36,669 nucleotides of DNA from Treponema sp. (GTDB taxonomy: Bacteria; Spirochaetota; Spirochaetia; Treponematales; Breznakiellaceae), in NCBI GenBank assembly GCA_031256635.1, contig JAIRQF010000035.1:1-36669 (forward strand), read 5' to 3'. Under the pieces are notes generated by a model that worked only from the letters and a program-made list of their open reading frames with translations, was not told the DNA's origin and searched no databases. Below are positions 1 through 36,669 of this stretch, piece by piece (position 1 is the first letter of the stretch; each line of letters opens with the position of its first letter). The position numbers were made by a program, and so were the translations under genes.

Positions 1-976
1 TTATTTGTTTTTAAAATATTTTTCGCCTTTAAAAGATCTTGCCGATGTTGTCCTTTATCATCACGCGGATTGCGATGAAATAAAAAATCTTGATAGTGAT
101 CACCAAATTCTCGCGCAGCTCATATCAATGTGCGATCGCGCTGATATTTTTCTTAAATATAAAAAGGACTCAGGCGGTTTCATGGAGCATCTGCGCAAAC
201 ACCGTGATACCAAATACCTCGGTCATGTTGTTGATATATTTTTGGCATCGGGAATTAATATTAGTACAATTTATGACAGTATGGATTGTGACGCCGCTTT
301 CAACCGGGTTTTTTATAATACTCCCTTATCGGAAGATGAAGTAAACGGATATATAAGAATGATTATTTTCTCGATTGATTTCCGCAGCAGCCAGACCGTA
401 ATACATACCGTCGCCACTGCCTGCGCGGCAGGCGTTCTTGCAAAACTGCTTGGCGCGGGAGAAAATGATATTAATAAAATTAAAACAGGAGCGATGCTTC
501 ACGATATCGGAAAGATAGGCATACCTGTCCATATACTTGAAAGCAAAGAAAGGCTGAATGAATCCGATATGGAAATTATGAGAACGCATGTTGAAGTAAC
601 GGAAAAAATTCTCGATGGAAATGTAGACGATGATATCAAGTATCTGGCTGTCAGGCATCATGAAAAATTGAACGGAACAGGCTATCCCAAAAAATTATCC
701 GCCTGCGATATTACTTTATATGACCGTGTCGTCGCGGCCGCCGATATCTTCAGCGCCTTATGCGGAGCGCGCAGTTATAAGAGCGAATTCTCCAAAGAAA
801 AAATTATCGGAATATTAAATGACATGAGCGGTCTGCTTGATCCGCAAATTGTATCTTTAACCATTGAACACTTCGATGAAATTTATGAAGAAATTGAGAG
901 GGAATCCATCCCGGTAATCAATGATTATAACGCCATAAACGACGAATACCGGTTGTTGGCGGGGATTCAAGAATAA
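1..976 (+). CDS. HD-GYP domain phosphodiesterase-like protein, 5'-truncated by the window edge
   Basis: The frame is open from the first base, so the true start lies outside the window; the TTG at base 5 is only the first in-frame start-like codon. The C-terminal half is a clear HD-GYP domain: the HD motif in MLHDIGKIGIP (about residue 163 of the visible part), then RHHEKLNGTGYP (the GYP signature) and DRVVAAADIFSAL. Proteins of this family hydrolyse cyclic di-GMP. The visible N-terminal part has a YHH and a CDRAD stretch resembling the back half of another, degenerate HD domain. A tandem arrangement with one active copy is therefore likely. A terminator follows directly. The c-di-GMP substrate is inferred from the family. 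Confidence 0.88.
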   Translation, partial: YLFLKYFSPLKDLADVVLYHHADCDEIKNLDSDHQILAQLISMCDRADIFLKYKKDSGGFMEHLRKHRDTKYLGHVVDIFLASGINISTIYDSMDCDAAFNRVFYNTPLSEDEVNGYIRMIIFSIDFRSSQTVIHTVATACAAGVLAKLLGAGENDINKIKTGAMLHDIGKIGIPVHILESKERLNESDMEIMRTHVEVTEKILDGNVDDDIKYLAVRHHEKLNGTGYPKKLSACDITLYDRVVAAADIFSALCGARSYKSEFSKEKIIGILNDMSGLLDPQIVSLTIEHFDEIYEEIERESIPVINDYNAINDEYRLLAGIQE

Positions 977-991
977 TTATTCTCCATAATA

Positions 992-1031
992 AAAAAGCCT
1001 CAAAGACCAAAGAATGTCCGTGAGGCTTTTT
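992..1031. terminator. Bidirectional rho-independent terminator
   Basis: AAAAAGCCTCA (992-1002) and TGAGGCTTTTT (1021-1031) form a perfect 11-bp stem around an 18-nt loop. It has an A-tract on one side and a T-tract on the other, so it can serve both the HD-GYP gene on plus and pckG on minus. Confidence 0.85.
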
Positions 1032-1075
1032 CTCTAAGCGGCAGAGATTACTCTGTTACTTGAAATTTGTGAAAG

Positions 1076-2917
1076 TTATCCCTTTAATCCCTTCTCCATT
1101 GTGTCAAGCTGCGAATAAAGTTCCTTTGGAAGCCTGTCGCCGAATTTGGGATAATGATTTTCCCTGACATCGGCAATTTCGCTCTTCCAGCCGGCGACAT
1201 CAACCTTGATAAGTTCCGCCATTGTTTCGGCGCTTACTCCTGCGGGAGCTTCAATAGCGCCCGGTTTAGGCAGATTACCGATTGGAGTTTCTATAAAGTT
1301 ATCAACTCCGTCGCAGCGGTTGAACATCCACGCGAGTACGCGGCTGTTTTCGCCGTAGCCCGGCCACATAAAATGCCCTTCTGCGTCTTTTCTGAACCAG
1401 TTTACAAAGAAGATTTTTGGAAGCTTGTCGCCTTTGCCGGCATCCTGCGCTTTTTTTCCAAGTTTAAGCCAGTGATTAAAGTAGTCGCCCATGTGGTAGC
1501 CGCAGAAAGGCAGCATGGCAAACGGGTCGCGCCTTATTGTTCCGGCTTTAAGATCCAGAGCCGCGGCTGTAATTTCCGAACCTGTGATTGATCCCATAAA
1601 TACGCCATGTACCCAGTCCTTGCTTTGATTAACAAGAGGAATTGTATTCGGGCGCCTTCCTCCGAAAAGGAACGCCGCTATAGGCACACCTTTCGGGTCT
1701 TCCCATTCAGAAGCTATAACGGGGCACTGGGACGCGGGAACTGTAAAGCGCGCGTTGGGATGGGCAATCTCCTCTCCCTTAACCGCTTTGTCATTTTTTG
1801 GAGAAGGTACTTTCTCTCCCTTCCAGTTAGTGATTGTTCCGCCCGGAGCGCCGTAACCTATTTGCTCCCACCAGATATCGCCGTCTTCTGTTAAACCCGT
1901 GTTTGTAAAGATGGTATTTTTCTTTATCGAATCCATAGCGCTTTTATTGGATTGATCGCTGGTTCCCGGCGCTACGCCAAAGAACCCGGCTTCCGGGTTA
2001 ATCGCGTAAAGATGACCGTCTTCCTTGAACTTCATCCAGGCGATATCATCGCCGATTGTTTCAACTTTCCAGCCTGGTAGGGTAGGAATCAACATGGCGA
2101 GGTTTGTCTTTCCGCAGGCAGAAGGCAGAGCGCCTGCGATATATTTAACTTTGCCTTGCGGGTTCGTAATTTTTAAAATGAGCATGTGCTCGGCAAGCCA
2201 GCCTTCGTCTCTTGCAAGCACGGATGCGATGCGAAGCGCAAGGCACTTTTTGCCGAGCAGGGCGTTTCCGCCGTAGCCTGAACCGTAAGACCAAATTTCG
2301 TAAGTATCGGGGAAATGGCTGATAAATTTTTTGCTGACATCAGGCTCGCACGGCCAGCTTGTGTCTTTTTCGCCGGGACCGAGCGGTTTGGCAATTGAAT
2401 GCAGACACGGTACATAAAATCCGTTAGGCCCGAGAACATCCAGTACTTTTGTGCCGACGCGGGTCATTATATGCATATTGATTACAACATAGGGGCTGTC
2501 TGTAATTTCAACCCCGATTTTCGCGATATCAGAGCCGACAGGGCCCATTGAGAAGGGGATTACATACATCGTGCGCCCTTTCATGCAGCCTTTATACTGT
2601 GCGGACATCGTTTTCTTTAACTCGCCGGGATCTGTCCAGTTATTTGTAGGACCCGCGTCATCTTTATTTTTGCTGGCAATAAAGGTGCGGCTTTCAGCTC
2701 TTGCGACATCCGAAGGATCAGAGTGGAACCAGTAACAGCCGGGCCTTTTAATAGAATCCAATTTGATGCCAAGTCCTGCGTCTGTCATTATTTTCAGCAT
2801 TTTGTCATATTCAACCTTGCTGCCGTCGCAGACCTCTACAGTATCGGGGGTCATTAAGGCAGCCGCTTCATCAACCCATTTTTTCAGTCCTGCGTGTTTT
2901 AACTCGTTTAAGTTCAT
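1076..2917 (-). CDS. pckG: Phosphoenolpyruvate carboxykinase (GTP)
   Basis: The product is 613 residues, the usual length of the GTP-dependent enzyme (EC 4.1.1.32), which interconverts oxaloacetate + GTP and PEP + GDP + CO2. Visible signatures are the phosphate loop SACGKTN (about 266-272), the metal/nucleotide motif GDDIAWM (about 289-295), and YGSGYGGN (about 211-218). In fermenting spirochaetes it may run in the PEP-carboxylating direction towards oxaloacetate and succinate; that direction is an inference. The ATG at 2917 is preceded by AGGAG with 5-nt spacing. It is a single-gene unit between the terminator at 992-1031 and a divergent gene. A TATACT at 2946-2941 is a candidate -10 box. 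A palindrome lies upstream at 2974-2991. Confidence 0.97.
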   Translation of the reverse strand: MNLNELKHAGLKKWVDEAAALMTPDTVEVCDGSKVEYDKMLKIMTDAGLGIKLDSIKRPGCYWFHSDPSDVARAESRTFIASKNKDDAGPTNNWTDPGELKKTMSAQYKGCMKGRTMYVIPFSMGPVGSDIAKIGVEITDSPYVVINMHIMTRVGTKVLDVLGPNGFYVPCLHSIAKPLGPGEKDTSWPCEPDVSKKFISHFPDTYEIWSYGSGYGGNALLGKKCLALRIASVLARDEGWLAEHMLILKITNPQGKVKYIAGALPSACGKTNLAMLIPTLPGWKVETIGDDIAWMKFKEDGHLYAINPEAGFFGVAPGTSDQSNKSAMDSIKKNTIFTNTGLTEDGDIWWEQIGYGAPGGTITNWKGEKVPSPKNDKAVKGEEIAHPNARFTVPASQCPVIASEWEDPKGVPIAAFLFGGRRPNTIPLVNQSKDWVHGVFMGSITGSEITAAALDLKAGTIRRDPFAMLPFCGYHMGDYFNHWLKLGKKAQDAGKGDKLPKIFFVNWFRKDAEGHFMWPGYGENSRVLAWMFNRCDGVDNFIETPIGNLPKPGAIEAPAGVSAETMAELIKVDVAGWKSEIADVRENHYPKFGDRLPKELYSQLDTMEKGLKG

Positions 2918-2973
2918 AATCTCTCCTATATTACAATTTCAGTATATCTGTTAATTTTAACGCTAGTTTTTAC

Positions 2974-2991
2974 TATTTTACAAGTAAAATA
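2974..2991. promoter_or_regulatory. Palindrome upstream of pckG, possible operator
   Basis: TATTTTAC (2974-2981) and GTAAAATA (2984-2991) are perfect inverted repeats with a 2-nt centre. The site lies in the divergent spacer, 57-74 bases upstream of the pckG start. Its size and symmetry fit a dimeric regulator, but no known consensus was recognised. Confidence 0.4.
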
Positions 2992-3082
2992 TTATGGAAT
3001 GGGAATAGATATCCGGCGGCATTCTTTTTCCTCATTCTCGAATCCTATTCCCTATTTACTAAAAAAAGCGTATATTATAAGC

Positions 3083-4186
3083 ATGGATGACAGAAGGAAA
3101 AGAATTGATGACCTTTTAAAGAACAATCAGGAATCCCGCTCTTCTTTGGATGATCTTTTGGAAAATTTTGGAGAAGCCCTGTATGTCCGCACAAAGGAGA
3201 TGCAGACCGGCTTTGAAGATATAAAACAATACAATGCCTACCTTCAGGATATATCGGAGTCCAATGCCGCTATCGGTAAAATTGAGGAGAAGAACCGGCG
3301 CTTCAGGGAACTGGAAGACGCTATTGAAATAAGGGAACAGCAGGAAAAAGAACGCGCAAAAGAAATGGCGATAATAAACCGAAGGCTCGGAAAAGCTTTG
3401 CTGGGAAATGGCGCATATAATGACTATACATCGCTTTTCAGGGAACAAGCCGACGCATTGACCGCAAAAATTGAATCGCTTGAAACCCGCATCAGCGAAC
3501 TTGAAAACAAGGAAGGGGGCAATGTTTTTTCATGGATAGGAAAAAGCGCGCAGGGGCTTGTGCTTAAAACATTCCTTTCAAAAACACAGGAAAATCAGGA
3601 GCAGTTATATTTCAATATAGGAGAACGTTACAACGATCGGGAATTAATCCACGCAGATGATGACGTATCCGTAATACGCGCGGAAGCTGATAATCTTAAA
3701 AGCATTTCACGTTCCGCGATGGATGAGATATCCTCATTAAGGGATGAAAAACGAATTATTACGGCTTCTTTTGGAATTGACGGAAATCCGCAAAAACAAA
3801 TACAATCCGCCAAAAATCATATTAATCAGGTGAAGGATGTTCTGGGAAGCCTTTACAGAAAGTTCGGCGCTCAGACTGCCGGAATTGATGAAGATATAAC
3901 TCCAGAGCGTAAATATTTTATTGATACAATTGTTGCAGCCGAAGACGGGGAGGTAATCTCAAGAGCGGTAAAATTAAATCAGTCCATGATTGATAATGAA
4001 AAAGCGATAACCAAACTAAGAGCGTCTCTTGCGATTGACGATGAAAAATCCAAAATTGAGAAATTCAAGAAATCAATTGAAGACAAGAAAAACAAAATCA
4101 CCGATCTTCAGAATTCAATTAATGATTTGGAAGAAAGCGTCCACGACTGCGAAAAATATATCCAGGAACTTGAAAAACAACTTTAA
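3083..4186 (+). CDS. Coiled-coil protein of unknown function upstream of parE
   Basis: I do not recognise a named family. From the ATG at 3083 the product is about 367 residues, almost wholly charged and helical. It has long Glu/Lys/Gln stretches typical of coiled coils at about 60-110, 125-150 and 300-367. One less charged segment (around the WIGKSAQGLVLK motif) interrupts the helices. An in-frame ATG at 2999 would add 28 residues. I prefer 3083 because the extension reads poorly and a TATATTATAA box sits directly before 3083; that box could also be a -10 element, so this start is not certain. No signal peptide or membrane segment is visible, so it is probably cytoplasmic. It ends 8 bases before parE and is probably co-transcribed with it, which hints at a chromosome-related role; that is inference only. 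Confidence 0.75.
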   Translation: MDDRRKRIDDLLKNNQESRSSLDDLLENFGEALYVRTKEMQTGFEDIKQYNAYLQDISESNAAIGKIEEKNRRFRELEDAIEIREQQEKERAKEMAIINRRLGKALLGNGAYNDYTSLFREQADALTAKIESLETRISELENKEGGNVFSWIGKSAQGLVLKTFLSKTQENQEQLYFNIGERYNDRELIHADDDVSVIRAEADNLKSISRSAMDEISSLRDEKRIITASFGIDGNPQKQIQSAKNHINQVKDVLGSLYRKFGAQTAGIDEDITPERKYFIDTIVAAEDGEVISRAVKLNQSMIDNEKAITKLRASLAIDDEKSKIEKFKKSIEDKKNKITDLQNSINDLEESVHDCEKYIQELEKQL

Positions 4187-4194
4187 GGTAATGT

Positions 4195-6192
4195 ATGCCG
4201 GTAAAAAAAACAACTACGAAAAAATCTGCCGCGAAAGCAAAGCCTGCGGTGAAAAAGGTCGCGTCCAAAACAGGGAAACCCGCGGTTTCAAAATCTGCGC
4301 CTAAAGCTAAAGCTGCCGCTTCCAAAACTGCCGCGCCGAAAGCCGCTATGGAGAAATCATCTGTTTATGATGAATCAAAAATCAAGACGCTCTCTTCGCT
4401 TGAACATATAAGGCTTCGAACCGGAATGTATATAGGCCGTCTCGGCGACGGTTCCAATCCCGATGACGGAATTTATGTTTTGTTAAAAGAAATAATTGAT
4501 AACGGAATTGATGAGTTTATCATGGGGAATGGAAAGCTGATCGAGACTGTTGTTAAAGATATTGAAGTTCCCGGAAAAGCGCTTGTAAAAGTGCGCGACT
4601 TCGGACGCGGCATCCCGCTTGGGAAACTTGTTGAGTGCGTTTCGATAATTAATACCGGGGCAAAATACAACGATGATGTGTTTCAGTTTTCTGTCGGCCT
4701 TAACGGAGTTGGAACAAAGGCTGTAAACGCGCTGTCTGTTCATTTCAGGGTAGTCGCGGTTCGCGGCGAAGAATTCGCGGAAGCTGTTTTTGAAAGGGGA
4801 ACCCTTAAAAGCCAGCGTAAGGGAAAACTGAAGGAAAAAGTCAAAGACGGGACAATGGTGGAATTTATCCCCGACCCTGAGATTTTTAAGGATTATTTAT
4901 TCAATACGGAATTTATCGAAAAACGTATTCAAAATTACGCGTATCTTAACGCGGGGCTTAATTTAACATTTAACGGCAAAAAATTTGTATCCGCGCGCGG
5001 ACTTTATGACCTTCTGCAGGAGGAAACCGGAGATGAGGGGTTATATCCTCTCGGTTATTACAGGGGCGTACATTCACCTAACGGGCAGCTTGAAATCGCG
5101 TTTACGCATACCAATAATTACGGAGAAGAATATTTCTCATTTGTAAACGGACAGTATACTTCCGACGGAGGAACCCACCTTTCGGCGTTTAAGGAAGGTT
5201 TTTTAAAGGGGATTCAGACTTTTTATAAAAAAGACTACCGCTCCGAGGATGTCCGCGAAGGCACAACCGCGGCGATTGCCATTAAGCTTAAAAACCCCGT
5301 TTTTGAAAGCCAGACAAAAAATAAACTTGGAAACTCTGATATCCGCGCCTGGGTTGTGCAGGAAGTGCGCAACGCTGTCGAAGACTGGCTGCATAAAAAT
5401 CCCGAAGCGGGTAAAAAACTGGAACAGAAAATAATGGCAAACGAGTCTTTGCGCACAGAGCTAAACGCCGTTAAAAAGGAAGCGCGCGAGGCGGCAAAGA
5501 AAATCGCCCTTAAAATCCCAAAGTTAAAAGACTGCAAATACCATCTTGAAGACGGCGAGGATGGGGAAGCATCGACCATTTTTATTACAGAAGGCGATTC
5601 CGCCGCAGGCTCAATTGTTTCAAGCCGCGATGTAATGACTCAGGCTATTTTTGCGCTCCGCGGAAAAGTGGAAAATGTATACGGTAAAAAACGCGCGGCA
5701 ATTTATAAAAACGAAGAGCTCTTTAACATGATGATGGCGCTGGGCATCGACAACGACATCGAAAGCCTTCGTTACGCTAAAATTGTAATCGCCACAGACG
5801 CGGATTTTGACGGTTTTCATATACGCAACCTGCTTTTAACATTTTTCCTCTCCTATTTTGAAGAGCTTGTCACGGCGGGCCATGTTTTTATCCTTGAAAC
5901 GCCGCTTTTCCGCGTGCGCACAAAGAAGGAAACCCGCTACTGTTACTCGGAAAAAGAACGCGATGAAGCCGCCTCCGCCCTTGGCTCCCAAAGCGAGATA
6001 ACCCGCTTTAAAGGGTTAGGTGAAATCAGCCCGAAAGAGTTCGGTCAGTTTATCGGAAATGATATGCGCCTTGTACCTGTCTCGGTTAACACCTTAAAAC
6101 AGGTTCCGCAGGTACTGAACTTCTACATGGGTAAAAATACACCAGAGCGGCGCGAGTATATCATGAAGAATTTGATTGAAGACGCGGGGTAG
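4195..6192 (+). CDS. parE: DNA topoisomerase IV subunit B (ParE type) with Lys/Ala-rich N-terminal tail
   Basis: This is the ATPase/TOPRIM subunit of a type IIA topoisomerase. The GHKL motifs are KEIIDNGIDE (about 98-107), DFGRGIP (135-141) and GLNGVGTKAVNALS (168-181). The TOPRIM parts are ITEGDSAAGS (464-473) and DADFDG (535-540). RFKGLGEISP lies near the C-terminus. At 665 residues it lacks the long GyrB insert. The wording of the motifs resembles ParE of Bacteroidetes and spirochaetes, so ParE is preferred over GyrB. The first 50 or so residues are a histone-H1-like run of KK, AK and PK repeats absent from ordinary ParE. They are likely translated, because AAGG sits 6 bases before the ATG and no equally good downstream start is seen. 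No parC follows, so the partner must be encoded elsewhere. Confidence 0.93.
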   Translation: MPVKKTTTKKSAAKAKPAVKKVASKTGKPAVSKSAPKAKAAASKTAAPKAAMEKSSVYDESKIKTLSSLEHIRLRTGMYIGRLGDGSNPDDGIYVLLKEIIDNGIDEFIMGNGKLIETVVKDIEVPGKALVKVRDFGRGIPLGKLVECVSIINTGAKYNDDVFQFSVGLNGVGTKAVNALSVHFRVVAVRGEEFAEAVFERGTLKSQRKGKLKEKVKDGTMVEFIPDPEIFKDYLFNTEFIEKRIQNYAYLNAGLNLTFNGKKFVSARGLYDLLQEETGDEGLYPLGYYRGVHSPNGQLEIAFTHTNNYGEEYFSFVNGQYTSDGGTHLSAFKEGFLKGIQTFYKKDYRSEDVREGTTAAIAIKLKNPVFESQTKNKLGNSDIRAWVVQEVRNAVEDWLHKNPEAGKKLEQKIMANESLRTELNAVKKEAREAAKKIALKIPKLKDCKYHLEDGEDGEASTIFITEGDSAAGSIVSSRDVMTQAIFALRGKVENVYGKKRAAIYKNEELFNMMMALGIDNDIESLRYAKIVIATDADFDGFHIRNLLLTFFLSYFEELVTAGHVFILETPLFRVRTKKETRYCYSEKERDEAASALGSQSEITRFKGLGEISPKEFGQFIGNDMRLVPVSVNTLKQVPQVLNFYMGKNTPERREYIMKNLIEDAG

Positions 6193-6256
6193 GGGAGTTG
6201 GGAATACTGCTTTGGATCATTATTTCTGTATAATTTAAGATTTTTTTTAATATCTC

Positions 6257-6285
6257 TTGACAATACTATCGTAATACTATACTAT
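6257..6285 (+). promoter_or_regulatory. Promoter of the higBA pair with internal repeats
   Basis: TTGACA (6257-6262) is followed 17 bases later by TACTAT (6280-6285). AATACTAT occurs twice, at 6262-6269 and 6273-6280, one helical turn apart, inside the spacer. Repeats in this position are typical of antitoxin-bound operators, so autoregulation by HigA is plausible. Confidence 0.6.
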
Positions 6286-6300
6286 AAGGTGGATAATTTT

Positions 6301-6582
6301 ATGATACATAGCTTTGGAGACAAGGATACCGAAGCGTTATTTTACCGCAAGAGAATAAAAAAATTATCTCCTGAATTAATGCAGCGCGCCAGAAGCAAGC
6401 TCCTTATTATAAACGCGGCCTCATGTGAAAATGATTTGAGGATTCCGCCGGGGAACCGCTTTGAAAAATTAATTGGTGATATGAAAGGGAGATACAGTAT
6501 CCGTATAAATGATCAATGGAGAATTACATTTCATTGGAATGACGGAAATGCCAATAATGTGATTATCACGGATTACCACTAG
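6301..6582 (+). CDS. higB: HigB-like toxin of the RelE/ParE superfamily
   Basis: The protein is about 93 residues. It starts with MIHSFGDKDTEALFYRK and ends with GRYSIRINDQWRITFHW...VIITDYH, a pattern characteristic of HigB/RelE-type killer proteins. These proteins cleave mRNA at the ribosome. The ATG at 6301 is chosen over the in-frame GTG at 6289 because AAGGTGG (6286-6292) is a well-placed Shine-Dalgarno for it, and family members begin in the same way. The toxin gene comes first and the antitoxin follows 9 bases later, the usual order of higBA. It has its own promoter and sits directly after parE. Confidence 0.92.
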   Translation: MIHSFGDKDTEALFYRKRIKKLSPELMQRARSKLLIINAASCENDLRIPPGNRFEKLIGDMKGRYSIRINDQWRITFHWNDGNANNVIITDYH

Positions 6583-6591
6583 GAGGTTATA

Positions 6592-6927
6592 ATGAAAAAA
6601 AAATTGAAATTGATTACTCCGGGGACGGTATTGCTGGAAGAGTTCCTGGAACCTCTGGGAATTACCGCTTATAGATTAAGTAAGGAAATTAAAGTGCAGC
6701 AGACCGCAGTCAGCCAGATAATTAAAGGAAGCCGGAAAATTACCGCGGATATGGCCATGCGGTTATCAAGATATTTCGGAAATTCCGCGCAATTCTGGCT
6801 TAATCTTCAAAATTTTTACGATCTTGAATCAATTAAAGAGATAAAAGAATATGTTTTCGAAGAAATAATTCCCTATAATCAGGTCGCAGAAAAAAATGCG
6901 TCTTATACATATAGGAAAAAAGCATGA
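6592..6927 (+). CDS. higA: HigA-like antitoxin, XRE-type helix-turn-helix
   Basis: The protein has 111 residues. The N-terminus reads TPGTVLLEEFLEPLGIT, then an HTH (YRLSKEIKVQQTAVSQIIKG, about 25-45), then ITADMAMRLSRYFGNSAQFWLNLQ. This order is the signature of the HigA/VapI antidote family. It should neutralise the neighbouring HigB and repress the operon through the HTH. AGGAGG (6581-6586) overlaps the toxin stop codon and gives 5-nt spacing to the ATG. Translation of the antitoxin is therefore strong and tied to the toxin message. Confidence 0.94.
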   Translation: MKKKLKLITPGTVLLEEFLEPLGITAYRLSKEIKVQQTAVSQIIKGSRKITADMAMRLSRYFGNSAQFWLNLQNFYDLESIKEIKEYVFEEIIPYNQVAEKNASYTYRKKA

Positions 6928-6969
6928 TTATATTCGTACAGTAAAACTATCCTTCTGTCCCTCAAAAAT

Positions 6970-6998
6970 TTGTATTTTTTAAACCGGTATACTATAAT
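6970..6998 (+). promoter_or_regulatory. Sigma70-like promoter for the exported protein gene
   Basis: TTGTAT (6970-6975), a 17-base spacer and TATAAT (6993-6998) lie 20 bases before the ATG at 7018. Confidence 0.65.
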
Positions 6999-7017
6999 TA
7001 AGAAAAGATCTGTATAA

Positions 7018-8091
7018 ATGAAAAAAATACTATTTTTTGCGGTTTTTTTAACATTATCGGCCTCCTTGTTTGCTCAAGGGGATGATCTCTTGGCTGAGGA
7101 GCATATCTATCCGAATCAGTTCCTTTTCATTGAAGGAACTGCGGATATTAGCGGGCACAGGGAGTTCTTTCTTCATCATTTTAAACTTGAAGCTGCGGCG
7201 GCAGGTTATACCGTTACCGAGTTAAAAGAAGAAGCTGCCTATACGTTCAGATTCAATGTAAGAGATCACATGGTTGAGGATAGGTTTGGCAATCTTTTAC
7301 CTGCTCCGCCTGATGACAATCAGTATATTATCAGGATAAGCCTTATAGAAAACACCAAAAATACGGAAATTCTTTATTTTGACTTCTATTTCTCCACTTT
7401 TGATGAAATGTATGAGTATAACCAGTCATTGTTCCAAATGGCTACTATATACATCCCGCCTGACAGAAAAGAAATATTTATTCCGGTTGATACAAGATGG
7501 CAGAATAAATGGCTGTATTTTTTCGCGTCTTTAGATTATCCGATTTCTTTTTACGCGCTGCAGCCTACGGGTCTGCAAGCCGGTCAGGCGGCATATAACA
7601 AAGACTCAAGCGATAAAATTACCCAGCTTCAGCATCTAAATCATATAATACTGCCGCAGCCAGGATTATCGCTTGGCGTTGAACTTCAGTTTTTAAGATT
7701 TTTAAGTCTTGGATTGAATTTTCAGCTAAATTTGGGCGATACAAAGTCAGCGTTATTCATGAATATGGCCGCAGGCGGCCAGTTAAAAGCCAATATTAAA
7801 ACCGAGGATTTCCTGCTTCAGCCCTACCTTGCTTTTTCGATGCCCATAACCGTTTCGCCTTTATTTGACGAATATCCGCAATTTTCAGCCGGCGGCGGTT
7901 TTCAGGCAGGAGTGCGCGGCGGATCAAGCGGAAGCTTTTTTGTTGATGTTAATTTCATGTATTCTTTAGGTGATGTTTTCATGCAGAATACTTACGGTAA
8001 TCTTGCTCCCTATCCGCCGCAGATCCACTATAATCACTTTAATTTTGGAGTAGGAATCGGTTATAAGTTCGGTTTGCTTAACCGGAAATAG
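7018..8091 (+). CDS. Exported protein with probable outer-membrane beta-barrel
   Basis: No specific family is recognised. The first 20 residues form a Sec signal peptide (two lysines, then a hydrophobic core, then SASLFAQ) with likely cleavage after the Ala before Gln20. The middle part (about 30-170) is mixed alpha/beta. From about residue 205 there are alternating hydrophobic/polar strands rich in Gly, Phe and Tyr. These end in NHFNFGVGIGYKFGLLNRK, which looks like the closing strands of a small barrel. The product is 357 residues. It has its own promoter and stands alone between the toxin-antitoxin pair and the XRE-cupin gene. Surface location is an inference from the signal peptide and strand pattern. 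Confidence 0.78.
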   Translation: MKKILFFAVFLTLSASLFAQGDDLLAEEHIYPNQFLFIEGTADISGHREFFLHHFKLEAAAAGYTVTELKEEAAYTFRFNVRDHMVEDRFGNLLPAPPDDNQYIIRISLIENTKNTEILYFDFYFSTFDEMYEYNQSLFQMATIYIPPDRKEIFIPVDTRWQNKWLYFFASLDYPISFYALQPTGLQAGQAAYNKDSSDKITQLQHLNHIILPQPGLSLGVELQFLRFLSLGLNFQLNLGDTKSALFMNMAAGGQLKANIKTEDFLLQPYLAFSMPITVSPLFDEYPQFSAGGGFQAGVRGGSSGSFFVDVNFMYSLGDVFMQNTYGNLAPYPPQIHYNHFNFGVGIGYKFGLLNRK

Positions 8092-8131
8092 CTCTTGTCT
8101 ATAATTTCAATAATAACTACACTGTCTTATC

Positions 8132-8707
8132 ATGGCATCACTTTCACTGGGCGAGAGAATCGCCGAAATCAGAAAAACTTATTCAATCAGCCGGGAAGAT
8201 CTGTCTGAGCGTTCGGGCGTATCGGCAGACTTGGTCGCAAAAATCGAAGATGACGGGCATATTCCCGATCTTGCTCCGCTCATTAAAATCGCAAGGGGGC
8301 TTGGCGTACGCCTGGGCACGCTTCTTGACGATCATGACAAACTTGGGCCTGTTATCTGTAGAACGGAAGATACATCAAGCCGCTTTAAAACAGGGCTTCC
8401 CGAAGGCGTCGCCGCCGCAGGGCATCATGGAATGGCTTTTTACGCGCTTGCCGCCGATAAATCCAGCAGGCATATGGAACCGTTTATTGTAGCAATCGAA
8501 GCTGACGCGCAGCAGGATAAATCCACTCATGAAGGAGAAGAGTTCATCTATGTAATGGAAGGAACTCTTACCCTTGAATACGGAATGGATAAAGAATTTT
8601 TAAAAACAGGCGACTCTGTTTATTATGACTCAATTGTGCCGCACCGGGTGTACTCGGCGGATAATAATCCTGTAAAGATTCTTGCTGTAGTTTATACACC
8701 GGTGTAA
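8132..8707 (+). CDS. XRE-family regulator with C-terminal cupin
   Basis: The N-terminal HTH covers about residues 7-65: [26 protein letters not shown], then the second helix pair to [12 protein letters not shown] cupin_2 barrel spans about 115-190, with [19 protein letters not shown] and a second motif [19 protein letters not shown]-cupin proteins are small-molecule-sensing repressors or activators in which the cupin binds the effector. The stop codon lies only 4 bases before the acyl-CoA synthetase, an arrangement often seen when the regulator controls that synthetase; the effector is probably an organic acid or its CoA ester (inference). TATAAT at 8100-8105 is a candidate -10, without a convincing -35. 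Confidence 0.92.
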
Positions 8708-8711
8708 AAAT

Positions 8712-10361
8712 ATGGATTTTATTGAAAAAACCCTGTCTCAAGTTTTAAGAGACAAAACACAGGCTCATCCGGATCACGAGTTTATTGTTTACGCGGATCG
8801 TAATCTTCGTTTCACTTACTCGGAATTTGACAATAGGGTAGACGACTTTGCGAAAGGTCTTCTAGGCATGGGCGTAAAGAAAGGCGATCATGTCGGCATC
8901 TGGGCGACCAATGTGCCTGATTGGAATACGGTGCTTTTCGCGTGCGCGAGAATTGGCGCTGTTCTTGTTACAATTAATACAGGTTATAAAACTCACGAAC
9001 TTGAGTTCGTTTTAAAACAGTCGGACATGGTATGTCTTTGCCTTACAAATGGCTGGCGTGATTCTGACTACATCGCGATGATAAATGAACTTGTCCCTGA
9101 ATTAAAAACCTCGCAAAGAGGCAGGCTAAACTCTGAGAATTTCCCCTTTTTAAAATATGTCGTTCATATCGGGCAGCAAAAACACAGGGGAATGTTCTGC
9201 TTCAGCGAACTTTTGCTTTTGGGCCGGCATACCGATTCCGCGCAGATGCTTGAAATTGAAACCTCTCTTGACAGAAACGATGTAGTGAACATGCAGTACA
9301 CTTCTGGTACCACGGGTTTTCCAAAGGGAGTAATGCTCACCCACAGAAATATTTTAAATAACGGGCAGGGAATCGGAGATAATCAGCGCTTTACGGAAAA
9401 AGATATTGTGTGCCTTCCGGTTCCGCTGTTCCATTGTTTCGGCCTTGTGCTTGGAATGATGGCGGTTGTTACCCACGGATCAACGGCCGCTCTTATAGAA
9501 TGGTTCGATCCGCTTCTTGTGCTTGCTACCATTCAGAAGGAAAAATGCACGGCGGTTTACGGAGTTCCTACAATGTTTATCGCGGAGCTTAATCATCCAA
9601 TGTTTAAAATGTTTAATCTTTCAAGCCTTCGCACAGGAATAATGGCGGGATCTCCCTGTCCGATAGAGACAATGCGCCAAGTGATAGACCTTATGCACAT
9701 GAAAGAGGTGACAATCTGCTACGGATTAACAGAATCGTCCCCTGTTATGACTCAGACTCGTTATGATGACGATATAATCGTAAAAGTGGAGACAGTAGGG
9801 CGCGCTCTTCCCGGCGTAGAGGTTACAATCCGTAACACTGAAACAGGCGATGAATGTCCTAGCGGCACACACGGAGAGTTTTGCTGCCGCGGTTACAATA
9901 CAATGAGAGGCTACTATAAAATGCCCGAAGCAACAGAAGCGTGTATAGATAAAGACGGATGGCTCCATTCAGGCGATCAGGGAATAAAGAACGCCGACGG
10001 TAATTTTAAGGTTACAGGGCGCATTAAGGATTTAATTATCCGCGGCGGGGAGAATATTTCACCCAAAGAGGTGGAGGACTTTTTATACACAATGCCGGGC
10101 ATCAAGGATGTGCAGGTCGCGGGAATCGCGAGCGAAAAATACGGCGAAGAGGTCGGCGCTTTTATCATACTGCATCCTGGTATAAAAATGTCCGAAGAAG
10201 ATGTGCGCGATTTTTGCCGCGATAAAATCGGCCGCTTTAAAATACCCAAATATGTGTTCTTTGTAGACAGTTACCCCCTTACTTCCAGCGGGAAGATTCA
10301 AAAATTCCTGTTGCGCGAAATGGGGAATAAAATGGTTTCGGATCGCGGCGGTTTATCCTGA
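8712..10361 (+). CDS. AMP-forming acyl-CoA synthetase
   Basis: A 549-residue ANL-superfamily enzyme that adenylates a carboxylic acid and transfers it to CoA. The motifs are complete and in order: P-loop [11 protein letters not shown] (about 196-206), YGLTESSP (about 337-344), and GWLHSGD followed by [16 protein letters not shown], the hinge. The C-terminal SSGKIQK carries the adenylation lysine near residue 533. The general form is that of medium- or long-chain acyl-CoA ligases rather than acetyl-CoA synthetase, but the substrate cannot be read from sequence. It is probably co-transcribed with the XRE-cupin gene (4-bp gap) and the 2-hydroxyacid dehydrogenase (7-bp gap). Confidence 0.93.
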
Positions 10362-10368
10362 TTAGAAT

Positions 10369-11364
10369 ATGGAACGCGAAATAAAGAAAGTTTTTACAAG
10401 TCTGCCCCACTCAGGCCGGCACTGGGATATATTAATTGAAGCGCTGGGGCCGCAGACAGAAATCGCAAGAGCTTCTCATGACGATACAGCGAATGTAAAA
10501 AAAGGTATTAAAGATGCCGACACCGCGATACTTGCAGGAGACGTTTCAAGGGAAGTGCTTGACGCCTCGCTCTGCCTTAAGTGGGTACACTGCGATCATT
10601 CGGGTGTTAATAATTCCGCTCATCCTGAAATTTTTCAAAGGGGAATATTCCTCACTTCATCCGCAGGCCGCTCAGCTTCCGTTCTTGCGGAGCATATTTT
10701 CTTTCTTATGCTTTCGCTTATTTATAATTCGCGCCTTCTTGAACAGCAGCAGCGCGATCACAACTGGAATAATCTTTATAGGGAAAGCCGGGGGCTTTGT
10801 TCAAAAACCATCGGCATTATCGGTATGGGCCACACGGGGAAAGCCCTTGCCTCCCGCGCGAAAACATTCGGAATGAATGTTTTGGGATACGCAAGAGGCA
10901 GGCAGCCTGTGCCTCCAGGCGCTGACAGGATGTGGTTTGCAGATAACGGTGATACAATTGACGCGCTTCTTATGGAAAGCGACATTGTAGTTCTTACAGT
11001 CCGTCTTTGCGACGAGACATACCACCTTATAGATGAAAGGGCTTTGTCTATTATGAAAAGGAGCGCATACCTTATAAACATGGCGCGCGGCGCTGTGGTT
11101 GACGAGGACGCTCTTTATAGAGCGCTTATAAATAAAACAATCGCAATGGCGGCAAGCGATGTATTTACGCAAGAGCCTCTTTCAAAAGAAAGCCCTCTTT
11201 GGGACCTTCCCAATTTTGTGCTGACTCCGCACTGTACGCCGGAAGTCCCCGATCTTGCGCTTTCCGGCCTTAACATAATCTGCGAAAACATCAGACGGTA
11301 CAGGGAAGGGAGGGAGCTTTTAAACTGCCTTACCGCAAGGGATGTATATACAAAAAACAGGTAA
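10369..11364 (+). CDS. D-isomer-specific 2-hydroxyacid dehydrogenase
   Basis: This NAD(P)-dependent reductase/dehydrogenase has 331 residues. The Rossmann motif is GIIGMGHTG (about 150-158). The catalytic triad is in its usual spacing: Arg240 in NMARGAVVDE, Glu269 in FTQEP and His288 in LTPHC. The N-terminal substrate domain (TSLPHSGRHWDILIEAL...) does not match the classic glycerate or lactate enzymes closely enough to name a substrate. It sits last in the XRE-cupin/acyl-CoA synthetase unit. It may therefore process the same acid (inference). Confidence 0.93.
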   Translation: MEREIKKVFTSLPHSGRHWDILIEALGPQTEIARASHDDTANVKKGIKDADTAILAGDVSREVLDASLCLKWVHCDHSGVNNSAHPEIFQRGIFLTSSAGRSASVLAEHIFFLMLSLIYNSRLLEQQQRDHNWNNLYRESRGLCSKTIGIIGMGHTGKALASRAKTFGMNVLGYARGRQPVPPGADRMWFADNGDTIDALLMESDIVVLTVRLCDETYHLIDERALSIMKRSAYLINMARGAVVDEDALYRALINKTIAMAASDVFTQEPLSKESPLWDLPNFVLTPHCTPEVPDLALSGLNIICENIRRYREGRELLNCLTARDVYTKNR

Positions 11365-11402
11365 ATCATGTATAAAATAAGGAATCCCGGAGGAAGGCCA
11401 GA

Positions 11403-12119
11403 TTGACTTCAATTAAAAAAAAGGAAAAAGTCACCGATCAGGTTTTCGCTCAGATTGTAGATGCCATAAAAAGAGGCGAGATTAAACCAGGAGATCGCCT
11501 TCCTGGCGCGCGGGAACTCGCGGATAAGATGGAAGTCGGGATTTCGACGGTAAGGGAAGCCCTTAAAATGCTTGAAAGCCTTGGCGCGGTGGAATCAAGG
11601 CAGGGCGAAGGGACTTTTATCTGCAATACGCTTCGCGAAGGAGCGGCCAACGCGTTTGAAATCCAGCTTGCTCTTCTGCCGCTTACCGCGGAATATCTTG
11701 TTGAATTCAGGGTTATATATGAGACTGCCTATATGCACCTTGCCATGGAACACGCAACGGATGAAGACCTTAAAAAAGTGGAAGCCGCCGTTATCGCTCT
11801 GGAAGAAAAAGTAAAAAAATCCCCCGGTGCATTTACAGAAGCCGAAGATGAGCTTTTTTTTCACAATGAGGTTCTCTACTGTACCCATAACCCCTATATA
11901 ATAAAAACCGGTGAAGTTGCCCTGGCTCTTTTTTTTGATGTTATGCATAACCGCCTTGAACCTCTTGTTGTAACAGAGGCCGCAAAAGATCACCGTAACA
12001 TTTATGAGGCAATCTGCGCCAAAGATAATGATCGTATGGATAAGGTGCTTAATAAATGTTTTTCCTGGTGGGGAAGCAGGTTTAAGGAGAATCAGGATCC
12101 GGTAATGAGAAATGAATAG
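11403..12119 (+). CDS. GntR-family regulator, FadR (FCD) subfamily
   Basis: The start is a TTG supported by GGAGGAAGG at 11389-11397; no ATG nearby would keep the whole HTH. The winged HTH covers residues 8-75 (VTDQVFAQIVDAIKRGEIKPGDRLP, then STVREALKMLESLGAVESRQGEGTF). The FCD effector domain covers about 90-230 (EYLVEFRVIYETAY, FHNEVLYCTHNPYI, DHRNIYEAI), including the His residues that usually bind a metal and a carboxylate or sugar acid. It overlaps the beta-mannosidase gene by 8 bases, so the two are translationally linked. It probably controls the mannoside locus. Confidence 0.93.
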   Translation: MTSIKKKEKVTDQVFAQIVDAIKRGEIKPGDRLPGARELADKMEVGISTVREALKMLESLGAVESRQGEGTFICNTLREGAANAFEIQLALLPLTAEYLVEFRVIYETAYMHLAMEHATDEDLKKVEAAVIALEEKVKKSPGAFTEAEDELFFHNEVLYCTHNPYIIKTGEVALALFFDVMHNRLEPLVVTEAAKDHRNIYEAICAKDNDRMDKVLNKCFSWWGSRFKENQDPVMRNE

Positions 12120-14646
12120 CGTTAATTTATCGGAAATGAAATGGGAGGTTAAGCAATGTCAATGTACGGACTGCCTGATGCCCGATTGCGGCGGGCAGTG
12201 GTTTGCGGCAAGCGTTCCGGGTGCTGTTCACTATGATCTTGTTAAGGCCGGGAAGCTTGCAAATCCCTACAGCAGTACCAAAGCCGCCTTTGATTCCCAA
12301 TGGGTAATTCAAAGCGACTGGCTTTACAAAACTGAGTTTGAAACACCGAAGAACATTAACGCGTCGAAATATATTATTCTCCATTTTGACGGAATTGATA
12401 CTTACAGTGAAATTTGGCTTAACGGAAAAATGCAGGGTATTACATCTAACGCATACAGAACATACGATTTTTTTATTGAACCTGCGCTTTTCAAAATAAA
12501 TGAAAAAAACATTCTCTGTGTCAGAATTAAATCGCATGAAAGGATGATATCCTCCAAAATTGATGAAACCGAGAAACGCCTTAATAACGGACGTTCTGTC
12601 GAAGGCACTTTGGGTAAATCATTGATACGCCGGTACCAGCGCAGTTTTTTCGCCGGGTCAAGCCTTCTTAATCTTGGAACAGGCGTTCTTGGCATGGGGA
12701 TTGTCCGGGGTGTAAACCTTATCATGTATCCAGGAGCGTATATTACTGACTGCTGCTTAAGAACGATTTCTATTGCCTGCAACAATAATTACGCTGAATG
12801 TAAAATACTTTTATCTGTAAAAAATCCATTGGAAAGCAGCGCAGTTTCCCGCGTAAGAATATCGATCACATCTCCTGACAATAAGAATGTTTTTAATGCG
12901 GAGATTCCTGTTGAATCGGAAAATACGGAAATACCCCTTGTAATGGAAAATCCTCATCTTTGGTGGCCGCGTTTTTACGGAGAGCCGAATCTTTATTCAC
13001 TCAATGTAAAAATTTTTCAGGACGGAAAATTAACGGACGAAATTAATCAAAGAGCCGGTATTAAAAAAAGCGAACTTGTTACAAAAGATGAGAGCGGGAG
13101 GAATACTTTTTACTTTAAAATCAACGGGCGTAAAATTTTTGTACACGGGCAGAATCATATCCCGCTTGACTATATTAAATCTTACCGCTCCAGGGAAGAA
13201 TATTTAAGAATTTTTGAAATGCTGGAAAATCAGCATGTAAATATGATTCGAATCTGGGGCGGCGGGGTAGTTGAAGATGATTTCTTTTATGAAGAGTGTG
13301 ACAATAGAGGAATCATGCTTTTTCAGGATTTTTATCTTCATTCCAATCAATATCCCGATTATGACAATGAGTGGGTAGATGAGTTCCTTGGCGAATCAAA
13401 CGGGCTTTTAAAAAAAATTAGGGTTCATCCTTCGTTATGTGTTATCTGCGGAGGCAATGAAACCCAGGAAGGCTGGGATTGCTGGGGATGGAAACAGTCA
13501 TCAGATCGTTTTTACGGAGAGCGGCTTGTTACGGATGATCTCCGTGAAATAAGCGCCAATCTCTGTCCGGAGCTTCCTTATATCGTGAACTCTCCCCATG
13601 GCGGGAAAAACTGCCAGTCCCCGGTTGAAGGCGAATCTCACATTTGGGGAAATTTTTTCAACAGCACAAAAGACCCGCTTTTTGTTACTGAAACCTGCTG
13701 GACGCAGGAAAGCTATTCAAGACCTGAAACATTAAGGAAAATCATGGATATTGATGTTGATGAGTATGCGGGAAAAAACTGGGCGGAAAAGTGGAAGGAA
13801 ACGACATCACTTGGCTTTTTAAACAGATATCCCTACAGCGACTGGTTTGAAAGTTCAAGTTTAAGGGCATATCTTCACAGCCTTGAAATTGAGCAAATGC
13901 GCGCGGATTATAACGCGCTTAATATGCTCCGTTTTAACAGCCCAAATAACAACGGAATAATCTACTGGTCATTTAACAAGGGTGGCCCGCTTTTCCAGTT
14001 CGGATGTGTTGATTATTGCGGTTATCCGATGATGTCCTATTATGCCGTAAAAAGAGCCTTTGCGCCTGTTTCAGTCTTTGCCCGCCGTGATGTCAGCGAT
14101 ATATCGGTGATGTTATCAAACCACAGCTCTGAATCCAGGAAAGTCAATGTGCAGGTATTTCATATGAACAAAGAAGGGAAGGAGCTTGGGTATTGGGAAA
14201 GAGAAGTGTGCGTAGCTGAAGCAACGGGCTGTGATTCAGAAAAACCTATGGAAGTTTTCAGGCTTTGCGGCCTTTATGAAAAAGTACAGGAGCGGACAGA
14301 AGAAATAATCTATGTCTGCGCTTGTTTTAATGATTTATTATTTGCTGATGACATGCTTTTTTTCTGTTCCTATGCGGAATTTAACGGTATTTACAGCCCG
14401 CTATCGGTGAAAATTGATAAAAATGGTGATAACAGATGGCAGATTAGTATTGAAGCCAATGAACCGGTTCGCATGATTGAGATTGAAAGTAATCAAAAAC
14501 TCCTTTTTAGCGATAATTATTTTCCAATGATACCCAAAAAAAACAAAGTTATTGAAGCGAATATACTTGAAAAAACGTCGCTTGAAGCGGCAGCGCTGAC
14601 CATTAATATTTTCGGCTGTAAAGAAAAACAACAATTTTTTCTTTAA
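12112..14646 (+). CDS. Beta-mannosidase, glycoside hydrolase family 2
   Basis: The product has 844 residues, the usual length of family GH2 beta-mannosidases (EC 3.2.1.25), which release mannose from the non-reducing end of beta-mannosides. Domains in order are an N-terminal jelly roll (about 1-190), an immunoglobulin-like domain (about 200-310), a TIM barrel (about 320-650) and C-terminal beta domains. MIRIWGGGVVEDDFFYE and VICGGNE place the acid/base at Glu450. FVTETCW gives the nucleophile at Glu527. No signal peptide is present, so it acts in the cytoplasm on imported oligosaccharides. The start overlaps the GntR gene by 8 bases. The ABC importer genes that follow fit a mannooligosaccharide-use role. 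Confidence 0.92.
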   Translation: MNSVNLSEMKWEVKQCQCTDCLMPDCGGQWFAASVPGAVHYDLVKAGKLANPYSSTKAAFDSQWVIQSDWLYKTEFETPKNINASKYIILHFDGIDTYSEIWLNGKMQGITSNAYRTYDFFIEPALFKINEKNILCVRIKSHERMISSKIDETEKRLNNGRSVEGTLGKSLIRRYQRSFFAGSSLLNLGTGVLGMGIVRGVNLIMYPGAYITDCCLRTISIACNNNYAECKILLSVKNPLESSAVSRVRISITSPDNKNVFNAEIPVESENTEIPLVMENPHLWWPRFYGEPNLYSLNVKIFQDGKLTDEINQRAGIKKSELVTKDESGRNTFYFKINGRKIFVHGQNHIPLDYIKSYRSREEYLRIFEMLENQHVNMIRIWGGGVVEDDFFYEECDNRGIMLFQDFYLHSNQYPDYDNEWVDEFLGESNGLLKKIRVHPSLCVICGGNETQEGWDCWGWKQSSDRFYGERLVTDDLREISANLCPELPYIVNSPHGGKNCQSPVEGESHIWGNFFNSTKDPLFVTETCWTQESYSRPETLRKIMDIDVDEYAGKNWAEKWKETTSLGFLNRYPYSDWFESSSLRAYLHSLEIEQMRADYNALNMLRFNSPNNNGIIYWSFNKGGPLFQFGCVDYCGYPMMSYYAVKRAFAPVSVFARRDVSDISVMLSNHSSESRKVNVQVFHMNKEGKELGYWEREVCVAEATGCDSEKPMEVFRLCGLYEKVQERTEEIIYVCACFNDLLFADDMLFFCSYAEFNGIYSPLSVKIDKNGDNRWQISIEANEPVRMIEIESNQKLLFSDNYFPMIPKKNKVIEANILEKTSLEAAALTINIFGCKEKQQFFL

Positions 14647-14651
14647 TCCGG

Positions 14652-14705
14652 TTGTCAGATATCAGAGAACCGTATATAATGTATAATCAATTCACCGGAT
14701 GGTGA
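14652..14705 (+). promoter_or_regulatory. Promoter and possible operator of the sugar-binding protein gene
   Basis: TTGTCA (14652-14657), a 17-base spacer and TATAAT (14675-14680) form a strong promoter. A second TATAAT is at 14682-14687. Just downstream, TCACC (14692-14696) and GGTGA (14701-14705) form an inverted repeat that could be a repressor site or a leader hairpin. AGGAGG at 14716-14721 is the ribosome binding site. Confidence 0.65.
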
Positions 14706-14726
14706 GAAATATTTTAGGAGGAAAGA

Positions 14727-16118
14727 ATGAAAATCAACAAGGTTTTTCTTATTGGGTTTGCATTACTGCTTGCAGTAAGCATGACAGCAATGGCAAGCGG
14801 CGTTAATCAACAACATTCGGGACCGGTAACTACTATCACTGTTTGGTCAAACGATGCCCATGATAAGGCTGAAATGGATTTACTGGTAGCCCAATTTAAC
14901 GCAACTACAGGCGCGCAGAAAGGTATTCGCGTTGAATACTCTGTATACGGCGCTGACTGGAATACTGCCATTAATATGGCTTTGGAAACAGACAGAGCCC
15001 CCGATATGTTTAAAGCAGGATTTGCGAACTATGAAAATTTCCAGGCAATGGGCAGGTTCCTTCCCTGGACAGATATCCCTGGTATTCAGGATATTCTTGA
15101 AAAACAGGCTCCCTATCACAGAAACCTGTCTTCTACATTCGGCGGAGTGCCTTATGGTGTAGTTGTGTACGGTAATATCCCAGGCTTCCATTACAACAAA
15201 GCGCTTCTTCGTCAAGCCGGATTCTCAGCGCCTCCCAAAACATGGGCGGAACTGGAACAGATGTCAATCGCAATCAGCCGCCTTGCATCGGATGTTTACG
15301 GAATCGGTATCCCTCTTCTTTGGGCTCCGGATTTCTGCCATTGGGTAACAGAATATGCCGCGACAAATTCAATCGGGCACATGTACTGGAACTTTACCAC
15401 AGGCACTTATAACTTTGCGGCTTTCACTGAATATTTTGAAATGCTTTCACGCATCAGGGAAGCAGGAGCGGTATTCCCAGGAATGGAATCTCTTACTGAC
15501 GATCAGCTACGCGCGCAGTTTGCCGCAGGTAAAGTAGGATTTATCTGGGGCGCAAGCTGGAATGTCGGCGTTCTCTATGATCAATTCCCCTTCCAGCCGT
15601 CCGACGGATGGGATTTCGCTCCCTTCCCGGTCAAGGATGTAAATAATCAATTCAGAGTGCCTTTCTCTGCAAGCGCAGCATTCCATGTCAGTTCACAGGT
15701 TAGAAATAATCCTACAAAACTCGCAGGAATAGGGGATGTTATCAGGCTCTTTATTGGTGATGATACTCAGCGCCTTATGTTTACAACAGGCAAACGCTTC
15801 CCGATCAGGACTGATATTACCTCCAGCGCGGCTCCGGCAGTGCGTCCTCAGTGGACAAGTATCGGTAACAGCTCACCGCTTGGTTTTGCCACAATGCCTT
15901 CAGCTCCCCATAACCTGCTTGCGGTCGAAGGACCGGACAGAGCAGCCGTTATAGGTCAGATTCTCACAGGCCAGATACCCACTTCCGGTATCCGCGCCGC
16001 TCTTACAGACCTTGACACACGCATGAACGCCGCCTTTAATCAGGCTGTACAGCGCGGTCAGCTTGTCAGGACAAATTATATTTCTCCCAATTTTGAAACA
16101 CAGTTAAGAGCGAGATAA
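14727..16118 (+). CDS. ABC sugar transporter, extracellular solute-binding protein (family 1)
   Basis: The product has 463 residues. The signal peptide (about 1-23) ends AMA before SG; no lipobox cysteine is seen, so it is probably periplasmic. The mature start TTITVWSNDAHDKAEMDLLVAQFN, and later DFFKAGFANY-like and WAELEQMSIAISRLA segments, are typical of CUT1 sugar-binding proteins. With the two permeases downstream it forms an importer for an oligosaccharide, probably a mannoside given the upstream GH2 enzyme (inference). It has its own promoter and Shine-Dalgarno. A terminator after it should make it more abundant than the permeases. Confidence 0.92.
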   Translation: MKINKVFLIGFALLLAVSMTAMASGVNQQHSGPVTTITVWSNDAHDKAEMDLLVAQFNATTGAQKGIRVEYSVYGADWNTAINMALETDRAPDMFKAGFANYENFQAMGRFLPWTDIPGIQDILEKQAPYHRNLSSTFGGVPYGVVVYGNIPGFHYNKALLRQAGFSAPPKTWAELEQMSIAISRLASDVYGIGIPLLWAPDFCHWVTEYAATNSIGHMYWNFTTGTYNFAAFTEYFEMLSRIREAGAVFPGMESLTDDQLRAQFAAGKVGFIWGASWNVGVLYDQFPFQPSDGWDFAPFPVKDVNNQFRVPFSASAAFHVSSQVRNNPTKLAGIGDVIRLFIGDDTQRLMFTTGKRFPIRTDITSSAAPAVRPQWTSIGNSSPLGFATMPSAPHNLLAVEGPDRAAVIGQILTGQIPTSGIRAALTDLDTRMNAAFNQAVQRGQLVRTNYISPNFETQLRAR

Positions 16119-16140
16119 CACTGTTAAAAATTTGCTTTAC

Positions 16141-16175
16141 ATCCAGCATCTAAAAATCAGGTGCTGGATTTTTTT
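16141..16175 (+). terminator. Rho-independent terminator inside the transporter operon
   Basis: ATCCAGCA (16141-16148) pairs with TGCTGGAT (16162-16169) and is followed by a run of seven T. It lies between the binding-protein gene and the permeases, so it is probably a partial terminator or attenuator. Confidence 0.85.
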
Positions 16176-16186
16176 ATTTAAAAATG

Positions 16187-16317
16187 TAGCCGCTTGCAAA
16201 ACTCGGTTAGTGCGAACCTTTGGTTCGATGCTGCGGCTAAGCAGTTTTTCGGGCTAACGCCCTGCAAAACTACAGTATTTAAAGGAAGCTCTTACAAAAC
16301 TGAAGTTTTGCAAGAGC
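16187..16317 (+). repeat. Mosaic of inverted and direct repeats between binding-protein and permease genes
   Basis: Several repeats are packed into 130 bases. TAGCCGC (16187-16193) pairs with GCGGCTA (16233-16239) around the hairpin CGAACC/GGTTCG (16213-16218, 16222-16227). GGGC/GCCC forms a hairpin at 16251-16262. GCTCTTACAAAACT (16288-16301) pairs with AGTTTTGCAAGAGC (16304-16317) with one mismatch. The motif CAAAACT appears three times directly (near 16197, 16265, 16295) and once inverted. No reading frame fits. It looks like a REP-type intergenic mosaic that would fold in the mRNA. Confidence 0.7.
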
Positions 16318-16356
16318 CTCATTGGTTAGTGTATATTACCGGAGCGGAGGTGTTTC

Positions 16357-17274
16357 ATGTTAATTAAAAGAAAGATTGACCTTGGAGGAAGCCACATTTA
16401 TGAATTTTTCATGCTGCTTCCTTTCTTTATTGGTTTTCTCGCCTTTACCATTTACCCTATTTTATGGGCGCTTCGCTGGGTGCTATACGATTACTCCGGT
16501 TTCGGAACGCCTTACTTTGTCGGGCTTGATAATTTCGCTCGCGCTTTTTTCAGAGACAAGGAATTCTGGCGGTCAATGTCCAATACCTTCTATCTTGCGT
16601 TTATGAAATTGATTATCGAAATACCTCTTGCTTTAATTATCGCTTTTTTTGTTAACAACAGGGTTAAGGGAAGTTCATTTTTTCGCATAATTTACTTTCT
16701 TCCGACAGTTTTCAGTATGGCGGTTATCGGCCTCATCTTTACCATTCTTTTCAGCGCGTATAACGGAATTGTAAACGCCGTACTTGTGAATTTTGGCATC
16801 TTCGAACAGAACTATAATTTTTTCGGCTCACGCTGGTCGGCGATTAATGTCATTCTTTTTGTATCAATCTGGTCCACAATCGGAATTAACATGATTTACC
16901 TTCTTATGGGACTGCAGAATGTTCCGAATGAATTATACGAATGTGCGACTCTGGACGGCGCGTCAGGTCCCAGGCAATTTTTCAGTATCACAATCCCAAT
17001 GCTCGCTCCTGTCCTGCAGATGGTTATCATGCTGAGTGTAATCGGAACCATGCGCATTAACGATGTCGTTCTTATTATGACAAACGGACAGCCCGGCGGC
17101 ACAACAGAAGTCGCGATGACTCACATTCTTAAAATGTTCTTTAATTTCGGCGCTGTCGGAATGCGGCGGCAATTTGGTTACGGCTCAGCTCTTGCGATTA
17201 TAATGGGGGTAATTTTAGCGATTATGACGATTACCTACCTTAAAGTATCCAAACGCATGAAGAATGTATATTAG
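16357..17274 (+). CDS. ABC sugar transporter permease, MalF/UgpA type
   Basis: The 305-residue integral membrane protein has about six hydrophobic segments, starting near residues 15-40. The cytoplasmic EAA loop is visible as YECATLDGASGPRQFFSITIPMLAP (in part, about 190-214), where it contacts the ATPase. This is the first of the paired CUT1 permeases. GGAGG upstream of the ATG gives a normal ribosome site. It ends 9 bases before the second permease. Confidence 0.94.
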   Translation: MLIKRKIDLGGSHIYEFFMLLPFFIGFLAFTIYPILWALRWVLYDYSGFGTPYFVGLDNFARAFFRDKEFWRSMSNTFYLAFMKLIIEIPLALIIAFFVNNRVKGSSFFRIIYFLPTVFSMAVIGLIFTILFSAYNGIVNAVLVNFGIFEQNYNFFGSRWSAINVILFVSIWSTIGINMIYLLMGLQNVPNELYECATLDGASGPRQFFSITIPMLAPVLQMVIMLSVIGTMRINDVVLIMTNGQPGGTTEVAMTHILKMFFNFGAVGMRRQFGYGSALAIIMGVILAIMTITYLKVSKRMKNVY

Positions 17275-17283
17275 GAGGATTAA

Positions 17284-18138
17284 ATGAAAATCAGGCCCGT
17301 CGCAGCAGTTCCCTATATTTTTATTTATATATTTCTTATTCTTCTGGTTTTTGTGGCTCTCTTTCCCGTAATATATATCTTTTTATCATCTTTTAAAACC
17401 AACATGGAAATTATGGTTGGCGGAATAAAACTGCTTCCTGATAAATGGATGTTTTCCAATTATGCCCGCGCGTGGCAGCTTGCGAACTTTTCAAGATATA
17501 CATGGAATAGTTTATATATGTGCGCTTTTATCGTCGCAGGATCGATTGTAGCGGCAACCATTCAAGGATATGTATTCTCGCGCGGGACAAGCAAGATCAC
17601 AAAATTTATTTACGGAATGGTAATGGCGTCCCTTTTTATCTCGGTGGGAACTTTAAGCCTGTTTCCGCAATTGCAGATAACACAGTTTCTGAAAATCGAT
17701 CGAAGCCTTTGGGGTGTAATCCTTATCTATGTTTTCGGAATGAATGTCGCGTATGTTTTTTTATCCACGAGTTTTTACAATCAGATACCGAAAGAAATTG
17801 ACGAGGCTGCCAGGATAGACGGGTGTAATTTTTTCCGCATTTACAGATCGATCCTGCTGCCGCTTACAAAACCCCTTATCGCCACAATCGGCCTTATTTC
17901 ATTCCGCGCTTCGTGGAGCGAGTATCTTATGCCCTATATTTTTACGTTAGGCGATCAAAGCAAATGGCCTTTGGTCGTTGGCGTTGTATCGCTGAGATCG
18001 ATGGGCGGAGAATCCGCAGTAGCGTGGGATCTTATGCTTGCAGGAATCAGTATTTCAATCATTCCGATGATGATTGTCTATCTTACTTTTAACCGGTTCT
18101 TTATTACGGGGCTTACAGAAGGCTCAATAAAAGGATAA
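17284..18138 (+). CDS. ABC sugar transporter permease, MalG/UgpE type
   Basis: The 284-residue membrane protein has six predicted helices. The EAA loop is EIDEAARIDGCNFFRIYRSI (about 170-189), followed by LLPLTKPLIATIGL. The start follows AGGAGG with normal spacing. It is the partner of the upstream permease. No ATP-binding subunit follows, which is common in spirochaetes and Firmicutes, where one shared MsmK-like ATPase serves many CUT1 importers. The gene converges on a minus-strand gene with only 3 bases between the stop codons and no terminator. Confidence 0.94.
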   Translation: MKIRPVAAVPYIFIYIFLILLVFVALFPVIYIFLSSFKTNMEIMVGGIKLLPDKWMFSNYARAWQLANFSRYTWNSLYMCAFIVAGSIVAATIQGYVFSRGTSKITKFIYGMVMASLFISVGTLSLFPQLQITQFLKIDRSLWGVILIYVFGMNVAYVFLSTSFYNQIPKEIDEAARIDGCNFFRIYRSILLPLTKPLIATIGLISFRASWSEYLMPYIFTLGDQSKWPLVVGVVSLRSMGGESAVAWDLMLAGISISIIPMMIVYLTFNRFFITGLTEGSIKG

Positions 18139-18141
18139 AAG

Positions 18142-19158
18142 TTACTGATTGTGGTATATCTCTACCCTGTTTCTGCCTTGCTCTTTTGCCTTTCTTAAGG
18201 CAGTATCCGCGGCGTCTTCCAGCTCTTCCAGTTTCTTTGCGTGAGCCGGAGCGGCCGCTATTCCGATGCTTGTCCGTGTCCCGATAAAAACGGTATCAGC
18301 AGCGCCGGGACTTGACGAAACCTCTACCTGCCTTGCCTCAATTTTTGCCCTGATCCTTTCGGCAATAACGGCGGCGTCTTTCATTTCCGTATCAAGGAGG
18401 AGAACCGCGAACTCGTCTCCCGATAAACGGGCAGGAATGTCGCCGGGGCGCAGACTGGAGCGGATTTCTTCAGCGGCGGCAATGATTATTAAATCGCCTG
18501 CTTTTGTGCCGTGCTTGTCATTAATTCCGTGAATTCTGTCAAGGTCCATCATTAAAAGGGCCATGATGCGGAAATTCATTGACTGGTTATTAAAGCGCTC
18601 TTTTAATGACTCCTGAAGGAAACGGCGGTTATAAAGGCCTGTCATCTCGTCTGTAATAGCCCTTTTGCGCGCTGTTTCACCCCACCTAATCAGGTCTGTA
18701 AATGATTTTGACATTTGATCCAGCCATCTGTTTTGAACAAGGCTGATTGAGCGCAGTATTTTATAACCGATCGCAGGATAATCGCTTATTATTCTGTAAA
18801 AATCATTGCCTCTTAATTTAATTGTAGTGGAATCTTCGGTTGCAGTTATTGTAACAGAACGCGGTTCGTGGGTAATAATGGACATCTCCCCGTAAAAATC
18901 ACCGACCTTTACCTTGAACAGCATGCGTTTTTTTCCGTCGGATTGCGCGCTAAAAGCGCTTAGTTCCCCGGAATAATGGATAAACATGTCTTCACCATCA
19001 TCCCCTTCCTGGAAAATGGATTCTCCCTTTTTCAATTCAATTGTTCTTAAGGATCTTGCTACAGTTCCAAATTCAATTTCATCAAGCCCGGAAAAAAGCG
19101 ATAACTTTGAAATAGCGGCTAAAACTTCCTGCGAAGTGATTAACTCTTCATTTTTCAT
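18142..19158 (-). CDS. Cyclic-nucleotide-binding domain plus GGDEF diguanylate cyclase
   Basis: The product has 338 residues. The N-terminal CRP-like sensor (about 14-135) includes KKGESIFQEGDDGEDMFIHYSGEL and GDFYGEMSIITHEPRSVT, the phosphate-binding cassette position. A GGDEF domain spans about 165-335: TDEMTGLYNRRF, MMDLDRIHGINDKHG and the active-site motif SGDEF (246-250). SGDEF is a known functional variant of GGDEF. An inhibitory-site RxxD (RPGD, 237-240) lies five residues upstream, so feedback inhibition by c-di-GMP is expected. It overlaps the upstream paralogue by 4 bases (ATGA), so translation is coupled. It is cytoplasmic. Confidence 0.93.
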   Translation of the reverse strand: MKNEELITSQEVLAAISKLSLFSGLDEIEFGTVARSLRTIELKKGESIFQEGDDGEDMFIHYSGELSAFSAQSDGKKRMLFKVKVGDFYGEMSIITHEPRSVTITATEDSTTIKLRGNDFYRIISDYPAIGYKILRSISLVQNRWLDQMSKSFTDLIRWGETARKRAITDEMTGLYNRRFLQESLKERFNNQSMNFRIMALLMMDLDRIHGINDKHGTKAGDLIIIAAAEEIRSSLRPGDIPARLSGDEFAVLLLDTEMKDAAVIAERIRAKIEARQVEVSSSPGAADTVFIGTRTSIGIAAAPAHAKKLEELEDAADTALRKAKEQGRNRVEIYHNQ

Positions 19159-20162
19159 GTTTCTTCCGGAAATTTATAATGCACCGCGGTATCTCCGCTT
19201 ACCTTCCATGTATCAAGAAGATTCGCGTAATTACCATGATAAAGATTGTTCCAGTTTTCTCCGTCGGCAGGCCAGATACACCATGATATTGTCGCGGAAA
19301 AATGAAACTCCTGCGCTTCCTCCACAGAACCCGGAGGTCTTAACAGCACAGGCTCCATGGAAGAAATCTTCTTTGCAAGTGAATTAACTATTTTTTCAGC
19401 CTGAAGCGCGTCGCATTCATTAAATATTAGCCCTACTTCATTACTTTTGAACCTAAGCGCCCAGCCATGCCCCATACCGCGTGTAATATTTTTCAGGATT
19501 AGCGCTATTCTGATCATGGCTTCATCGCCGATTGTGTGTCCGCATGAATCTACCAGTATTTTAAAACGGTCCGGTTTCAGCATGACTAAAGCGGAAGGAT
19601 CTTTCAGGCTGCCTTTTATTTCATCCGTAATTAGAGTCTGTTTCCAAAGACCTGTTCCGGCGTCTTCATAAGCGCGTCTGTGAAGATCCTGCACCCATGA
19701 CATTCTGTCAAGGACAAGTTTATTTGCGGCTTTTATACGGGCCGTCATCATTATTATCGCATTAAACAGAATCCTGCAGATTATACCGGGTTCTTCCCGC
19801 GCGAGCATATCCATTGTTAGGCCGGCTGCCGGAAATACAATAAGGAGCGATTCCTTTTCAGCTTCGGCGTTTGCGTCATATTCCGCGTCCCGCGCGAAGT
19901 CAAAATCGCCGATTGCGTCTCCTGAGGTAAAGTGAGCCATTTCTTCTTCATTGCCGGCTTCATTCTTTTTGAATACCCGGATATCACCTTCTGTTAATAT
20001 GTAAAAACGGGAGGCTTTTTCACCTGATGAAAAAAGAGGAGCGTTTTTCGGTAAACTGATCATTCCGGAATTTTCCAGTATAAAATCAAGTTCTTCGCTC
20101 AGAAGAGTGGAGAATAAATCTTTTTCTCTTATCAGCGATGAATAGATTTTTTTCGGAATCAT
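19155..20162 (-). CDS. Cyclic-nucleotide-binding domain plus degenerate GGDEF domain
   Basis: This 335-residue paralogue of the downstream gene has the same layout. The CRP-like domain (about 15-130) includes LPKNAPLFSSGEKASRFYILTEGD (in part) and SGDAIGDFDF. A GGDEF-fold region follows from about residue 165 (DAGTGLWKQTLITDEI, MLKPDRFKILVDSCGHTIGDEA). The active-site signature is replaced by RFKSNEVGLIF, so catalysis is very unlikely and the domain may bind or regulate. The ATG at 20162 stands at the left edge of the divergent hydrogenase promoter region. The 4-base overlap with the active cyclase suggests a sensor pair working together (inference). Confidence 0.88.
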   Translation of the reverse strand: MIPKKIYSSLIREKDLFSTLLSEELDFILENSGMISLPKNAPLFSSGEKASRFYILTEGDIRVFKKNEAGNEEEMAHFTSGDAIGDFDFARDAEYDANAEAEKESLLIVFPAAGLTMDMLAREEPGIICRILFNAIIMMTARIKAANKLVLDRMSWVQDLHRRAYEDAGTGLWKQTLITDEIKGSLKDPSALVMLKPDRFKILVDSCGHTIGDEAMIRIALILKNITRGMGHGWALRFKSNEVGLIFNECDALQAEKIVNSLAKKISSMEPVLLRPPGSVEEAQEFHFSATISWCIWPADGENWNNLYHGNYANLLDTWKVSGDTAVHYKFPEET

Positions 20163-20226
20163 TGATTTATTATGTCCTTTATCTGAAAAAATGTCGAGCT
20201 ATAAAAGCCGCCTTTAAAATTTACAC

Positions 20227-20281
20227 TTGCCAATCTGACCATATGCCTTTACAATAAGGCTTAACCGGAAGCGAAGTCCGG
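20227..20281 (+). promoter_or_regulatory. Promoter and leader hairpin of the hydrogenase operon
   Basis: TTGCCA (20227-20232), a 17-base spacer and TACAAT (20250-20255) form the promoter. The -10 box is flanked by GCCTT (20245-20249) and AAGGC (20256-20260), an inverted repeat that could bind a regulator. In the leader, CCGGA (20265-20269) and TCCGG (20277-20281) form a hairpin just before the ribosome site. Confidence 0.6.
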
Positions 20282-20296
20282 CAAATAGGGGGTAAC

Positions 20297-20788
20297 ATGG
20301 CGCAAAATTCCAAATCAGAAGGGGATATTACTTTTCCACATGAACTGATGACATTTATAGATGAATGGAAGGATAAACCGGGGAGTCTTATCATGATTCT
20401 CCATAAAACCCAGGAAGTTTTCGGGTTTATTTCCCGTCCTTCAGCAGAACTTTTATCCCGCCTTACCGGGATTTCTCTTGCTCGTGTATACGGAGTAATC
20501 ACTTTTTATCACTTTTTTAAGACCATTAAACCCGGAAAGCATAAAATATCCGTGTGCCTGGGAACAGCCTGCTATTTAAAAGGCGCTCAGGATTTGATTG
20601 AAGAAACCAGAAAAATATTAGGACTTGAACCCAACGGCGTTACAGACGACGGTCAATTTTCCGTCGATCCTGTCCGCTGTGTTGGCTGCTGCGGCCTTGC
20701 GCCTGTTCTCACAGTCGGAGCCGATACTTACGGCAAGCTATCAAAAGACATGATTCCCGGTATAATCGCGAAATACCAGAATGTGTAA
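20297..20788 (+). CDS. NuoE-like [2Fe-2S] subunit of the [FeFe] hydrogenase (HydC/HndA)
   Basis: The product has 163 residues. An N-terminal helical part contains GFISRPSAELLSRLTGIS, RVYGVITFYHFF. A thioredoxin-like [2Fe-2S] domain follows with Cys87, Cys92, Cys128 and Cys132 (VCLGTAC... and RCVGCCGLAP). This is the CX4C...CX3C pattern of NuoE. In bifurcating or NAD(P)-linked hydrogenases this subunit passes electrons near the flavin subunit. GGGGG before the ATG is the ribosome site. It is the first gene of the operon. A 69-base structured gap separates it from the next gene. Confidence 0.94.
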   Translation: MAQNSKSEGDITFPHELMTFIDEWKDKPGSLIMILHKTQEVFGFISRPSAELLSRLTGISLARVYGVITFYHFFKTIKPGKHKISVCLGTACYLKGAQDLIEETRKILGLEPNGVTDDGQFSVDPVRCVGCCGLAPVLTVGADTYGKLSKDMIPGIIAKYQNV

Positions 20789-20809
20789 AATTATTTTTTC
20801 AAAAGACAC

Positions 20810-20857
20810 GGAGTTCCCGAAGGAAACTCCCAGGTTAAAAGCCGCAGGTTTTTAACC
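20810..20857 (+). other. Two tandem RNA hairpins between nuoE-like and ATPase genes
   Basis: GGAGTT (20810-20815) pairs with AACTCC (20825-20830). GGTTAAAA (20833-20840) pairs with TTTTAACC (20850-20857), whose last base touches the ATG at 20858. There is no T-tract, so this is not a classical terminator. The only AGG able to act as a ribosome site lies in the second loop. Translational control or a processing site is possible. Confidence 0.5.
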
Positions 20858-21388
20858 ATGCATTTTACCTTGGCTGACCTTGTAACCGATATCACGCAGA
20901 ATGCTGTAGAAGCGGGCGCTGATTTGGTTGAACTTGAGGTCAGCGAGACTGATAAAGAATTTCGTTTTCTTGTAAATGACAACGGCAAGGGAATGACACA
21001 GGAGGAATTAAAAAAGGCGATTGATCCTTTTATTACAGACGGTGTTAAACACCCGGGACGCAAGGTCGGGCTTGGACTGCCGTTTCTGATTCAAACAGCG
21101 GAGCAATCAGGCGGCGGCTGGGATATAAAATCGGAAAAAGGAAAAGGAACAAAAGTTACCGCGTGGTTTGACAGCGGCAATTTTGATATGCCGCCTGTTG
21201 GCGATATCGCTCTTATGTTCAGGACAATTTTTATGTTTAACAGCGCCGGTGAGATTGTAATACGCCGCAGGAAACCAAATGACGAATACGAAGTGCGAAA
21301 ATCCGAACTGCTGGAAGCAATCGGTAATTTTGAAGAAGTATCAAATTTAATTTTATTAGGAGAATATTTACAATCATTGGAAGAATGA
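20858..21388 (+). CDS. Stand-alone GHKL (histidine-kinase-like) ATPase in the hydrogenase operon
   Basis: The product has 176 residues. The nucleotide-binding motifs are complete: N box DITQNAVEAG (11-20), G1 NDNGKGM (40-46), G2 GLGLPFLIQTAEQSGG (71-86) and GKGTKV (95-100). There is no dimerisation/phosphoacceptor histidine domain, sensor or membrane segment, so it cannot be an ordinary sensor kinase. Such ATPases resemble anti-sigma kinases (SpoIIAB/RsbW) in size. The C-terminal part (about 110-176) has no recognised domain. ATPase genes of this kind occur in several clostridial hydrogenase operons, but their role is, to my knowledge, unsettled. No strong Shine-Dalgarno is visible because a hairpin ends at the ATG. 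Confidence 0.85.
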   Translation: MHFTLADLVTDITQNAVEAGADLVELEVSETDKEFRFLVNDNGKGMTQEELKKAIDPFITDGVKHPGRKVGLGLPFLIQTAEQSGGGWDIKSEKGKGTKVTAWFDSGNFDMPPVGDIALMFRTIFMFNSAGEIVIRRRKPNDEYEVRKSELLEAIGNFEEVSNLILLGEYLQSLEE

Positions 21389-21428
21389 TTTGTAAACAAT
21401 TAACTTTTAGCAGATTTAGGAGGAAAAA

Positions 21429-21827
21429 ATGGCAAAGATGAGTCTTGATGACTTAAGAAAACTGAGGGATGAAAAAAAGACCGACCTTCGCAAACGTGAA
21501 GCTGACGGTAAGGAAATTCAGGTTATTGTCGGTATGGGAACCTGCGGGATAGCCGCCGGCGCGAAGCAGACGCTGGACGCGTTTATTAAAGGACTTGATG
21601 AATATAAACTCGCGGATACATGTCTTGTACGGCAGACAGGATGCATGGGACTTTGCCATTCAGAACCTACTGTTGAAGTAGTTGTTCCCGGTATGCCGCC
21701 TGTTATTTACGGCAATGTGGACGTGAAAGTTACAAATGAAATTATTCAAAAACATTTGATCGGCAAGGAACTGCTGGGCCAATATATTCTTGATCGTCCC
21801 GCCGCCGATATTTTAGGTTCAAATTAA
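21429..21827 (+). CDS. HndB-like [2Fe-2S] ferredoxin subunit of the hydrogenase
   Basis: The product has 132 residues and a thioredoxin-like ferredoxin fold. Candidate cluster cysteines are Cys39 (MGTCGIAAGA), Cys65, Cys72 and Cys76 (RQTGCMGLCHSEPTVEV). The sequence matches HndB of the NADP-reducing hydrogenase type and a family often placed between the NuoE- and NuoF-like genes. A ribosome site AGGAGG precedes the ATG. It lies 20 bases before the NuoF-like gene, whose own N-terminus repeats this fold. Confidence 0.9.
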   Translation: MAKMSLDDLRKLRDEKKTDLRKREADGKEIQVIVGMGTCGIAAGAKQTLDAFIKGLDEYKLADTCLVRQTGCMGLCHSEPTVEVVVPGMPPVIYGNVDVKVTNEIIQKHLIGKELLGQYILDRPAADILGSN

Positions 21828-21847
21828 CAAGGGGGAAATGATAACAT

Positions 21848-23662
21848 ATGGCATATAACCATTATATTCTGACCTGCGGCGGTACAGCTTGTGAATCCAA
21901 CAAGGGCGTTGAGCTTTTTAACCAGCTTATCGCCGAGGCGGAAAAGCAGGGCGTAAAAAGCCAGGTGCAGATTGTCAAAACAGGATGTTTCGGTTTTTGT
22001 GAAAAAGGGCCGATTGTAAAAGTTCTGCCGGAAGATTCCTTTTATGTTTGCGTAACGCCGGAAGACGCGAAGGAAATTATCGCCGAGCATATAATTAAGG
22101 GAAGGGAAGTAAAACGGCTCCTTTACAGCGATGATAATAAAAAGAAACAAACGCTTCAGGTGGAAGATATCCAGTTTTATCAGAAACAATACCGCGTTGT
22201 TTTGCGTAACTGCGGCGTTATCGACCCGGAAAGCATCGATGAATATATCGCGCGCGAAGGTTACGCGGGACTTGAAAAAGTTCTTTTTGACTGGACGCAG
22301 GAACAGCTTATCGAAGAAGTTAAAATATCCGGCCTTCGCGGAAGGGGCGGCGCGGGTTTCCCGACATGGCTAAAATGGGATTTAGCGCGAAAAGCGTCAG
22401 GCGATCAGAAGTTTGTTATCTGCAACGCCGACGAAGGAGACCCCGGAGCCTACATGGATCGTTCCACAATAGAAGGCGATCCCCACTCTGTTATTGAAGG
22501 CATGATAACGGCAGGCAAGGCAATCGGCTCCAATCAGGGATTTGTTTATATTCGCGCCGAGTATCCTCTTGCCATTGAGCGTTTAAAGATCGCGCTTGTT
22601 CAGGCGCGCGAATACGGAAAAAAAAAAAAAAATATTTTAGGTTCCGGTTTTGACTTCGACATTGAAATACGCCTTGGAGCCGGCGCGTTTGTCTGCGGTG
22701 AGGAAACCGCTCTTATCAAATCCGTTGAAGGCAACAGGGGAATGCCCGTTCCAAAACCGCCTTTCCCGGCAAACAAAGGTTTGTGGCAAAAACCTACAAT
22801 TATCAATAACGTTGAAACGCTTGCGAATATTCCTGTTATCACCGCAAAAGGCGGCGCGTGGATCGCGAAAATAGGGACGGAGAAATCCAAAGGAACAAAG
22901 GTATTCGCTCTTACAGGAAAAGTTAAAAACTCAGGGCTTGTAGAAGTACCGATGGGTACGACATTACGCGAAATTGTTTTCGAAATCGGCGGCGGAATAA
23001 AGGACGGAAAGAAGTTTAAGGGAGTGCAGACAGGCGGTCCTTCAGGCGGCATCCTGACTGAAAAATCACTTGATATACCGATCGATTTTGAATCATTGAT
23101 GGCTAACGGCTCAATGATGGGCTCAGGCGGCATGATTGTAATGGACGAAGATGACTGTGTAGTGGACGTATCGCGCTTCTACATGGATTTCTGCGTCGAT
23201 GAAAGCTGCGGCAAGTGTTCTCCGTGCAGAATTGGCACAACGCAGATTCTCAAACTTCTGGATAAAATCACCGAAGGCAAGGGCACAGAAGAAGACCTTA
23301 TAAAACTGGAAGAAATAGGTCACGCGATTACCAAAGCTTCGCTTTGTATGTTAGGCTGTACCGCGGCAAATCCTGTTATGTCAACAATTAAAAATTTCCG
23401 CGAGGAATACCTCGAACATATTCACGATAAAAAATGCCGTTCGGGAAAATGCAAGAAGCTTTTAAGCTTTAAAATTGAGCCTTCCAAATGTATCGGCTGC
23501 GGTCTTTGCGCCAAAAAGTGTCCCGTAAATTGCATCGCGGCGGAAGACGCTTCTAAATACCCTGACAAGAAAAAACCGCCTTTCCGTATCAATTTGGCGG
23601 AATGTATTAAGTGCGGCGAATGTTTTAATTCCTGTAAATTTAACGCGGTTATCAAGGGCTAA
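21848..23662 (+). CDS. NuoF-like flavin/NAD(P)H-binding subunit of the [FeFe] hydrogenase (HydB/HndC)
   Basis: The product has 604 residues and four parts. (1) An N-terminal [2Fe-2S] thioredoxin-like domain has Cys10, Cys15, Cys47 and Cys51. (2) The FMN/NADH domain contains GLRGRGGAGFP (about 162-172), NADEGDPGAYMDR and GAGAFVCGEETALIKSVEG. (3) An N3-type [4Fe-4S] site is formed by CGKCSPCRIGT (about 454) and a distal cysteine in SLCMLGC. (4) Two C-terminal ferredoxin clusters are CIGCGLCAKKCP (about 548) and CIKCGECFNSC (about 586). This layout is that of the electron-bifurcating subunit that exchanges electrons between NAD(P)H, ferredoxin and HydA. A run of 15 A (22618-22632) encodes four lysines near residue 259. 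Confidence 0.96.
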   Translation: MAYNHYILTCGGTACESNKGVELFNQLIAEAEKQGVKSQVQIVKTGCFGFCEKGPIVKVLPEDSFYVCVTPEDAKEIIAEHIIKGREVKRLLYSDDNKKKQTLQVEDIQFYQKQYRVVLRNCGVIDPESIDEYIAREGYAGLEKVLFDWTQEQLIEEVKISGLRGRGGAGFPTWLKWDLARKASGDQKFVICNADEGDPGAYMDRSTIEGDPHSVIEGMITAGKAIGSNQGFVYIRAEYPLAIERLKIALVQAREYGKKKKNILGSGFDFDIEIRLGAGAFVCGEETALIKSVEGNRGMPVPKPPFPANKGLWQKPTIINNVETLANIPVITAKGGAWIAKIGTEKSKGTKVFALTGKVKNSGLVEVPMGTTLREIVFEIGGGIKDGKKFKGVQTGGPSGGILTEKSLDIPIDFESLMANGSMMGSGGMIVMDEDDCVVDVSRFYMDFCVDESCGKCSPCRIGTTQILKLLDKITEGKGTEEDLIKLEEIGHAITKASLCMLGCTAANPVMSTIKNFREEYLEHIHDKKCRSGKCKKLLSFKIEPSKCIGCGLCAKKCPVNCIAAEDASKYPDKKKPPFRINLAECIKCGECFNSCKFNAVIKG

Positions 23663-23673
23663 GGGGGAAGTAT

Positions 23674-25440
23674 ATGATTAACATTACAATAAACGGTAAA
23701 ACGCTGGAAGTCGAACCGGGGACAACAGTCCTTGACGCCGCGAAAATGGTGAATATAAAAATTCCGACTCTCTGTTATAACCCCGATCTTGCTCCGTGGG
23801 CATCCTGCGGAATTTGTATCGTGCGCCTTGCGGGTTCCGCAAAGATGGTGCGCGCCTGCTGTACCGCGTGCGAACCCAACATGAGCGTTATTACCCATGA
23901 TCCGGAAATCATCGCGGTTCGTAAAACAGTGCTTGAGCTGATACTTTCCAACCATCCTGATGACTGCCTCCAGTGCCCGCGCAGCCATTCATGCGAGCTT
24001 CAGGATTTAGCCGCGGATTTCGGAATCAGGGAAGCTCCCTATAAAAAGGTTAAAAATGAAATTCCTGTTGATGATTCAAATCCCGCAATTGTTCTGTGTC
24101 CGGAAAAATGCATCCGCTGCGGCAGGTGCGTAAAAGTATGCCAGGAAGTGCAGAATGTATGGGCGCTTGAATTTCTGGGAAGGGGTATTAAGGGAAAAAT
24201 CGCAAGCGCCGCGGACTCGCCGTTAGGTGACAGTCCGTGCATAAAGTGCGGACAATGCGCCGCCCACTGCCCGGTAGGAGCGATTTACGAGCGCGACGAT
24301 ACAGTAAAGGTGTGGAATGCGCTTCAGGATCCGGAAAAACATCCTGTTGTGCAGATAGCGCCGGCTGTCCGCGTCGCGTTAGCTGAAGAGTTCGGACTTG
24401 AACCGGGAAAGGTATTTACAAAAAAGATTTACGCCGCGCTTCGCAGGCTTGGTTTTAAGACAGTCTTTGACACAAATTTTTCCGCTGACCTTACCATCAT
24501 GGAAGAAGGATCGGAACTTGTAAAACGCCTGACTGAAAAAGGCGATCTTCCCCTGATTACATCCTGCTGCCCCGCATGGGTGGATTACCTTGAAAAATAT
24601 TATCCGGATTTGATTCCCAATTTTTCAACAGCGAAATCTCCTCAGCAGATGATGGGCGCGATGATTAAGGCATACTGGGCTGAAAAAGCCGCGGTGGATC
24701 CATGCAAGGTATATTCTGTTTCCGTAATGCCGTGTACCGCAAAAAAGTGGGAAATACGCCGCAATGACGATATGAAAAGCGCGTCAAATATGCTTGGAAA
24801 AGACGCCGGTTATGATGTAGATATTGTTATCACTACAAGGGAACTTGCGCGAATGATCAAACAGGCAGGCATTGAAATTCTTAAACTTGATGATGAAGAG
24901 GCGGACAGTCCTTTAGGGCCGTACACGGGCGCCGGAACAATTTTCGGTGTAACCGGCGGCGTTATGGAAGCCGCTGTCCGCAGCGCTTATTACCTTGTCA
25001 CAAAGAAAGAACTCCCGGATGTAAATTATAAAGCGGCCCGCGGCCTTGACGGCGTTAAAGAAGGCGAAGTCGATTTCGGCAACGGTACAAAGATCCGCAT
25101 CGCGGTCGCGCACCAAATGGGAAACATCGCCGCAGTACTTGAGAAAATCCGCGAAGCAAAGAAAGCCGGAAAGGAGCTGCCTTATCAGTTTATAGAAGTT
25201 ATGGCATGCAGGGGCGGATGTATCGCAGGCGGAGGCCAGCCTTATGGCTGCACGGACGAAATTCGCTCTCAGCGTACACGCGGCCTTTATTCAGATGACG
25301 AGAAATCAAAAATCCGCTGCTCGCATCAGAATCCGTTCATTGATCAGGTTTACAAGGAATTCCTTGGAGAACCGGGCGGTCACAAAGCGCACAAGTTGCT
25401 GCACACAAAATATGTGGAACGGCCTTTATACATTAAATAA
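23674..25440 (+). CDS. hydA: [FeFe] hydrogenase catalytic subunit (HydA/HndD)
   Basis: The product has 588 residues. An N-terminal [2Fe-2S] ferredoxin domain has Cys34, 45, 48 and 62/63. The His-Cys [4Fe-4S] cluster is HPDDCLQC...C (94-107). Two [4Fe-4S] clusters are at 146-156 (CIRCGRCVKVC) and 189-199 (CIKCGQCAAHC). The H-cluster motifs are TSCCPAW (296-302), MPCTAKKWE (352-360) and EVMACRGGCIAGGGQP (508-523); all four ligating cysteines are present. The C-terminal small-subunit region (about 525-588) is fused. This is the multi-cluster form used by bifurcating hydrogenases. GGGGG precedes the ATG. Maturases HydE/F/G are not in the window. Confidence 0.98.
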   Translation: MINITINGKTLEVEPGTTVLDAAKMVNIKIPTLCYNPDLAPWASCGICIVRLAGSAKMVRACCTACEPNMSVITHDPEIIAVRKTVLELILSNHPDDCLQCPRSHSCELQDLAADFGIREAPYKKVKNEIPVDDSNPAIVLCPEKCIRCGRCVKVCQEVQNVWALEFLGRGIKGKIASAADSPLGDSPCIKCGQCAAHCPVGAIYERDDTVKVWNALQDPEKHPVVQIAPAVRVALAEEFGLEPGKVFTKKIYAALRRLGFKTVFDTNFSADLTIMEEGSELVKRLTEKGDLPLITSCCPAWVDYLEKYYPDLIPNFSTAKSPQQMMGAMIKAYWAEKAAVDPCKVYSVSVMPCTAKKWEIRRNDDMKSASNMLGKDAGYDVDIVITTRELARMIKQAGIEILKLDDEEADSPLGPYTGAGTIFGVTGGVMEAAVRSAYYLVTKKELPDVNYKAARGLDGVKEGEVDFGNGTKIRIAVAHQMGNIAAVLEKIREAKKAGKELPYQFIEVMACRGGCIAGGGQPYGCTDEIRSQRTRGLYSDDEKSKIRCSHQNPFIDQVYKEFLGEPGGHKAHKLLHTKYVERPLYIK

Positions 25441-25468
25441 AGTGTAAGTGTAAGATTAAGGAGTTTTT

Positions 25469-26827
25469 ATGGACAAGTTTTTTGGAATCACTGAAAGCGG
25501 ATCGAATGTGCGCACAGAGATTATTGCGGGATTTACGACATTCTTCACCATGGCGTATATCATGTTTGTAAATCCCAGTATTTTGTCCGCTACGGGCATG
25601 AACTGGGGCGGAGTATTTGTAGCGACAATTCTCGCGGCTGCGATCGGAACGCTTATTATGGGTTTTGTCGCGAAGGTGCCGTTCGCTACAGCTCCCGGTA
25701 TGGGATTAAACGCTTTCTTTACCTATACTGTCTGCTTTGGGCTTGGGTTTCACTGGAAGGAAGCGCTGGCAATGGTTTTCATCTGCGGTATTGTCAACAT
25801 TATAATTACTGTTACAAAATTACGCAAAGCGATTATCAAGGCGATTCCAAAATCGCTTCAATTGGCGATAGGAGGAGGAATCGGGCTTTTTATCGCGTAC
25901 ATAGGTTTTATAAACGCCGGTATTGTTAATATAAGCGGCGCGGTTCCCGCACTCAGCAACTTTACCACGGCGGGTCCTGTTCTTACGTTTATCGGTATTG
26001 CGATTATTGTTATTTTAATGATGCTCAAGGTTAAAGGAGCGATGCTTATCGGAATAATTACGGCAACATTAATCGGTATTCCAATGGGAGTTACAATTGT
26101 TCCCGATAAAATCTTTGATCTTTCCGCACTTTCTGGATTCGGCGATGTGTCCCTTGCGTTCTTCGGCGATATCGGCTTTAAGAGCCTGTTTGTGGAAGGA
26201 AGAGGTTTAATAGTTGTAATTATTATTTTTGCCTTCAGTCTGACAGATACATTCGATACTATCGGAACCTTCATTGGAACAGGCCGCAAGTCCGGCATCT
26301 TTGACGCAAATGATGAAAAGGCTCTTAATGAATCAAAAGGCTTTAAATCAAAAATGGACAAAGCTCTATTCGCTGACTCTACCGCTACATCAATCGGAGC
26401 GCTTCTTGGAACTTCTAATACAACATCGTACATTGAAAGCGCCTCCGGTATTAACGAAGGAGGGCGCACCGGCCTTACTTCCGTAATTGTCGCGGCTCTT
26501 TTCCTTATCTGCCTTCCGTTAGTTGCAATTTTCGGCATGGCTCCGGGCGAAGCGACAGCTCCCGCTTTAATCATTGTCGGTATCATGATGGCTGATTCCT
26601 TTAAAGGCATCCGCTGGGATGAACTTGATGAAGCCATTCCCGCTTTCTTTACAGTAGCGATTATGACGCTTGCCTATAACATTTCTTACGGTATAGCGGC
26701 AGGTTTTATTTTCTATTGCCTTGTAAAACTTTGCAGAAAGCAAATCAAGGATGTTCACCCGATTCTTATCGGAGCTACGTTGCTGTTCCTCGTATACTTT
26801 GTCCTGATGGCAGTTAACCGTATCTGA
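25469..26827 (+). CDS. Purine (guanine/hypoxanthine/xanthine) permease, AzgA-like NCS2 family
   Basis: The 452-residue membrane protein has about 12-14 hydrophobic segments. The family signatures are visible: FTTFFTMAYIMFVNPSIL (about 22-39), ATAPGMGLNAFFTYTV (about 73-88), SLTDTFDTIGTFIGTG (about 257-272) and SNTTSYIESASGINEGGRTG (about 314-333). It imports purine bases with protons. AAGGAG precedes the ATG. Only 28 bases, without a terminator, separate it from hydA, so it is probably read from the hydrogenase promoter. This is a surprising pairing. A strong terminator follows. Confidence 0.94.
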   Translation: MDKFFGITESGSNVRTEIIAGFTTFFTMAYIMFVNPSILSATGMNWGGVFVATILAAAIGTLIMGFVAKVPFATAPGMGLNAFFTYTVCFGLGFHWKEALAMVFICGIVNIIITVTKLRKAIIKAIPKSLQLAIGGGIGLFIAYIGFINAGIVNISGAVPALSNFTTAGPVLTFIGIAIIVILMMLKVKGAMLIGIITATLIGIPMGVTIVPDKIFDLSALSGFGDVSLAFFGDIGFKSLFVEGRGLIVVIIIFAFSLTDTFDTIGTFIGTGRKSGIFDANDEKALNESKGFKSKMDKALFADSTATSIGALLGTSNTTSYIESASGINEGGRTGLTSVIVAALFLICLPLVAIFGMAPGEATAPALIIVGIMMADSFKGIRWDELDEAIPAFFTVAIMTLAYNISYGIAAGFIFYCLVKLCRKQIKDVHPILIGATLLFLVYFVLMAVNRI

Positions 26828-26833
26828 TTTTTT

Positions 26834-26864
26834 GGGCGCGCAAAGCCTTGTGCGCCCTTATTTT
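26834..26864 (+). terminator. Rho-independent terminator after the purine permease
   Basis: GGGCGCGCAA (26834-26843) pairs with TTGTGCGCCC (26848-26857) with one G-T wobble, followed by TTATTTT. It closes the hydrogenase-permease unit. Confidence 0.85.
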
Positions 26865-26876
26865 CATAACCGGAAA

Positions 26877-27167
26877 ATGAGGGAAGCGGTGAGATTTTAT
26901 AAATGTGAATGCGGTTATATCTGGCTGCCGAAAATGAGAGACAGCAGTTTAGTTTGCAAAAGATGCAATAACAATAACGCTAAGCCCTTAAAGGATATTA
27001 CAGCATATCAATGTAAAAACAGATCGGGAAACGGCGTTGTGCTTTTAAATTCGGACGGCACAAAAGCGGAAATGAAATTATCATGGGATGAATTCAACGG
27101 CGCATATGAATATGTGGACACTGATAAATTCTGGGCTGAAAAGAAAAAAAACACAAAGGTATCCTGA
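26877..27167 (+). CDS. Small zinc-ribbon protein of unknown function
   Basis: No family is recognised. The product is about 96 residues from the ATG at 26877. A TTG further upstream in frame (26832) is rejected because it falls inside the terminator stem. Cys pairs YKCECGYIW (about 8-16) and VCKRCNN (about 25-31) form a CxC...CxxC zinc-ribbon-like site. The C-terminal half (NGVVLLNSDGTKAEMKLSWDEFN) looks like a small beta domain. The stop overlaps the deoC start (TGATG), so translation is coupled. No clear Shine-Dalgarno or promoter is seen, so the message may come from read-through of the terminator. Confidence 0.72.
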   Translation: MREAVRFYKCECGYIWLPKMRDSSLVCKRCNNNNAKPLKDITAYQCKNRSGNGVVLLNSDGTKAEMKLSWDEFNGAYEYVDTDKFWAEKKKNTKVS

Positions 27168-27829
27168 TGACAAACGAAGAAATCTTAAGTAAAATCGATC
27201 ATACCCTTTTAAAAATGACTTCTTCATGGGAAGAGATAAAAATTCTTTGCCAAGAAGCGCTAAAGTTCAAGACCGCTTCCGTCTGCATACCTCCGTCGTA
27301 TGTAAAACCCGTTTCCAATGAAAATCCTGGTTTAAATATCTGCACCGTTATCGGCTTTCCTCTCGGTTATTCCATTACCGCCGCTAAGGTTCTGGAAGCA
27401 GAGCGCGCCATATTATCCGGCGCCAGCGAGATAGACATGGTGATAAACGCCGGCGATGTAAAAAACGGCCGCTTTAATTTTGTGCTTGAAGAAATTAAAC
27501 TTGTAAAAAAGACATGCGGCCTGAAAATCCTTAAAGTGATTATAGAAACCTGTTATCTGACAGATGAGGAAAAAATTCGCATGTGCGGTATAGTAACGGA
27601 AGCGGGAGCGGATTTTATTAAAACGTCAACTGGTTTCGGCACGGCGGGCGCGACGCTTTCGGATGTTGAGCTTTTTAAAAAGCACACCGGCCCAAATGTA
27701 AAAATAAAAGCCGCGGGCGGAGTTAAAACAAGATCAGACCTTGAAATGTTTATTAACGCAGGCGCGTCCCGCATAGGCACAAGTTCCGCGGTTAAACTTT
27801 TATCAGGTGATTGTGCCGCAGGTTATTAA
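27167..27829 (+). CDS. deoC: Deoxyribose-phosphate aldolase
   Basis: The 220-residue class I aldolase (EC 4.1.2.4) splits 2-deoxyribose-5-phosphate into glyceraldehyde-3-phosphate and acetaldehyde. The family signatures are KIDHTLLK at the N-terminus, CTVIGFPLGYS, EIDMVINAGD (catalytic Asp), and LKVIIET with its Lys. ADFIKTSTGFGTAGA places the Schiff-base lysine at Lys152, and KAAGGVKT holds the proton-relay lysine. Together with the purine permease upstream it suggests nucleoside salvage. AAAGG precedes the ATG. Translation is coupled to the zinc-ribbon gene by a one-base overlap. A terminator follows. Confidence 0.97.
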   Translation: MTNEEILSKIDHTLLKMTSSWEEIKILCQEALKFKTASVCIPPSYVKPVSNENPGLNICTVIGFPLGYSITAAKVLEAERAILSGASEIDMVINAGDVKNGRFNFVLEEIKLVKKTCGLKILKVIIETCYLTDEEKIRMCGIVTEAGADFIKTSTGFGTAGATLSDVELFKKHTGPNVKIKAAGGVKTRSDLEMFINAGASRIGTSSAVKLLSGDCAAGY

Positions 27830-27836
27830 ATAGTGT

Positions 27837-27879
27837 CTGTCCGTGAAGCCGGTTACTTTGCGGACAGCTTTATTTTATC
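27837..27879 (+). terminator. Terminator after deoC
   Basis: CTGTCCG (27837-27843) pairs perfectly with CGGACAG (27861-27867), followed by a T-rich stretch. It overlaps the 3' end of the convergent gene. Confidence 0.7.
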
Positions 27880-28514
27880 TTTACGGAACTTAGTTTTATA
27901 AGAGCCGTAATAGTATCGGAAATTTCTCTCTCAGTCTTTTTTGCATGATACAGTTTCATTGCAAGCCCTCCGTAACCTTGGGCTTGAATGTTAGGATCAG
28001 TCCATCCAAGCTCACTAATACTCTTATCACGCCATGTAAAATCATTAGCATAACCGGCAACCAAGCCTATGGCTTTTGTACCCACACTAACAATAGCTTT
28101 TACAATATTTCCCTGCGCAATCCCTGAAACGCCTGAAAATGATTCAATAGATTTCAGCATTGATACCGAAACATTAACAAGCGCAGCCGCTTTTTGATCG
28201 TCACTCCTGGCATTTTCATGGCTTCTCGCGGCCGCTATTAAATTGTCAAAATCTTTACAAGCTTTCGCAACTGACGAAAAAGTATTAATACCGCCTAAAA
28301 CCGTTCCGGCTGCTTTCAGAGCATTCTGAATTTCATCCGGCGTTTTCAGACATTGAGCCGCCTTTACTGCCTTTTCAATCTTATCGGCTTCTAACTTGTC
28401 AGCAATCTTAATTCCTTTATTCAGCAGCCAATTTTTCGCCTCTTTGGCCAATTCTTTATTTGCTGATGGAATTTCCTTAACATAATTCTTAGCAGATCCC
28501 CAAAAGTCAGACAT
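27870..28514 (-). CDS. Alanine-rich helical protein of unknown function
   Basis: Not recognised. The product has 214 residues, rich in Ala, Lys and Ile, and appears all-helical. There is no signal peptide. A moderately hydrophobic glycine-containing stretch at about 115-155 (GVSGIAQGNIVKAIVSVGTK) could be amphipathic or membrane-interacting. Repeated EKAVKAA/NALKAA-like segments (about 45-70) suggest a helical bundle. GGAG lies 7 bases before the ATG. That site is enclosed in the inverted repeat ATATGG/CCATAT (28516-28529), which could limit translation. It stands alone, is read from a palindromic promoter, and is convergent with deoC. A secreted or toxin-like role cannot be supported. Confidence 0.72.
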   Translation of the reverse strand: MSDFWGSAKNYVKEIPSANKELAKEAKNWLLNKGIKIADKLEADKIEKAVKAAQCLKTPDEIQNALKAAGTVLGGINTFSSVAKACKDFDNLIAAARSHENARSDDQKAAALVNVSVSMLKSIESFSGVSGIAQGNIVKAIVSVGTKAIGLVAGYANDFTWRDKSISELGWTDPNIQAQGYGGLAMKLYHAKKTEREISDTITALIKLSSVKIK

Positions 28515-28572
28515 GATATGGCTCCATATTTTCCATTATGAGTCTATAATGTGTCTACATTATTATTGATAA

Positions 28573-28611
28573 ACTCTAATTTAGAGTAAAGCATGATTGT
28601 GATATTGTCAA
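28573..28611 (-). promoter_or_regulatory. Promoter with 15-bp palindrome over the -10 box
   Basis: On the minus strand TTGACA (28611-28606), a 17-base spacer and TACTCT (28588-28583) form a promoter. The perfect palindrome ACTCTAATTTAGAGT (28573-28587) covers the -10 box, as expected for a repressor site. Confidence 0.5.
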
Positions 28612-28671
28612 TAATGCAGAGGTTAAATATTTCTTCTATATCCTCCATTTATGGTAAAGAATTATCTATTT

Positions 28672-29802
28672 TCACCCGAACATTTTTTGTTTTAAATCAA
28701 GGTAATAAAGATAATCTTCTGTTTTTACATTCGGAGGGCAGCGGTGATCGCAGAACGGGATAAAACCTCCGCGCGCTACATATTTTTCCAATGATTCAAG
28801 ATACGCCTTAATTGCGCAAGGCCCTTCACCCAGACACATTTTATCGACGCCTCCCATGATTCTAAGCCTGCCTTCGTATTGATCCAGCAATTGACCTGGG
28901 TGGGTACAGCTGTTTACTTCAAAAGGAAAGAGACAGTTAATTCCTCCTTCCAGAAAATAGGGAAGCAGAGGGCGCACATCGCCGTCGCAGTCTGTGTACC
29001 AGATATCGATGTTATGCGCTTTTAATTTTTCGTTTATGCGTTTGTACCTGGGCATGACAACATTCTTAAAAAAATCAAGCGTTACAATCGGGCCGTTTTT
29101 AAAACAGATGTCTTCCCATCCGGAAGCGAAATCAAATTCAAAATGAGGAAGGAGCTGCTCCAGTGAATATTCGATAAGGGAACATACTGTTTCTACCATG
29201 TCTTCCAGCATTTGGGGGTAATCATAGATTGCGTAGGCAAGCCCTTCAAATGTCAGTATATCGCGGATTTTTCCTATCATTGAGCCGCAGTCTATTCCCA
29301 GAGGAAAATCACGCTCTTCATCACCTGGAATATTACTCTTGATTTTTTCGATATTCAGTTTTCTTTCAGGGTGATGAATGTTAAACCGCTCTTCCTTCAC
29401 TCTTTTCCAGTCATCGGGAGTTACAATGGAAGGCTTTATATAATGAGGAATGGAGTTTCCTTTTCCTTCCAGCGGAACTTCGGCAAGGACTCCTTCTTCA
29501 TTGATAATGATTTGAATATTATCGCGTGTTTGGATTACTTTTTTCTCAAACGGGGGATAGATAAAATTTTCCCCTTTTATTGTTTCAATCCGGTCGAAAG
29601 AGAAAAAAATATCAGCTTCACTGTTATTTGATATTCCGTTCTCTTTAAAAATATCCCATTGGATAAAATTATCGTCCCAATAGCCGAACTCCATGTTAAA
29701 ACACCTGTCGACGCTCCTGTAATGCATTTGCGCGTTGAATCTTTCCCTGCCTGTCATTGTGCCTTTCCATTTTTCCCTTATGGGAATTATATCCGCTTTC
29801 AA
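28672..29802 (-). CDS. Uroporphyrinogen decarboxylase (URO-D)-family protein, methyltransferase-like
   Basis: The start is a TTG at 29802 with AAGGAG 6 bases upstream. An upstream TTG at 29832 has no such site and would overlap the preceding gene. The 376-residue product has the URO-D/MtaA TIM-barrel pattern. It shows MTGRERFNAQMHYRSVDR near the start, SMIGKIRDILTFEGLAYAIYDYPQMLEDM in parts, and the C-terminal Cys/His sites YTDCDGD and PFCDHRCPP. These could bind zinc as in MtaA/CmuA-type methyl-transferring relatives. True HemE is unlikely, because the N-terminal coproporphyrin-binding RQAGR signature is missing. The substrate is unknown. It is in an operon with the related gene upstream. 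Confidence 0.85.
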   Translation of the reverse strand: MKADIIPIREKWKGTMTGRERFNAQMHYRSVDRCFNMEFGYWDDNFIQWDIFKENGISNNSEADIFFSFDRIETIKGENFIYPPFEKKVIQTRDNIQIIINEEGVLAEVPLEGKGNSIPHYIKPSIVTPDDWKRVKEERFNIHHPERKLNIEKIKSNIPGDEERDFPLGIDCGSMIGKIRDILTFEGLAYAIYDYPQMLEDMVETVCSLIEYSLEQLLPHFEFDFASGWEDICFKNGPIVTLDFFKNVVMPRYKRINEKLKAHNIDIWYTDCDGDVRPLLPYFLEGGINCLFPFEVNSCTHPGQLLDQYEGRLRIMGGVDKMCLGEGPCAIKAYLESLEKYVARGGFIPFCDHRCPPNVKTEDYLYYLDLKQKMFG

Positions 29803-29824
29803 TTTTTTCTCCTTATAAATTATA

Positions 29825-30892
29825 TCAGGCAAACTCTCTTACTGTTTTATACATTTGTACTATATTTTCCGCCGGCATACCGGAGAGTATATTATGAACA
29901 GGCTGGAAAATAAAACCGCCGCCTTTATTCATAATTTTGCAGTTTTCATATACATGATTGCGGATATCTTCCGGTTTTATATCAGGGAGCATATTTTCTG
30001 AATTGCATCCGCCGCCCCAAAACGTCAGCTTTCCGTAGAATTCTTTTTTTAGCTCAGGGAGAGCCATTCCTTTACAATCAAATTGAACGGGATTTATCGC
30101 GTCAAGGCCGGCGTCTATAAACAGCGGAATTAGCTGCCGTATAGCGCCGCAGCAGTGAAGGCATATTTTTAATCCTGGAAAATGATCGTGAACGCCGGAG
30201 TACATCATCTTTTGCCTTTTATAAAAGAATTCCATATATGTTTCGGGAGAAAAAAAAGGAGCGTTTTGCGAACCCATATCATCATTAAAACCAATTATGT
30301 CAATATATTTTCCCGCTGCCTCAAGATACGCTTTAAGGTCTTCCAAATGTTTTTCTGTTAATTTATCAAGAAAATCATACGCGCGATCGGGTTCGTTCAA
30401 AAGATCGCAAAGGAAATTGTCCATACCGAAAACAGAGCATCCTGTTTCAAAAAGACTGCCGCCGAAAGCGCCGTAAATTGCCCTGTCTGTGTTGTCTCTT
30501 GTTTCCGCCGCGATTTCGCGTAATTTATTTAACTCCCGCGAATTTTTATAATTAACCGGCATCGGCGGACATCCGTTAACATCAGCGGGAATTTTACATA
30601 AAGTACCGTCCTTAAGCCGGCAGTCCTGCCAATATTCCGGCCTTTTTTTTAAATCGCAACCAAGCTGGAATGTGTCTGCGTCAAAATAATCCAGAACATC
30701 ACGCTCTACAACCGCTAACTGCTGGGCATAATCGTATATATAAACAGGTTTGACAGGAAGGTTCAAATATTTTCTGAGTTCGCGGTAAGCGGTTACATTA
30801 ATGCCGCTTGAGCGGTTAGCGTTAATATCAAGAGGAACCTTATCGCTTTGCTCAAAATTAAAAGCCGCAAGTACGCGCTGCCGTCCTGTCAA
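29825..30892 (-). CDS. Uroporphyrinogen decarboxylase (URO-D)-family protein, methyltransferase-like
   Basis: The 355-residue protein starts at a TTG (30892) with GGGAG 9 bases upstream. MTGRQRVLAAFNFEQSDKVPLD is the usual opening of the MtaA/URO-D-like group. The metal-site region CLHCCGAIRQLIPLFIDAGLDAINPVQ (in part, about 245-270) contains the H-x-C-type motif of zinc methyltransferases. The C-terminal GGGFIFQPVHNILSGMPAENI closes the barrel. Such proteins often move methyl groups to or from corrinoid proteins. No corrinoid protein is seen here. The gene is 22 bases upstream of the related gene and has its own promoter. Confidence 0.87.
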   Translation of the reverse strand: MTGRQRVLAAFNFEQSDKVPLDINANRSSGINVTAYRELRKYLNLPVKPVYIYDYAQQLAVVERDVLDYFDADTFQLGCDLKKRPEYWQDCRLKDGTLCKIPADVNGCPPMPVNYKNSRELNKLREIAAETRDNTDRAIYGAFGGSLFETGCSVFGMDNFLCDLLNEPDRAYDFLDKLTEKHLEDLKAYLEAAGKYIDIIGFNDDMGSQNAPFFSPETYMEFFYKRQKMMYSGVHDHFPGLKICLHCCGAIRQLIPLFIDAGLDAINPVQFDCKGMALPELKKEFYGKLTFWGGGCNSENMLPDIKPEDIRNHVYENCKIMNKGGGFIFQPVHNILSGMPAENIVQMYKTVREFA

Positions 30893-30913
30893 TTTAATTT
30901 TCTCCCATATAAC

Positions 30914-30943
30914 TTTATATAACAGATTTTAAGTAAAACGCAA
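30914..30943 (-). promoter_or_regulatory. Promoter of the URO-D-family pair
   Basis: On the minus strand TTGCGT (30943-30938), an 18-base spacer and TATAAA (30919-30914) lie just before the TTG start at 30892. Confidence 0.5.
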
Positions 30944-30977
30944 ATTTTTTTGGCAATTTAATCATGTATTTTTTCTG

Positions 30978-31007
30978 TTGCCCGCTTTCCATAAATGGTA
31001 GTATAAT
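30978..31007 (+). promoter_or_regulatory. Promoter of the divergent plus-strand unit
   Basis: TTGCCC (30978-30983), an 18-base spacer and TATAAT (31002-31007). Transcription would start near 31013, which rules out the in-frame ATG at 30964. Confidence 0.6.
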
Positions 31008-31026
31008 AAGGGTTGCGGAGGCTGCT

Positions 31027-31509
31027 TTGCTGGTTATTAGAGATGACAATGTGATGAATTTAATTGAGCGAATCAGTTATCATTATCAAATTAATATTAC
31101 AAACCGAATCCTTCGTCCTGTAATATTGCAAATTTATCTTGATGACAGAACATGGAGCAATATCGAAATATTTACCGAAAAATTTGAAACATACCGTTTC
31201 AGCGGTTATTATCTTGATGAATTATACAGACAATTGGCCGCCTGCGCGCGTTTTGTTGACGCGGCCCGCAACAGTATGGACTCAATTAAATCCAGGCTGA
31301 AAACCAACCCCAACGCTCCTGATAAAATATATCGGGATATGTCCGCCAATAATTTTCCAAATAATATAAAACACTTCGCGGAACTTTTAAGCGGATTATA
31401 TACGCTCCTTCTGGATATTGATAAAAAGAAATCGGGAAATAATCTTCCGGTATATACTCAAATTAAAGACCTTGAAAGAGTCAGCGGAGTTCTTTCAGGC
31501 TATTATTAA
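31027..31509 (+). CDS. Small helical protein of unknown function
   Basis: Not recognised. The start is a TTG at 31027, with GGAGG at 31017-31021 and 5-nt spacing. It gives 160 residues and lies downstream of the promoter; a later ATG at 31054 is the alternative. The product is mostly helical (DELYRQLAACARFVDAARNS; IKHFAELLSGLYTLLLDID), with no signal peptide or membrane segment. A central Asn-rich stretch (about 105-130) may be a loop. It ends 8 bases before the DUF362 gene and is probably co-transcribed with it. Confidence 0.7.
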   Translation: MLVIRDDNVMNLIERISYHYQINITNRILRPVILQIYLDDRTWSNIEIFTEKFETYRFSGYYLDELYRQLAACARFVDAARNSMDSIKSRLKTNPNAPDKIYRDMSANNFPNNIKHFAELLSGLYTLLLDIDKKKSGNNLPVYTQIKDLERVSGVLSGYY

Positions 31510-31517
31510 GATAATAA

Positions 31518-32576
31518 ATGATAGTGATTAATTATGGTAAAGAAAGGGCTAAAATTACCCATGACGCTTTAAAAGCTTCGGATATTAATACTTATCTTAA
31601 GCCCGAACATTCTGTTTCCCTGAAACCGAATCTTGTATCGCCTAAACCTTCAAACATGGGCTCAACAACCCACAGCGAAGTTCTTGAAGGGATTATTTTA
31701 TTTTTAAAGGATTTCGGAATACGGAATATTAATATAATTGAGAATTCCTCATTCGGTCAAAGCGCGAAACAGGCGTTTAAAGTATGCGGCTATGAAACGC
31801 TTTCTAAAAAATACGGCGTTCCTTTAATTGATCTTGGTGACGATCGTTTTGTAACATTAAAACATTCCGGTTATGAATTAAAGATCAGCGAAAAAGCCCT
31901 TAATACGGATTTTTTAATAAATGTTCCCGTATTAAAAGCGCATAGCCAGACACGCCTTACATGCTGCATGAAAAATCTTAAAGGCTGCATGCCGCAAAGC
32001 GAAATGAGGCGTTTCCATTCCCTTGGACTGCATAAACCAATCGTTGCGCTGAACGCTCTTTTAAAAACCGGGTATTGCGTTGTAGACGGCATTTGCGGTG
32101 ATTTAAGTTTTGAAGAAGGAGGTACGCCCGTTGAAGCAAACCGTGTAATCGCAGGGCAGAATCCATTGACAGTAGATTCCTATTGCGCGGAGCTTATCGG
32201 TTACAAGCCTGATGATATTGAATATCTTTCCATCGGCAAAAAAATGATGTTAGGTGAATATTATTCCGGTAAAACAAATATTGTTGAGCTGAACGGCGAT
32301 CGTAAACCGCTGAATCAGGCAAAAAGCGAAAGGATCGCCGATCGATACAGAGGACAGATAACGGAAGACTCAGCCTGCTCTGTTTGTTACGCCGCGCTTA
32401 TATTCGCGCTTCACCGGAGCGATTTCCGCGGCGATAAAATTTGCATTGGACAGGGGTTTAAGGGGAAAAGCGCTGATTGTCCCGGTATCGGCGATTGCAC
32501 AAGGAATTTCAGGCTGCATGCCGGCGGCTGCCCTCCAAAGGCGTCTGATATTATATCATTTTTAAAAAGCATATAA
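31518..32576 (+). CDS. DUF362 domain protein, probable metal- or Fe-S-binding
   Basis: The 352-residue product has the DUF362 pattern: SVSLKPNLVSPKPSN near residues 33-47, LINVPVLKAHSQTRLTCCMKNLKGCMP (in part) around 135-160, and VDGICGDLSFEEGGTPVEAN. The C-terminus carries cysteine motifs CSVCYAA, CPGIGDC and GGCPP (about 290-345). These take the place of the classic 2[4Fe-4S] ferredoxin repeat found in many relatives, so cluster binding is possible but not shown. The function of the family is poorly known. It sits with the URO-D-like pair and a VOC protein, hinting at a shared pathway (inference). Confidence 0.85.
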   Translation: MIVINYGKERAKITHDALKASDINTYLKPEHSVSLKPNLVSPKPSNMGSTTHSEVLEGIILFLKDFGIRNINIIENSSFGQSAKQAFKVCGYETLSKKYGVPLIDLGDDRFVTLKHSGYELKISEKALNTDFLINVPVLKAHSQTRLTCCMKNLKGCMPQSEMRRFHSLGLHKPIVALNALLKTGYCVVDGICGDLSFEEGGTPVEANRVIAGQNPLTVDSYCAELIGYKPDDIEYLSIGKKMMLGEYYSGKTNIVELNGDRKPLNQAKSERIADRYRGQITEDSACSVCYAALIFALHRSDFRGDKICIGQGFKGKSADCPGIGDCTRNFRLHAGGCPPKASDIISFLKSI

Positions 32577-32598
32577 ATAAATTTTAAAGGAGAAAATT

Positions 32599-33069
32599 AT
32601 GGCGGCGTTATTAAAAACACAAACAATTGTTCAGGTAGGATTAATTGTTAAGGATGTGGAAAAAACAAAAAAGAAATGGGCTGAATTTTTGGGCGTCAGT
32701 GTTCCTGCTACCGTTCAGGCAGGCGATTTTGAAACCACCGAAACCAAATACAAGGGAAAATCCGCGCCAAAAGCAAAATGCCAAATGGCGTTCTTTGACG
32801 CAGGGCCGGGAATGCAGCTTGAATTGATCCAGCCAAACGGCAAAAAAAGCACATGGCAGGACTTTCTAGAAAAACACGGCGAAGGAATTCATCACATCGC
32901 GTTTAAGGTAAACGGTACCAAAAAAATTCTTGAAACCTGCCAGAAAGAGGGAATTAAATGCGTTCAGCAGGGAAAATACGGAGACGCAAGCGGCGAATAC
33001 GCGTATCTTGACACTGTTAAGGATTTAAAGTGCGTAATAGAAACCCTGGAAAGTTATTCTAAAAACTGA
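32599..33069 (+). CDS. VOC-superfamily protein, methylmalonyl-CoA epimerase-like
   Basis: The product has 156 residues with two beta-alpha-beta-beta-beta modules. IVQVGLIVKDVEKTKKKWAEFLGV opens the first and EGIHHIAFKVNGTKKILE the second. Metal ligands expected in the fold are visible: His in GIHHIAF, Glu in QLELIQP and Glu in CVIETLE. The first-module ligand position, often His, here seems to be Gln (IVQVG), so exact epimerase activity is uncertain. It could epimerise methylmalonyl-CoA or act on another vicinal-oxygen substrate. AAAGGAG precedes the ATG. Confidence 0.85.
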   Translation: MAALLKTQTIVQVGLIVKDVEKTKKKWAEFLGVSVPATVQAGDFETTETKYKGKSAPKAKCQMAFFDAGPGMQLELIQPNGKKSTWQDFLEKHGEGIHHIAFKVNGTKKILETCQKEGIKCVQQGKYGDASGEYAYLDTVKDLKCVIETLESYSKN

Positions 33070-33083
33070 AGTGTTGGAACAGT

Positions 33084-33770
33084 TTAAATTTCCTTTATCT
33101 CGCCTTTGTCCATTACCGCTTTTCTTGTGCAAAGATAATCAACTGCGTCTTTGTTATGTGAAATGAAAAGAATGTCAAGGCTGAAACTTTCGTGCAGTTC
33201 CCTGAAAAGGTTCAGTATCTGCGCGCCTGCCGAAACATCAAGAGAACTTATCGCCTCATCCGCTATTAAAAGATGAGGTTTTAATATTAAAGCGCGGCCG
33301 ATACAGACCCGCTGTTTCTGGCCGCCTGAAAGTTCATGCACGCCCCTTGTTTTGTATGAAGGATCAAGCCCTACGCGAAGAAGCATTTCATCCACTGCCT
33401 GTGATCTTTCTTTCGCGTTATTCTTCCTGTGAATTACAAGCGGCTCTTCCATAAGCCAGCCGATTTTTTTTACCGGATTTAAAGAAGCGCCGGGATCCTG
33501 AAAAACCATTTGTATAACTTCGGTTCCCGCGTTTTTCTCGCCGCAAATGAAGATTTCACCATCATAATCAATAAGCCCCAGAATACAGCGCGCGAGAGTT
33601 GATTTTCCGCACCCGGATTTTCCCGTTAAACCAAAAATCTCTCCTTTTTCTATTTCAAGATTTATTTTGTTTAAAACAGGCTTTTCTTCTATTTTACCGA
33701 ATATTCCATGCCGTCTGTCAGTGTAAACATTGGAGACATTTCGTATTGAAAGCAGGGAAGCGGATTCCAT
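33084..33770 (-). CDS. ABC transporter ATP-binding protein, oligopeptide/nickel (DppF/NikE) type, orphan
   Basis: The 228-residue ATPase has Walker A GKSGCGKST (about 50-58), a Q-loop (QMVFQDPGASLNPVKKIGW), the signature LSGGQKQRVCIGRAL and Walker B HLLIADEAISSLDVS. The Q-loop sequence is typical of the oligopeptide importer group. It is about 90-100 residues shorter than OppF/DppF, lacking the C-terminal oligopeptide domain. No permease, binding protein or partner ATPase is adjacent. No good Shine-Dalgarno is seen before the ATG. It may be a shared component or a leftover of a larger operon. Confidence 0.88.
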   Translation of the reverse strand: MESASLLSIRNVSNVYTDRRHGIFGKIEEKPVLNKINLEIEKGEIFGLTGKSGCGKSTLARCILGLIDYDGEIFICGEKNAGTEVIQMVFQDPGASLNPVKKIGWLMEEPLVIHRKNNAKERSQAVDEMLLRVGLDPSYKTRGVHELSGGQKQRVCIGRALILKPHLLIADEAISSLDVSAGAQILNLFRELHESFSLDILFISHNKDAVDYLCTRKAVMDKGEIKEI

Positions 33771-33802
33771 GATTTTATTTTATTACTTTAATCAATTTTT
33801 AT

Positions 33803-33955
33803 CTATAATAAGCGGAAGTAAACAGGGTTTTTATTCCCGTCATAAGATTCGTTATCTGAATCAAATGTACCGCCTATATTCGGCTGAATCGTATAATAAA
33901 GTTTCCTGACAACAAACATAAAGAAGATTTCATCAATCGTAAAGGAAAATTGTAT
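33803..33955 (-). pseudogene. Remnant of a coding sequence next to the recombinase
   Basis: On the minus strand an open stretch of 50 codons ends at TAG (33805-33803). It reads as a believable protein tail (FTIDEIFFMFVVRKLYY, then TIQPNIGGTFDSDN, NPVYFRLL) with codon use like the host genes. There is a stop just upstream (33958-33956) and no ribosome site. The only ATG (33919) would give 38 residues. It looks like the 3' end of a lost gene, with its break point between it and the recombinase. The family is not recognised. A short real gene or chance cannot be excluded. Confidence 0.4.
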
Positions 33956-33971
33956 TTATTTGAATATTGAT

Positions 33972-33990
33972 CTCTACCGATACGGTAGAG
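33972..33990. repeat. Perfect inverted repeat downstream of the recombinase
   Basis: CTCTACCG (33972-33979) and CGGTAGAG (33983-33990) form a perfect 8-bp stem with a 3-base centre, 15 bases beyond the recombinase stop. There is no T-tract in either direction, so it is a weak terminator at best. A protein-binding or recombination site is possible. Confidence 0.6.
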
Positions 33991-34005
33991 CGCATAAGTG
34001 AAAGT

Positions 34006-35217
34006 TTATATTGAATCAAGCGGACTTTTGATTTTTAAAATACTGCGTTTTGCGACATGAGTGTAGCGTTCTGTTGTGCGGATACTTGAATGACCGAGAA
34101 GATCCTGAATGTAGCGTATATCTGTACCGTTTTCCAGAAGATGTGTCGCGAAAGTGTGCCGCAGGCTGTGAATTGATATGTTCTTTATGATTCCGGCATT
34201 TTGCACAGCTTTTTCAAAAATACGCTGTGCAGAGCGGATTGTCAAATGCCTTGTTTTATTCTGTCCGGGGAAAATCCATTTATCAATATTGAATTGTTCA
34301 TAATAGTCCTGAATAAAAACAGCCGCTTTATCTGAAAGCATTGTATAACGATCTTTTCCGCCTTTACCCTGCTTTATATAAATTACCTGGCGATGTAAAT
34401 CAACATGTTCTTTTTTTAATGAAACAACTTCACTAACGCGCAAGCCTGAAGAATATGCGAGCATTAATAATAATTTGTGTTTATGGTTTTTCTCAATTCT
34501 GAATATTTTAATTATTTCTTCGGCGGAAAGAACAACAGGAAGTATTTTATTATGATCAGGACGTTTTTGCTCCCTTATACGATCGTCTTTAAAAATATGT
34601 TTGTAGAAAAATTTTATCGCGCTTATTGCAAGGTTTAACGAGGCAGCTGAATAACCGCGTTCCTTTTCCATTATTGCCAGAAATCCTGTCACATTATCAG
34701 GGTAGATTTCTTTCGGAGATTTTTGGAGTGTATTGCAAAGCAGTCTGTTGTAATGAATATATGCTTTCCTTGTTTTTATACTAAATTTTCTAGAGCGCAT
34801 TTCCGCTTCAAGTTTATCAATATAGTATTCAGACAAGTACTCAATGAGAGCTTCAGCTTTTTGAGCACTTTTGTATTTTTTATGAGATACTATCTTTTGG
34901 TCTTGCCGGTTACTGTCCAGTAATGGTGATTCTGATGAAGAAATTTTTTTATCACTTTCATTTGAATATTCCAAAAATCCATAAATTTTAAGTTTTGAAT
35001 TGTAAGATTTCCCTGTTGTTTCATTATATACAACACATACTGCGCCAAAAAGATTAATTATTTTTTTTAAATCGATATCTTTTTTAAATATAAAGCCGTA
35101 ATAAACATTATCCCAAACACCGTTTGACTGAATTAATTGGTAGAAAATATCATTTTTATTACCATAAAAAGGAATTCTAACATTATTTCCATCATAAAAG
35201 AGATAGATCACATTCAT
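34006..35217 (-). CDS. Tyrosine recombinase, candidate atypical integron integrase
   Basis: The product has 403 residues. Residues about 128-210 are the SAM-like core-binding domain (YIDKLEAEMRSRKFSIKTR). The catalytic domain follows with Arg260 (SGLRVSEV), Lys285/288 (GKGGKDR), His350 and Arg353 (HSLRH), His376 (LLGH) and Tyr385 (ERYTHV), all present. The end KIKSPLDSI matches the SPLD tail shared by integron integrases and a group of Bacteroidetes recombinases. The 25-35 residue insert typical of IntI before the HxLRH motif is absent. Residues 1-120 are an extra domain (YLFYDGNNVRIPFYGN...) not recognised. It is read away from the cassette array, as classical intI is. No clear Shine-Dalgarno. 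Confidence 0.9.
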   Translation of the reverse strand: MNVIYLFYDGNNVRIPFYGNKNDIFYQLIQSNGVWDNVYYGFIFKKDIDLKKIINLFGAVCVVYNETTGKSYNSKLKIYGFLEYSNESDKKISSSESPLLDSNRQDQKIVSHKKYKSAQKAEALIEYLSEYYIDKLEAEMRSRKFSIKTRKAYIHYNRLLCNTLQKSPKEIYPDNVTGFLAIMEKERGYSAASLNLAISAIKFFYKHIFKDDRIREQKRPDHNKILPVVLSAEEIIKIFRIEKNHKHKLLLMLAYSSGLRVSEVVSLKKEHVDLHRQVIYIKQGKGGKDRYTMLSDKAAVFIQDYYEQFNIDKWIFPGQNKTRHLTIRSAQRIFEKAVQNAGIIKNISIHSLRHTFATHLLENGTDIRYIQDLLGHSSIRTTERYTHVAKRSILKIKSPLDSI

Positions 35218-35408
35218 ATTCGCCCCGTAAAATTTTAATATACGTGTCTTATTTAAGGCTGATGTGCTACTTACTTGATTTGTCTAAAATTTTGGACTGA
35301 TGTCTTTCCAATATCTATATTCTAAAGCTAATTGGTTAAAATTGCAATACATCTTTTTACTCACAAAGAAAGAATTTATACAATTAAAATTAGCTATATG
35401 TCGCTTTA

Positions 35409-35529
35409 TAACCTCATTTTGTAGGTTAGACGACGCTTTTATTCGTATAATATACATCTGTTGGTGTTAATGCGACATTCGCTTTATTAGAATTATTTGT
35501 ATGTTAGACGAATTTCGTCTAAAAGTAGT
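35409..35529 (+). other. Candidate attI recombination region
   Basis: The 391-base gap between recombinase and first cassette gene holds the following. The inverted repeat TAACCT/AGGTTA is at 35409-35428. GTTAGACGA occurs as direct repeats at 35425-35433 and 35503-35511. A perfect 19-base palindrome TTAGACGAATTTCGTCTAA is at 35504-35522. A GTTAAGC core (35528-35534) fits the integron consensus GTTRRRY, with the cut expected between 35528 and 35529. The left part (35218-35400) is AT-rich and shows no other feature. Assignment as attI rests on position and repeats only. Confidence 0.45.
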
Positions 35530-35560
35530 TAAGCGCAATTGAACAAAACATTAATTTATA

Positions 35561-35589
35561 TTGACAAGAACATATTATAATTTTATAAT
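35561..35589 (+). promoter_or_regulatory. Perfect consensus sigma70 promoter inside cassette 1
   Basis: TTGACA (35561-35566), a 17-base spacer and TATAAT (35584-35589), both exact consensus, 20 bases before the ATG. The cassette does not need an integron promoter. Confidence 0.85.
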
Positions 35590-35608
35590 ATCTATAAAGG
35601 AGAATATT

Positions 35609-36055
35609 ATGGAAATTGAAAAAAATAAAATGAATACGAAAAGCATTATAATAATCGCACTAGTAGCTACAATTGGTTCAATCCTTGGTGGATATATATT
35701 TAATGGATTAACTGGAAGAAGTAATGTTTTTGATAAAGCTTTAGTTGAGGCTGCAAATCAAATTAATCAAAATTTACCTATTATGGTGGATTCTGATACA
35801 AGATGGGATTCAACAATGGCATTTCCTGGGAAAGTGTTTTCATATTATTTCACAATTATAAATTATACTGTTGATGAAATTGATGCTGAAACATTTGAAA
35901 TAGAAATAAGACCGAATTTAATAAATAATATTAAAACAAATTCAGATATGAAGGATTTTAGGAATAATAAAGTAACACTTAATTACGTTTATAGAGATAA
36001 AAATAATATTGAAATTATTCAAATAAAAATTACTTATGAAGATTATAACAATTAA
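35609..36055 (+). CDS. Cassette-borne membrane-anchored small protein
   Basis: The product is 148 residues from the ATG at 35609, with AAAGGAG upstream. An in-frame TTG at 35561 is the -35 box itself and cannot be the start. One hydrophobic helix (about 12-30, IIIIALVATIGSILGGYIF) anchors it. The rest should lie outside the cytoplasm. The segment LPIMVDSDTRWDSTMAFPGKV (in part) and FTIINYTVDEID resemble, from memory, hypothetical proteins found in many bacteria including cassette arrays; their function is unknown. AT-rich codon use (AAT, ATA, AAA) differs from the neighbouring chromosome. The attC-like site starts 14 bases after the stop. Confidence 0.85.
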   Translation: MEIEKNKMNTKSIIIIALVATIGSILGGYIFNGLTGRSNVFDKALVEAANQINQNLPIMVDSDTRWDSTMAFPGKVFSYYFTIINYTVDEIDAETFEIEIRPNLINNIKTNSDMKDFRNNKVTLNYVYRDKNNIEIIQIKITYEDYNN

Positions 36056-36069
36056 AGTTGTTCAACTGC

Positions 36070-36242
36070 GCTTAACAAACGGTAACTGCTACGGGCGCTG
36101 TTCGCGCCCTCGGGGTTCGGTCGGCTAGGTCAGTCGCTACGCTCGTTCCCACGCCTTCCTCACCCACATTTTGCCATCCCTGGTCTTGCTACGCAAGCCC
36201 TTATTCGGGCTGGCAAAACGTCAGTTACCTAGAACGTTATAT
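36070..36242 (+). other. attC-like recombination site (173 bp)
   Basis: The left R box GCTTAAC (36070-36076) fits RYYYAAC exactly. The right GTTATAT (36236-36242) fits GTTRRRY at 6 of 7. Inside them, GGTAACTG (36081-36088) pairs perfectly with CAGTTACC (36222-36229), the L boxes, with short unpaired spacers between R and L as in known attC sites. The centre is GC-rich and folds: GGGCGC/GCGCCC at 36093-36109, TTTTGCCA/TGGCAAAA at 36169-36218 enclosing CTTGC/GCAAG and GCCC/GGGC. It is longer than most attC sites but within reach of the long VCR-like ones. It directly follows the cassette gene. Confidence 0.65.
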
Positions 36243-36270
36243 GCAATATGCCCTAACATTTTCTGTGATA

Positions 36271-36299
36271 TTGACATAAAAATAAAAAATATTTAAATT
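36271..36299 (+). promoter_or_regulatory. Possible promoter of cassette 2
   Basis: TTGACA (36271-36276) is exact. The best -10 at 17 bases is TAAATT (36294-36299); a better TATAGT (36299-36304) has too long a spacer. AAAGGTGG before the ATG at 36317 is the ribosome site. Confidence 0.4.
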
Positions 36300-36316
36300 A
36301 TAGTAAAGGTGGAAGA

Positions 36317-36669
36317 ATGAAATTTATTATAATTGGTTCCGGTGGGTGTGTTTCAATCCCAAGGGCATTGTGCCAATGTAAAGTATGTGTTGAAGCAAGA
36401 GAAAAAGGAAAACCTTATTCCCGTTGTAGCAGTAGTTTATATTTTGAGGATATTTCATTACTTATTGATACTCCAGAAGATATAAATATTGCATTAAATA
36501 ATGCAAATATAAAGTCAGTGGATTATATTTCATACAGTCATTGGGACCCGGATCATACTCTTGGAATGAGAATTATTGAACAATTGCGGCTTCAATGGCT
36601 TGATTATTTCAAAAATAAAAAACCAGAAAATCCAATAACAGTATATTGTTCAAATGGAGTAATGAAGGA
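36317..36669 (+). CDS. Metallo-beta-lactamase-fold hydrolase, PhnP-like, 3'-truncated by the window edge
   Basis: The visible 117 residues begin FIIIGSGGCVSIPRALCQCKVC, with the Cys-rich N-terminal loop seen in PhnP-like proteins (CxCxxC). They continue with LLIDTPEDINIAL and the metal motif SHWDPDHTLGMR, the HxxxDH metal-binding signature of the fold. Relatives are phosphodiesterases acting on cyclic phosphates or nucleotides; the substrate here is not known. The gene is AT-rich, as in cassette 1, and starts 81 bases after the attC-like right core. It is therefore the likely gene of a second cassette. The C-terminal part is outside the window. Confidence 0.85.
   Translation, partial: MKFIIIGSGGCVSIPRALCQCKVCVEAREKGKPYSRCSSSLYFEDISLLIDTPEDINIALNNANIKSVDYISYSHWDPDHTLGMRIIEQLRLQWLDYFKNKKPENPITVYCSNGVMK

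Follow-up and report, generated by a model that had tools for sequence, protein, structure and literature searches.

An integron-like cassette array beside a tyrosine recombinase without the IntI insert in a treponeme-like spirochaete

The last part of a 36,669-nucleotide Treponema contig, the whole of which we call the window, carries a tyrosine recombinase beside an attI site and a cassette array. We read the locus as a chromosomal integron in a treponeme-like spirochaete, with an integrase whose tyrosine-recombinase lineage either never possessed or can do without the insert (I2 helix) of the integron integrase IntI, and we put the probability of this reading at about 0.88, with recombination itself inferred. 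We class the system by its anatomy as an integron and leave it outside the IntI family. What the sequences demonstrate is the platform and its attI, the limits of the cassettes, the capacity of the sites to fold, a link between the type of enzyme and the type of attC and, in a relative, a precise duplication of recent date; recombination by the insert-less protein, attI x attC catalysis included, is inferred, there being no recombination data. A sequence-only reading had left the choice between a novel integrase acting on folded attC and another recombinase that happened to lie beside an array, and the arrays of relatives, the tree and the enzyme's own attI favor the former.

The integrase, attI and cassettes of the window

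The sequence-only reading described a recombinase facing divergently an array with attC-like and attI-like sites, and this arrangement is what we observe in Table 1. The attI core is TCGTCTAAAAGTA|GTTAAGCGC at 35515-35536, and the boxes of the attC are GCGCTTAAC (R''), GGTAACTG (L''), CAGTTACC (L') and GTTATATGC (R'). The window is an entire contig (C156) of a draft genome and terminates within the cassette array; only one complete attC is present because the contig ends at 36669, and three further sites of the same attC type lie on other contigs of the genome. The first nine bases at the boundary of cassette 1 (GTTAAGCGC) and the R'' of its own attC are exact reverse complements, and the match of the outer arms extends to 18 of 19 bases, the sole exception being position 11. 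The bottom strand of this attC is predicted to fold with a z of -3.5 (none of 200 shuffles was as good) and the top strand with a z of -2.0. A covariance model built from other genomes only recovered the site with 128.6 bits (E 6e-34). Rfam had no match within the window, and PADLOC reported nothing in the three window proteins.

Table 1. Features of the integron locus in the window
Feature	Position	Strand	Remarks
Insert-less tyrosine recombinase (putative integron integrase)	34006-35217	-	Complete ORF, 403 aa; the catalytic part begins near residue 130, after an N-terminal extension (1 to about 125)
Two imperfect 33-nt direct repeats adjoining attI	35401-35433 and 35479-35511	+	Each ends in GTTAGACGA; possible accessory integrase sites, role unknown
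attI	35504-35536	+	Imperfect inverted arms CGTCTAA / GTTAAGCGC around AAGTA; crossover G|TTA at 35528/35529
Cassette 1	35529-36236	+	From G|TT to G|TT
Cassette 1 ORF	35609-36055	+	148 aa; without family match
Outer arm, cassette 1 start	35528-35546	+	GTTAAGCGCA-A-TTGAACAA; complementary to 36058-36076 apart from position 11
Partner outer arm	36058-36076	+	TTGTTCAA-C-TGCGCTTAAC; position 11 is A/C in the top strand and G.T in the bottom strand
attC of cassette 1	36068-36244	-	Bottom strand is the predicted folded substrate; 8-bp L stem without bulge; spacers 6 nt (5') and 4 nt (3'); then multi-arm head
Cassette 2, incomplete	36237-36669	+	Cut by contig end
Cassette 2 ORF	36317->36669	+	Similar to MBL-fold metallohydrolases, with scores under the family cut-offs

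The recombinase is complete, and the catalytic residues and SPLD tail named in the sequence-only reading are indeed kept: R260, H350, R353, H376 and Y385, together with K285 and SPLD (398-401), are invariant across 10 aligned orthologs. That reading was also right that the IntI-specific insert is missing. The IntI profile TIGR02249 aligns to the protein in two pieces and leaves model positions ~178-231 (about 50) uncovered; its score of 204 bits is below the cut-off of 265 bits, and integron integrase is still the best-scoring profile. The spacing from GKG to HxLRH is 60-67 aa in the window protein and its relatives versus 104-108 aa in IntI, and against Vibrio cholerae IntIA (2A3V) about 25 query residues stand opposite about 67 in the insert region. 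An IntI-specific insert (I2 helix, patch III region), taken as a criterion, is not met by this recombinase.

An AlphaFold model made with 18 sequences has a pLDDT of 74 overall and about 90 in the catalytic part, and the N-terminal extension is poorly modelled, with pLDDT below 50 over residues 61-124. The nearest solved structure to this model is the integron integrase 2A3V (Z 22.3 over 258 residues). By eye, the extension has a similar pattern in both spirochaete integrase types (residues 1-60 of the recombinase and the N-terminus of T. denticola IntI); an accessory N-terminal domain shared by both types is possible on this basis alone.

Arrays in relatives

An ortholog of the recombinase is present in about 70 of 200 genomes of the same family, many copies lie at contig ends, and several ortholog-bearing contigs stop inside an attC. 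The sequence-only reading would have been refuted by a lack of further attC sites downstream in the genome, and it survives this test in that relatives carry long arrays. On the single 4.65-Mb contig of G012, the integrase (3,518,834-3,520,060) is followed by about 40 sites at 3,521,956-3,560,488 (39 kb), all on one strand, and G144 (single contig, 4.06 Mb) has sites over 27 kb (2,033,217-2,060,602). Of 39 adjacent pairs of sites, 34 have an R' nine-mer that is reverse-complementary to the R'' of the following site, versus 31 of 453 non-adjacent ones (p 4e-29), and chains of 3-18 linked sites occur in 33 of 168 loci, while none longer than two arose in 168 shuffles. Simple repeats as a source of the linked sites were ruled out, as R' hexamers vary along arrays, and two complete genomes and many genera rule out an assembly or binning artefact.

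The cassette ORFs run mainly in the direction of the array (17 of 18 in L113 and 31 of 37 in L300), and their products include NUDIX, GNAT, glyoxalase, MazE/PIN, HicB and SUKH proteins. One cassette occurs twice in a single array of G144 (L117 3282-4711; L301 ~14262-15687), with three differences in about 1.42 kb. The identity starts and ends at G|TTA, and the preceding attC is strongly different; this recent and precise duplication is the kind of trace left by cassette mobility. A reverse-transcriptase-like ORF, seen by eye and perhaps a group II intron, lies inside the cassette array of L200 (10621-11460). The 3.9-Mb complete genome of another relative holds an integrase copy lacking about 40 catalytic-domain residues (G142:C1:1987505-1988536), a fragment at 3,780,000 and seven attC sites, and is probably a decaying integron.

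Integrase and array are neighbors in 23 loci from the family and Brucepastera, with attI between them wherever it is readable. The attI consensus adjoins the integrase in the window, L066, L084, L086, L113 and L121, and relatives keep the attI layout of the window, 136-195 nt beyond the integrase. Orientation is another matter: elsewhere in the family and in Brucepastera, 21 loci have the array 3' of the integrase and running in its direction, and only the window and its close relative G160 have integrase and array divergent. The classical, divergent orientation of the window is the exception among its relatives. This count leaves out the close relatives G168, G157 and G180, which have too little sequence on the array side.

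Beyond treponemes, linked attC chains adjoin insert-less recombinases in Flavobacterium, Winogradskyella, Polaribacter, Arenibacter, Runella, Cytophagales, Saccharibacillus and phage contigs, and Paenibacillus loci have single sites that match the attC model. Seven IMG/VR contigs (L205, L211, L212, L218, L223, L227 and L251) have an insert-less recombinase of about 270 aa next to linked attC-like sites, and the phage-like contigs that were checked have thymidylate synthase, RNA ligase and homing endonucleases nearby; we take contigs of this type to carry phage-borne integron-like arrays. On a Dinoroseobacter plasmid (L291 3001-5088), an insert-less relative lies immediately beside an IS91-family transposase, with no array call there. 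Such related insert-less recombinases without visible arrays count against our reading.

attC anatomy and its coupling to enzyme type

A strict scan for RYYYAAC/GTTRRRY boxes missed the window's own attC and was dropped, and with a loose AAC/GTT scan the opposite strand matched about as often, while shuffles still reached 60% of the count. Since the loose scan is unspecific, our claims rest on a TAAC...ACGTTA scan (32 matches versus 4.4 in shuffles), the shuffled chain test and the covariance model. The consensus of 24 sites, read on the bottom strand, is an R arm, a 6-7 nt spacer, an unbulged L stem of 7-9 bp, a multi-arm head, L, a 3-4 nt spacer and R. The L stem has double compensatory changes at five of its seven pairs, and in every one of 32 sites the predicted fold is more stable for the bottom strand than for the top. 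The extrahelical (bulged) L-box base that serves as a criterion for canonical attC is not met.

The outer arms pair past the R box to about position 18, with position 11 excepted. There the cassette start has A and its partner, in the same orientation, has G in 37 of 37 arm pairs with 35 distinct arms (from L113, L300, L121, L084, L066 and the window), which makes the pair a mismatch (A/C) on the top strand and a wobble (G.T) on the bottom one. Firmicutes together with L199/L200 have the same pattern (8/8). Position 11 matches only 1 in 48 in Bacteroidetes arrays and 1 in 41 in phage arrays, where it is usually A/G, or G/A when read from the other strand. No extended outer arm was found in canonical arrays.

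The form of attC goes with the type of enzyme. Among loci that passed the chain test, an unbulged L box of at least 7 bp is present in none of the five insert-bearing loci, all with IntI from the viral set (L220, L252, L264, L267 and L276), versus nearly all insert-less loci. Using the covariance model, R1-type attC was found in 48 of 51 genomes with an insert-less integrase versus none of 15 with canonical IntI (Fisher p 3e-12), five of the latter belonging to the same family as the window. As this tally draws on manually selected genomes that are related to one another, the p-values imply more independence than exists and are only a guide. Three of the 51 integrase-bearing genomes are without an R1-type site, and seven family genomes have sites with no integrase match, either as drafts or as integrase-less arrays. 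Three of four canonical Treponematales arrays gave no exact-link chain of at least three, and the canonical control therefore consists of one of them plus the five viral-contig loci.

The genomes with sites and no integrase match, along with the many CALIN clusters found in surveys (PMC9668308, PMC8618304), could suggest that an ordinary IntI, located elsewhere or since lost, made the attC cluster and that the unrelated Xer-like recombinase lies next to it by chance. We consider this very unlikely, as the adjacency recurs across the 23 loci with attI between, IntI-bearing genomes lack R1-type attC, and similar enzymes adjoin arrays in Bacteroidetes, Saccharibacillus and phage contigs. Moreover, canonical IntI was not found above the cut-off in any of 13 array-bearing genomes tested, complete ones included.

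A different objection concerns the substrate. The protein could act as Xer does on double-stranded (or cruciform) sites, and the attC hairpin would then be a mere by-product of inverted core sites. The attI does consist of two inverted arms around a 5-7 bp center, like an Xer core site, the L stem has no extrahelical base, and insert-less Xer relatives work on duplex DNA. Against this, the L stem and head covary across 60-160 nt, each cassette has an R' matched to its own R'' in place of a fixed sequence, and the two strands are consistently unequal in stability and at position 11, so that we regard action on duplex sites as unlikely. A single bottom strand of attC as the substrate is what we infer instead.

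Enzyme lineage, proposed mechanism and known systems

The maximum-likelihood tree contains 72 proteins, and sparsely filled columns were removed, so the insert is left out of it. Canonical IntI forms a single clade (100/100) that excludes the window-type proteins even without the insert columns, and the orthologs of the same family form a clade of their own with Brucepastera (100/99). A third group (85/85) holds array-linked enzymes of Bacteroidetes, Saccharibacillus and viral contigs together with relatives without a visible array. The four Xer rows, which served as outgroup, are again a separate clade (100/99). The sequence-only reading had named placement inside ordinary phage or Xer recombinases with a distinct core site as a refutation; the window protein branches apart from the tested Xer proteins and has an attI of its own beside it. 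Deep branches are weakly supported, and therefore the tree does not resolve whether insert-less integron integrases have a single origin.

This tree bears on whether the protein could be a decayed IntI that lost its insert and sits beside a fossil array, an idea to which we give hardly any credence. The integron integrase profile scores best for the window protein, SPLD-like tails occur in both kinds of enzyme, and both have N-terminal extensions among spirochaetes, as such decay would have it. However, the fully supported IntI clade excludes the insert-less proteins with the insert columns left out, the catalytic residues are invariant, the near-identical duplicated cassette points to recent activity, and the attC anatomy is consistently different.

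IntI distinguishes strands by docking extrahelical bases with its I2 helix, and the insert is regarded as what permits recombination of folded attC, its acquisition marking the shift from duplex to folded single-stranded sites (PMC7790495). If so, an insert-less mechanism must differ. We propose that the integrase would bind inverted core arms and that the folded bottom strand of attC would provide both arms on one strand. The predicted hairpin has an outer arm of about 10 (up to about 18) bp, an unpaired and unequal spacer (6-7 versus 3-4 nt), an uninterrupted L stem of 7-9 bp and a variable multi-arm head, and circular cassettes would be joined by the integrase at G|TTA in attI. Strand choice, we infer, is made through the unequal spacer and the invariant position-11 pair, whose wobble or mismatch may take the role of the extrahelical bases that are read by IntI and docked with I2. 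We find it fairly probable that there is a second integron class, in Spirochaetota, Bacteroidota, Bacillota and phages, that needs no I2 helix to recombine folded single-stranded attC and relies instead on unequal spacers and the G.T / A-C landmark at position 11 of a long outer arm.

No description of insert-less integron integrases was found in the literature searched, which did not extend to preprints and covered subscription journals sparsely. Search tools in IntegronFinder-based work identify IntI by its insert domain (PMC9668308), and insert-less integrases therefore fail that definition. Surveys that define the integrase by the insert would miss the insert-less integrons of gut spirochaetes, Bacteroidetes, Paenibacillus-like bacteria and phages. 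If such a second class exists, the insert would be one solution among others rather than the decisive innovation, and an integrase would be present in some of the arrays now reported as integrase-less; insert-less integrons may account for part of the puzzle of integrase-less attC arrays. A large group of insert-less integrons is a direct test of the I2-helix view (PMC7790495), and natural insert-less enzymes would be useful for reconstructing integron origins. Integrons would also be added to termite-gut Treponema, stated to lack them (Wu et al. 2013, PMC3607928), and to Bacteroidetes and Firmicutes, where they are called extremely rare (PMC9024848).

The chromosomal integrons of T. denticola and T. 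succinifaciens (PMC3607928) are alike in having an attI-cassette-attC array, a G|TTA crossover, small one-way genes and an N-terminally extended integrase. The inverted integrase orientation that the sequence-only reading gave for T. denticola agrees with that paper; this orientation, with the integrase reading towards attI, is common to most relatives of the window, whereas the window itself is divergent. The window type differs from the IntI-containing T. denticola type in having no insert and an attC of 140-180 nt in which the L stem is free of bulges, the spacers are of unequal length and the outer arms are long; with the same code, most sites of the T. denticola type measure about 60 nt and have a bulged base in L. 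VchIntIA (2A3V, the best PDB match) and IntI1 share the catalytic fold and residues and an SPLD-like tail with the window protein, but the latter is about 42 residues shorter between GKG and HxLRH and falls in a separate clade. XerA, XerC, XerD and tyrosine recombinases of the IS91 or TnpF type likewise lack the insert and are 30-46% identical to the window protein; Xer differs in its separate clade, and one IS91-linked and one TnpF locus that were inspected had no array call. Finally, tools that require the IntI-specific domain would report window-type arrays as CALIN (PMC9668308, PMC9024848), from which the window type differs in having an integrase and an attI.
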